Below are positions 1 to 40,899 of a stretch of 40,899 nt of DNA, in pieces. The notes under the pieces were generated by a model. That model made no database searches and was not told the DNA's origin. It saw only the letters and a list, made by a program, of their open reading frames with translations. The stretch comes from Pseudomonadota bacterium (GTDB taxonomy: Bacteria; CALINM01), in the NCBI GenBank assembly GCA_026415985.1, contig JAOAGA010000005.1:1-40899 (forward strand), given 5' to 3'. Within the stretch, counting starts at the first letter, position 1. The number at the start of each line of letters is the position of its first letter. A program made the translations under genes and the position numbers.

Positions 1-779
1 TCTTTATACTTATTAACCGCAAAGACACTATATATCGATGTATAGTCAAAAGATGGGAAGCTCTGATAATATTCAGCCTTCAAAATTAGATCTTTTATCG
101 GTGTTGCCTTAAGACCTAATAAAAACTGGCTTGTAGATTTCATGGCATAATCATACTTGGTATCGAGATAAAAGCTCAGATTTTTTACAATAGGGCCATC
201 GGCAGAAAAACCGATTATTTCCTTTGATATGTCGTTTTTATCATATCTTACTGCATAGGATAACTGTAAATAATAGTTTTTAAAATTTGAATAGGCACTT
301 GCCATCCACAGGTAAGAATCTTTAGCTGAAAGTTCGCTTCTTTCCGTAAATAGCACTTCCCTGCCACCAGAAAATTTTAAGCCTACGGGACCAATGTTAG
401 TTACCGCTAATGAGCCACCATCTATTATTCCCGATAGAGAGTTGGAATAAACATAATGTCTGCCTAAGGTCAGATTAACCTTATCATTTAAAAGCCCCTC
501 ATAGTTTAAATAGAGATAATACAACCTCGCATCCAAATCATCACTGGATGTTAACTGCTTATTTAGTCTGCCATAGGCATAAATAGCAAGTTTATCATCC
601 TTAGTTAGCTTGTTTACATTTACCTTAAGATATTCTGCAATATCTCTCTCATTATCTCTTGTAATAAGATTGTTATACCATAGATATTGGGTAGAGCTGG
701 TAAACTGAACCTCTGCAGAGTAAACATGGAAAGCATACAATAGAACGGAAAGAACGGTTAATATTTTAAGCTTTCCCAT
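1..779 (-). CDS. Outer-membrane beta-barrel-like protein, C-terminus cut by window edge
   Basis: A continuous reading frame runs from an ATG at 779 to the left edge (259 codons seen, no stop). The start has a strong Shine-Dalgarno, AAGGAGG, 6 bases upstream. The protein begins MGKLKILTVLSVLLYAFHVYSAE, cut here into a short basic end, a hydrophobic core and a likely signal-peptidase site after YSA. The mature part alternates polar and aromatic residues (QYLWYNN, LYYLYLNYEG, NYYLQLSYAVRYD), has many Tyr and Asn and no long hydrophobic helix, as in outer-membrane barrels or porin-like proteins. I do not recognise a precise family. It lies downstream of the ABC transporter genes on the same strand but after a 233-base gap, so it may be partly independent. 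Barrel assignment is inference from composition and pattern. Confidence 0.6.
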   Translation of the reverse strand, partial: MGKLKILTVLSVLLYAFHVYSAEVQFTSSTQYLWYNNLITRDNERDIAEYLKVNVNKLTKDDKLAIYAYGRLNKQLTSSDDLDARLYYLYLNYEGLLNDKVNLTLGRHYVYSNSLSGIIDGGSLAVTNIGPVGLKFSGGREVLFTERSELSAKDSYLWMASAYSNFKNYYLQLSYAVRYDKNDISKEIIGFSADGPIVKNLSFYLDTKYDYAMKSTSQFLLGLKATPIKDLILKAEYYQSFPSFDYTSIYSVFAVNKYK

Positions 780-1012
780 CTATCCCTCCTTATTATTTTT
801 TATTGTTATTTAAACTTAAACATACATATCCCCAGTTGTTAAATAATAATTGTATTTGTAATTTTTTCATGAAACATTTGTTACGCTATAAAGCTAATCA
901 TTAAAATTTGAACTGGGTTTGGAGTTTATTAAAAAAATTTTCTAACTGATTTGATTAAGAATTTCGATTTAATGGATGATTGTTTATTGTAGAGGAAATT
1001 TTTTGCCAAATC
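780..1012. other. Intergenic gap upstream of the barrel gene
   Basis: A 233-base AT-rich gap between the ATPase stop and the barrel gene start. It holds the AAGGAGG ribosome site of the barrel gene at its left end and a 10-base palindrome TTTCATGAAA at 865-874. I see no convincing -35/-10 pair, no terminator hairpin and no RNA gene. Confidence 0.5.
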
Positions 1013-1681
1013 TTAAACCATCTGATCGCTTTCAATTATGCCGTCTTTCAGCTTAATTATCCTCTCAGTTCTCTGTGCAAGATCCGGATTATGGGTTATT
1101 AATATAATTGATATACCTTTATTGTGAAGTGATTTAAGGAGCTCAAAAATCATTTCAGCATTTTCTGAATCAAGGTTACCTGTGGGCTCATCGGCAAGAA
1201 TAAATTCGGGATTATTAACCAATGCCCTTGCTATGGCAGTTCTTTGCATCTCACCACCGCTTAGCTGATTGGGTTTGTGATTAATTCTGTCTTTTAAGCC
1301 AACCATCTCAATCAAGTTTTCTATTTCAGATCTGTTTCTCTCTTTCCGGCTGAAGGTTAAAGGTAAACTTACATTTTCATATACAGTCAATCCAGGTATT
1401 AAATAAAACTGCTGAAATATATAACCGATCTTTTCTCTTCTGATCTTAACAAGTTCCTTCTCAGGCATAGTTTCTATATCAATACCATCAAGTCTGACTA
1501 TTCCGCTTGTAGGGGTGTCAAGACAGCCTAAGATATGAAGTAAGGTAGTCTTGCCTGAACCTGAAGGACCGACTATGGAAAGAAACTCTCCCCTTTCTAT
1601 TTCTAAATCAATACCTTTGAGAGCTCTTACTCTCTCGCTACCTCTTTGATATATCTTTTCGACCTTTTCTAACTTAATCAT
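1013..1681 (-). CDS. ABC transporter ATPase, LolD/MacB type
   Basis: A 222-residue ABC ATPase that would power the permease encoded just upstream; the two genes overlap by 4 bases. Walker A is GPSGSGKTT at residues 38-46, the Q-loop is near Q90, the signature LSGGE is at 140-144, and Walker B with catalytic Glu is FILADE at 160-165, followed by PTGNLD and an H-loop in LITHN near residue 196. The LSGGEMQR-AIARAL and ADEPTGNLD pattern is typical of the LolD/MacB/FtsE branch, which drives mechanotransmission rather than substrate import. Length is normal for a free-standing LolD-like subunit. The substrate is unknown. Calling it LolD itself would be unsafe because the partner permease is MacB-like and the neighbours are not LolC/E. 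Confidence 0.93.
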   Translation of the reverse strand: MIKLEKVEKIYQRGSERVRALKGIDLEIERGEFLSIVGPSGSGKTTLLHILGCLDTPTSGIVRLDGIDIETMPEKELVKIRREKIGYIFQQFYLIPGLTVYENVSLPLTFSRKERNRSEIENLIEMVGLKDRINHKPNQLSGGEMQRTAIARALVNNPEFILADEPTGNLDSENAEMIFELLKSLHNKGISIILITHNPDLAQRTERIIKLKDGIIESDQMV

Positions 1682-2835
1682 CCTTTTATTGCCTCAATGG
1701 GACTTACCTTTGAAGCCCTATAGGCGGGATAAAGACCTGAAACTACACCAACAAATATGGAGAATATAAGGCTAAAAAGGGCAATTTTATAATCAAAAAG
1801 AAGTATTTTCCCTGCAGGGACATAAGGCATGAACTTTCTTACAAAGTCTTCTATCAAACCTGAGCCGATATTTGATATGATTAATCCAGCTAAACCGCCC
1901 GTTGTTGTAAGTAAGATAGTCTCTGTTATAATTATCTTGAAAATATCATTTCGTCCGGCACCAATTGCCCTCATCATTCCTATCTCCTGAGTCCTCTCAA
2001 AGACTGTCATAAGAATTGAGTTCATAACACCTACCGCACTAATTATAAGAGCAATTATAGCAACAGAAAGACTAAGTATCTTTGCGGAACTTGCCAAACT
2101 GGATATGCTGTTCATAACCTGGTTCATGGTAACAATCTGTATTCCCGGTATCTCATTTGATAACTTTTCAATAATTTCAGTTAGTTTCTCAGGATATAAA
2201 ACCTTGACACCGAGGGCGGTTACCTTCCCTTCTTTATTTAACATTTTCTGTAAAGCTGTTATAGGAATATAAATAAATGCATCGTCCTGACTACCTGTTT
2301 TCTCAAGAACACCGGTAATGGTAAACTTCTTGTCTCCATAAGAGTAGGTATCTCCAATTTTAACCTTCATATGATCAAAAACTTCGGAACCTAAAATTAA
2401 CCCTTCATCATTATCGGGAATACTGCCTTTTATATTCCATTGGGGCTTTATATTTTTCAGATGTGACATTTCCATACCGTAAACTAAATCAATCTTGTTA
2501 TGGATCTGATTAGGAAGCTGTGTCACAAGTATTGGAGATATGAGACTAATATCTTTAAAATTTCTTATTTTTTCAGAAACTGTATCATCAAGATATTTAG
2601 GTATAACCGCACCATGGAGCACAAGAGAAGCAACCTCATGGGGACATCCGGAGGGAACTATCATAAAATGAAGTCCTGTTCTTTCTAACTCCTTTGAAAG
2701 CCCTGCTTCAAAACCTTTATTGAAAGAAATTATGGAGTATAACACAGCAATGGAAGCAGTTATTCCAACAAGGGTTAGAAAACTGCGGGTTTTATGCCTG
2801 AGCAGGTTTTTGTAGGAAAATAAAATAGTGGTCAT
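1678..2835 (-). CDS. MacB/FtsX-type ABC transporter permease
   Basis: A 385-residue inner-membrane permease with the MacB topology: one N-terminal membrane segment (about residues 17-40), a large periplasmic domain (about 45-250), then three C-terminal segments around 252-278, 300-325 and 348-372. The C-terminal FtsX domain is recognisable from VFERTQEIGMMRAIGA and the terminal PAYRASKVSPIEAIKG. The periplasmic domain contains a cysteine motif, SGCPHEVASLVLHG, near residues 62-75, which is not a general MacB feature. It overlaps the ATPase gene by 4 bases and abuts the OB-fold lipoprotein gene by a 1-base overlap, so all three are probably one complex or pathway. Transported substrate unknown; lipoprotein, lipid, peptide or metal-linked export are all possible. 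Confidence 0.9.
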   Translation of the reverse strand: MTTILFSYKNLLRHKTRSFLTLVGITASIAVLYSIISFNKGFEAGLSKELERTGLHFMIVPSGCPHEVASLVLHGAVIPKYLDDTVSEKIRNFKDISLISPILVTQLPNQIHNKIDLVYGMEMSHLKNIKPQWNIKGSIPDNDEGLILGSEVFDHMKVKIGDTYSYGDKKFTITGVLEKTGSQDDAFIYIPITALQKMLNKEGKVTALGVKVLYPEKLTEIIEKLSNEIPGIQIVTMNQVMNSISSLASSAKILSLSVAIIALIISAVGVMNSILMTVFERTQEIGMMRAIGAGRNDIFKIIITETILLTTTGGLAGLIISNIGSGLIEDFVRKFMPYVPAGKILLFDYKIALFSLIFSIFVGVVSGLYPAYRASKVSPIEAIKG

Positions 2836-3185
2836 TAACCAATCTCAACACCAATTGCGATGATGTACACACCTGCCTGTCCAAAAGATACAACACCGGT
2901 CACTTTAGCCTTTTTACCCTGTTTTGGTGGAATTGCAAAGCCGTTGGTTGCTAAATCGATAAATATCTGCCCCGAGCCATCGTTTAAAAAAAACCAACAC
3001 CCGTTTGAGGCACATTGAGTTGTAATCTTACCTTCTAAATTAACCGTTTTGCCCTGAAAGGCGGGATTTAAAACTACATCCTTAACGGAAACCTTCTGAA
3101 CGTTTTTATCAACGCCTGCACCATATTTTTCCGAAGCACAGGCAAGCAAAATTAAACTTAACATAATAATCAGATATTTTTTCAT
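2835..3185 (-). CDS. Small OB-fold-like lipoprotein with GCWF motif
   Basis: A 116-residue lipoprotein: the N-terminus MKKYLIIMLSLILLACASEK ends in a lipobox LLAC with Cys at about residue 16. The mature part (KTVNLEGKITTQCASNGCWFFLNDGSGQIFIDL... KAKVTG) has the strand pattern of an OB-fold and resembles the DUF4920-like group, in which a C-x4-GCW motif is followed by a short beta-barrel. Two cysteines, in TQCASNGCWF, could bind metal or form a disulfide. It is the first gene of the cluster that continues into the permease and ATPase. A near-consensus promoter lies upstream. The family match is from memory of the motif, so moderate confidence. Confidence 0.7.
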   Translation of the reverse strand: MKKYLIIMLSLILLACASEKYGAGVDKNVQKVSVKDVVLNPAFQGKTVNLEGKITTQCASNGCWFFLNDGSGQIFIDLATNGFAIPPKQGKKAKVTGVVSFGQAGVYIIAIGVEIG

Positions 3186-3228
3186 TTTTGCTCCAATCTT
3201 TATTAATTTAATTATATTTTACATTTGT

Positions 3229-3257
3229 ATTTTATCAAAATAGTTACATTCTTTCAA
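3229..3257 (-). promoter_or_regulatory. Sigma-70-type promoter for the OB-fold lipoprotein/ABC operon
   Basis: On the minus strand, TTGAAA at 3257-3252, a 17-base spacer and TAAAAT at 3234-3229. Predicted start about 3222, giving a 5' leader of about 37 bases with GGAG before the ATG at 3185. This separates the cluster from the gsp run, which ends at 3300. Confidence 0.6.
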
Positions 3258-3299
3258 TTTAATAATTTTTTCCCCGGTTAAAAAAATTAATGGCTAAAC

Positions 3300-4049
3300 T
3301 TATTTTGACAGAACTACAGGAATTTTATAATAACCGGCTGTCTGTTTGTATTCATAAAATGGTAACATATAGGGGTCAGAAAAATCTTTGGGGAAGATCT
3401 CGATAAAAAGATTGCTTTTCTTGTTTACTATCTCTCCTGTAAGTCTTGCGTAGCCTCTCTCTCCTTCAAATCCAAAAGACTTTACTATCAATCTATCTTT
3501 GGTAATCTCAATACCACCTCTTGCTTTAGTAAAAATGTCGTATGGTAGCTTATTGCCTTCTATCTCGAAGGTCCTCCAGTTTATTTCATTTATATTAAAC
3601 TCTATGGAAACATTATCCTTATTAATCTTTATCCTACCATCTGTTAATCCGGAAAAGGATATATAAGACGGAATCTCAAGAAAATCAGTATCAAATAATA
3701 TATTACTGAAATTAAGATCTCCGCTAATCTTTTTATTTATGGAGACACTAAAATAACCGTTAATTTTTTCAGATATAATATTAATGTTTATATTTCCAAC
3801 TAAAAGCATGAGGACAGAGAGCTCTATCTCTGCATTATTTAGGGTTAAAAGTTTTTTTCCGTCTTTTTCTATCTGCAGATTTTTGTATTTATAGCGGGTA
3901 AGAAACTGTCCTCTGCTCTCATCTGATTTTATTTGGAGTATCTTCTGATTTTCATTTATCTTATCCAGAACATAGTCTGCACTTAACCAGAAATTGAGGG
4001 TTAAGAAAACTACTAAAAAAATCCCTAAGACAATATAGATAATTTTCAT
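3300..4049 (-). CDS. gspN: Type II secretion protein GspN
   Basis: A 249-residue inner-membrane-anchored protein, last of the gsp run and 5 bases after gspM. One N-terminal membrane segment (about residues 3-24) is followed by a beta-rich periplasmic domain with repeated amphipathic strands (LTLNNAEIELSVLMLL, GDLNFSNILFDTD, GRIKINKDNVSIEF), the AsmA-like pattern of GspN proteins in Geobacter-type T2SS operons. GspN is an accessory component of uncertain role, absent from many systems. Identification rests mainly on position after gspM plus fold pattern. No terminator is evident after its stop. Confidence 0.75.
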   Translation of the reverse strand: MKIIYIVLGIFLVVFLTLNFWLSADYVLDKINENQKILQIKSDESRGQFLTRYKYKNLQIEKDGKKLLTLNNAEIELSVLMLLVGNININIISEKINGYFSVSINKKISGDLNFSNILFDTDFLEIPSYISFSGLTDGRIKINKDNVSIEFNINEINWRTFEIEGNKLPYDIFTKARGGIEITKDRLIVKSFGFEGERGYARLTGEIVNKKSNLFIEIFPKDFSDPYMLPFYEYKQTAGYYKIPVVLSK

Positions 4050-4054
4050 ATTAA

Positions 4055-4549
4055 CTAATATATATATGATATGACTATGCTTGCGTTTAACAGAGATGGA
4101 TTTTCAAAGGAAATACTAAAATTAAAGCCGGATATTTTTATAAACAGGTTGGCTGTTTTTAGTTTATATAGAAAATTAGTCAATGTATTAACATCAATGC
4201 CTTCGATTTTTATCTCGTAATCTTCACGATTATAAAGACCATCTTTTTTCTTTGAAAGAAAGTTTATCTTTTTTAAGTTCTTCTTTGCTGATAGCTCATC
4301 GGCTATCTTTTCAAGTTCTCCATTTATGCTTTTATTTCTCCCTTCTTCTATTCTTTTTTTACTCAAGGATAGATACTCAGCCATAATATTTACCGCATCT
4401 CTATTATTGATTAAATCCCGCAGGGTATTTCTGGCTATGTTTATTTTTCTTTCCGTTTCGGCATTCTTAAACTTTAAAAAAATACCCGCTGATAAAATAA
4501 TAGCTAAAAATATAACAGATATATAAAACTTTCTTTCCTTATATCTCAT
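4055..4549 (-). CDS. gspM: Type II secretion protein GspM (PilO-like)
   Basis: A 164-residue protein with one N-terminal membrane segment (about residues 9-27), a charged, probably coiled-coil stretch (about 30-90) and a C-terminal ferredoxin-like fold (YEIKIEGIDVNTLTNFLYKLKTANLFIKISGFNF), the GspM/PilO architecture. GspM pairs with GspL at the inner-membrane assembly platform. Its start overlaps the gspL stop by 11 bases, suggesting translational coupling. Sequence conservation in this family is poor, so the call leans on architecture and gene order. Confidence 0.8.
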   Translation of the reverse strand: MRYKERKFYISVIFLAIILSAGIFLKFKNAETERKINIARNTLRDLINNRDAVNIMAEYLSLSKKRIEEGRNKSINGELEKIADELSAKKNLKKINFLSKKKDGLYNREDYEIKIEGIDVNTLTNFLYKLKTANLFIKISGFNFSISFENPSLLNASIVISYIY

Positions 4550-5510
4550 TTATCTCCAACTCCATAGTAAAATTTACTGTTCCATCAGGCAGGTTTTTTG
4601 TCTCTAAAATCTTTGACTCTTTAAAGTTTTTTAAGAGGTTTGTCTTGAATTGTTGTAAAAAGTTCATATCCTTACACTCACCTTTTAGACTAACCCTCGT
4701 CCCTTCACCAAGAATCTCCTTAATTTTTATATTGTTATTAATATGTTGTGAGATATTTTTGAGAATATCAAGGGAGTCTATGCCCTTTAATGTCTTGTAA
4801 TTGTTCTTTAAATCTATCATTTTAGACTGAATATACGTTAAAGGATCGCCCTCAACCTTTTGTCCCTGAGATAAAAACTGTGATGAAGCTGATATTTCTG
4901 ATCTTAACCTTTTTTCCTTTTCTTTCAATATAAAAAATCTCGTTAACTCTCCTACTAAAACGATAATAGATATTAAAACAAAATATTTAAAAATTTTATT
5001 TAAAATCTCTATTTTCCAGTATTTTTCACTAAGACCTAAATACTCTTTAGGGATAAAGTTCATATCTTTATTATTAAGACTATCTTTTGATAAATAATCG
5101 GCTAAGGTTTCATCAAAACAGATAGAGATAGACTTTAAACAGGAAAGTTCATTTCCAAAAGATTTTATATATTTCTCTATCTTTTCTTTCTCTATGGCAA
5201 AAACCAAGGCTGATAGTTCTTTATCCGTTTCTGATAGAGTAGCATAATCCATTACAAGATTCTCAGAAGGTTCTATAAACTTATCCTCCATCTCATAGGA
5301 GAGAATTTCTTTAATCTTTTCCCTCTCTAACTTCGGGAAAACAGCCTTCCTTACTGAAAACTCACAGGCAGGCAAAAAGATATTGATACCCGTTTTTTTG
5401 TCAATCTTAGGTAAAAGCTCGCTGAACTCTCCTTCAAAAACATATTCTTCCCGAGAAATTTCATTATATATTTTATAACCTTTTTCTAACTTATAAACAT
5501 TTATTGCCAT
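4539..5510 (-). CDS. gspL: Type II secretion protein GspL
   Basis: A 323-residue bitopic protein linking the GspE ATPase to the inner-membrane platform. The cytoplasmic part (residues 1 to about 170) has a reduced actin-like GspL domain (FLPACEFSVRKAVFPKLEREKIKEILSYEMED is split here as its core); one membrane segment follows at about 174-195 (YFVLISIIVLVGELTRFFIL), then a short periplasmic ferredoxin-like domain. I start it at the ATG at 5510, which has GGGGTG upstream, rather than the in-frame GTG at 5519. It is somewhat shorter than proteobacterial GspL (near 400). Gap to gspK is 63 bases. Confidence 0.85.
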   Translation of the reverse strand: MAINVYKLEKGYKIYNEISREEYVFEGEFSELLPKIDKKTGINIFLPACEFSVRKAVFPKLEREKIKEILSYEMEDKFIEPSENLVMDYATLSETDKELSALVFAIEKEKIEKYIKSFGNELSCLKSISICFDETLADYLSKDSLNNKDMNFIPKEYLGLSEKYWKIEILNKIFKYFVLISIIVLVGELTRFFILKEKEKRLRSEISASSQFLSQGQKVEGDPLTYIQSKMIDLKNNYKTLKGIDSLDILKNISQHINNNIKIKEILGEGTRVSLKGECKDMNFLQQFKTNLLKNFKESKILETKNLPDGTVNFTMELEINEI

Positions 5511-5573
5511 CAGCGACACCCCATTAATTTCAGGTTAAAAGTAACATTTCAGCTCTAACCTATCTTAATAACA

Positions 5574-6434
5574 TTAGTATTCCTTCCAGTATCTCGTCTT
5601 AACCTGTCCACCGGATAACTCAAAACCAGCCTCTACAACTTCTCTAAAATCATCTTTACTGGCAGTGAGATTTACAATAAAACTGGAACTTTTAACCGTT
5701 ATTATATCAGAAATATTTATTCCTATTACATTCATACCTGCAACATTTATAAACTCACCCTTAGTTTTAAAGGGCCCTTCAGTTCTTTTATCTATTATCC
5801 TGTTTGCAAGCTCTTCGGAAATATCATTATGAAGTGCCATCAGAAGCTCCTTTTCTGCTGTATTTACATTAATCATACCATCTCCAATGCAAGTAAGATA
5901 GGGCTTAATCTTTTCAAGATCTTCAGCATTAAAAATATAACCTAATTCAGAAAGAGAAAAAAGAAAATAATTTTTACTATTTATTTCTCCATCTGATGTT
6001 CTTCTGACATTGTCAAAATCTATATAATCAACAAGTTTATCCGCATAGGCTTCATCTAATTTTAATATATTAAGCAACCTTCTGAATATCTGATAATTTC
6101 TATTATTTATACTGCCGTTTTGGTAAACAAGTGTATTGACGTTAAACTTACTGTTACTATCGGTTATTATGGCTGATATTAATACATCATCAGCTCTATC
6201 TTCTATAGTCTGACTGCCTTTGTCAGTATAATCAAGTCTTTTTAAATACTCTTTCAACTGCTCCGTTGCGTAGGTATAACCTGATTTTAAAACTACAGAC
6301 ATTGTCTCTGATATTTTATAATTCTCAGTTATATTAATAAACAGATACACTCTTCTTATAAAATCAAACAGAAGAGAAATGGTAATTGTAAAAACAAGTA
6401 AGACCACAATTAGAACATTGCCTCTGTTACTCAT
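5574..6434 (-). CDS. gspK: Type II secretion minor pseudopilin GspK
   Basis: A 286-residue minor pseudopilin, much larger than GspH/I/J as expected for GspK. The N-terminus MSNRGNVLIVVLLVFTI has a Gly before the processing site and, as usual for GspK, lacks the Glu at position +5. The central and C-terminal parts carry helix-hairpin-helix-like text typical of the family (NVNTAEKELLMALHNDISEELANRIIDKR, split across two HhH units). The ATG at 6434 forms an ATGA overlap with the gspJ stop and has GGTGGA just upstream, so I prefer it to the in-frame TTG at 6455. GspK forms the tip of the pseudopilus with GspI and GspJ. Confidence 0.9.
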   Translation of the reverse strand: MSNRGNVLIVVLLVFTITISLLFDFIRRVYLFINITENYKISETMSVVLKSGYTYATEQLKEYLKRLDYTDKGSQTIEDRADDVLISAIITDSNSKFNVNTLVYQNGSINNRNYQIFRRLLNILKLDEAYADKLVDYIDFDNVRRTSDGEINSKNYFLFSLSELGYIFNAEDLEKIKPYLTCIGDGMINVNTAEKELLMALHNDISEELANRIIDKRTEGPFKTKGEFINVAGMNVIGINISDIITVKSSSFIVNLTASKDDFREVVEAGFELSGGQVKTRYWKEY

Positions 6435-7015
6435 CTTTCCACCATGAGTTTGCAAATCTGTGACAACTCCTCAGCTTCGCCATCATTTTTTTTAAAAAAT
6501 ATGCTCACCTTTATGTATTCCGGGTTTTTTTGTGCGCTTTGACTATCAAAAACCTTTTTTTCTTCTCCATTTTCAATATGGGAAACTTTAAAACCCTTGA
6601 TGTCTCTCAATACTAAAACCTTTATCGGTCTGTCCTCCATAAGGGGATCATAAAGACGTTTGTATAGGTTTAGATTACCTTTCTCCTCTTCTACAAAATA
6701 ACTGATCACTTTAAGACCATCTTTGAAAAAAGTTGTGAAGGTAATCTTACTGGCGGGATTACCATAATAATCGTTTTCTTCTATCTTAACGCCTGAATAT
6801 TTAAGCTTTTTCTCATAATAAATGCTTTCCATCTCCTTTCTCATCATGCTGAAAAGATTGTATACTCTCTCCTTATTCCTCATTGAATCATAGACGTCAA
6901 AGGCACCTCTCTTAACCGCAAAAAAGACCGTATAGGCAGAAGCAATTACGACTATTGAGATTGTCACCGCTATTAAAACCTCTATGAGAGTAAAGGCTCT
7001 CTTACTTTTTAACAT
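6431..7015 (-). CDS. gspJ: Type II secretion minor pseudopilin GspJ
   Basis: A 194-residue pseudopilin with the class III signal SKRA/FTLIEVLIAVTISIVVIASAY: basic leader, hydrophobic helix and Glu at +5. The residue before the cleavage site is Ala instead of the usual Gly. The C-terminal domain (YFVEEEKGNLNLYKRLYDPL, IKGFKVSHI) matches GspJ. It overlaps gspI by 14 bases and gspK by 4, within the H-I-J-K order. Role: tip complex of the pseudopilus. Confidence 0.9.
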   Translation of the reverse strand: MLKSKRAFTLIEVLIAVTISIVVIASAYTVFFAVKRGAFDVYDSMRNKERVYNLFSMMRKEMESIYYEKKLKYSGVKIEENDYYGNPASKITFTTFFKDGLKVISYFVEEEKGNLNLYKRLYDPLMEDRPIKVLVLRDIKGFKVSHIENGEEKKVFDSQSAQKNPEYIKVSIFFKKNDGEAEELSQICKLMVER

Positions 7016-7325
7016 AACTGAATACCGTTACCTCACTTTTTCCGTTGGAGGCTTTAGATAGCACCTTTTTCAGGCCAAAAATATATTCTTCTTCCACAAC
7101 AGAAAAGCTAATGTTTTCTCTCTGACCAGCCTTGTTTGGTAATTTATTTTTTTCATATAAATACAGATTCTCTTTTGCCAGTAAAATAAGCTTAAGATTG
7201 TCTTTTTTTTCGTTGTAAACCCCCAAATGATATGAGAAAGAGGATAAAACTGCAAGTAATGCTGATGTTACGATAAAAAGGGCTATCATTACCTCAATGA
7301 GGGTAAAACCATTTCTTTTAATCAT
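7002..7325 (-). CDS. gspI: Type II secretion minor pseudopilin GspI
   Basis: A 107-residue pseudopilin. The leader MIKRNG precedes FTLIEVMIALFIVTSALLAVL with Gly at -1 and Glu at +5. I start at the ATG at 7325 because it gives the normal 6-residue leader; an in-frame start at 7361 would add a basic extension inside gspH. The frame overlaps the gspH stop by 8 bases and gspJ by 14. The small C-terminal domain with AKENLYLYE is typical of GspI, which nucleates the pseudopilus tip with GspJ and GspK. Confidence 0.9.
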   Translation of the reverse strand: MIKRNGFTLIEVMIALFIVTSALLAVLSSFSYHLGVYNEKKDNLKLILLAKENLYLYEKNKLPNKAGQRENISFSVVEEEYIFGLKKVLSKASNGKSEVTVFSYVKK

Positions 7326-7776
7326 AAAACTCTTTTTTTTCCTTGAAAATTTCCACTTCACCGGTAATGTTGTTTAATAATATTGTAAAAACATTTCCAT
7401 TTCTGTTTAAATAAAAGGCAAGGAAGTCTTCGGAAGGAAAGGGTGGAAAAATTATTGTTACCTGTCCGTCTTTTATAACACCCCTTGCAGGGACTAAAAC
7501 TTCCCAGCTTTCATCTTCTTTCATGGTAAGCTTTTTTTCACTTTTGTCCGATTTAAAGGAAAAGTATCTATCTTTAAAATTAATTGTAAGTTGGGTTTCT
7601 TTTTTTGATGTAACCGAATCTTCCCGTAAGGCTCTGAGATAAGAGGCTAATGCAATCTCATCTTTCAGAATAGTCTCTCTGAAAAGGGCAGGAATGGTAA
7701 AAAATGAAACCATAGTAAGAATAAAGATTACAACAAGAAGTTCTATAAGTGTAAAAGCCTTGATATTTACTTTCAC
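7318..7776 (-). CDS. gspH: Type II secretion minor pseudopilin GspH
   Basis: A 152-residue pseudopilin with leader MKVNIKA followed by FTLIELLVVIFILTMVSFF. Glu at +5 is present, and the residue before the cleavage site is Ala rather than Gly. The C-terminal domain is beta-rich (TQLTINFKDRYFSF, FYLNRNGNVFTILLNN), matching the GspH/FimT domain. It lies 9 bases after gspG and overlaps gspI by 8. GspH links the tip complex to the GspG filament. Confidence 0.88.
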   Translation of the reverse strand: MKVNIKAFTLIELLVVIFILTMVSFFTIPALFRETILKDEIALASYLRALREDSVTSKKETQLTINFKDRYFSFKSDKSEKKLTMKEDESWEVLVPARGVIKDGQVTIIFPPFPSEDFLAFYLNRNGNVFTILLNNITGEVEIFKEKKEFYD

Positions 7777-7785
7777 TTTATAATT

Positions 7786-8217
7786 CTAATCAATCTCCCA
7801 GTTGTTTATATCTGCATCTTTACCTTCTCCTCCAGCCTTTCCATCGGCTCCATAGGAGGAAAGGTCAAAATCACCATGGGAACCCGGTGATAGGTATATA
7901 TATGGATTTCCCCACGGATCTTTGGGAACACTTCTTTTTTCCAGGTAACCACCGTCTCTGTATTTTTCAGGCACAGGGGCTGAAGCCGGCTTCTTTACAA
8001 GGGCTTCAAGTCCTTGCTCTGTTGTTGGGTAAAAACCATTGTCTAATTTATATAACTTAAGTGCTGTCTCTAAATTTTTTATCTGAATCTTTGCTTCTGC
8101 AATTTTTGCGTCATCTGTTCTTCCGATAACCTTGGGGCCCACAAGGGCGGCAAGAAGCGCCAGGATAAATACAACCACAAGAATCTCTATTAGTGTAAAC
8201 CCTCTCTTATCTCTCAT
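7786..8217 (-). CDS. gspG: Type II secretion major pseudopilin GspG
   Basis: A 143-residue major pseudopilin. The leader MRDKRG is cleaved before [20 protein letters not shown]. The body shows the highly conserved GspG signature: [19 protein letters not shown], then [16 protein letters not shown] and a C-terminal calcium-binding loop with [15 protein letters not shown]. GspG polymerises into the pseudopilus that pushes substrates through the GspD secretin. The start has an AGGGGG ribosome site, which lies inside a 23-codon upstream frame that ends 8 bases inside gspG. Confidence 0.97.
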
Positions 8218-8278
8218 AAAACCCCCTTAAAATTTTAATTAACGGATACTTTTCCGACAAACTATCAGCTAATGTCAT
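8207..8278 (-). CDS. Putative 23-residue leader peptide overlapping gspG
   Basis: A short frame begins with ATG at 8278, preceded by AGAGGA at 8291-8286 with a 7-base spacer. It reads [18 protein letters not shown] and ends with a TAA at 8209-8207, 8 bases inside gspG. The gspG ribosome site and ATG are both within it, so translating the frame would carry ribosomes over the gspG start, a layout typical of translational coupling. No homologue is known to me. A random short frame cannot be excluded, but the strong ribosome site in a 119-base gap argues for function. Confidence 0.4.
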
Positions 8279-8336
8279 ATTTATATCCTCTGTTTCTTCT
8301 TATCGCTAATTCTTTATTGTTATTAACTTGCTTAAC

Positions 8337-9500
8337 TCATCTTATTACCTGATTCATCTCAAATATTGGCAATAATATGGAAATTACCATAAGTCCAACA
8401 ATTACCCCCATAAAAAGGATAATTGATGGTTCTAATATTCTTAATAAATTATCCACAGATTTTCTGAAATCTTTTTCAGCCATATCGGCGAGTTTCATTA
8501 AGGCTTCCGGAAGTCCGCCTGTTTTTTCACCGGTTTGAATTATCTGAAGATAGGTCGGTGGCAGAAAGTCAATAACATCTGATAACTTCATCCCTTCCTT
8601 AATGTCTTCTTTGATTTTTTCAACCCTTTCTGCTATATAGGCATTGCCGGTAACATCTTTGCTGAAATGAAGCGCCGATATGATTGGAACACCGCCTTTC
8701 AGAAGAAGCCCGAAAATTCTGCAAAACCTTGAGATATATAAATCTTTTACCGCTTTAAAAGTAGAAAAATACAAAAATTTATGAAAATTTATGGCTCTTC
8801 TTCTGATGTAAGTTCTCATCAGAAAAAAAACCCCGACGAGTGAGAGAATAAAGAGATACCAGAAATTATGGAGAACACTGCTAAAGGCTATGAAAAATCT
8901 TGTAATGAAAGGTAAGGGTATCTTTTGCTCAATAAAAATTAATGATATTTTCGGAAAGACAAAGGTGAATATAAATATTATAAGTATTATCGCTACACCA
9001 ATCATAAAAACCGGATATATTAAAGCAGATTTAACTCTGTCTTTTACCTCCTTCTCTTTCTCAAGAAATGCTGACAGGTCAGAAAGAACTCTTTCAAGTG
9101 TTCCTGACTCTTCGCCAGCCCTTACCATTGAACAAAGAAAGGGAGGAAAGAAGTCCTGTCTTGTTTCCATTGCAGAAGACAGGCTCATACCTTTAATAAG
9201 GTTGCTATAAATATCTTCAAGTATGGCCTTAGTCTTGCCATCTGCTTCGAGGGACAAAGATTTAACTGCTTCAGGGACCAAAACACCCGCAGATATCATG
9301 GCAGAAAGATTAAAAAAGATATCTGAAATACCAATGCCTTTTTCTACCGTAAGTCTTTTTTTCTTGGATAAATAAATCTCCTTTAAAAAAATGCCCCGCT
9401 CTTTTAAAACAGAAACTGCCTCTTCCTTAGAGGAGGAAAATATTTCCCCTTTTACCTCCTTGCCATCACTTCCATAAGCTATATATCTATATTTTGGCAT
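8337..9500 (-). CDS. gspF: Type II secretion inner-membrane protein GspF
   Basis: A 387-residue platform protein of the PilC/GspF family. It has two GspF repeats, about residues 55-180 and 255-380, each followed by membrane segments (around 162-185, 208-230 and 358-380). Family text includes MISAGVLVPEAVKSL, MVRAGEESGTLERVL and the second-repeat match IQTGEKTGGLPEAL. GspF couples GspE rotation or ATP hydrolysis to pseudopilus assembly. The start at 9500 has GGGG upstream and lies only 14 bases downstream of the T-tract of a terminator-like hairpin. Confidence 0.95.
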   Translation of the reverse strand: MPKYRYIAYGSDGKEVKGEIFSSSKEEAVSVLKERGIFLKEIYLSKKKRLTVEKGIGISDIFFNLSAMISAGVLVPEAVKSLSLEADGKTKAILEDIYSNLIKGMSLSSAMETRQDFFPPFLCSMVRAGEESGTLERVLSDLSAFLEKEKEVKDRVKSALIYPVFMIGVAIILIIFIFTFVFPKISLIFIEQKIPLPFITRFFIAFSSVLHNFWYLFILSLVGVFFLMRTYIRRRAINFHKFLYFSTFKAVKDLYISRFCRIFGLLLKGGVPIISALHFSKDVTGNAYIAERVEKIKEDIKEGMKLSDVIDFLPPTYLQIIQTGEKTGGLPEALMKLADMAEKDFRKSVDNLLRILEPSIILFMGVIVGLMVISILLPIFEMNQVIR

Positions 9501-9513
9501 CTAATTACCCCAT

Positions 9514-9543
9514 AAAAAAAGACCAGATCTTTAGGTAAGATCT
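9514..9543 (-). terminator. Terminator-like hairpin between gspE and gspF
   Basis: On the minus strand, AGATCTT, a 5-base loop and AAGATCT form a 7-base-pair stem (9543-9537 with 9531-9525), followed after GGTC by a run of seven T (9520-9514). This is the form of an intrinsic terminator placed inside the gsp operon. It could be partial, reducing gspF-N expression relative to gspC-E, or an attenuator. The stem is AT-rich, so strength is uncertain. Confidence 0.55.
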
Positions 9544-9609
9544 AATTTAAACAAGACTTTTATTTTTTTAACAGCACATGTGTATTATAAATCAATCTTA
9601 TGGCCAAAC

Positions 9610-11121
9610 TTACATATCACCAACGTTAGTTACTCTCAGCACTTCTTCTATTGTTGTTATCCCGTCTCTTATTTTTTGAATACCATCACTGAACAAAGTA
9701 GTCATTCCTTTTTTTATAGCTAAACTTTTAATAGTTCTTGCATCACTTTTTAACATAATCTGTTCCTTGATATCTTCATCAATCACCAAAAGCTCGTAAA
9801 TACCTGTTCTGCCCAGGTAGCCCTTGCCATTACATTCCTTACAACCCTCTCCTTTATAGACAAAATCAAGGTTAGAAAGCTCCGGCATGACCCTTTTAAA
9901 CTCATCTTTTAAAGGAACCTCCTTTTTACAATAAGAGCAGAGTCTTCTTAAAAGCCTCTGTGCCAAAACTCCCGTGAGAGAAGACGCCACCAAAAAGGGT
10001 TCTATATCCATATCTATTAATCTTGTAACGGCGCTTGAAGAATCATTTGTATGAAGGGTCGACAAAACAAGATGACCCGTTAACGACGCCTGAACAGCAA
10101 TCTCTGCGGTCTCTTTATCTCTTATTTCTCCGATCATTACAATATCCGGGTCCTGTCTTAAAATAGATCTCAGTCCGGCAGCGAAGGTCAGGTTGATTTT
10201 AGGATTTACCTGAATCTGAGCAATTCCCTTAATCTGATATTCTACGGGATCCTCTATGGTTATTATGTTTTTTTCTTCGGAATAAATTTTTAAAAGACTT
10301 GCATATAGAGTTGTAGTTTTACCGGAACCTGTAGGACCCGTTACAAGAACAATACCGTTTGAACGGGAGATAAGTTTCTCAAAATCGGAGAGTTTATCTC
10401 TTTCAAGACCCAACTCGTTCAGACTCATAACACCCTTCATTCTGTCAAGGATCCTTAAAACAGCTCTCTCCCCAAAAAAAGTTGGTATTATTGATACTCT
10501 GATATCAATATCCTTTCCTCCTACAATTAACCTGATTCTTCCATCCTGAGGGAGCCTCTTTTCTGCGATATCCAAATTGGCTATAACCTTTATTCTCGAA
10601 ATCAGTGATTCATGGATTATCTTTGGTGGTTGCAGAACCTTTCTTAATATACCATCAACTCTAAACCGAACCTCCAAATCTTTTTCGTATGGTTCAATAT
10701 GAATATCCGATGCCCTTTCTTTTACTGCCTCAAGAAAGAGGGCATTAAGTAGCTTTATTATGGGAGCGTCATCTTTTAACTCAAGAAGATCCTTAGGAAG
10801 CTCTCCATATTGAGTTAATCCGACAAGACCTTCCTGCTCTATCTCCCCCATAACTGTCTGTGCCGATGATACAAGACTATAAGCCTCATTTAAGAGTGCC
10901 AATATCTCTGCCTCATTCCTCCTTACATAGTCAAAGGAGAGCCCTAACCTTTTTGAAAAATCTCTCAAGGCAAAAAGGCCGTTATCATCAGATATTAATG
11001 CCAATATCTTATCTTCTTCTCTTTTATATATGAGTATCCTGTTGTTCTTCTGATATTTATAGGGAATTTCCCTAAGTAAGTTTAAATCTATGTCTGAAAT
11101 ACCAATATTTTTATCTTCCAT
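9610..11121 (-). CDS. gspE: Type II secretion ATPase GspE
   Basis: A 503-residue secretion ATPase. After an N-terminal GspL-binding region come the family signatures: ERASDIHIEPYE near residues 135-146, Walker A GPTGSGKT at 262-269, the Asp box following it, Walker B DIVMIGEIRD near 326-335 and the His box LTGHLVLSTLHTND. A tetracysteine zinc module follows (C395, C398, C427, C430), characteristic of GspE. I use the ATG at 11121, with AGAGGT upstream, rather than the in-frame GTG at 11145. GspE drives pseudopilus assembly from the cytoplasmic face of GspF/GspL. An inverted repeat separates it from gspD. Confidence 0.97.
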   Translation of the reverse strand: MEDKNIGISDIDLNLLREIPYKYQKNNRILIYKREEDKILALISDDNGLFALRDFSKRLGLSFDYVRRNEAEILALLNEAYSLVSSAQTVMGEIEQEGLVGLTQYGELPKDLLELKDDAPIIKLLNALFLEAVKERASDIHIEPYEKDLEVRFRVDGILRKVLQPPKIIHESLISRIKVIANLDIAEKRLPQDGRIRLIVGGKDIDIRVSIIPTFFGERAVLRILDRMKGVMSLNELGLERDKLSDFEKLISRSNGIVLVTGPTGSGKTTTLYASLLKIYSEEKNIITIEDPVEYQIKGIAQIQVNPKINLTFAAGLRSILRQDPDIVMIGEIRDKETAEIAVQASLTGHLVLSTLHTNDSSSAVTRLIDMDIEPFLVASSLTGVLAQRLLRRLCSYCKKEVPLKDEFKRVMPELSNLDFVYKGEGCKECNGKGYLGRTGIYELLVIDEDIKEQIMLKSDARTIKSLAIKKGMTTLFSDGIQKIRDGITTIEEVLRVTNVGDM

Positions 11122-11149
11122 AGCACCTCTGTATAGAATATACACCCTA

Positions 11150-11171
11150 AAGTTTAAAGACCTTTAAACTT
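11150..11171. repeat. Perfect inverted repeat between gspD and gspE
   Basis: AAGTTTAAAG at 11150-11159 and its exact complement CTTTAAACTT at 11162-11171 are separated by 2 bases. In the mRNA this would fold as a 9-base-pair stem with a 4-base loop, right after the gspD stop and 28 bases before the gspE start. No T-tract follows, so it does not look like a terminator; an mRNA processing or stability element, or a protein-binding site, are alternatives. Confidence 0.6.
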
Positions 11172-11176
11172 GAATT

Positions 11177-13240
11177 TTATTCAGCCTTTCTCACCTTTAA
11201 GTTTGGTTCTATATACTCAATAATACCCCTTTTGAGAAAAATCTCTTTTATTTCCTGAAACCCTCTGTCGGGTGGTATTTCTATGAGATACATTCTTTCC
11301 ATAAGAGTTTTCTTGATAGACATCTTATTGTCTTTCAAAAACTTCTCAAACTCATCGGCGGAAACATTTTCCTTGATTTTTACAATTGCCTCATTGAAGC
11401 TTTCCTCCCCCATCTTGTTTGAGTAATCGGTTATTTTTCTATCTGTAAGCATAGCAAGCTCTGATGAATCCCTTATAATGTGAGGTGTTAAAAAGACAAG
11501 CAGATTAGTCTTTTTTGTCTCATAAGATTTGTATCTAAAAAGAAAACCTATCAAAGGAATGTCTCCAAGAAAGGGCACTTTAGTTATGATTTCTTCAGTC
11601 TTTTCCTGCATAAGTCCACTGATTACAACAGTCTGCTTATCTTTTACAACAACAGATGTCTTTGTTGATCTTTTTGTTGTAGATGGTCCTAATGTTAACA
11701 GTTCATCTTTTGTTACCTGTTTTAATGAAGAGATTTCCTGATATATATCAAGTTTTACATACTCACCTTCAGTTATCTGTGGCGTTATCTTTAGGTTTAT
11801 CCCGACATCCTTTCTCTCAATGACATTAAAATAGGACTGCAGACTTGATGTTCCTGTTGTCTGTTCCCTTTTAGATATAAAAGGTACGTTCTCGCCCACT
11901 ACTATTTCGGCTTCTTTGTTATCTGAGGTAAGTATCTGTGGTGTCGACAGCACATTGATAGCATCCTTGAACTCATTAAGGCTGAAAAGAGCGGTAAAGC
12001 CGGGAATTGTGAGAGATCCGCTCCCTGAAGGATTAGGTATATCAAAGAAGTTTCCAATACCACCTACAGAAAATCCAGAGAGTCCATTGATTACCGAAAG
12101 CATCGTTCCGCTATCAACAGTCCCAAAACCTGTTATTGCAACAGGCTCATTATTTTTTCTTACAACAGTTCTCCACTTTGACCCTAACTCCTTCAACTTA
12201 TCAATTGAAGCTTCCACTATCATAGCCTCGACGAAAACCTGCTTTCTTCTCTTGTCTAAATTTTTTATTATGCTTTCAATCTGAGGATATATAGCGGGTG
12301 GGCAACTAATAATCAAAGAATTTGTCGATTTATCAGGAGTGATACTAATTTTAGATTTATCCTGAGGTTGTTTCCCTCCCCTGACCTCTTCCAGATTTTT
12401 TACTGTTGACTCCATTACCTTTGAAAGCTCTGTTGAGTCAGCATTTTCAAGAAAATATACATAGATATTGCCTTTTATATCCTTTGCGGGAACATCAATA
12501 AGCTCTAACACCCTCTTTACATAATCTTTCATATATTGTGAGCCAATAAGTATCAGCGCATTTAACCTGCTGTCAGAAAATATTTTTATATCCTCTTTTA
12601 AATCGGGTTTATCTTTTTTAAGCACCGTGTCAGTTAAAAATTTTGTTACATCCTCAGAAAAGGCGTTTTTCAAATAGATAATCTCAGGAGTCTCTTTAAG
12701 AGCGGGTTTATCAATAAAACTTAAGATATGTTCAAGCCTTTTTATATTGGTAGCACTTTCTACCACTAATAAATACTCACCTGAACCGAATATTGAGATA
12801 TGTCCGTCTTTTGAGATAAGAGGTTGCAAAAACCTCATTGTTACTTCCGGATTGGCATACTGAACAGGTATGAGTTTTGTAACATAGCTCTCATTTATCT
12901 TATCTGAATCAGGCGATAGTGACCTGGCATCTCTCGAAGGAATTATCTTTAAAAGATTCCCTGCAGACGGAACAACGGTATAACCTTTAAGATTTAATAC
13001 GGCAGTGAAAAGACTGTAGGCTTCATCGGCAGATATTTTAGATGGTGCTATTATAGTAACCTTGCCTTTAACATTCTCATCGTAGATGAAATTTTTTCCT
13101 GTAACATCACTTATAAACTTTACTACATTTGTAATCTCAACATCTTGTAAATTTACCGTAATCAACTTTTTTTTCTGTTCAGCATATAGACCAGTGCCCA
13201 TTGTCAAAAATATTAATATTATTAAAAATATTCTCTTCAC
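11177..13240 (-). CDS. gspD: Type II secretion outer-membrane secretin GspD
   Basis: A 687-residue secretin forming the outer-membrane channel. The signal peptide (VKRIFLIILIFLTMGTG, cut after LYA) is followed by an N0 domain with VNLQDVEITNVVKFISDVTGKNFI split across it, N1-N3 repeats (IPVQYANPEV; YLKNAFSEDV; VYFLENADS), then the secretin core (VEAMIVEASIDKL, VGENVPFIS, DVGINLKITPQI, PFLGDIPLIG, LVFLTPHIIRD). I start at the GTG at 13240, which has AGGAGG 4 bases upstream; an upstream in-frame ATG at 13294 would give a long basic leader. After the core, residues about 594-687 form an extra domain resembling subtilase propeptides (IIEYIEPNLKV), in place of a usual short pilotin-binding tail. 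Confidence 0.95.
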   Translation of the reverse strand: MKRIFLIILIFLTMGTGLYAEQKKKLITVNLQDVEITNVVKFISDVTGKNFIYDENVKGKVTIIAPSKISADEAYSLFTAVLNLKGYTVVPSAGNLLKIIPSRDARSLSPDSDKINESYVTKLIPVQYANPEVTMRFLQPLISKDGHISIFGSGEYLLVVESATNIKRLEHILSFIDKPALKETPEIIYLKNAFSEDVTKFLTDTVLKKDKPDLKEDIKIFSDSRLNALILIGSQYMKDYVKRVLELIDVPAKDIKGNIYVYFLENADSTELSKVMESTVKNLEEVRGGKQPQDKSKISITPDKSTNSLIISCPPAIYPQIESIIKNLDKRRKQVFVEAMIVEASIDKLKELGSKWRTVVRKNNEPVAITGFGTVDSGTMLSVINGLSGFSVGGIGNFFDIPNPSGSGSLTIPGFTALFSLNEFKDAINVLSTPQILTSDNKEAEIVVGENVPFISKREQTTGTSSLQSYFNVIERKDVGINLKITPQITEGEYVKLDIYQEISSLKQVTKDELLTLGPSTTKRSTKTSVVVKDKQTVVISGLMQEKTEEIITKVPFLGDIPLIGFLFRYKSYETKKTNLLVFLTPHIIRDSSELAMLTDRKITDYSNKMGEESFNEAIVKIKENVSADEFEKFLKDNKMSIKKTLMERMYLIEIPPDRGFQEIKEIFLKRGIIEYIEPNLKVRKAE

Positions 13241-13244
13241 TGAC

Positions 13245-13250
13245 CCTCCT
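13245..13250 (-). promoter_or_regulatory. Ribosome binding site fixing the gspD start
   Basis: AGGAGG on the minus strand, 4 bases before the GTG at 13240-13238. It selects the GTG that begins the signal peptide over in-frame upstream candidates at 13294 and 13309. Confidence 0.6.
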
Positions 13251-13316
13251 AAAATAATACGGTTAAGTTTAGACTTTGAGTTTGCAATTACCATTCCCCA
13301 ACCCCTCACCCATTAT

Positions 13317-14174
13317 CTAATTTATATAATATACCAAACTCTTTCTAACACCATCTCTCATTATATCAAGTTCTACTTTATCAAGCTCTTTTAGCAGATT
13401 AAATATCTTAATACCATCATTAGGTGATGTTAACTCAATACCATTGGCACGCAAGATTACGTCTCCATTCTTTAACCCAATACTATCATAAAAGCCATTA
13501 GGCTTAACCTCCCTGACTACAAATCCCTGCTGTTTCCCGTCAACAATATTTGGCAATAACCTCGCATCTGTAAGAATCTCTCTTGGCTCTTCAAGAAACC
13601 TTTTTATCAGATCTCTGCTAAAGGTTTGCCCCTGCCCCGGTGCCTGTTGAGTTTGAGAACTCAAGTTAGGTGGATTACCTGACGATGTTTTTTTATCTTC
13701 CAAAACCGCTCCTTCTAAAGGAACCTTAAACCCTCTGCCCCCCTGAGAAATATAGACATAATCTTTTGTCACCATACTAAGTTTTCCTGTATTAAAAACA
13801 TCATCTCCTAACTTAAAAAGGATTTGTTTTCCTTCTTTATTTTCAATAAAGGCATAACCAGGAAAAAGTGTAATAACTCCTTTAAGCTTTAAACCTGTTG
13901 AATCAACCGCTACAGACTGTTCTGCTTTTTTCTCTATAACGGAAAAAGTAGCACCTTTTATAGAAAATATGTTTTTATCTACGACTAAGGCATAATCATT
14001 TATTGTTTTTGAAGTATTTTTTTGGGGCTCCTGCTTTTTTTGACTCTCAGGTAGTGTCTCTTTTAAAGTAGCTAATTTTATGATATTACCAAGATAATAG
14101 GACAAGAATAAAATAACTGTTATAAATCCTATTATGTCTATTACCTTTGTTTTGTTTATCTTTACCATTTCCAT
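13317..14174 (-). CDS. gspC: Type II secretion protein GspC with PDZ domain
   Basis: A 285-residue inner-membrane protein that connects the platform to GspD. It has one N-terminal membrane segment (about residues 12-33), a linker, the homology region (about 60-145: DYALVVDKNIFSI, LKGVITLFPGYAFIENKEGKQILFKLGDDV as its core) that binds the secretin N0 domain, a Gln/Pro-rich linker (about 165-185) and a C-terminal PDZ domain (about 200-282: GFVVREVKPNGFYDSIGLKN, GDVILRANG). The start overlaps the upstream heme-protein gene by 13 bases; an alternative ATG at 14168 is equally possible. No separate promoter is seen, so gspC is probably coupled to the upstream redox genes. Confidence 0.93.
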   Translation of the reverse strand: MEMVKINKTKVIDIIGFITVILFLSYYLGNIIKLATLKETLPESQKKQEPQKNTSKTINDYALVVDKNIFSIKGATFSVIEKKAEQSVAVDSTGLKLKGVITLFPGYAFIENKEGKQILFKLGDDVFNTGKLSMVTKDYVYISQGGRGFKVPLEGAVLEDKKTSSGNPPNLSSQTQQAPGQGQTFSRDLIKRFLEEPREILTDARLLPNIVDGKQQGFVVREVKPNGFYDSIGLKNGDVILRANGIELTSPNDGIKIFNLLKELDKVELDIMRDGVRKSLVYYIN

Positions 14175-15022
14175 AGAGTTATTAAAAAGATTATTATAAA
14201 CACAATAACAAGATTTGTATAGGCAAGAAAGTAAAAAACCCTTATAATCTTATCCTTTTCAACTTTGCTCTGGAAGGTAAAATCTACTTTTTTAAATCTT
14301 TCTAAAACATCTTCTCCATGAGGGGCAAGCTTTAAAACCCTGGTAAGATCTTCTCCGGCAAAATGTCTGCCCATATGAACACCCATCGGCCATAGCTTAC
14401 TGTTAGTTACATCATAAACCTTACCATTATAGGCAATATAGGCTTGCCTACCCTCCTTACCATCGTAATGACCAAGCCCTGCATTTTTTTCTCTGTTTAT
14501 CTTGCTTCTCATTTTTGGCCCCAAAAAGAGCGTTACAAAGATGGCAGATGAGACCATAATCAGGTAGAAGAAAATCTTTAAAGATAAGATTATTCCATAC
14601 CTGTTATCAAAGAAATCATAAAAACTATCTATTTTGAAAAAGGTAAGTATAGTCCCTGTAATAGCCATTACAAAAATAGATGTCCAGCCAAGCAAAAGTT
14701 CTCCTCTCGGCAAGCCACCCGCAGCATAGCTTGGTTTAAGTATTAAATGGACATATAAGATTGTCCCAAACCAGGTTATAGCAAAGAAGAGATGAATAAA
14801 ATAAGTTATAAATCTTATTATTCTTTTGGCAGGAGTTAATCCCTTTAACTCAACAAGAAACTTTTCTCCTGCTCTGGTTAGATCTTTACCTTTAGATATA
14901 TCTTTATGACAGTAACTGCAATCTTTACCAGTTTTTTCAGCTAATAACTCCGTTGCATACAGATTCTTCACAGACAGAGCAAATAGCAATAAGAATAAAA
15001 AAAGAACTCCCTTTCTTTTCAT
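14162..15022 (-). CDS. Membrane protein with c-heme site, CopD-like core and cytochrome b5-like domain
   Basis: A 286-residue fusion. A signal peptide (cut near residue 23, LYA/T) precedes a single c-type heme site CSYCH at 35-39. Membrane segments follow at about 71-94, 109-129 and 143-167, with CopD/DUF-like character (HLFFAITWFGTILYVHLIL). Residues 190-246 match a cytochrome b5-like heme/steroid-binding domain (GRQAYIAYNGKVYDVTNSKLW; GRHFAGEDLTRVL; LAPHGEDVLERF) with candidate ligands H216, H220 and H235, and a fourth segment lies at 262-284. The strongly basic loop at 170-180 puts the b5 domain on the cytoplasmic side, opposite the c-heme. It lies 2 bases after the DUF362 gene and overlaps gspC. 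Likely a transmembrane electron-transfer protein; partners unknown. Confidence 0.75.
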   Translation of the reverse strand: MKRKGVLFLFLLLFALSVKNLYATELLAEKTGKDCSYCHKDISKGKDLTRAGEKFLVELKGLTPAKRIIRFITYFIHLFFAITWFGTILYVHLILKPSYAAGGLPRGELLLGWTSIFVMAITGTILTFFKIDSFYDFFDNRYGIILSLKIFFYLIMVSSAIFVTLFLGPKMRSKINREKNAGLGHYDGKEGRQAYIAYNGKVYDVTNSKLWPMGVHMGRHFAGEDLTRVLKLAPHGEDVLERFKKVDFTFQSKVEKDKIIRVFYFLAYTNLVIVFIIIFLITLWKW

Positions 15023-15024
15023 AG

Positions 15025-16131
15025 CTAATCTATGCTTAGGAGTTCATAATCAATATTTCCCAAACCAATTTTCTGAGCATAATCAAGCTGAACGGTCCAA
15101 TCAATTTCTGGATAAACACCCCTGAACTTATCCTCATTTTTATTAAATCCGCTTTTTAACGCCGAATTGTTATGTCCCAACTCTTGATTGACCAAATCAA
15201 CGCTTGCCTTATCTATAGCTACCGGATCAGTGGATGCTAAAATCCCTATATCTCTTGTAATAGGATAATCATTGTGGCCATAGCAATCACAGGCTGGACT
15301 AATCTGAGTAAGAAAATTTAAATAAACAGCCTTTTTGTCTTTCTGAGCACCGAAGGCATACTCAACCATCTTCTTTTGAAGTATCGGAACTTGTTCATTC
15401 CAGTTTATAACAATTGCTCCTTTCGGACACACAAGAATACACTCCGCACATCCAACACAGGTTTTTTCATTAATCTGAGCCTTCTTGTCTACCATTGTAA
15501 TTGCATTATGAGCACAGTTTTTGACACAAAGCCCGCAACCTATACAGTTTTTCCTTTTAATAGCAGGCGATATATTTGAATGCTGAGCGAGTTTTCCTTC
15601 TCTGCTTGCACAACCCATTCCCAAATTTTTTAAGGCACCCCCAAAACCGGTCAACTCATGGCATTTAAAATGTGACATAACGACTAACCCTTCTGCTCTT
15701 GCTATTTCCGCACCAATTGATACAGTTTTGAAAATTTCAAGCCCCACCTCAATCTTCCTGGCGCTTCCGCCAGTCAACCCGTCAGCAATGATTATCGGCG
15801 CATTAACAACAGAATAATCAAAACCATTTGTTATAGCAGTTTCAATATGACTTACCGAGTCTGCCCTTGTTCCTCTGTAAAGTGTATTACAATCGGTCAC
15901 GAAAGGTTTCGTTTTCAGTTTCTTTAACTCATCCACAACAATCCTTACAAAATTAGGTCTGATATAAGACAAATTTCCTTTCTCACCAAAATGAATTTTT
16001 ACAGCTATTAGCTCCTGCTCTTTGAAAATGTGCCCAATGGACAGTTTGTCAAGTAAAATTGAAACCTTATCAAGGAGATTTCTTCCGATTTTAGTCCTTA
16101 AATTAGCAAAATAAACGGTTGATTTTCCCAT
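15025..16131 (-). CDS. DUF362 protein with two 4Fe-4S ferredoxin motifs
   Basis: A 368-residue cytoplasmic iron-sulfur protein. The DUF362 domain occupies most of the chain (VKIHFGEKGNLSYIRPNFV near 44-62; VMSHFKCHELTGFGGALKNL near 151-170; ILASTDPVAIDKASVDL later). A bacterial ferredoxin module is inserted in the middle, with cysteines 196, 199, 202, 206 and 225, 228, 231, 235, enough for two [4Fe-4S] clusters. The biochemical role of DUF362 is not established. The start at 16131 has AGGAGGAG upstream. Neighbours: a phosphatase 15 bases upstream and the heme fusion protein 2 bases downstream, so an electron-transfer role with the latter is plausible but inferred. Confidence 0.9.
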   Translation of the reverse strand: MGKSTVYFANLRTKIGRNLLDKVSILLDKLSIGHIFKEQELIAVKIHFGEKGNLSYIRPNFVRIVVDELKKLKTKPFVTDCNTLYRGTRADSVSHIETAITNGFDYSVVNAPIIIADGLTGGSARKIEVGLEIFKTVSIGAEIARAEGLVVMSHFKCHELTGFGGALKNLGMGCASREGKLAQHSNISPAIKRKNCIGCGLCVKNCAHNAITMVDKKAQINEKTCVGCAECILVCPKGAIVINWNEQVPILQKKMVEYAFGAQKDKKAVYLNFLTQISPACDCYGHNDYPITRDIGILASTDPVAIDKASVDLVNQELGHNNSALKSGFNKNEDKFRGVYPEIDWTVQLDYAQKIGLGNIDYELLSID

Positions 16132-16146
16132 TGTTATACTCCTCCT

Positions 16147-16776
16147 TCAGACAGAAAAAATTTTTTCATCCGGTAACATTATGGCAGATAAAGTTCCACC
16201 ATATATTGCACCGGTATCAATTCCAATTTTATATTTATCATAGTATGGCATAAAGGTTTTCGAAGGTGTATGCCCAAAAATAATCTTTTTACCGAAATTA
16301 TAATCACTGAAGATAAAATCACCTCTGATCCAGAAGAGATCATCCTCACTTTGATTATCCAAAGATACACCCGGTTTTAACCCACCGTGGACAAAGATGT
16401 AACTTTCCGTTTCGTAATAAGGTAAGAGATTTTTGAAAAAATCCAGGTGATCCTCAGGTATAAAAAGTTCACCATTAGATGTGTAGTCTTTTACTGTTTC
16501 CCTTCCACCATTATAAAAGAAAAGCTCAATGTTTCTTCCCTGGAGATAATCAAGAAACATAACCTCGTGATTACCCTTTAAAAAAACAGTTAATCCGTCT
16601 CTCCTGTTTTTCTTCAGTTGTATCAGATAATCAATAACCTTTTTGTTTTCATCGCCACGGTCAATATAATCGCCAAGAAAGATAAGAAGATCTTCATCTT
16701 CAAGTGGAATCTTATTAATCAGTTCCATCAATTTCTCACAGAGACCATGAATATCACCTACCGCAAATATTCTCAT
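16147..16776 (-). CDS. PPP-family serine/threonine protein phosphatase (PrpA-like)
   Basis: A 209-residue calcineurin-like phosphoesterase with all PPP motifs: GDIHG at 7-11, GDYIDRG near 35-41, GNHE near 68-71, VHGG, and the later metal-binding HT in FGHTPS. Length and motif set match bacterial PrpA/PrpE-type protein phosphatases or ApaH-like hydrolases; the exact substrate cannot be told. I start at the ATG at 16776 because it begins directly at the first strand MRIFAVGDIHG; an in-frame TTG at 16812 would add 12 residues and overlaps the promoter. No ribosome site is visible, and the -10 box ends only 7 bases before the ATG, so the mRNA may be leaderless. First gene of the long minus-strand run into gsp. 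Confidence 0.9.
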   Translation of the reverse strand: MRIFAVGDIHGLCEKLMELINKIPLEDEDLLIFLGDYIDRGDENKKVIDYLIQLKKNRRDGLTVFLKGNHEVMFLDYLQGRNIELFFYNGGRETVKDYTSNGELFIPEDHLDFFKNLLPYYETESYIFVHGGLKPGVSLDNQSEDDLFWIRGDFIFSDYNFGKKIIFGHTPSKTFMPYYDKYKIGIDTGAIYGGTLSAIMLPDEKIFSV

Positions 16777-16783
16777 AGGAAAA

Positions 16784-16812
16784 AATTTAACATATCTATA
16801 GCTTAAGGTCAA
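16784..16812 (-). promoter_or_regulatory. Promoter of the phosphatase gene (possibly leaderless)
   Basis: Minus strand: TTGACC at 16812-16807, 17-base spacer, TAAATT at 16789-16784. The predicted start falls at about 16777, next to the ATG at 16776, which has no Shine-Dalgarno. Confidence 0.45.
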
Positions 16813-16835
16813 AGATGAAAAATTGTTTACATGAT

Positions 16836-16864
16836 TTGAAATTAAAAAAAATCAACATTATAAT
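16836..16864 (+). promoter_or_regulatory. Near-consensus sigma-70 promoter for the WD40 gene
   Basis: Plus strand: TTGAAA at 16836-16841, 17-base spacer, perfect TATAAT at 16859-16864. Predicted transcript start about 16871, 28 bases before the ATG at 16899. It diverges from the phosphatase promoter at 16784-16812. Confidence 0.65.
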
Positions 16865-16898
16865 TTGACTAAATGAAATAATTTATCTTCATAAAACA

Positions 16899-19800
16899 AT
16901 GTATAAACCTGTCATAAAAATATTTTTGAATCTGTTTAAAGCTCTTGATATTTTTTGGGTTATTTTTATAACTCAAGGATGGTGCTTTTCCGATTTTTCT
17001 ATCTCTCCTACCCTAAATCATAAAGATTGGATACTTTCTGTAGCAATCTCACCAAATGGCAGATTTGTTGCATCAGCTGGAAGAGACAATGTGATTAAAA
17101 TTTGGGATATCTATACCAAAGACGAGATTGAGACATTATATGGTCATTCCGACTGGGTCGGTTCAGTAGTGTTCTCTCCTGATGGTAAGTATATTCTGTC
17201 AGGTGGCTGGGACAATATAATCAGACTTTGGGATTTCGAAACAGGTATCGAGGTTAAAAAATTTGATAACATGGAGGGGACAACCTGCGTTTCTTTTTCT
17301 CCCGACGGGAGATATTTTCTTTCAACAGGTTATGGTAGCTTAAAAATATGGAATATAGCAGAAAATCGAATAGAAAAAATACTGGAAGGGCATCAAGGTT
17401 TTGTCCAATCGGCAAGATTTTCAAAAGATGGCAGATTTGTTGTATCTGGTGGATTCGACGGGATGGTTAAGCTTTGGGACATATTTTCAGAAAAAGAGTT
17501 ACATACCTTTATAGGTCATATCAATTTTGTTCATTCTGTTGATTTTTCACCTGATGGTAAAAAGATAATCTCTTCGGGATACGATAAAACTGTCAAGGTT
17601 TGGGATCTTCAGAACAAAAGATTTATCACTTCATTACGGGGCCACTCAGGATGGGTGTTATCTGCAATATATTCAGAAGATGGTAAATATATAATTTCCG
17701 GTGATACTGATGGCTATATCTATATATGGGATAGCGAAACCTATAAAGCTATCAGGAAAATATATTCTCATAAAAACTGGATTAGCTCTTTAACAATTTC
17801 ATCTGACAACCTTTACTTCCTGTCAGGTAGTTGTGATAGGACCGTAAAAATATGGGACATAAAAAATGGTAATAAAATCCTAACTTTAGGGGAAAAGAAT
17901 ATTGCCACTATAGTTACGGTTTCAAACAATGAGAGATTAATGGCTTGCAATGATGAAAACAATTTCATAAATATCTGGGACATCCGCAAGGGGAAAAAAA
18001 TAGCAACTTTAGCGGGACATAACCATCCGATTACTTCTCTGGTTTTTACACCTGATAACAACTATCTTCTTTCAGGAAGTATTGAAAATTTAATAAAAGT
18101 TTGGGACATAAAAACAGGGGATTTGATTAAATTAATTCCCGGTAACTCAACCGGTATAACATCTATGACCTTCTCGTTAGATGGGGAATACTTATTAACA
18201 AGTGGATATGACGGAATAGTTACTCTCTGGGACTGGAAGGATTATAAAATAATTCAACAATTTTATATTTCAGACAACAACTTTATTTTAGCAAGCTTTT
18301 CTAAAGATAACAGATATATTGCTACTGGTGGATCGGAAGGACTAATTAGTGTTTGGGATGTTAAAAAAAACACCTTTGTTTTATCTGAAAAAATACATAA
18401 AAAAGAAATTTTAAGTATTGCTTTTTCTCCCAAAGATAACTTAATAGTTACAGGTGGCAAAGATAATTTATTATATTTATTTGATTTTATAAATAATAAA
18501 AAAAAAATATTTGAAGGACACAGAGATACCGTTATAGGGGTTTCTTTTACGTCCGATGGTAACAATATTGTCTCTATATCTAAAGATAAAACTGTAAAGG
18601 TGTGGGACACTTACTCTGGGAAATTATTAAAAAATATATTAACTAATTTGGATCTGTCTTCTCTCTACTTAACGAAAAATACTTTACTTATCGGGGGCAA
18701 GAAAAATATTATAAAGATTTATAATCTCGAGCCCTTTGCAGAACTTGCTACTATCTACAATCTTAAAAACAAAGAATGGTTATTTATTACTTCCAAAGGT
18801 TTTTATAATACATCCTGTAACGGAGATAGTTTCTTCTTTATTGAAAATAAAGATAAAAAATATTTTTTAAATCAGTTTCATTCTGGTTTTTGTAGCAGTA
18901 AGATTGTAAAAGATATATTAAAGGGTGAAAAATTTTCAGATTATAATTCTTATGAACTATCTTTAAATCCCTTAGATATCACCCCGCCTGAAATAAATAT
19001 AAATTTAGATAATGAAAAACTGGCAATAGATTTTGAATGTAAAAAGAATTTTTTAAAAGCAGTTAAAGTATTTGAAGATGGTCATATAATTCATGAACAC
19101 AAATTAGAGCATGTATCTAAACATTCTGATATTATAGAACAAAAAAACTTATTAGATATTAATGGAAAAGAGAAAATAATTGAAATATTTGCATCTAACG
19201 ATTACTCAGAAACATCAGATGTAAGATTGGTTTACTCAAAGGATAAACAATTAAAAAGTCACCAAAACCTATGGTTAATATCTATGGGAATATCCTATTT
19301 AAATGATAAATCATTGAATAAACTAAGTTTTCCTGTAAGAGACGCATTGGCAATCTCAAAATTATTTAAAAATTCAGGAAAGGAGATTTTTAATAAAGTT
19401 TATTCTTTTACAATAAATGATATTACCAACAAAAACCCCATAAAAATCCAACTAAAAGAAACTATTGAGAAAATAAATGAACAAATTTCTAAGGAAGATT
19501 TGTTTATTTTATATTTATCGGGATATAGTACCACCGATGACTACGGAAATATCTATTTAGTTGTTCCCGATGAGAAGAATCAGAGAAACTTCGAAAAAAA
19601 CCCCAAAGTTATAAATCTTATAGAAACTTTAAAAACACTTAAATTCAATTCTAAAAAAATATTCATATTAGATTTATACGATATTAGTTATGACGGATTA
19701 AATCAACCCGATTATGAAGGTTTGTTTAAATACGCTAAAAATAATAACTTTGCAATTTTTATCTCAACAAAAAACTTTCAAGCTGTCAATGAGGCTCAAA

Positions 19801-20000
19801 AATTAGGACACAGTTTTTTGTCTTACACAATTATCGAAGGTTTGTTAAAGAAAGCAGATAAAAACAATAAAGAAAGTATTTCTTTAAGAGATCTTGAAAT
19901 TTTTTTAAATTATAGAGTTGCTGATATATCAGGATACTATGAAAATATTTGTACTTTTATCCCTAAAAGCTATCGCAAAATCATTATCTCAAAAGATTAG
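16899..20000 (+). CDS. Exported 14-repeat WD40 protein with degenerate caspase-like domain
   Basis: A 1033-residue protein. An N-terminal hydrophobic stretch (about residues 6-30) suggests export or membrane anchoring. Residues about 40-610 hold 14 WD40 repeats, each ending in a WD-type motif (IKIWDI, IRLWDF, VKLWDI, VKVWDL, ... IKIYNL), enough for two seven-bladed propellers. A linker with EWLFITSKGFYNTSCNGDSF matches the segment that follows propellers in bacterial WD40-caspase proteins, then an Ig-like part (PPEININLD). Residues about 787-1033 align with peptidase C14: NLWLISMGISYL, VRDALAISKLF, EDLFILYLSGYS, FILDLYDIS. The catalytic His of SGHG is Tyr876 and the Cys of LD-x-C is Tyr927, so it is predicted to be a pseudoprotease. 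No clear ribosome site; AT-richer than the neighbours. Confidence 0.85.
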   Translation: MYKPVIKIFLNLFKALDIFWVIFITQGWCFSDFSISPTLNHKDWILSVAISPNGRFVASAGRDNVIKIWDIYTKDEIETLYGHSDWVGSVVFSPDGKYILSGGWDNIIRLWDFETGIEVKKFDNMEGTTCVSFSPDGRYFLSTGYGSLKIWNIAENRIEKILEGHQGFVQSARFSKDGRFVVSGGFDGMVKLWDIFSEKELHTFIGHINFVHSVDFSPDGKKIISSGYDKTVKVWDLQNKRFITSLRGHSGWVLSAIYSEDGKYIISGDTDGYIYIWDSETYKAIRKIYSHKNWISSLTISSDNLYFLSGSCDRTVKIWDIKNGNKILTLGEKNIATIVTVSNNERLMACNDENNFINIWDIRKGKKIATLAGHNHPITSLVFTPDNNYLLSGSIENLIKVWDIKTGDLIKLIPGNSTGITSMTFSLDGEYLLTSGYDGIVTLWDWKDYKIIQQFYISDNNFILASFSKDNRYIATGGSEGLISVWDVKKNTFVLSEKIHKKEILSIAFSPKDNLIVTGGKDNLLYLFDFINNKKKIFEGHRDTVIGVSFTSDGNNIVSISKDKTVKVWDTYSGKLLKNILTNLDLSSLYLTKNTLLIGGKKNIIKIYNLEPFAELATIYNLKNKEWLFITSKGFYNTSCNGDSFFFIENKDKKYFLNQFHSGFCSSKIVKDILKGEKFSDYNSYELSLNPLDITPPEININLDNEKLAIDFECKKNFLKAVKVFEDGHIIHEHKLEHVSKHSDIIEQKNLLDINGKEKIIEIFASNDYSETSDVRLVYSKDKQLKSHQNLWLISMGISYLNDKSLNKLSFPVRDALAISKLFKNSGKEIFNKVYSFTINDITNKNPIKIQLKETIEKINEQISKEDLFILYLSGYSTTDDYGNIYLVVPDEKNQRNFEKNPKVINLIETLKTLKFNSKKIFILDLYDISYDGLNQPDYEGLFKYAKNNNFAIFISTKNFQAVNEAQKLGHSFLSYTIIEGLLKKADKNNKESISLRDLEIFLNYRVADISGYYENICTFIPKSYRKIIISKD

Positions 20001-20067
20001 TAATATTTTACTTTATTTTTTTCTTTAAAAAAAACTAAAATTATTTATTACTCTTTAGGAGGAGATT

Positions 20068-20496
20068 ATGTTGTTTAAAAGAGTTATATATCTGTTATTT
20101 TTATTGTCTTTGATGCCAACCTTACTTTTTGCAAAGGATGAGTTCGATGATTTCTTATCCGAGATCAATGTCTCTGCCCAGCAAGATTTAGGAGGATTTA
20201 AATCAAAACTGTCTTTGTCTTTTGGTGTTGAAAAGACAAAAGTAGAATCAGTTATATCTGTCTCAGAAAAGCCTGCCGATGCCTATATGATTTTCAGAGT
20301 AGCAGAAATCTCCCAAAAACCAGTTGAGGAAGTTGTAACGGTATATAAGAAAAATAAAAATCAAGGTTGGGGCAAGATTGCCAAAGAACTTGGCATAAAA
20401 CCCGGTTCAAAGGAGTTCAAGGAACTAAAAAAGGGCAAGCTCAGTGAGTCCGATGACTCAGAAAAGGTTAAAGGTAAAGCCCACAAATGGAAATAA
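20068..20496 (+). CDS. Small exported protein of unknown function
   Basis: A 142-residue protein with a strong AGGAGGAG ribosome site and a clear signal peptide (MLFKRVIYLLFLLSLMPT, cut after LFA). The mature part is mostly helical: ADAYMIFRVAEISQKPVEEV, then VYKKNKNQGWGKIAKELGIKPG, then a lysine/serine-rich tail. The block GWGKIAKELGIKPGSKEFKEL looks like a conserved module that I recall from small exported proteins of Geobacter-like and Deferribacteres-like bacteria, without known function. Predicted periplasmic. It lies 67 bases after the WD40 gene and 26 before the acyl synthetase gene. Confidence 0.75.
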   Translation: MLFKRVIYLLFLLSLMPTLLFAKDEFDDFLSEINVSAQQDLGGFKSKLSLSFGVEKTKVESVISVSEKPADAYMIFRVAEISQKPVEEVVTVYKKNKNQGWGKIAKELGIKPGSKEFKELKKGKLSESDDSEKVKGKAHKWK

Positions 20497-20522
20497 ACTG
20501 AAATCCAAAAAAGAGAGAAATT

Positions 20523-22049
20523 ATGTATCTTTTACACCAAAACTTTATTAAGATCGCAAAAAAATACTCCGGCAAAATTGCTATTAAAGACAAAACAATA
20601 GGTAAAGATATTACCTATGGCAGAGCGTTAATAGCTGCGCTTATTTTGACCAATAAATTCAAAAGGTTTAAAGATGGTTTTATCGGTATTATGTTACCGA
20701 CATCCGGAGGATGTGCACTGGCAATTTTGTCAACATTAATGAGCGGGAAAACGCCTGTTATGATTAATTACTCAACTGGCGCAGAAAATAACGTAAGATT
20801 CGCCCAAAAAAAATGTAATTTCAAAACGGTAATTACATCAAAAGCTCTGTTAGAAAAGATAAACTGTCCGGTTATCGAGGGTATGATTTTTTTAGAAGAT
20901 ATAGTCAACAGTATATCTGCAAAGGACAGGGTACTTACCGCCATTCTCTCAAAAATGCCCACTAATCTTTTATTAAATAAGGTACATAAAGGAGATGTTG
21001 AAGATACCGCAGTAATATTATTTACAAGTGGTAGCGAGAAAGAGCCAAAGGCGGTTCAACTTTCTCATAAGAATATATCCTCGAATATACTGAGTTTTAT
21101 AAGGACCTTCCCTTTATCCGATGAAGATGTAATGCTTGCCAACCTGCCATTTTTTCATGTCTTCGGGTTAACAGTTAATCTCTGGACGCCATTTCATTTT
21201 GGCATGACTATTGTAACCTATGCAAACCCTATCGAATACAAAAACATTGTAAATATAATCAAACAGGAAAAACCTACTGTTATGGTAGGTACACCCTCTT
21301 TTTTATCTGGTTATTTAAGGGTTTCCTCTCCCGGTGATTTTGATTCGTTGAGATTTGTTATAAGTGGTGCCGATAAATGTCCCGATCTTTTGAGAGAGGG
21401 TTATCTTAACAAACATAATATAACTATATATGAAGGATACGGTACAACAGAAACTTCTCCGGTTGTCTCTGTTAATACACCAAAATATAATAAGCCCGGT
21501 AGTATCGGCAAGGTAATTCCCGATGTTCAGGTTAAAATAGAAAATTACGAAACCGGGGAAGAGTGTAAACCAAAGGAGATTGGTAAGATACTCGTCAAGG
21601 GAAATCTCGTTATGAAAGGATATTTGGATGATATGGAACAAACTTCTTTGAGAATCAGAGGTGGCTGGTATGATACCGGAGATATGGGTTATTTTGATGA
21701 AGATGGATATTTATGGCACTGCGGAAGACTGATGAGATTTGTCAAAATCGGTGGTGAAATGGTATCACTTGTAAGGGTTGAAAACGTTCTTGAAAAATTT
21801 CTACCAAAGGACACTGAATGCTGTGTGGTAGAGGTTCCCGATGCCCAAAAAGGTGCAAGAATAATAGTTGCTTTGACAAAACCTGTTGATGAAAAGGAAA
21901 TACTTAAAAAGATGTCAGAAGAGTTGCCCAATATTGCCTTGCCCAAAAGTTTTATAATAATAGAAGAACTGCCCAAAATGGGTAGCGGAAAGATAGATTT
22001 CCGCAAAACAACGGAGCTCGTTAAACTTAAACTGGATAAACTAAGTTGA
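20523..22049 (+). CDS. AMP-forming acyl-CoA/acyl-ACP synthetase
   Basis: A 508-residue member of the ANL (adenylate-forming) superfamily. The AMP-binding P-loop is in VILFTSGSEKEPKAVQLSHKN at 164-184; the A5 motif is YEGYGTTETSP, followed by GKVIPDVQVKI, the A7/A8 region GWYDTGDMGYFDEDGYLWHCGR and the C-terminal catalytic lysine in PKMGSGKIDFRK. The sequence resembles the acyl-ACP synthetase half of Aas and long-chain acyl-CoA synthetases more than acetyl-CoA synthetases. It activates a fatty acid with ATP; chain length and acceptor (CoA or ACP) cannot be told. No membrane segment. The convergent FadL-type porin gene next door would suit fatty-acid uptake, but that link is an inference. Confidence 0.9.
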   Translation: MYLLHQNFIKIAKKYSGKIAIKDKTIGKDITYGRALIAALILTNKFKRFKDGFIGIMLPTSGGCALAILSTLMSGKTPVMINYSTGAENNVRFAQKKCNFKTVITSKALLEKINCPVIEGMIFLEDIVNSISAKDRVLTAILSKMPTNLLLNKVHKGDVEDTAVILFTSGSEKEPKAVQLSHKNISSNILSFIRTFPLSDEDVMLANLPFFHVFGLTVNLWTPFHFGMTIVTYANPIEYKNIVNIIKQEKPTVMVGTPSFLSGYLRVSSPGDFDSLRFVISGADKCPDLLREGYLNKHNITIYEGYGTTETSPVVSVNTPKYNKPGSIGKVIPDVQVKIENYETGEECKPKEIGKILVKGNLVMKGYLDDMEQTSLRIRGGWYDTGDMGYFDEDGYLWHCGRLMRFVKIGGEMVSLVRVENVLEKFLPKDTECCVVEVPDAQKGARIIVALTKPVDEKEILKKMSEELPNIALPKSFIIIEELPKMGSGKIDFRKTTELVKLKLDKLS

Positions 22050-22079
22050 GTAAATGATAAGTAATTAATGCTGAAATAT

Positions 22080-22100
22080 GAGGGGGGATTCGCCCCCCTT
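22080..22100. terminator. GC-rich hairpin between convergent genes
   Basis: AGGGGGG at 22081-22087 pairs with CCCCCCT at 22093-22099 around the 5-base loop ATTCG. It lies between the convergent acyl synthetase and FadL-like genes and could end transcripts from both sides. T-tracts after the stem are poor on either strand, so efficiency is uncertain. Confidence 0.65.
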
Positions 22101-22125
22101 CATACATAATTTCTCAAAACAGAAT

Positions 22126-23376
22126 CTAATAGGAATAGGAAGAGGAGATAAATATCGTCCAGCTTTTTATCGTTTCATCCTGAAGAGACGAACTTCCGCT
22201 CACTACCTGAGCTTCACCAGTTCCGTATGAAAAATTACCACCTAATGTAATCGATGTATTTCTTGTAAATCTGCTTATACTTAAACTTGCACCATAAATG
22301 TCAGTATCTTCCGGGATCGGAGAGAAAGCAGTTCTGCCACCATTGGGCAGATTAGGGGAGTTTGATCTGTTGGTAAATAATCCTCCTCTTACTGCCCATG
22401 TTTTTGAAAAATAATACTCTGTTCCTAAAGCCAGGTTTAGTGTTGCCTTTTTATCACCGAAAATATCGTCATCCACCTTTGTATAATAGTTAACATCTGC
22501 AGATACTATCAGACTATTGGAAGGAAAATAGGCTACCCCGAATCCTATATTATAGGGATATTTTCTTTTTGAATCGGTGGTAGAAAACTTTGCAGTGGGA
22601 GTAACATCCGGTAAGTTAGTAGGTGCAGAGGAGTATCCGTTTCTTGCCAAGGTCTCTTGATACACAGAATTCGAATCAATTATAAATATTTTAGATAACT
22701 TTAACCCTAAAGATACTTTATCTACTGGTGAAAACATAAAACCTAAAACTGGCTTTATTCCTGTCTCTGTTACCTCTAAGTAGTTATTTGTCCATTCATA
22801 GGCCGGTGGCGTAGTCCTTTCTATAAACTGATTGAAAATCATCTGTGTTTCTCTCCTGTGTAAATACAGTGTTAGCCCCGTAGCGAATTTTTTTGTAATA
22901 TCCTTGGCAATGGTAACACCGATATTATATGTATTATCATCGTTATTGAGATTAATGACATATCTGTTAACATTGGCATTTACGTTTAGAAAAACCTGAT
23001 CCTGATCTTCTTTTATTGAGTCAGGAACTGCATAGGACAAACCTAACTTAAAATTACCTACAGGCTGAATTATACCAAAGAAGTTAGGTATCAATGCGGA
23101 AGAGCTCCTTTTCCAACCATAGTTACCAATTACCCCATCAAATTTTTTCTCAAGGTTATGATAGGCATTAACACTGGCAGAAAGATTCCTTCCTACCGAA
23201 TAGGCAATACCTGCAGGATTGTAATACATACCTGCTGCGTCATCGGAAACGGCAATATACGCCCCTCCCATACCAGATGCCCTATCACCAACAATAATAT
23301 TTTCATAATGAAAATCGTCTGCAAAAACAGCTGATACAAAACACAAAATGAATATAATTACAAGGATTTTTTTCAT
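22126..23376 (-). CDS. FadL/OmpP1-family outer-membrane transporter
   Basis: A 416-residue outer-membrane barrel. The signal peptide MKKILVIIFILCFVSAVFA is followed by the family hallmark near the mature N-terminus: DRASGMGGAYIAVSDDAAGMYYNPAGIAY, split here as GMGGAYIAVSDD and YYNPAGIA, then many aromatic amphipathic strands (KLGLSYAVPDSI, NIGVTIAKDITKKFATGLTLYL, SVSLGLKLSKI-like) and a terminal SSYSY with a C-terminal aromatic. FadL homologues pass hydrophobic compounds such as fatty acids or aromatics across the outer membrane. Ribosome site AAGGAGGG before the ATG. It follows the M48 peptidase gene by 23 bases and is probably in its operon. Substrate unknown. Confidence 0.9.
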   Translation of the reverse strand: MKKILVIIFILCFVSAVFADDFHYENIIVGDRASGMGGAYIAVSDDAAGMYYNPAGIAYSVGRNLSASVNAYHNLEKKFDGVIGNYGWKRSSSALIPNFFGIIQPVGNFKLGLSYAVPDSIKEDQDQVFLNVNANVNRYVINLNNDDNTYNIGVTIAKDITKKFATGLTLYLHRRETQMIFNQFIERTTPPAYEWTNNYLEVTETGIKPVLGFMFSPVDKVSLGLKLSKIFIIDSNSVYQETLARNGYSSAPTNLPDVTPTAKFSTTDSKRKYPYNIGFGVAYFPSNSLIVSADVNYYTKVDDDIFGDKKATLNLALGTEYYFSKTWAVRGGLFTNRSNSPNLPNGGRTAFSPIPEDTDIYGASLSISRFTRNTSITLGGNFSYGTGEAQVVSGSSSLQDETIKSWTIFISSSYSY

Positions 23377-23399
23377 TATCCCTCCTTTTATCCCAATAG

Positions 23400-24230
23400 C
23401 TATTTAATTTTAGCCCTTTTGATAATACTTTCATAACGAGACCTGTTTTTATAGAAGCTTCCTGCTCCTACCTCATCTTTTATGAAATTTTCCAGATCTG
23501 ACAATCTCTTTTCGTACAAAGGATGGGTTTTGCCAACATTAATCCTTTTTTCCTCTAAGGCAGAAATTCTGTCTAAGTATCTTAGTAATCCTTTTGGATC
23601 GTAGTTGGTGCCCGCGGTAATAAAAACTGCAATTTTATCAGACTCAATCTCATTTTCCCTTCTGTAACCGTTTTTAAACAAAATGTCAAGTGCCTTATCT
23701 ACTGCCTGTGCAAAGGCAACTTTGGCTACATCCGTTCCGCCACCGATAAACCTTGCAAAACCAGAGACTGGATCGTCCTCAATACCTTTAATATTAAGCT
23801 CTTTAACAATGTGTCTTTCAGTTATGTGAGCTATCTCATGGGCAAGTATTCCCGCTAACTCTGACTCATCGTTAACATATTTTAAAGCACCCTTAGTAAC
23901 AAAAACATAGCCACCCGGAGCAGAATAGGCATTGACTTCTTCTGTGTCAAGTATGCCAAAATAGAACTCTAAATCGGAACGAGAACAGTTTTCTGCAAGT
24001 GCCTTACCAAGAAGGTTAATATAGCTTGTAAGCTCTTTGTTGTTATAAAGAGGTATCCTACCTAAAATTCTTGCCGATATCTCTCTTCCAAACCTTATTT
24101 CCTCTTCTACGTCTGACTGAGTGTATCTATCCTCAGCCAATGACTGCCTTTTCCTATAGGACTCCCCTGCCGATGATATACTTGCAATAAAAAAGGATAT
24201 AATTATAATAATGATAATATTTACCTTCAT
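23400..24230 (-). CDS. M48-family periplasmic metalloprotease (BepA/YfgC-like)
   Basis: A 276-residue exported zinc protease. The signal peptide (about residues 1-21) precedes a catalytic domain with HEIAH at 131-135 and the third zinc ligand Glu194 in the E-x3-D motif ENEIESD. Other family text is VNAYSAPGGYVFVTKGAL and a DPKGLLRYLDR / THPLYEKRL segment near the C-terminus. It lacks the C-terminal TPR domain of BepA, so it resembles short LoiP/YcaL-like members. Such proteases act in outer-membrane protein quality control. Start overlaps the SH3-protein stop by 4 bases, and the next gene encodes an outer-membrane barrel, which fits that role. Confidence 0.9.
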   Translation of the reverse strand: MKVNIIIIIIISFFIASISSAGESYRKRQSLAEDRYTQSDVEEEIRFGREISARILGRIPLYNNKELTSYINLLGKALAENCSRSDLEFYFGILDTEEVNAYSAPGGYVFVTKGALKYVNDESELAGILAHEIAHITERHIVKELNIKGIEDDPVSGFARFIGGGTDVAKVAFAQAVDKALDILFKNGYRRENEIESDKIAVFITAGTNYDPKGLLRYLDRISALEEKRINVGKTHPLYEKRLSDLENFIKDEVGAGSFYKNRSRYESIIKRAKIK

Positions 24231-24718
24231 TTTTCGCCTTCCTCAATAAATTTTCTTATATCATCCTTACTTATTCTTATATTTTCAATATTTTCAAGAG
24301 CCTCAAAGTTTACCTTTCCTTCAATACTCAATCTCTTTCTATCATCTTCCGTAAGTCCTCTAACACCCGCTACAGCGGTTGTATGTTCTGAAGCCCTTTT
24401 TCTTGGACTTTCCACGGTCTCTTCCTTTTTAGAGGAAATTTTTTCTGAAGGTGGATTCTTTGCCAAAATAAAAGAGGAGATGTACCCTTCTTTTCCGTTT
24501 ACTGAAGTTTTGACCCAGTTGCCCTTTTTTTCTAAAACATCAATTCTATAACCTTTTGTCACGGTATTTATGAGATTACCATCAAAGGAAGGTTTATCAA
24601 AGATTTTCGCGCTTTCAGACTGAACATATAAAACTTCGAGAGAAAAAATCACACCTGAATTTATAAAAAAAATGGACAGGGCTACAAAAAATAATAGCCT
24701 TAAATTTCTCATAATCAT
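24227..24718 (-). CDS. Exported bacterial SH3-domain protein
   Basis: A 163-residue protein. A signal peptide (MIMRNLRLLFFVALSIFFI start, cut near residue 27) is followed by one bacterial SH3 domain at about 28-90 (VLYVQSESAKIFDKPSF; VTKGYRIDVLEKKGNWVKTS; GKEGYISSFILA), then a Lys/Ser/Glu-rich linker and a C-terminal helical tail. Bacterial SH3 domains often bind cell-wall peptides. The ATG at 24718 has GAGGAGG at 5 bases; a second ATG two codons on is less well placed. First gene of a three-gene set with the M48 protease and FadL-like porin, preceded by its own promoter. Confidence 0.85.
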   Translation of the reverse strand: MIMRNLRLLFFVALSIFFINSGVIFSLEVLYVQSESAKIFDKPSFDGNLINTVTKGYRIDVLEKKGNWVKTSVNGKEGYISSFILAKNPPSEKISSKKEETVESPRKRASEHTTAVAGVRGLTEDDRKRLSIEGKVNFEALENIENIRISKDDIRKFIEEGEK

Positions 24719-24752
24719 AATAACCTCCTCATGATTAATAGCTTTTTCTTAG

Positions 24753-24782
24753 AAGATAAACACAAAAAAAACCTTTTGTCAA
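24753..24782 (-). promoter_or_regulatory. Promoter of the SH3-M48-FadL set
   Basis: Minus strand: consensus TTGACA at 24782-24777, 18-base spacer including eight T, TATCTT at 24758-24753. Predicted start about 24746, leaving a short leader with GAGGAGG before the ATG at 24718. Confidence 0.55.
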
Positions 24783-24854
24783 TGCCGACGAATATAAAAA
24801 AAGGAATACAAAAGAAATGAAAAATTTTAAGGTTTAACCAATATATTTAATAAA

Positions 24855-26252
24855 CTAACCTTTAGATAAAAAATCCATAAACCTTTCAAACCTTCTTATT
24901 GTTCTTTCTATGCCAATTATTGAGATAATATCATACAAGGATGGGCTCACGGTCTTACCAGACAGGGCTATCCTTATTTGTTGTGCCACAACAACTACTT
25001 TTACACCAAAGAGTTCTGCGGTTCCTCTGACTAAACTTTCAAAATCCTTTTCATCAGCGAGACCTTTTTTCTTAACTTGTTCTAAAATATAAGATAAAAT
25101 GCTTGAGTTCCTGTCAGGAAAAAATTTTTTTACAGACTCGGTATCATAATCAAAATCATCGTAAAAATAGACACCACTGCTATCGGCAAGTTCAACAAGG
25201 GTCTTTGATCTTTCTTTTAATGAGTTAATAATTCTTTTCATCACATCCCTTTCAGGCAGAATTTCATGCTTCCTTTTAAAATATTCAAGAGAAATTTCCA
25301 ATAACTCATCTATATCCATTGTCTTAATATAATGGCTGTTTAACCAAAGTAGCTTTTCAGGATTGAATACCGCTGCAGACTTACCTATATTTTCTATATT
25401 AAACTTCTCTATCATCTCATCCATTGAAAAAATTTCCTGATCTCCACAGGACCAGCCGAGCCTGACAAGATAATTAATTAAAGCCTTGTTTATATATCCC
25501 ATCTCTTTATAAGCCATAACAGAAGTGGCACCATGTCTTTTGGATAACCTCGTTTTATCACTTCCAAGTATCATCGGTACATGGGCGAATTTAGGAACCG
25601 GAAAATTTAGGGCATTATAAATCTGGATTTGTCTTGGCGTGTTATTGAGATGGTCATCACCTCTTATAATATGTGTAATGGCCATATCTACATCATCTAT
25701 AACAACAGCAAAATTGTAAGTTGGATAACCATCAGACCTTATTATTATCAGGTCATCTAACTCATTGTTATTAAAAACAACCGTTCCTTTAATAAGATCT
25801 TCAACAATTGTCTGCCCTTCCTGAGGTGCCTTAAATCTTATTACCGGTGTTAAACCTGCAGGAACATCTTTTCTTTCCCGACATCTCCTGTCGTAAGTTG
25901 GCTTTTTTCCATCTTTTAACGCCCTTTCTCTTCTTTCTTGAAGCTCCTCAGGCTGGCAGTAACAATAATAAGCCTTGCCCTCTTCAAGCAGTCTTTCTGC
26001 GTATAACTTGTATCTGTCCATTCTTTTGCTCTGAAAGAAAGGACCTTCATCCCAGCTCAGGCCTAACCAGTTCATACCATCTAATATTGCCTGAACAGAT
26101 TCATCGGTTGATCTTTCTACATCGGTATCTTCAATTCTTAAAATAAATTTACCACCCTGATTTCTGGCAAAAAGAAAGTTAAAAAGGGCGGTTCTGGCAC
26201 CACCAATATGTAGATAACCAGTTGGACTTGGAGCAAATCTTGTTCTTACCAT
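24855..26252 (-). CDS. gltX: Glutamyl-tRNA synthetase
   Basis: A 465-residue class I aminoacyl-tRNA synthetase. The HIGH-type motif is in APSPTGYLHIGGARTALFNFL at residues 7-27; the KMSKS-type motif is SDKTRLSKRHGA near 235-246. A central segment with CYCQPEELQERRE and RRCRERK lies where zinc binds in some GltX proteins. The C-terminal all-helical anticodon-binding domain is present and the length is normal. It charges tRNA-Glu (and perhaps tRNA-Gln, if a GatCAB system is present, which cannot be seen here). The ribosome site is GGGGGG, unusual in being only G. Upstream lies a promoter-like pair and a terminator that may attenuate this gene. Confidence 0.97.
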   Translation of the reverse strand: MVRTRFAPSPTGYLHIGGARTALFNFLFARNQGGKFILRIEDTDVERSTDESVQAILDGMNWLGLSWDEGPFFQSKRMDRYKLYAERLLEEGKAYYCYCQPEELQERRERALKDGKKPTYDRRCRERKDVPAGLTPVIRFKAPQEGQTIVEDLIKGTVVFNNNELDDLIIIRSDGYPTYNFAVVIDDVDMAITHIIRGDDHLNNTPRQIQIYNALNFPVPKFAHVPMILGSDKTRLSKRHGATSVMAYKEMGYINKALINYLVRLGWSCGDQEIFSMDEMIEKFNIENIGKSAAVFNPEKLLWLNSHYIKTMDIDELLEISLEYFKRKHEILPERDVMKRIINSLKERSKTLVELADSSGVYFYDDFDYDTESVKKFFPDRNSSILSYILEQVKKKGLADEKDFESLVRGTAELFGVKVVVVAQQIRIALSGKTVSPSLYDIISIIGIERTIRRFERFMDFLSKG

Positions 26253-26334
26253 TATAATCCCCCCGTAATATTTAAAATTAAGTTTAAGTAAGAATAAAAA
26301 ATTTTAAAAATTAAAAAAATGTTTTATAAATAGC

Positions 26335-26364
26335 AAAAAAAAAGAGGAAGGGCTAAGCCTTCCT
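26335..26364 (-). terminator. Strong intrinsic terminator after manC
   Basis: Minus strand: AGGAAGG (26364-26358), loop CTTAGC, CCTTCCT (26351-26345), then C and nine T (26343-26335). The stem is 7 perfect pairs. It closes the mobA-to-manC run, and may also act in a gltX leader because a promoter-like pair lies just upstream of it. Confidence 0.85.
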
Positions 26365-26393
26365 TGGGGGGAAATGAATGTAATTATGATTTT

Positions 26394-26422
26394 AATTTAT
26401 CATTTTCCCCGCAATATGTCAA
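26394..26422 (-). promoter_or_regulatory. Promoter-like pair between manC and gltX
   Basis: Minus strand: consensus TTGACA at 26422-26417, 17-base spacer, TAAATT at 26399-26394, starting 23 bases after the manC stop. Predicted start about 26387. Transcripts would meet the terminator at 26364-26335 and, on readthrough, reach gltX with a leader of about 135 bases. Confidence 0.5.
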
Positions 26423-26444
26423 TAATAAAATTATGTTTTATAAT

Positions 26445-27833
26445 TCAACTTCTTCCGTAATCATCTTTTATTCTTATTATATCATCTTCAGACAGATACT
26501 CTCCGTTTTGAACTTCTATAATCTCTAAAACAACTTTTCCAGGATTTTCCAACCTGTGTAATGTCGATTTTGGTATATAAATACTCTCATTTTCATGAAC
26601 AAAGTGAACCTCCTCCCCAATGGTAACCTTTGCAGTTCCCTTTATTACAACCCAATGCTCGCTTCTGTGATGATGCATCTGAAGGCTAAGTGAAGACTGG
26701 GGGTTAACAGAGATTTTTTTAATTTTATATCTCTCCCCTTCAAGAAGAACCGTATAACTCCCCCATGGTCTATAACCGGTTTTGAGATAATTTATTTCTT
26801 TTACGCCCCTGTTTTTGAGAAAATTAAAAACATCCTTTATTTTCTGCCCTTCCCCTTTTTTCATAATAAGTAAAGCATCTTCGGAATCAACGCACATAAT
26901 ATTCTCACAGCCTATCATGACAGTTAGTTTTTGATTATTTAAAACAACGTTATTTTTACTATCAAAAGGAAAATAATCATATTCTCCCTTGAAGATATTT
27001 TTGTTCTCATCCTGAGGAATAATATTTTCGAAGGCATCGAAGCTTCCCAAATCATTCCATATAAAATCTGATGGGATCATGGACACCGAATCAATAGCAA
27101 CCTTTTCCATTATGCCATAGTCTATTGACTGAGATTTAATTTTTTTATAATCCCTTAAAAAACTTTCTTTACCGTTTTTGTAAAACTCATAGAGCTCTTT
27201 TTCTGAGTTCTTAAGGGCTGACAAAAACTCCCTTTTTCTAAATACGAAAATACCAGAGTTCCAGTAAAAACTCTTTTTCTTTATAAACTCCTTTGCCTTT
27301 GTGAGATTTGGTTTTTCAATAAAAGCCTTTACACTATAAACCCCATTTTTCAGTTTATCACCTTCAATATAGCCAAAACCTGTTTCTGGTCTTGTAGGAA
27401 CTATACCTATGGTTACAAATTTTCCCTTTTCTGCCTCTTTATAAGCAGTAATTAAATTATTTACAAACTCCTTTTCTCTTTCTATATAATGGTCTGAAGG
27501 CATTATTACAAAAACGTCTTTTTCTTTACATTCATAGAGACCTAAAACGACCGCAGGAAGTGTGTTTTTGCCTTCGGGCTCGCAGATTATATTTTTTGTA
27601 ACTTTTTCAGAAATTTTTACCGTATCGCTCATTACAAGGTCATATAACTCTTTGGAAGTAATGACAAAAATATTTTCTTCCGGTACAAGCTTCATTGCCC
27701 TTTTAAGTGTGCCCTGATAAAGAGAGGTGTCATCAAAAAACTTAATAAACTGCTTCGGATAGTTTTCCCTTGAGAGAGGCCAAAGCCTCGTACCTTTTCC
27801 TCCTGCAAGAATAAACACTTTCAGGTTATTCAT
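26445..27833 (-). CDS. manC: Mannose-1-phosphate guanylyltransferase / mannose-6-phosphate isomerase
   Basis: A 462-residue bifunctional type II enzyme of the ManC/AlgA/XanB kind. The nucleotidyltransferase half (about 1-330) has ILAGGKGTRLWPLSRENYPKQ near the N-terminus, FVIMPSDHYI, and GYIEG/FIEKP and WNSGIFVFR motifs. The C-terminal cupin half (about 345-460) has RPWGSYTVLLEG, QMHHHRSEHWVVIKG with metal-binding His residues, and IPKSTLHRLENPG. It makes GDP-mannose for surface polysaccharide or glycan synthesis. The start overlaps the apgM stop by 8 bases. A strong terminator follows. Confidence 0.95.
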   Translation of the reverse strand: MNNLKVFILAGGKGTRLWPLSRENYPKQFIKFFDDTSLYQGTLKRAMKLVPEENIFVITSKELYDLVMSDTVKISEKVTKNIICEPEGKNTLPAVVLGLYECKEKDVFVIMPSDHYIEREKEFVNNLITAYKEAEKGKFVTIGIVPTRPETGFGYIEGDKLKNGVYSVKAFIEKPNLTKAKEFIKKKSFYWNSGIFVFRKREFLSALKNSEKELYEFYKNGKESFLRDYKKIKSQSIDYGIMEKVAIDSVSMIPSDFIWNDLGSFDAFENIIPQDENKNIFKGEYDYFPFDSKNNVVLNNQKLTVMIGCENIMCVDSEDALLIMKKGEGQKIKDVFNFLKNRGVKEINYLKTGYRPWGSYTVLLEGERYKIKKISVNPQSSLSLQMHHHRSEHWVVIKGTAKVTIGEEVHFVHENESIYIPKSTLHRLENPGKVVLEIIEVQNGEYLSEDDIIRIKDDYGRS

Positions 27834-29034
27834 GGTAGTCTCCGTTAATCAATGTATTTATGAGTAAATATCCCTCTTCTATGTAAAACCCCCTTTCATC
27901 ACATAATCTCTCACAAAAGCTTGCTACTCCATTAAGTTTTTTATTTTTCTCATATATAACAAAGGGAACTTTATCGGCAACATGAACCTTCTTCTTTACA
28001 GGTGTTGGATGGTCAATACATAATAAGATTCTATAATCATCAAGATCAGAAAGACCATCAAGTACCCTTTTGAGAAATCTCCTGTCAATATATTCAATTC
28101 CCAACATCTTTTTTTCCAAACTACCTTCGTGTGATGCCTCATCACAGGCTTCTATATGGACAAAACATATATCTTCTTTTTTAAGAACTTCAACAGCCGA
28201 GTCAGCTTTGCCTTCAAAATTAGTATCAATATAACCAGTTATCCCCTCAACCTTTATTGGTTTTAATCCCGCAAGAATCCCTATTCCCCTTATAAGATCA
28301 ACCGCAGATATCACTCCCCCCTTTAATCCAAACTTCTCTTCAAAGCTTTGGAGGGAAGGTTTCCTGCCCTGTCCCCATAACCATATGGAAGATACCTCCT
28401 TTTTTCCATTTTTCTTCCTTTCTTTATTTAAATGGCAGTCTTTAAGAACTTCCTGAGAAATTTTCATAATACCTTTAATAAAATCTGCACCATCGCCCTT
28501 CGGTAAATAATCATCAATAGGTCTATCGGGAATGTCATGGGGCGGAGTAAGATCTAAATCATCTTTACCATCTTTCCAGATCATTAAATGTCTGTAACTA
28601 ACCCCTTTGTGGAAACTAATCCCAGCAAGTTTAATCTTATCATTGATAAAATTAATATATTTTTCTGCTTCATCAGTGCTTATATGTCCCGCACTGTAGT
28701 CATCCATTACCTTTAATCCGTTCTCTTCCCTGAAAGTCACCAAGTTACATCTAAAGGCTATATCTTGGGAGTTCATATTTACGCCAATGCTAACCGCCTC
28801 AAGAGGTGCTCTTCCGGTGAAATATTTTTTTGGGTCAAATCCAAAAATACTTAAGTTTGCAATATCACTACCGGGAGACATCCCGTCGGGAACAGTTTTT
28901 ACCATTCCACAAAAACCGTTTTTAGCAAGAAAGTCCATAGATGGCTTATCAATATACTCGAGAGGAGTCTTTCCGCCGAGAGATTCTATAGGATAATCAG
29001 CCATCCCATCTGCGATTACTATTAAATATTTCAT
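27826..29034 (-). CDS. apgM: Cofactor-independent phosphoglycerate mutase, archaeal type
   Basis: A 402-residue member of the alkaline-phosphatase superfamily. The N-terminus MKYLIVIADGMADYPIES has the metal-binding Asp; SPGSDIANLSIFGFDP carries the phosphoserine-type nucleophile, and TGRAPLEA, CDEASHEGS and CIDHPTPVKKKVHVADKVP bring further metal ligands. These match ApgM rather than the GpmI type. It interconverts 3- and 2-phosphoglycerate in glycolysis/gluconeogenesis. I start at the ATG at 29034, which has AGAGGTGA upstream overlapping the stop of the DUF89 gene, rather than the TTG just before it. Confidence 0.95.
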   Translation of the reverse strand: MKYLIVIADGMADYPIESLGGKTPLEYIDKPSMDFLAKNGFCGMVKTVPDGMSPGSDIANLSIFGFDPKKYFTGRAPLEAVSIGVNMNSQDIAFRCNLVTFREENGLKVMDDYSAGHISTDEAEKYINFINDKIKLAGISFHKGVSYRHLMIWKDGKDDLDLTPPHDIPDRPIDDYLPKGDGADFIKGIMKISQEVLKDCHLNKERKKNGKKEVSSIWLWGQGRKPSLQSFEEKFGLKGGVISAVDLIRGIGILAGLKPIKVEGITGYIDTNFEGKADSAVEVLKKEDICFVHIEACDEASHEGSLEKKMLGIEYIDRRFLKRVLDGLSDLDDYRILLCIDHPTPVKKKVHVADKVPFVIYEKNKKLNGVASFCERLCDERGFYIEEGYLLINTLINGDYHE

Positions 29035-29037
29035 CAA

Positions 29038-29898
29038 TCACCTCTGTTTTTCTTTAATTAAAACGGGGCTTTTTTCCGGTACCTTTAAAAAATCAGCAAC
29101 TGCCTTACATTTAACCACAAAAAGATAATAGATAGAAAGCTTGCTACCATAGAGAGTCTCAAAATTTGCCTGTCCCTTGGAGATTATTATATCTGCGGTT
29201 TTCATAGCCTTATTGAGGAACTCATTCTTGGTCGGATAGGTCGTTCCAACTTCTCCGTTACCTATGGAGATAACCTTTGTAAGCCTATCAATTCCGAGCA
29301 TTTTTACGTCTTCCATCGTTGCGTCGTTAAGAATTGGCTCTTCTTTCACCACAACTATAACCTTTTTTCTTCGGCTTACCAGATATTCTATAAAAACCTT
29401 ATCAAAGACTATTTCTCCGGAGTTATCGGTTATGTAAAGTATTCTTTCTGATTTCTCTAAATCCTTCTTAAAATCGTCTATCTGATAAATTGCAGGAGAA
29501 AATTTTTCTATCTCTTCTTTAATGTTATTTAAATTTATATTCTCAAAGAGGCTATAATCTATAAGATTTCCAATTATGGCAAGTTTTGCAAGAGTTCCGA
29601 TCTCATCTTTACTCTCTACAACTAACCTTTTAAAATCGTTATAGAACTGATTAATTTTTTTATTTGAATCCACTTTTAACTGTTTAAAGGGATCTTCAAC
29701 GCCATAAAAATTTTTTATATAATAATGAACTGATGAAGCCATCTTTGCGGGTGTCAGATCGGGATTAAGGGTTTCATAAATTATTTTAGACAGACCTTTA
29801 AAAAGCTCTAACTTCTTTTTTTCATCAGATTTCAATAAATTAGCTATTATGTCTGCCTGTTTGTAAAAACAGGGGATACAGAGTGGATTGAGCTTCAT
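29038..29898 (-). CDS. DUF89/ARMT1-type damage-control phosphatase
   Basis: A 286-residue DUF89 protein. The N-terminal LCIPCFYKQA has a CxxC typical of the archaeal/bacterial subgroup; the metal-site motifs are YITDNSGEIVFDKVFIEYL (Asp and Asn of the DN-x-GE-x3-D signature) and DIIISKGQANFETLYG. Family members are metal-dependent phosphatases that remove harmful or surplus phosphometabolites. Its gene lies 10 bases after dppC and just ahead of apgM, so a role in clearing a damaged glycolytic phosphate is a reasonable inference, not shown by the sequence. Confidence 0.88.
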   Translation of the reverse strand: MKLNPLCIPCFYKQADIIANLLKSDEKKKLELFKGLSKIIYETLNPDLTPAKMASSVHYYIKNFYGVEDPFKQLKVDSNKKINQFYNDFKRLVVESKDEIGTLAKLAIIGNLIDYSLFENINLNNIKEEIEKFSPAIYQIDDFKKDLEKSERILYITDNSGEIVFDKVFIEYLVSRRKKVIVVVKEEPILNDATMEDVKMLGIDRLTKVISIGNGEVGTTYPTKNEFLNKAMKTADIIISKGQANFETLYGSKLSIYYLFVVKCKAVADFLKVPEKSPVLIKEKQR

Positions 29899-29908
29899 AT
29901 TGCCTCCA

Positions 29909-30796
29909 TTAATCGTATTGTCTTGGGTTCAGAGCATCTTTTAACCCTTCACCGATTAGATTGTAACATAAAACAGACAAAAGAATAAACAGTCCGGGAA
30001 ATAAAGAGATCCACCATGCTATCTCAAGTATATCTTTCCCTGAAGTTAATATATTTCCCCAGCTTGGAACAGGCGGCTGGACACCCAATCCCAGAAAGCT
30101 TAAGGCAGTCTCTGTAAGAATTGCTCCCGCTATACCGAAGGAAGCGGACACTATTACAGGATTTAAGGCATTGGGTAAGATATGTTTGAACATTATAATA
30201 AAATTTTTATTACCAATTGCTTTCTCATACATTACAAACTCTCTCTCTCTCAAACTCAAAAACTCACCTCTTACAAGCCTTGCTATGGACATCCATCCCG
30301 TCAAACCTATGATTATCATTATGTTCCAGATACTTGGCTCCACATAGGCTGTGGCAGATATAATCAGAAAAAAGGTTGGGATGCAAAGCATTACATCGGT
30401 TAGACGCATTATTAAACTATCGATTTTACCGCCAAAATAACCGCTAAGACTGCCCAAAATAACCCCGATCAATATAGCAATACCTTCTGACACAAAACCA
30501 ACCATAAGGGAAACCCTTCCTCCATAGATAACTCTTGTGAAAACATCTCTTCCTAAAGCATCGGTTCCAAACCAATGCTCGGCAGATGGAGGAAGCAATA
30601 CCTTATCTAAGTTAATCTCATCGTAACCTGTTTTGGAAAAGATTGGATATAAAAAGGAAATTAAAATAAGAGCTAAAATAAAATAGATGGAATATTTGGC
30701 AGTCTTTTTTTGTGAGATTTTTTTAAATATGATTTTTGAATAGGTACTTTCAAACATTTTTAACCATCTCTCCGATGCTAAATCATTAATCAGCAT
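29909..30796 (-). CDS. dppC: Peptide ABC transporter permease DppC-like
   Basis: A 295-residue inner-membrane permease of the dipeptide/oligopeptide/nickel family. The N-terminal segment (about 35-58) is followed by the conserved HWFGTDALGRDVFTRVIYGGR, then four to five segments, with the EAA loop REREFVMYEKAIGNKNFIIMFKHILPNALNP split near residues 190-220 contacting the ATPase, and the typical AILTETALSFLGLGVQPPVPSWG. It pairs with the DppB-like protein encoded 18 bases upstream. The start at 30796 could instead be the ATG 13 codons on (30757); neither has a clearly better ribosome site. No ATPase genes accompany it. Confidence 0.93.
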   Translation of the reverse strand: MLINDLASERWLKMFESTYSKIIFKKISQKKTAKYSIYFILALILISFLYPIFSKTGYDEINLDKVLLPPSAEHWFGTDALGRDVFTRVIYGGRVSLMVGFVSEGIAILIGVILGSLSGYFGGKIDSLIMRLTDVMLCIPTFFLIISATAYVEPSIWNIMIIIGLTGWMSIARLVRGEFLSLREREFVMYEKAIGNKNFIIMFKHILPNALNPVIVSASFGIAGAILTETALSFLGLGVQPPVPSWGNILTSGKDILEIAWWISLFPGLFILLSVLCYNLIGEGLKDALNPRQYD

Positions 30797-30814
30797 TTAG
30801 AAACATATCCATTA

Positions 30815-31792
30815 CTAATCGCCATATCTTATACGTGGATCTGACAGGGCATAACCAATATCGGCTAAAATATTACCTACCAAAGTTAAAATTGAGGTCA
30901 GGACAAGTAAAGCCATAATAACGGGATAATCTCTTGACATGGCCGATTGGAAAAAAAGTTGCCCCATACCGGGTATAGAAAATATTGTCTCAAATATGAC
31001 ACTACCACCTATAAGACCCGGCACAGACAGACCAAGTATAGTTATTACAGGAATAAGCGCGTTTTTCAAGGCATGTTTTCTCAATATTACCTTTTCAGGA
31101 AGCCCCTTTATTCTTGCAAGAAGAATATATTCCTGTTTTAAGACCTCATCTAAGTTTGATGATACATATCTTGAAAGATAGGCGATACTTCCCGTGGTTG
31201 CAACAATTAAAGGCAAAATAAGGTGTTTAGCTATATCTATTATTTTATCAAAGGTAGATAGATAGGCGTAGTTTATCGATTTAAGTCCAGAAATTGGTAA
31301 AACCCTCAGATAAATACCAAAAATTATTATCAATATTACGGCAAGCCAGAAAGATGGCATAGAATAAAAGAAAAAAGATAAAAACGTTATTATTCTCTCT
31401 CTCAGCTTACCCTTATTTACGCTTATATAAATTCCTAATGGAATAGAAAAAATTAACATTATTATCATAGAAAGAAGACTGATAAGGAGCGTAACAGGTA
31501 GTCTTTCCTTTATCTTGTCAATGACCTTTCTGCCATCGGGAGAAAGGGAGTTTCCAAAATCTAACAGAGCTATATTTTTAACCCATTTTATATATCTTAC
31601 ATAAACTGGTTTATCCAAATCATAGTGTTTTCTAAGTTTCTCAACAATTTCCGGGGTAATTCTCGGGTTTAGTTCCGTTTGTAAATCTGTCGGACTGCCG
31701 GGGGTCAGATTAATTATAAAAAACGAGATGACCGTAATTCCAAAAAACACCGGTATTGTTGCTAAAAGCCTCTTTATCAAATATTTTAACAT
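30815..31792 (-). CDS. dppB: Peptide ABC transporter permease DppB-like
   Basis: A 325-residue inner-membrane permease. The N-terminus MLKYLIKRLLATIPVFFGIT and FFIINLTPGSPTDLQ are hallmark DppB/OppB text; later motifs are SMPSFWLAVILI, VLPISG, the EAA loop YILLARIKGLPEKVILRKHALKNALIPVI split around residues 215-245, and the C-terminal GGSVIFETIFSIPGMGQLFF and DYPVIMALLVLTS. Six membrane segments are expected. The gene abuts the binding-protein stop with no gap. Substrate (peptide, nickel or other) cannot be decided. Confidence 0.94.
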   Translation of the reverse strand: MLKYLIKRLLATIPVFFGITVISFFIINLTPGSPTDLQTELNPRITPEIVEKLRKHYDLDKPVYVRYIKWVKNIALLDFGNSLSPDGRKVIDKIKERLPVTLLISLLSMIIMLIFSIPLGIYISVNKGKLRERIITFLSFFFYSMPSFWLAVILIIIFGIYLRVLPISGLKSINYAYLSTFDKIIDIAKHLILPLIVATTGSIAYLSRYVSSNLDEVLKQEYILLARIKGLPEKVILRKHALKNALIPVITILGLSVPGLIGGSVIFETIFSIPGMGQLFFQSAMSRDYPVIMALLVLTSILTLVGNILADIGYALSDPRIRYGD

Positions 31793-33400
31793 TTAATACC
31801 TCTGTTCTATTTTGGGAACATACCATTTTTCTTTATTATAAGTTATACCAGCAGGCTTGGGCTCTATACCCCTGAATCTCTTATCAATTACCGGTAACGC
31901 ATAGGGAACATATAGAAAAACACAGGGGACATCATCCGCCAGTATTTCTTGAATTCTATCATATATCTTTTTTCTCTTTTTTTTATCTATGGTTTTTCTA
32001 CCTTCTATAAGAAGTCTGTCCACTTCATCATTTTTATAGGAATAATGATTGAGCCCACCCTTTTCTGCCTTTGAGGAATGCCAGATATCATAGAGGTCCG
32101 GATCTTGCGGAATCGTCCAGCCGAGTATTATTGCATCAAAGTTTCTCTTGCTTATAAACTCTTTAATAAAAACAGCCCATTCAAGGACAAGTATTTTCAT
32201 ATCTATTCCGATATTTTTCAGTCTTCTTTGAATTATCTCAGCGGTTTTTATTCTTGCATCATTACCCTGATTAGTCAAAACGGTAAACCTTAATGGTTTT
32301 CCATCCTTTTCCAAAATACCATCTCCATCCCTATCTTCAAATCCAGCCGATTTCAATATATTTTTAGCCTTTTCAATATTTAAGCCATATCTTTCAACAT
32401 TGGGATTATACCAATAGACATCAGGTTTATAGGGACCTGTAGCCTCTTCACCATGCCCCAATAAAACACCCTTTATAATCTCCTTTTTGTCTATGGCATA
32501 GGCAATTGCCTTTCTGACCCTCTTGTCATCAAAGGGTTTCCTGTTTAAATTAAATCCAAAATAGGTATAGGCGAAGGCTAAGTATCTGTATTTATTAAAT
32601 CTGTTTTTAAAACTTTCATCATTTGTCTGTCTCTCATACTGCAAAGGCGTAAGGGAAGTGAAGTCAATATTTCCAGATTTTAGTTCGAAAAACATTGTTG
32701 CAGTGTCCGGAATAACCCTAAAAACCTCACCGTTAAGATAGGGGCGTCCCTCAAAATAATTTTCATTTGCCTGAAGCTCAATTTTGTCTCCCGCGATCCA
32801 TTCTTTTAAGATATATGGTCCTGTTCCGACAGGTTTTCTTGCAAGCTCAGATTTTGTTATATCTTTTCCTTCAAGAAGATGTTTAGGAACTATAGAAACC
32901 CCCCAGCTTGAAAGAGCGGGTGCAAAGGGCTCTTTATACTCGACAACAAATGTATATTTGTCAGGATTATATACTTTTTTTACCGTTAAGAAATCACCGC
33001 TATAAGGGGTAGGAGTATCAGGGTCAGTAATTATTTTATAAGTAAAAACACAGTCATCGGAGGTAAATTCTTTACCATCGTGCCATTTGACGCCTTTTCT
33101 GAGCTTAAAGGTAATCTTAAGACCATCTTGAGAAATATCAAAAGATTCCGCTAAATCTCCAACGATATTTAAGTTCTCATCATATTTTACAAGACCATTG
33201 TATATCAAACCCGCAACCTGATGAGAAGCACTGTCGGAGGCAAGAAAAGGAATAAGGTTGCTGGCATCACCAATAGTTCCTTCTATAAGCTTATCACCGT
33301 AATCCTTGCTATCTACCGATGATACAGCTCTTTTTTCAACCTTTTCTGCCTTGCATCCCAAAAGGAGCATGAAAAAGATTATGCTCAAAAATGCTCTCAT
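31793..33400 (-). CDS. Peptide-binding lipoprotein, solute-binding family 5
   Basis: A 535-residue solute-binding lipoprotein. The lipobox LLLGC has Cys near residue 16 (MRAFLSIIFFMLLLGCKAEK). The mature chain follows the SBP family 5 pattern: NLIPFLASDSASHQVAGLIYNGL, LAESFDISQDGLKITFKLRK, GVKWHDGKEFTSDDCVFTY, GTGPYILKEW, RKAIAYAIDK and the late NHYSYKNDEVDRLL. It delivers substrate to the DppB/C pair encoded directly downstream. Start ATGA overlaps the stop of the upstream lipoprotein gene by 4 bases. Confidence 0.94.
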   Translation of the reverse strand: MRAFLSIIFFMLLLGCKAEKVEKRAVSSVDSKDYGDKLIEGTIGDASNLIPFLASDSASHQVAGLIYNGLVKYDENLNIVGDLAESFDISQDGLKITFKLRKGVKWHDGKEFTSDDCVFTYKIITDPDTPTPYSGDFLTVKKVYNPDKYTFVVEYKEPFAPALSSWGVSIVPKHLLEGKDITKSELARKPVGTGPYILKEWIAGDKIELQANENYFEGRPYLNGEVFRVIPDTATMFFELKSGNIDFTSLTPLQYERQTNDESFKNRFNKYRYLAFAYTYFGFNLNRKPFDDKRVRKAIAYAIDKKEIIKGVLLGHGEEATGPYKPDVYWYNPNVERYGLNIEKAKNILKSAGFEDRDGDGILEKDGKPLRFTVLTNQGNDARIKTAEIIQRRLKNIGIDMKILVLEWAVFIKEFISKRNFDAIILGWTIPQDPDLYDIWHSSKAEKGGLNHYSYKNDEVDRLLIEGRKTIDKKKRKKIYDRIQEILADDVPCVFLYVPYALPVIDKRFRGIEPKPAGITYNKEKWYVPKIEQRY

Positions 33401-33867
33401 GACTCTTTAGCCAAAAAAATTTTTACTCGGCAATTATCTCTAATAATATTGAGAATTTTTTTATCATTTTCTGTCTCAAAAAAAATGCTGTCACTTTTAT
33501 CTAAAGGCTGTTCTAAAAAATATCTCTTTAGATTTTTCACTAAAAAATTTATGTCCATGGGAAATAACTGAAAATAATCATCCTTTATCTCCCCGCCAAG
33601 ATACAAAATTTTGATTTTATCATTTAACTCATTAATTTTTAATATCTCATTACCGAAGTTGTATATAGAAATCTCAAAGAAATCTTTATTACCATTGGTT
33701 AATATATCGCCATAGAAATAATAATCCCCGCAATAAAGTTCTAAATAACCGACTCCTTTAATAATAAGCTCACTGCTTTTATTAATATTAACAAGTTCTC
33801 TGGCACATCCCGCAAAGAAAGAAATGATAATAAAAAACGTTACAAACTTTATAATCTTTGAACTCAT
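33397..33867 (-). CDS. Small lipoprotein of unknown function
   Basis: A 156-residue lipoprotein with lipobox FFAGC near residue 21 (MSSKIIKFVTFFIIISFFAGC). The mature part is beta-rich (GVGYLELYCGDYYFYGDILTNG; FFEISIYNFGNEILKINEL) with no motif I recognise; the text LYCGDYYFYGDI suggests a lipid- or membrane-facing beta fold as in some LolB- or LptE-like proteins, but that is weak. It lies between the TPR lipoprotein and peptide-binding lipoprotein genes, 25 bases after the former, and is probably in their transcript. Confidence 0.75.
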   Translation of the reverse strand: MSSKIIKFVTFFIIISFFAGCARELVNINKSSELIIKGVGYLELYCGDYYFYGDILTNGNKDFFEISIYNFGNEILKINELNDKIKILYLGGEIKDDYFQLFPMDINFLVKNLKRYFLEQPLDKSDSIFFETENDKKILNIIRDNCRVKIFLAKES

Positions 33868-33892
33868 CGTAATTGCTTGATTAGTTAATTTT

Positions 33893-35575
33893 TCAGAAAT
33901 TTTTCAGTTCTTCAATCTTTTTCTTGAGCGAATCGATATCTTCAGGCTCAAACTTCAGTGCCTCTTCATAAAACCTTTTCGCTTCCTTATGTTTATTCAT
34001 CTTTAACAATATATCTCCCATATGTTCTAAAACAGTAGGATCTTCTTTTAACTTATCATAGGACTTTAAGATAAGCTCATAGGCTTTGCTATAATTTCCC
34101 ACCCAGTAATAGTACCAGGCAAGACTGTCAAGTATATAGGGATCTTCCGGTTTAATTTCCAATGCCCTTTTTATATATTCATAGGCTCTGTCCAATTCCT
34201 TCCCCTTTTCCACAAGACTATATCCTACAAAGTTTAGTGCATCGGAATTATTAGGTTCTGACTTTAAGATATTTTCAATCAAATTTATACCTTCATCGAA
34301 TCTATTTAATTTGATAAAAATTTCTGCTTTAACAAATATAACTCTGTGTCCCTTCATCTCTCCCATCTTTATTAAATCATCAAGAATTGTCAGTGCGTCG
34401 TTATATTTTTTTCTTCCCTTCAGATATAAAGCCAGAAAATATCCCGCATCAGTATCTTTTTCTAAATCCCACAACTGCCTTAAAACATCATAGGCTTCAT
34501 CAAATCTTTTTGTTTTTTCATAGGCAATGGCTAAATTAAGTTTAGCTGATTTGTAATATTCACTATCGGTAATATCTTTAAGATAATATATGGTCTTTTC
34601 CCAGTCTTTGATCTCCTTATAATATATACCTGCCATGTATCTTGCTTTATCACTTTTTTTGTCTAAAGAGAGAATTTTATCTATATATTTTTTTGCCATC
34701 TCAAACCTTTCACCGTCTATGGCAACAAACCCCGCCTTGTATAGTAAGTCAAGATTGTCGGGAAACTGATTAATAAGAACTTCTAAATGGTTAAGTGATT
34801 TATCGTAGTCGTTTTCTCCAAGATAGAGCATGGCAAGTCTTTCCCTTACCTTGGGATAATCAGGATTTCTCTGAACAAACTTTTCTAATACCTCAATGGA
34901 CTTCTTTCTATCGCCTAACTTATCATAAATATTATCAAGATTAATTAATATCTCATCTTCTTCTCTCTCTGAAAAGGCCCTTTCATATTGCTTTGCAGCT
35001 TCTTCGTTCATATTCAGTTCTTCGTAAACTCTTGCCAAACCAATCATACCAAAAAAACTATTGGGAAACTTTGCAATAAGCCTTTCAAGAACTTCTCTTG
35101 CCTTTTCCAACTCCTTGTTTTCAATATAAATATTGGCGAGAAATACATAATAGTTTTCTCTATCTACATCTCTTTTTACTATCTTTTCAAGAACAGGAAG
35201 GGCCCCTTTTTTATCACCTTTTATAATATAGATATTGGCGAGTGTGATTAGGGCATTAATATCATTTGGTTTTTTTTTGAGAACCCTGCCTATTGTTTCA
35301 AAGGCCTCATCAAACCTCTTTGTAAAGGTATATATGGAAGTCAGATCAGTTAACGCTTCATCGTAATCGGGAACTTTCTCAAGAAACTCCTTAACATATC
35401 TTTCAGCGGAGCTTAAATCACCCGAAGACATTGCAGAGTTATAGGCCATATATAAAGCAAGTTCATCGGATGTTAACATCATAGGCGTGATATTATTATT
35501 TTCAACGGTTTTAAAAGTTTGACATGATGTAAGAATTAACAATAATAAAAAAACAAAAAGTAAATTTTTTTTCAT
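33893..35575 (-). CDS. TPR-repeat lipoprotein
   Basis: A 560-residue lipoprotein: MKKNLLFVFLLLLILTSCQTF has the lipobox LTSC. The rest is an almost continuous array of about 13-15 tetratricopeptide repeats (for example DEAFETIGRVLKKKPNDINAL, KAREVLERLIAKFPNSFFG, DRAYEYIKRALEIKPEDPY split as usual at W/L-G-Y-A-F-P positions). Such proteins scaffold envelope assemblies; similar ones are common in Geobacter-like genomes. The start overlaps the mobA stop by 4 bases. Specific function not identifiable. Confidence 0.9.
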   Translation of the reverse strand: MKKNLLFVFLLLLILTSCQTFKTVENNNITPMMLTSDELALYMAYNSAMSSGDLSSAERYVKEFLEKVPDYDEALTDLTSIYTFTKRFDEAFETIGRVLKKKPNDINALITLANIYIIKGDKKGALPVLEKIVKRDVDRENYYVFLANIYIENKELEKAREVLERLIAKFPNSFFGMIGLARVYEELNMNEEAAKQYERAFSEREEDEILINLDNIYDKLGDRKKSIEVLEKFVQRNPDYPKVRERLAMLYLGENDYDKSLNHLEVLINQFPDNLDLLYKAGFVAIDGERFEMAKKYIDKILSLDKKSDKARYMAGIYYKEIKDWEKTIYYLKDITDSEYYKSAKLNLAIAYEKTKRFDEAYDVLRQLWDLEKDTDAGYFLALYLKGRKKYNDALTILDDLIKMGEMKGHRVIFVKAEIFIKLNRFDEGINLIENILKSEPNNSDALNFVGYSLVEKGKELDRAYEYIKRALEIKPEDPYILDSLAWYYYWVGNYSKAYELILKSYDKLKEDPTVLEHMGDILLKMNKHKEAKRFYEEALKFEPEDIDSLKKKIEELKNF

Positions 35576-36165
35576 AGATAGTTCCTTTTGAAAGATTCGT
35601 AATCTTCCTTAGTATTTATATTTATAAAAGATATCAAATTTTCGTCAAATTTTATAACTTCTTCTTCCCTTAAAAAATATACATCGAGACGGTTTAAAAA
35701 ATCCACCACCTTAAAGTTATTCTTTTCTATCTGTTCTTTTATAGCTTTGATACAATTTTTAGAATAGATTGCAAAAAGAGGATGTAAACCATCCGTAAGG
35801 TTCGGAACAACAGCATCATATCGTTTAATCAGATCACTCATCATTCTTATTAACTTTTCAGAAAAAAAGGGGTTATCACAACTTTTTATAAAAACATAAT
35901 TGTTTTTGCTGTGAATTAGCGCAGTTAATATGCCAATGATAGGACTTTGATCTTTATAAATATCATAAATAATGTCGTAGTTTTTATATAAATGGCCATA
36001 ATCTTCCTTGGTTATTATAAAAACATTATGAAACAGGATGGATAAATTTCTGTAGAGAATATCTATGAATCTCTCATTTTTGATGGAGAGAAAGGCTTTA
36101 TTCTCACCCATTCTCTGACTTTTCCCCCCACTAAGAATATAGGCTGAAACACCATCTATCTTCAT
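35572..36165 (-). CDS. mobA: Molybdenum cofactor guanylyltransferase MobA
   Basis: A 197-residue nucleotidyltransferase. The N-terminal signature is YILSGGKSQRMGENKAFLSI at about residues 9-28, with later KSCDNPFFSEKL and PLFAIYSKNCIKAI, matching MobA, which attaches GMP to molybdopterin. It would serve molybdo- or tungsto-enzymes such as nitrate reductase or formate dehydrogenase, none of which is in the window. Its ATG at 36165 has no ribosome site and lies 6 bases after a TAAAAT box, suggesting a leaderless mRNA. First gene of a nine-gene run. Confidence 0.9.
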   Translation of the reverse strand: MKIDGVSAYILSGGKSQRMGENKAFLSIKNERFIDILYRNLSILFHNVFIITKEDYGHLYKNYDIIYDIYKDQSPIIGILTALIHSKNNYVFIKSCDNPFFSEKLIRMMSDLIKRYDAVVPNLTDGLHPLFAIYSKNCIKAIKEQIEKNNFKVVDFLNRLDVYFLREEEVIKFDENLISFININTKEDYESFKRNYL

Positions 36166-36171
36166 AAGAAA

Positions 36172-36201
36172 ATTTTATCATTTTTTTACTATTAGTGTTA
36201 A
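36172..36201 (-). promoter_or_regulatory. Promoter of mobA run (possibly leaderless)
   Basis: Minus strand: TTAACA at 36201-36196, 18-base spacer, TAAAAT at 36177-36172. The predicted transcript start coincides with the A of the mobA ATG at 36165. Confidence 0.5.
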
Positions 36202-36256
36202 ATTAAAACTGTTTGGTTTACTAAAGAGGCTTTTTTTATTAACATATTACAGTATT

Positions 36257-37309
36257 ATGAGAAAAAATCTCTATTCTTTTATAAATTCAGAGTTTTACAG
36301 TATTTTTAATCCAGCCTTTTTTGGATTGAGTATAATGATACTTTCGCTCAGGCTTGTAAAAATATTTGAGTCTGCTCAGACTAACCTTTCCTTAAAAGAA
36401 TTTTTAACAATAACTACTCTGCTTTTGCCTTCCATATATCATGTCATATTACCTATTTCTTATCTTTTAGCGGTAACAATTACCTTGACAAAACTCTCCA
36501 GCACAAATGAGCTTATAGCATTAAACAATTCCCGTATATCTTCTTTAAGAGTACTTCAAATATTGCTTATTATAACCATTCCTATTATATTTTTTAATAT
36601 TTTGAACTCTCTTCTTATTAAGCCAATGTCAAATAAATTTTTACGGGAGCTTTTAACCCACAGAATAAATGAGATTATAATCTCACCTCAAAAGAATGTT
36701 TTTACAAAAATATCAAAGGGAAAATACATTTTTATAGAAGAAGCGGGTCAAGGAATTGATAGTATTGTCTTTGCCGATTTTAAAGACGATGGTTTTTTAA
36801 CTGTGTCTGCCAGAAGTGGTTCCATAGATAAAGGTATCTTTAACTTCAGTAACGGAAACCTGATCCAGGTTAAGGGAGAGAAAACAGAAATCCTTGATTT
36901 CGATAGTTTATCTCTCCAAATAACCCAAGACTTAGAAAAAAAACCGGAAGAATTTAAAAGAGGGTCAATTCCTCTCAGAGAACTTATAAATATTTATAAG
37001 GAAGGTGCTAATTTAGAAGTGATTAAAACGGAGATATTTTACAGAATTTTTTATCCTTTGGCACCCCTAATTTTACTTTTTCTTGCTTTCCCACTTTCAA
37101 TAGGATTCTCAAGACATTACAAAACACAGGGAATTATAATAAGCATATCTATAGGATTAGTATTCTATTTACTCTTTTCCTTTGTCGATACTATATCAAT
37201 TAAAGGAAAAATTAGCCCTTTTGCTGGTTTTCTATTAATCTATGTTTTTCTTTTTTTACTTTCTTATTTAATCTTTCTTAAGAAGGGGTTAATTAATAAA
37301 AATCTATGA
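36257..37309 (+). CDS. lptF: LPS export permease LptF
   Basis: A 350-residue YjgP/YjgQ-family permease. It has membrane segments near both ends (about 15-35, 50-75, 98-118 and 272-292, 297-315, 320-342) flanking a periplasmic beta-jellyroll-like domain (about 130-260), the LptF/LptG layout. Text such as LPSIYHVILPISYLLAVTITLTKLSSTNELIALNNSRIS, split across TM2-3, and SRHYKTQGIIISI is family-typical. With LptG and LptB it extracts lipopolysaccharide from the inner membrane. The ATG lacks a good ribosome site. Gene overlaps lptG by 4 bases; it comes first, so I call it LptF. Confidence 0.88.
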   Translation: MRKNLYSFINSEFYSIFNPAFFGLSIMILSLRLVKIFESAQTNLSLKEFLTITTLLLPSIYHVILPISYLLAVTITLTKLSSTNELIALNNSRISSLRVLQILLIITIPIIFFNILNSLLIKPMSNKFLRELLTHRINEIIISPQKNVFTKISKGKYIFIEEAGQGIDSIVFADFKDDGFLTVSARSGSIDKGIFNFSNGNLIQVKGEKTEILDFDSLSLQITQDLEKKPEEFKRGSIPLRELINIYKEGANLEVIKTEIFYRIFYPLAPLILLFLAFPLSIGFSRHYKTQGIIISISIGLVFYLLFSFVDTISIKGKISPFAGFLLIYVFLFLLSYLIFLKKGLINKNL

Positions 37310-38367
37310 AAATACTCGCTAAATTTTTCTTTAAGGAACTTTTGAATACCTTTTTTATAACTTATCTTGTCTTCTTCACAATAACTTTTAGTTTTGATTT
37401 TATAGATAAGCTCGATGATATTTTAAAGGCAAAGCTTTCAATATCAGAATCTGTTATATTTTTTGCATACAGAAGTGTATATCTCCATTCGGAATACTCA
37501 AATTATGCTGTGTTAATAGCACTTGTAATAGCACTTAATATAATGTCTCAGAGAAACGAGTTAGTATCTTTATTTACCTCGGGAGTTTTTTTAAAAAAAA
37601 TTTTTTCGAATGTACTTTATTTTGTTTTGATAATCGGCTTTGTAAATTTTATTTTTATCTCCTACATATCACCTAAGTTTTTGTTAAAATCAGAAAAAAA
37701 AATTAATAAAAAAATTGCCTTTGAACAAATAGATGATCTAATTTTTAAAACAGACGAAGGCTTCATTTTTGTTGATTTAATGATACCAGCTGAAAACATA
37801 TTACTTAATACATATATTGTTAATGTTGATGATAATAAGAAGATAGATAAGATTATACAAGCTAAGAGGGTGGAAAAAAGCTCATCGGGGTGGGTTGGGA
37901 TGGACATAAAAAAATACGATGTCAGAGATAAAAACACTACTTTTATATCCTTTCTAAATCTCCCTGTCCTTAATAAACTTGAAGGATTAACCGCTGTATC
38001 TTATAAACCTGAATGGCTAACCTTAAGGGATATCCAGAAAGTTGTAATAAGTGGACTGAGATCAGGGGTAAACGTAAAAAATTACATATATACCCTTACA
38101 AAAAAAATATTTTCTTTCTTTTCTTTAATTTTACTGACAATTCTTATTTTCCCTTTGGGAATACAGTTAGGAAGAATGAAAAAAAATGTTGAGGTTGTCT
38201 TCTTAAGTATAATAATTCTTACTGCTTATTCAATATTTGAGACTGTTATATTCAGATTCTCAAGAAGCATCAATCTTTTCTTTGTGATACCACCATTATT
38301 CATTGCATTTTTTCTTCTCCTAATAAGCTATTTTCTCTGGAAAAATCATTTTTTCTGGAAAAAGTGA
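37306..38367 (+). CDS. lptG: LPS export permease LptG
   Basis: A 353-residue YjgP/YjgQ-family permease, partner of the preceding gene. It has the same layout: membrane segments near about 13-33, 60-80, 100-120, a periplasmic domain (about 125-255), and segments at about 270-290, 300-318 and 325-350. Family text includes VLIALVIALNIMSQRNELVSLFTSG and the central domain containing KAKRVEKSSSGW. LptF/LptG are close paralogues; the second gene is by convention LptG, so this assignment follows order. Its last 22 bases overlap the convergent Ppx/GppA gene. Confidence 0.88.
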   Translation: MKILAKFFFKELLNTFFITYLVFFTITFSFDFIDKLDDILKAKLSISESVIFFAYRSVYLHSEYSNYAVLIALVIALNIMSQRNELVSLFTSGVFLKKIFSNVLYFVLIIGFVNFIFISYISPKFLLKSEKKINKKIAFEQIDDLIFKTDEGFIFVDLMIPAENILLNTYIVNVDDNKKIDKIIQAKRVEKSSSGWVGMDIKKYDVRDKNTTFISFLNLPVLNKLEGLTAVSYKPEWLTLRDIQKVVISGLRSGVNVKNYIYTLTKKIFSFFSLILLTILIFPLGIQLGRMKKNVEVVFLSIIILTAYSIFETVIFRFSRSINLFFVIPPLFIAFFLLLISYFLWKNHFFWKK

Positions 38368-39233
38368 AAAAAAAGTCCCTCTAAAAGTGAAGCATCAGAA
38401 GCGATAATACTATCTAACGAGAAGTGATTCATAAAAAGTAATACCAACAATACACCTGATAATAAAACAACTTCCCTGCCATTTTCGATAGGATATAACT
38501 CTTTAATCTTTTCCGGTTTCAGATATTCTATCGAGTGATATAGTCTTTCAAGATCTTTTACATTTACTACAAAGCCGTTAATTTTTTCTTTATTATATAT
38601 TTTTTCTCCCGAGAGTATAAAAGCGATGGTAGTTATTGTTCCACCGACACCAAAGACGGGGTTTAAAATCTCATCCTTAAGATCCTTTTGAAACTTTTTC
38701 ATTACAAAATTACATAGCTCATTCTTTTCCTCAGAAGTAGGGGGAAAGCTTCCAAAAAACTGCCTCTTTAAAAACAGAGAGCCTATATCTAAAGTTTTTA
38801 CTGAAACATCATTCCCATTTCTGACTATAATCTCGGAACTTCCGCCACCAATATCAAATACAGAAAAATTATCAATATTAAACCTGTTTTTTATAGATAG
38901 AGATACAATCTCACCTTCTTCCTTTCCATCTATAACCTTAATTCCTTTACCTAAATTATGAAAAAATACATCCTGAAGCTCTTTCTCACAATTTAGTTTT
39001 CTTGCAAAGGCTGTTGCCACTGCGAAAAGATCATTTACCCCATTTTCTGAGAAAATCTGAGATATTTCCGAAAGAGTATTTTCAAGCTTTTTTAAGCCCT
39101 GATAGGTAAGCTTTCCATCTACCACCTCATCGCCAAGAAAGAGGTAATAGTTTTTTCTGAATATTTCGTCCTCACCTTTTCTTATGAGAACTCTGAGGGT
39201 ATTTGTTCCTATGTCAAGAAATGCTAACGACAT
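38346..39233 (-). CDS. Ppx/GppA-family phosphatase, short form
   Basis: A 295-residue ASKHA-fold phosphatase. The phosphate-1 motif is FLDIGTNTLRVLI at 6-17, the catalytic-Glu region is VIDGKEEGEIVSLS (E106 region), and the second phosphate motif is DIGGGSSE at 127-134, with GVGGTITTIAFI later. Only the N-terminal Ppx-GppA domain is present, without the C-terminal HD-like domain of E. coli Ppx, as in many thermophilic or short-form members. It degrades polyphosphate or converts pppGpp to ppGpp; which one cannot be told. It is 3 bases after a lipoprotein gene and overlaps lptG at its 3' end. Confidence 0.9.
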   Translation of the reverse strand: MSLAFLDIGTNTLRVLIRKGEDEIFRKNYYLFLGDEVVDGKLTYQGLKKLENTLSEISQIFSENGVNDLFAVATAFARKLNCEKELQDVFFHNLGKGIKVIDGKEEGEIVSLSIKNRFNIDNFSVFDIGGGSSEIIVRNGNDVSVKTLDIGSLFLKRQFFGSFPPTSEEKNELCNFVMKKFQKDLKDEILNPVFGVGGTITTIAFILSGEKIYNKEKINGFVVNVKDLERLYHSIEYLKPEKIKELYPIENGREVVLLSGVLLVLLFMNHFSLDSIIASDASLLEGLFFHFFQKK

Positions 39234-39236
39234 TGG

Positions 39237-39854
39237 TTATTTTACATTGAAATAAAAATCAAATATATAGTCTTTATCCTTTTTAAATACCTTTAGATTA
39301 AGACTTTTGGCTTCAGACAGTCTTTTCTTAAAATATATCTTCCCCTTTATGTTTGCCTTTGGCAAAATCTTCTCAAAGGGAAGGGCCTCTAAGTACATCT
39401 CTCTTGGTGAAACGGGATATACATGAGGTGCCTGAGGATTATATAGATATCTGCCTTCATAATAGTTAAGACTTTCCGAATAATATCCAACATAGGGATA
39501 TGGTATGAGATAAAATAAGTTTTGTTCAACAATCTTTGCTATCTCATCGGTTGTCAAGGCATAGGACTGATTCTTTTTATCATCCAATAAAACAAAATCT
39601 TCTTTATTAACAGCAACCTCACTATCGGAAAGATTTTCAATCTTAAGATAAAAAATTATAAAACTATCTGTCATACCATAAAAAATCGGGCTTGGCGAAG
39701 AGATCCTAACATCAACCTTTTTGTTTTCCAAAGTAGAAGTTAATGTCTCTTCTTCCTTGATAAGGGTAACATCCTTTGTAACAAGAGGCTCTATTTTAGA
39801 TGCACACCCATAAACTCCTACCAAAAAAATGAAACAAAATAATAGTTTTTTCAT
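39237..39854 (-). CDS. Lipoprotein of unknown function
   Basis: A 205-residue lipoprotein: MKKLLFCFIFLVGVYGCASK ends in a lipobox VYGC. The start at 39854 has AAGGTGG at a good distance; an in-frame ATG 9 codons upstream is less likely. The mature part has an immunoglobulin-like domain (FIIFYLKIENLSDSEVAVNKEDFVLLD as its core, similar to the DUF4352-type fold) followed by a Tyr/Pro-rich stretch (YLIPYPYVGYYSESLNYYEG) and a final strand region. No specific family recognised. Gene lies 48 bases after the DUF3786 gene. Confidence 0.75.
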   Translation of the reverse strand: MKKLLFCFIFLVGVYGCASKIEPLVTKDVTLIKEEETLTSTLENKKVDVRISSPSPIFYGMTDSFIIFYLKIENLSDSEVAVNKEDFVLLDDKKNQSYALTTDEIAKIVEQNLFYLIPYPYVGYYSESLNYYEGRYLYNPQAPHVYPVSPREMYLEALPFEKILPKANIKGKIYFKKRLSEAKSLNLKVFKKDKDYIFDFYFNVK

Positions 39855-39902
39855 ATTAGCCACCTTTTTGACTTTAATCATACTAAAAAGATACCAAATT
39901 TA

Positions 39903-40490
39903 TTATTTTTTTTCAATCAAACCCTTAGTAATAACATTAACCATTGCCCAGATAACATCAAGATTGAAATAACCATCTAATCCCTTTTGAAAATTAACCG
40001 TAATCTGTGGGCTGAAATCTTCATCTCCTTCATAGAAGATATATCTGATCTTTACTTCAGGAAATACAAAAAAATCATAGGCAAAATCACCTAAAAAGAT
40101 TGGAACTCCGGAAAATATCTGACAGGCTTTTTTAATATCATCAATATTTCCATACCTCTCAAAAATTTCTCTCACGTTAAGAGGATGGGATTTGTCAAAA
40201 AAATGAAGTCCACCCTCAAGATCCTTTGCAAGTACCCAGTTATTTGTTAAATAAATTTCTCTTTCATCTATCACAGACAAATATTTTAATATGATAAGAT
40301 ATATCTGAAAGTTTAGTCTGTAAGGGAATGAAGGAATTTTAATTAACCTTTCACTTCTAAATACCTCTGTCTCATATCCTAAAAAAATAATTTTATAAAA
40401 ATCGTATTTTAGTCTCTGCCAATAATCTTTTGGTATATTTGCTGGATTCGAAAAAAGAGGGTTATTATCCGGGTTTAGTGGACCTTCCAT
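39903..40490 (-). CDS. DUF3786-family protein
   Basis: A 195-residue cytoplasmic protein. The C-terminal two thirds match the DUF3786 pattern as I remember it: NWVLAKDLEGGLHFFDKSHP, a central CQIFSGVPIFLGDFAYDFFVFPEVKIRYIFYEGDEDFSPQITVNF (split; FLGD, FP, W/YEGDEDF key residues) and a helical end. Function unknown; found mainly in anaerobes, where it is sometimes near corrinoid or iron-sulfur genes. The start overlaps the upstream methyltransferase gene by 16 bases, so the two are likely co-translated. Confidence 0.75.
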   Translation of the reverse strand: MEGPLNPDNNPLFSNPANIPKDYWQRLKYDFYKIIFLGYETEVFRSERLIKIPSFPYRLNFQIYLIILKYLSVIDEREIYLTNNWVLAKDLEGGLHFFDKSHPLNVREIFERYGNIDDIKKACQIFSGVPIFLGDFAYDFFVFPEVKIRYIFYEGDEDFSPQITVNFQKGLDGYFNLDVIWAMVNVITKGLIEKK

Positions 40491-40899
40491 AGACCTGAAA
40501 AGACTCCTAAATCTTTTGTGTAATCATCGGCAAAAACTGCATTTATAAATTTAAACCCCGATTTTTCAAAAAAAGATAACAACCCATCCTTTGTAAAAGC
40601 ACAGTTTATGTTAAAAGTTGTTCCTTCTTCTATCTCAACAATCTTGTCTTTCTTATAGATATCACAGACAATTAAATCTCCGGAAATATTACTGCTTATC
40701 CTTTTAATTTCATCTAATAACTTCTTTTTTTCTTTGATTTGGTTAAAAGTACCGTTCATGATAATTAATTCAAAGGAATGGTTCTTAAAGGGTAATGTTA
40801 AAGCAGAGCAGTTAAACACGGATAATTTATGAATTTTTCTGCCTTCCTTTAAAAGTGAGTAAGAAAGATCAACACCACATATAAAAGCAGACCTAAACC
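40475..40899 (-). CDS. SAM-dependent methyltransferase, N-terminus cut by window edge
   Basis: The frame is open to the right edge, so the 5' end is missing (141 codons seen). The visible part starts RSAFICGVDLSYSLLKEGRK, the end of motif I and the acidic motif (VDLS) of class I SAM methyltransferases, followed by FNCSALTLPFKNHSFELIIMNGTF (motif post-I/II, with the ALPF-type segment and the F-E-L-I-I strand) and a C-terminal sheet containing LLSFFEKSGFKFINAVF. An in-frame GTG at 40819 is internal, not the true start. Substrate unknown; UbiE-like small-molecule methylation is typical. Confidence 0.85.
   Translation of the reverse strand, partial: FRSAFICGVDLSYSLLKEGRKIHKLSVFNCSALTLPFKNHSFELIIMNGTFNQIKEKKKLLDEIKRISSNISGDLIVCDIYKKDKIVEIEEGTTFNINCAFTKDGLLSFFEKSGFKFINAVFADDYTKDLGVFSGLWKVH

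Follow-up and report, generated by a model that had tools for sequence, protein, structure and literature searches.

What does a single bacterial membrane protein do when it carries a c-type heme motif, a CopD-like core and a cytochrome b5-like domain in one chain? One gene of contig JAOAGA010000005.1 from Pseudomonadota bacterium CALINM01 (assembly GCA_026415985.1), analysed here as one stretch of 40,899 nucleotides (the window), raises this question. The gene is a complete open reading frame of 286 aa (P0001) at 14162-15022 on the minus strand, and the plus-strand frame there contains many stops. An AlphaFold2 model of the protein, made with 48 family members, has a mean pLDDT of 84.3 and contains four long helices (residues 64-94, 106-130, 141-179 and 258-283), with the b5 domain sitting between the last two. 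Hydrophobic segments are present in the hydropathy profile, and the four membrane segments predicted by the first-pass annotation find their match in the four long helices of the model. From the N-terminus, the protein begins with a signal-peptide-like segment (residues 1-23; 14954..15022, minus strand, as are all features of this gene), read from hydropathy and a model helix at residues 2-16 and with a guessed cleavage site. This segment is followed by CSYCH, a c-type heme attachment motif read from the sequence (residues 35-39; 14906..14920), and by membrane helix 1 (14741..14833), which is placed by conservation, hydropathy and the model and carries H77 and H92. Helix 2 (14633..14707; Pfam and model) and helix 3 with the linker that it runs into (14486..14602; Pfam, alignment and model; carrying K149) are CopD-like. 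The basic loop noted earlier at residues 170-180 was found as a basic stretch at residues 170-179, behind helix 3. The cytochrome b5 domain (residues 183-246; 14285..14476), defined by Pfam, structure matches and the alignment, holds H216, H220 and H235, and helix 4 (14174..14251), placed by the model and by relatives, lies near the C-terminus. The order of c-heme site, CopD-like core and b5 domain that had been proposed for this protein is thus borne out by the motif, Pfam and the model.

Among 40 open reading frames of the window tested for CXXCH (40 of the 48 listed, the remaining 8 overlapping these), only the 286-aa protein carries the motif. Its N-terminus suggests export, and three matches to the cytochrome c assembly family PF01578 were found in its own genome (G000). 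The protein is therefore classed as a putative c-type cytochrome, with covalent heme attachment predicted from the motif. For the second site, Pfam Cyt-b5 matched residues 186-242 above its cut-off (E 6e-7). When compared with solved structures, the b5 region of the single protein matched 6nzx (E 5e-16) and 6vz6 (E 8.5e-16), the family profile matched the same two more strongly (E 9.6e-24 and 5.4e-24, respectively), and Foldseek superposed the model on them with rmsd values of 0.9 and 0.8 A over 64 columns. These two structures, from Hadesarchaea (6nzx) and Methanococcoides burtonii (6vz6), are ones that we take to be members of the wider cytb5M class. The first-pass annotation had made its reading depend on the b5 region matching heme-binding members, and such a match was obtained, as one of the two best structures, 6NZX, is entered as a b-type cytochrome in a passage of a review. 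A passage of PMC10093951 names MAPR-like prokaryotic b5 proteins cytb5MY and gives a tyrosine as the heme ligand; the candidate ligands in the present protein are the histidines H216, H220 and H235. By fold and best matches, the domain belongs to the archaeal/MAPR-like kind of the cytochrome b5 superfamily, with putative heme binding. Other arrangements of this b5 kind were also seen. It is joined to DUF2231, another membrane domain, in L118:411-1085 (minus strand), which many 240-300 aa frames with only a b5 match, from the profile search in the phylum of L038, may resemble. Four tandem copies make up a 341-aa protein with a signal-like start in L121:879-1904 (plus strand), and a stand-alone 150-aa domain followed by a single C-terminal hydrophobic helix is encoded by L120:606-1058 (plus strand).

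The combination is no triple fusion peculiar to this genome; it defines a widespread protein family. All three genomes of its own phylum carry the gene. In a first draw of 60 genomes, the gene occurred only in three of its own family, and in four others the match was confined to the b5 domain. A scan of named genomes with two peptide patterns ([YL]AEKTGKD and [LT]WFGTILY) found 60 loci with relatives, in Geomonas, Geobacter, Geotalea, Citrifermentans and Desulfuromonas as well as in Nitrospirota, Calditrichia, Glassbacteria, Nitrospinota and Anaerolineales; both Geobacteraceae and further deltaproteobacterial groups are represented. A profile search, counting full-length members with the centre included and fragments excluded, found the family in 56 of 245 genomes in the phylum of L053, in 31 of 247 in the phylum of L038, and in one of 400 (L068 itself) in the phylum of L068. 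For 16 of the 31 members in the phylum of L038, picked for long frames or lower scores, the surroundings were fetched; one of the remaining 15 (G062, the same as L038) was already among the 60 loci. Across 77 aligned rows, which include these 16 and the 60 loci and contain some near copies, CXXCH, H77, K149, H216, H220 and H235 are kept in every row and H92 in 76, with Q in L068. Because the loci were picked by pattern, some of the conservation seen within the two pattern stretches follows from the selection itself; neither the CXXCH nor the named histidines nor K149 falls in these stretches, and all of them, together with H92, are kept in 16/16 of the profile-found members. Given this spread and the CXXCH in all 77 rows, the combination is not due to chance. 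Family statistics used 48 of 61 rows, leaving out L026 (internal stop), L030 (N at the CXXCH) and 11 near copies, all of which are still counted within the 61 and 77 rows, and the tree used 74 rows, leaving out L026, L030 and one duplicate. Matches in five named plasmid records were partial, each spanning 22-36% of the query at the b5 domain and its surroundings. No dedicated model for the family was found in NCBIfam beyond the weak CopD match, and the architecture was not described in the open-access literature searched; the passages obtained from PMC10093951, PMC8840924, PMC12093952, PMC7096707 and PMC13186404 hold no description of it.

The clearest indication of function comes from relatives in which the gene is longer. 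In seven relatives from two phyla, namely L068 (one Anaerolineales MAG) and L095-L100 (six genomes in the phylum of G062), a domain with eight CXXCH motifs follows helix 4 in frame within a single open reading frame. The fused proteins have 726-794 aa, and those of L095-L100 contain nine CXXCH each in all. The C-terminal domain matched PF13447 in L068 (E 2.9e-26) and L095 (E 9.8e-36), as well as structure 4qo5 (E 1.6e-44 and 2.4e-45, respectively), and the HAO structure 1fgj was also matched by L068; eight CXXCH together with PF13447 mark these two domains as HAO/IhOCC-type. From their sequences, L095-L100 and L068 would be self-contained membrane octaheme systems, with the c-heme motif, CopD core, b5 domain and HAO-like domain in one gene. 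Separate PF13447 genes adjoin the gene in three further loci: in L102, the PF13447 gene follows in the same orientation, beginning 27 bases downstream, and by appearance has its own signal peptide, while in L109 and in L032 (Geobacteraceae) it is convergent, and the L032 case alone could be chance. In the tree, the seven fused forms form one clade with L102, L109 and L108 (support 100/100), although the placement of L068 within it is weak (89/32, long branch); over the 6.5 kb read for L108, no multiheme gene turned up. Three changes of the fused label are required on the tree, which allows either a single fusion followed by splits or more than one fusion. The 286-aa protein itself falls outside this clade and has one CXXCH and no PF13447 match; no PF13447 match was found in its genome (84% complete), and one was found in G001. 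Multiheme frames at or near the gene occur in three of the 60 loci: in L068 this is the fused protein itself, in L032 they directly adjoin the gene, and in L050 one frame with 20 CXXCH lies about 4 kb off. Beside the gene in Geotalea sp. SG265 (L032:8910-16068, minus strand), a crude gene caller gave a run of four multiheme frames with 8, 4, 10 and 12 CXXCH.

The fusions also bear on topology. Octaheme c cytochromes mature in the periplasm, so an octaheme domain fused behind helix 4 puts the C-terminus on the periplasmic side and the segment preceding helix 4 on the cytoplasmic one. With an exported N-terminus, four helices and a periplasmic C-terminus, the b5 domain would then be cytoplasmic. 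It is thus strongly implied that the c-heme site lies outside the membrane and the b5 site inside, as the first-pass annotation had supposed in giving each membrane side one redox site; the contrary case that it had raised, with both heme sites on the same side, disagrees with the fusion-based topology. The distribution of charges is mixed: 4.9 K+R in the linker between helix 3 and the b5 domain versus 2.2 in the loop between helices 2 and 3 agrees weakly with an inside b5 domain, but there are 2.4 before helix 1, presumed outside, and only 2.5 in the inner loop between helices 1 and 2.

We propose, with a probability of roughly 0.6, that the 286-aa protein is an inner-membrane electron carrier that links a cytoplasmic redox partner to periplasmic multiheme cytochromes. 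The exported N-terminal segment would hold one c-type heme in the periplasm, the four helices would span the membrane in a CopD/cytochrome-b-like arrangement, and the second heme would sit in the cytoplasm, in the b5 domain that separates helix 3 from helix 4. Electrons would pass from a cytoplasmic donor to the b5 heme, through the core to the c-heme, and on to periplasmic multiheme cytochromes, which in one clade would be an octaheme HAO/IhOCC-type cytochrome, fused or encoded alongside. The architecture, its conservation, the fusions and the resemblance between the b5 domain and solved b5 structures were observed by computation. Heme at both sites is probable from the motif and the fold; electrons would flow outward, and multiheme cytochromes would be the acceptors. 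Since relatives are joined to an eight-heme cytochrome, the protein probably passes electrons across the membrane; the transmembrane conduit envisaged from the first reading has therefore become likelier through the octaheme fusions and family conservation, as a likely role. Passage across the bilayer could proceed via one or more b-hemes at H77/H92 or via a quinone site. In cytochrome b, heme ligands within one helix are spaced like H77 and H92, which are 15 residues apart. No conserved partner histidines exist for these two, however, and the bilayer might instead be bridged with the help of K149, of a homodimer or of a quinone. A more specific form of the proposal, which we put forward tentatively and consider doubtful as it stands, is a quinone-independent wire in one chain, running from a cytoplasmic donor (here the adjacent DUF362 protein) to the MAPR-like b5 heme, then to the H77/H92 heme or hemes in the CopD-type bundle, perhaps across a homodimer, and then to the c-heme in the periplasm, from which octaheme cytochromes of the nitrite/hydroxylamine type would be supplied.

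The membrane core allows another explanation. The CopD-like core might bind quinol and send electrons outward to the c-heme and the octaheme partner, with the b5 domain only tuning, sensing or returning electrons; the protein would then act like a quinol dehydrogenase of the NrfH/NapC type with a different fold. A core that lacks an evident chain of bis-histidine hemes fits such a role, and a bis-histidine di-heme like that of b561 or cytochrome b is not evident here because the conserved membrane histidines, H77 and H92, are confined to helix 1. A b561-type di-heme, with histidine pairs on two helices, was therefore rejected. In VIA-align, the best alignments of the model after the b5 structures were to the designed two-heme bundle 4D2 (Z 12.1) and another two-heme bundle (11.8), followed by cytochrome b6 (9.9-11.2), a bd oxidase subunit (11.0) and b561 (8.1), but by the program's own guidance, helical-bundle values below about 13 may reflect a mere common arrangement, and among the same alignments, ion-channel domains reach 7-9. 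The likeness to di-heme bundles is thus suggestive only. Cytochrome b6 handles quinol, which speaks for this explanation; however, no quinone site could be assigned, and a b5 domain with three histidines kept in every row would be left unexplained. We consider a quinol-linked role unlikely.

Kinship to CopD raises the question of copper. If the protein were a metal-handling CopD relative, its CXXCH and histidines would bind copper instead of heme. Against the CopD models, each of the 48 family members gives a match, with E at most 0.1 in Pfam (best 9.4e-12) and at most 0.01 in NCBIfam; Cyt-b5 is matched by 47 of the 48 at E up to 0.1 and DUF2214 by eight (best 3.9e-4). H77, W84, G86 and K149, compared by eye, are common to eight of eight CopD-type proteins (8 loci out of 15 fetched). 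For the window protein itself, PF05425 at residues 111-179 (E 1.6e-6) gave 28.8 bits against a cut-off of 32.1, and the CopD equivalog NF033808 gave 30.5 bits against 195; judged by these scores, it misses the curated cut-offs and is a more distant relative of CopD. All eight CopD-type proteins in the same comparison lack H92, located where the first helix ends on the cytoplasmic side; this histidine is therefore a mark of the b5-bearing family. No copper genes were found among the 10 window proteins scanned, and electron transfer is indicated by the octaheme fusion as well as by the b5 domain, so that copper handling is improbable. A suspected kinship to HemJ was dropped, as no paper was found for it and no such family appeared among the Pfam matches of the 48 members.

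The gene neighbourhood was examined for partners of the proposed electron carrier. Two bases upstream lies the gene of a DUF362 protein with two 4Fe-4S motifs (15025..16131, minus strand; E 2.2e-50), a candidate cytoplasmic partner, and upstream of it that of a calcineurin-like phosphoesterase (16147..16812, minus strand), which is also beside DUF362 in L011 and L012 and which we do not think is part of the mechanism. Conservation of the neighbourhood with both DUF362 and gspC had been suggested as a check. The DUF362 part stood within the phylum, as DUF362 is still adjacent in two relatives (74% and 72% identity) and thus in the phylum's three genomes only; tblastn at 1e-6 gave no match for it in the other 58 loci, so DUF362 is proposed as a possible electron donor locally, for this phylum. 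The gspC part did not stand: GspC (13317..14174, minus strand), followed by GspD, E and F, lies downstream here, and the two nearest relatives have SurE in its place. In the 60 loci, the largest neighbour clusters, which by reading hold sensor-kinase, peptidase and transporter-like sequences, cover 14, 12 and 12 loci, mostly Geomonas/Geobacter relatives; the gene caller was crude and put the family itself in one cluster for only 52 of the 60 loci. As neighbourhoods vary between lineages, they were set aside as a guide to function. In the window, two further genes drew attention. A 1033-aa WD40-repeat protein (16899-20000, plus strand) has a weak caspase-like C-terminal match to NF047832 (E 0.015), with one HEAT-ARM repeat-type match in PADLOC, and a TPR protein (33893-35575, minus strand), with PrsT and MamA model matches below cut-offs, lies near an Opp/Nik-type ABC transporter.

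Neighbourhoods that vary between lineages would suit a heme or redox sensor or chaperone, whose two sites would respond to heme or oxidant and work through DUF362 or other partners without respiratory current: outside the octaheme clade no neighbour is conserved across lineages, and b5 domains of this kind occur in other architectures too. No signalling domain was found in the protein, however, and the octaheme fusions argue for current, which makes a sensor role hard to credit. A place in the type II secretion system (T2SS) or in a route for secreted cytochromes, as linked to this gene at first and as its 13-base overlap and apparent co-transcription with gspC might suggest, deserves almost no credence, since the nearest two relatives carry SurE instead of GspC, GspC and GspD gave no tblastn match at 1e-6 in the 60 loci (several of them short), and a GspE-like match was found in only four (L016, L017, L021 and L058; 39% identical, on the other strand and more than 2 kb off), leaving no conserved linkage with gsp genes.

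A central problem of Geobacter-type respiration is the route by which electrons get from the inner membrane to periplasmic and extracellular acceptors. The electron carrier proposed here would bear on it as a conserved membrane protein of many Geobacteraceae and Nitrospirota that probably has a redox module at both membrane faces and has a direct fusion link to HAO-family octaheme cytochromes. If the quinone-independent wire were true, CopD-type bundles would be a heme-carrying, cytochrome-b-like fold, and Geobacteraceae and Nitrospirota would possess an unrecognised inner-membrane electron exit. Because named Geomonas and Geobacter strains carry the gene, deletion and spectroscopy are feasible.

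Each module resembles a known system and departs from it. With the archaeal/MAPR-like cytochromes b5 (6NZX, 6VZ6; eukaryotic kin PGRMC1), the b5 domain shares 55% identity in the structural alignment and the HxxxH...PH positions, but those chains are 78-residue single domains, while here b5 makes up a membrane protein together with two other modules. The HAO/IhOCC octaheme domain (PF13447; 1FGJ, 4QO5), fused in seven relatives and adjacent in three, is missing from the window protein, and none was found in its genome. In the model, the protein's four helices are laid out as in the di-heme bundles of cytochromes b561 and b6, a layout that may simply be common, but its family keeps conserved membrane histidines in helix 1 only. 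Membrane helices 1-3, with H77, W84, G86 and K149, are shared with CopD/PcoD (PF05425, NF033808), to which the window protein adds c-heme and b5 modules and H92, with scores under the curated cut-offs. The membrane multiheme cytochromes NapC, NrfH and HaoC feed electrons to periplasmic nitrite/hydroxylamine-type multiheme cytochromes, and a similar job would be done by the 286-aa protein; whereas they are defined by a single membrane helix and four or more CXXCH, it has four helices, one CXXCH rather than four, and a predicted cytoplasmic heme domain.

Follow-up and report, generated by a model that had tools for sequence, protein, structure and literature searches.

A WD40-C14 gene and its surroundings

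The window, a stretch of 40,899 nucleotides, contains an open reading frame that starts with ATG, encodes 1033 amino acids and has no internal stop, as expected from a preliminary description of the DNA in which the frame was called intact over 3.1 kb. The features assigned to this gene (whose product is referred to below as the window protein) and to its immediate flanks are as follows.

16836..16864, + strand: sigma-70-type promoter-like site TTGAAA-17-TATAAT, an 11/12 match in the 86-bp gap 5' of the open reading frame
16899..20000, + strand: whole open reading frame, comprising 14 WD40 repeats, a linker, an Ig-like region and a C14-like putative pseudoprotease domain, with collinear homologues
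16899..16982, + strand: hydrophobic N-terminus (residues 1-28), from hydropathy; putative signal peptide or anchor
16983..17861, + strand: first WD40 propeller (blades 1-7, residues 29-321), from Pfam WD40 and Beta-prop matches and the blade split
17862..18734, + strand: second WD40 propeller (blades 8-14, residues 322-612), from Pfam matches and the blade split; blades 8 and 14 degenerate
18774..18818, + strand: linker EWLFITSKGFYNTSC (residues 626-640), of the kind usual in WD40-C14 proteins
18996..19235, + strand: Ig-like beta-rich region (about residues 700-779), from AlphaFold strands of low-to-moderate model confidence
19254..19997, + strand: C14/caspase-like domain without the catalytic dyad (about residues 786-1033), from AlphaFold, Foldseek and homology
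20068..20496, + strand: 142-amino-acid exported-looking protein, directly downstream, with a strong Shine-Dalgarno sequence (perfect AGGAGG)

The promoter-like site lies 35 bp upstream of the open reading frame. It is the best in the region and the only one to score 11/12; the total number of such sites in the region is not above that in shuffled sequences. No Shine-Dalgarno sequence was found 5' of the ATG.

The 142-residue protein matched no Pfam family and had no relative among 97 other genomes; that it is a co-transcribed partner of the window protein is speculation. Beyond it, a stand-alone AMP-ligase gene (20523-22049) most resembles the ligase half at the C-terminus of acyl-ACP--phospholipid acyltransferase (Aas-like) fusions. 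A conserved neighbourhood was rejected, the 142-residue gene being without relatives in the genomes searched and the AMP-ligase gene having only ~28-38% matches in the sister genomes. Also rejected was a role in a defence system: PADLOC matched only the HEAT-ARM model, through the WD40 part, and the C14 part gave no match. Further upstream, at 14162-15022, is a gene for a membrane protein in which a cytochrome b5-like domain comes after a CopD-like region; its neighbours are a DUF362 ferredoxin gene and a type II secretion operon.

Two propellers, a linker and an Ig-like region precede the C-terminal domain

The WD40 part is matched by Pfam WD40 with E=8e-112 and contains 11 separately significant stretches. 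When split by eye, it yields 14 blades over about residues 29-612, in agreement with the 14 WD-type repeats counted at first. After the second propeller comes the linker block that had been recognized as characteristic of WD40-caspase proteins. The segment WLFITSKGFYNTSCNG (from residue 627) occupies the same position as WIVMTPEGYFNASPNG and WIVITPEGYYNASPNG in WD40-C14 homologues; W-L-F-I-T-S-K-G-F-Y-N-T-S in the window protein has the counterpart W-I-V-M-T-P-E-G-Y-F-N-A-S, and both pattern and position are common to five of the six full-length homologues examined. The layout is thus that of the exported WD40-C14 family, with N-terminal propellers, a W-x-x-x-T-x-x-G-[YF]-[YF]-[ND]-x-S linker and a C-terminal C14 domain. 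At the place equivalent to the Ig-like region, the homologue L057 has a match to Pfam Big_7 (bacterial Ig).

Residues 8-25 form a hydrophobic stretch, with hydropathy reaching 1.8 across residues 10-24, and the N-termini of WD40-C14 homologues are hydrophobic or lipoprotein-like. From these two observations we infer that the window protein is probably exported, its N-terminus serving as a signal peptide or anchor.

The C-terminal domain is a C14 homologue below Pfam detection

Pfam Peptidase_C14 (PF00656, cut-off 21.4 bits) gave no match to the C-terminal domain up to E=10, and phmmer found none in the PDB. The kinship with C14 proteins is nevertheless clear from sequence comparison and from the predicted fold. 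Blastp aligns the window protein collinearly with L057 (genome G083; E=1e-58) across residues 82-1020 and with a G263 paralogue across residues 74-1011 (E=1e-49), and the C-terminal end of the window protein aligns with that of the WD40-C14 homologues; L057 and the related L059 and L061 score 59-73 bits against PF00656. The C-terminal part alone matches proteins carrying C14 motifs at 1e-14 to 1e-25, and a 34-homologue profile that includes the window protein matches metacaspases and MALT1 in the PDB.

An AlphaFold2 model of the C14 core has pLDDT values of 81-96 for most 10-residue blocks, with lower values in the loops. Foldseek ranks MALT1, Arabidopsis metacaspase 9 and caspase-8 highest against it (E 1e-9 to 1e-7, probability 1.00). 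The alignment behind the model consisted of C14 proteins, so that fold and homology are not separate lines of evidence; the model does show that this sequence is compatible with the fold. The assignment of a C14-like domain made in the preliminary description therefore holds, on homology to PF00656-positive proteins and on the fold comparison. Conserved non-catalytic residues are retained (G797, L809, D815, A816, D867, D925, E965, A986 and D987), and of the C14 columns that are highly conserved about half are altered.

Both catalytic residues are replaced and an acidic pocket appears to be kept

The motifs SGYS (residues 874-877) and LDLYDIS (residues 924-930) were found in the translation with the numbering given earlier, Tyr876 and Tyr927. 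The residues relevant to the active site are listed here.

19341..19343, + strand: Asp815, in an invariant column, taken from sequence as the first S1-pocket Asp (TbMCA2 Asp95)
19524..19526, + strand: Tyr876, at the catalytic-His position in every alignment, with HMMER posterior at maximum
19671..19673, + strand: Asp925, two residues before the Cys column, HMMER posterior at maximum, taken as the second S1-pocket Asp (TbMCA2 Asp211)
19677..19679, + strand: Tyr927, the more likely occupant of the catalytic-Cys position, from strand register and alignment to the closest clade
19686..19688, + strand: Ser930, the alternative occupant, from MAFFT alignments (DISYDG vs DTCHSG)

It had been proposed that both members of the His/Cys dyad are Tyr. 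For the His position this stands, as every alignment places Tyr876 there; the Cys position is less certain, with some alignments favoring Ser930. The HMMER posterior for Tyr927 is ~0.4 with a general profile and ~0.6 with a profile of the closest clade, and two MAFFT alignments put Ser930 in the Cys column, D-I-S-Y-D-G lying against D-T-C-H-S-G. With Tyr927 as the Cys equivalent, the LD of LDLY falls on the LD of LD-x-C and the strand scores +10.1 bits, against -2.8 with Ser930; the loop after the strand scores -10.1 in the Tyr927 register and -1.9 in that of Ser930. In MAFFT no gap is needed here for the closest clade, in which S-G after the Cys is likewise missing, and this alignment points to Tyr927. 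In a model of the active homologue L009 made by the same method the strand runs from Cys-8 to Cys-2; the modelled strand of the window protein (919-928) is three residues longer, its start fitting Tyr927 and its end Ser930. A Tyr/Ser dyad is the commonest type among the pseudoenzymes. The Ser930 assignment, backed by MAFFT and the loop score, is disfavoured by the strand score and the closest clade; Tyr927 is the more likely occupant, and neither candidate is a Cys.

We also looked for an intact dyad elsewhere. The only other His and Cys residues of the domain are H788, H971 and C1018, none of them at a dyad position, and H971 aligns with the common non-catalytic G-H in the GH(G/S)xFTY motif of homologues. 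In a 34-row alignment all 33 homologues have His and Cys, while the window protein has neither. Because neither Tyr927 nor Ser930 is a Cys and no other His/Cys dyad is present, the C14 domain should be a pseudoprotease, as first suggested: a caspase-like fold in which both catalytic residues are replaced and none substitutes for them. Both acidic S1-pocket residues, Asp815 and Asp925, appear to be retained in invariant or near-invariant columns, if the correspondence to TbMCA2 drawn from the alignment holds; their role in the pocket is taken from PMC6426788.

Could the domain still hydrolyse substrates in some unusual way, Ser930 and/or Tyr876 standing in for Cys and His? The motif around Ser930, D-I-S-Y-D-G, resembles D-x-C-H-S-G, and Ser is the most common replacement of the Cys in prokaryotic homologues (PMC3501461). 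However, a general base is absent, as no His lies close by; the closest relatives align Tyr927 rather than Ser930 with the Cys, and the cited literature reports no activity for any pseudo-orthocaspase. We regard such chemistry as extremely improbable.

Dyad loss is recurrent among the nearest relatives

The phylum of the window is sampled by three genomes. In the window's own genome, which is 84% complete, the only C14 domain found is that of the window protein; an intact C14 copy (L002/L061) in one sister genome falls in a different clade. The nearest relatives form a WD40-C14 clade from the phylum of G263 (G517, G636, G537, G614, G689, G454 and G701), and the window protein groups with this clade at 98/99 support. 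The dyad has been lost in three of the nine sampled members of this closest clade (Gln/Cys in L096 and L095b, Gln/Ser in L095a; by genome, Gln/Cys in G537 and neighbouring Gln/Ser and Gln/Cys genes in G636), and the Cys loop of the clade is eroded to CHSE, CYWE, CAWE or CRSN. Dyad loss is thus recurrent near the window protein in the tree, and the Tyr/Tyr(Ser) pair was seen once.

The identity of the window protein to its best homologue is ~24%, and its dyad state is known from one genome. Among the matches listed, no Tyr/Tyr orthologue was present in genome contigs (one weak match), plasmids or phages (WD40 only), nor in the two other genomes of the phylum, 386 spread genomes or the phyla of G083 and G263. 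To the question of whether Tyr/Tyr is conserved in the closest homologues, the answer is that none of those sampled shares it: the 33 aligned homologues have His/Cys, and in the nearest clade the His was lost to Gln, once together with Cys to Ser.

Two observations concern the relatives themselves. In G636 (L095:4406-9367) the adjoining WD40-C14 genes, one Gln/Ser and one Gln/Cys, both lack the catalytic His, so that the dyad was lost there independently. In the sister genome G001, the C14 domain (L061:1-988) groups with L021/L092 from other families (f208, f273) on branches of 0.1-0.15, and such very short branches across families suggest that this intact gene was recently transferred horizontally.

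A DUF4384 gene accompanies intact WD40-C14 genes

A gene for a DUF4384 secreted protein lies directly beside intact WD40-C14 genes in G001, G083, G263 and G172 (L061:1011-1850, L057:151-1008, L059:427-1290 and L058:4676-5533; 48-60% identical to the G001 copy), and three of these four genomes lie outside the family of the window. The two genes perhaps form a conserved unit in which the DUF4384 protein is a substrate or partner of the protease. No DUF4384 gene is present in the window; the only one of the genome (G000) is on contig C95 (L066:5987-6442), where it is cut by the contig end. Its homologue in G001 follows the intact C14 gene, and the contig of the window's genome ends at the equivalent place. 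Because the gene is interrupted where G001 has an active C14 copy, an active WD40-C14 gene may lie in the assembly gap.

This bears on the possibility that the cell also has an active WD40-C14 paralogue and that the window protein controls it, much as FLIP(L) controls caspase-8. Adjoining WD40-C14 paralogues do occur in G263, G517 and G636, and an active paralogue could hide in the gap next to the truncated DUF4384 gene of this 84% complete genome. Yet a single C14 domain is all that this genome yields, and in G636 the two neighbouring copies are both without the catalytic His. We consider regulation of a paralogue very unlikely.

Constraint and relaxation in the C14 domain

The regularity of the repeats and the intact frame had been taken to argue for selected function. 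In support, the C14 region runs through 253 codons without a stop at 26% GC; under a Markov model 8% of codons should be stops, and the chance of such an open frame is ~3e-10, whereas the other two frames over the same codons contain 20 and 31 stops. The retained fold residues, the two S1-pocket acids and the promoter-like site upstream also count for constraint. These open codons argue against an old pseudogene. Against the earlier argument, the C14 branch, at 3.2-3.5 changes per site, is the longest in both trees (medians 1.18 and 0.22), with the qualification that a composition bias flagged in the tree could by itself lengthen the window branch. Codon bias is also lowest in the C14 part (-0.018), compared with 0.037 in the WD40 part and 0.051-0.127 in neighbouring genes, and the missing Shine-Dalgarno sequence also counts for relaxation. 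Fast or relaxed evolution of the C14 domain is likely, since its branch is the longest and its codon bias the weakest in the window.

These data are pertinent to a different reading, namely that the C14 domain is under little or no constraint and decaying, which would leave the WD40 propellers as the one part in use. A branch longer than that of any other sampled C14 domain, a codon bias below that of every neighbouring gene and of the WD40 part, the GC content of 26%, and the contrast between WD40 blades near consensus and a C14 part below Pfam detection would all agree with decay. On the other hand, there are no stops or frameshifts in 253 codons despite the stop expectation of 8% per codon, the fold-defining residues are retained, the AlphaFold core is confidently caspase-like, and composition bias alone could have stretched the branch. 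Decay is possible, but we judge it fairly unlikely. The signs of constraint and of relaxation both fit a fast-evolving pseudoprotease, in which decay may recently have begun.

Discussion

Bacterial orthocaspases had been said in the preliminary description to need the His/Cys dyad, a statement that omits the published pseudo-orthocaspases, Tyr-Tyr ones included (PMC7889975, PMC6426788). Klemencic et al. (2019) counted 858 pseudo-orthocaspases among 9,994 bacterial orthocaspases; Alphaproteobacteria and Cyanobacteria account for 90% of these, and the acidic pocket is retained in them (PMC6426788); Tyr-Tyr is among the replaced dyads that have been published (PMC7889975, PMC7475262). In Synechocystis, deletion of the only pseudo-orthocaspase (SyOC) raises H2O2 tolerance (PMC7889975), and therefore at least one protein of this class has a function. 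Among the accessory domains of prokaryotic metacaspases WD40 is the most frequent (PMC3501461), and in Cyanobacteria it is found in 82 true orthocaspases vs 1 pseudo-orthocaspase (PMC8283722).

As an orthocaspase p20 homologue with His and/or Cys replaced, the window protein is a very divergent pseudo-orthocaspase, and thus belongs to a class already described and not to a new type of system. It shares with the known members (PMC6426788), SyOC among them (PMC7889975), a p20-like domain, replacement of both His and Cys and, as far as the alignment indicates, the acidic S1 residues; the change of His to Tyr is the usual one in that class. It differs in having two propellers before the C14 domain, since published pseudo-orthocaspases mostly lack WD40, and in coming from a phylum sampled by three genomes, unlike the 90% that are alphaproteobacterial or cyanobacterial.

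In domain order, linker and length the window protein resembles the exported WD40-Ig-C14 proteins L057 (G083), L059 (G263) and L061 (G001), the last being cut by a contig end so that its N-terminal part is not visible. Those proteins, however, score above the PF00656 cut-off and contain GHG (or SHG) and D-x-C; in four of the genomes with such proteins, unlike in the window, the C14 gene has a DUF4384 neighbor. With the G517/G636/G537/G614/G689/G454/G701 subclade it shares an eroded Cys loop and the loss of dyad residues (three of nine there), whereas the losses in the subclade are of His to Gln, once together with Cys to Ser, its branches are far shorter and a shorter loop leads into the strand. 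FLIP(L) and Trypanosoma brucei TbMC4 are likewise dead caspase-fold domains that act through binding. The likeness is an analogy only, as both are eukaryotic, have other accessory domains and show no specific sequence relation to the window protein.

With the dyad gone and the pocket apparently kept, binding without cutting is the simplest reading. The reading that we favor, as moderately probable, is that of an exported protein with two propellers and an Ig-like region whose dead C14 domain works as a binding module, be it scaffold, decoy or regulator; the sensor or scaffold role proposed initially is plausible. The two seven-bladed propellers and the Ig-like region would display the C14 domain outside the cytoplasm, where the propellers would grip a partner or ligand. 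The C14 domain, with His replaced by Tyr876 and Cys by Tyr927 (or Ser930), would be incapable of cleaving a peptide bond. Having kept the fold and presumably the two acidic S1-pocket residues, it could bind a basic peptide or a protease-like partner without cutting it. Of this picture, the architecture, the homology, the predicted fold and the dyad loss are computational results, while export, inactivity, the kept pocket and binding are deduced from them. Counted against a binding module are the best identity of ~24%, the long branch, the weak codon bias, the missing Shine-Dalgarno sequence, the changed C14 columns and the lack of a DUF4384 neighbor. A bolder version, which we think unlikely, is that the exported WD40-C14 lineage has repeatedly turned a protease into a binding protein, the window protein being the extreme case, with a tyrosine-lined cleft and an acidic S1 pocket forming an extracytoplasmic receptor for basic peptides.

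Pseudo-orthocaspases have so far been tied chiefly to phototrophs, and the present case is one that carries WD40 propellers, is probably exported and comes from a little-sampled phylum. It holds no surprise of principle and is a useful lead for the annotation of bacterial 'caspases'. Together with the neighbouring clade, in which the dyad was lost repeatedly, the window protein points to binding, and not cutting, as a frequent reason why such proteins retain their C14 domain.
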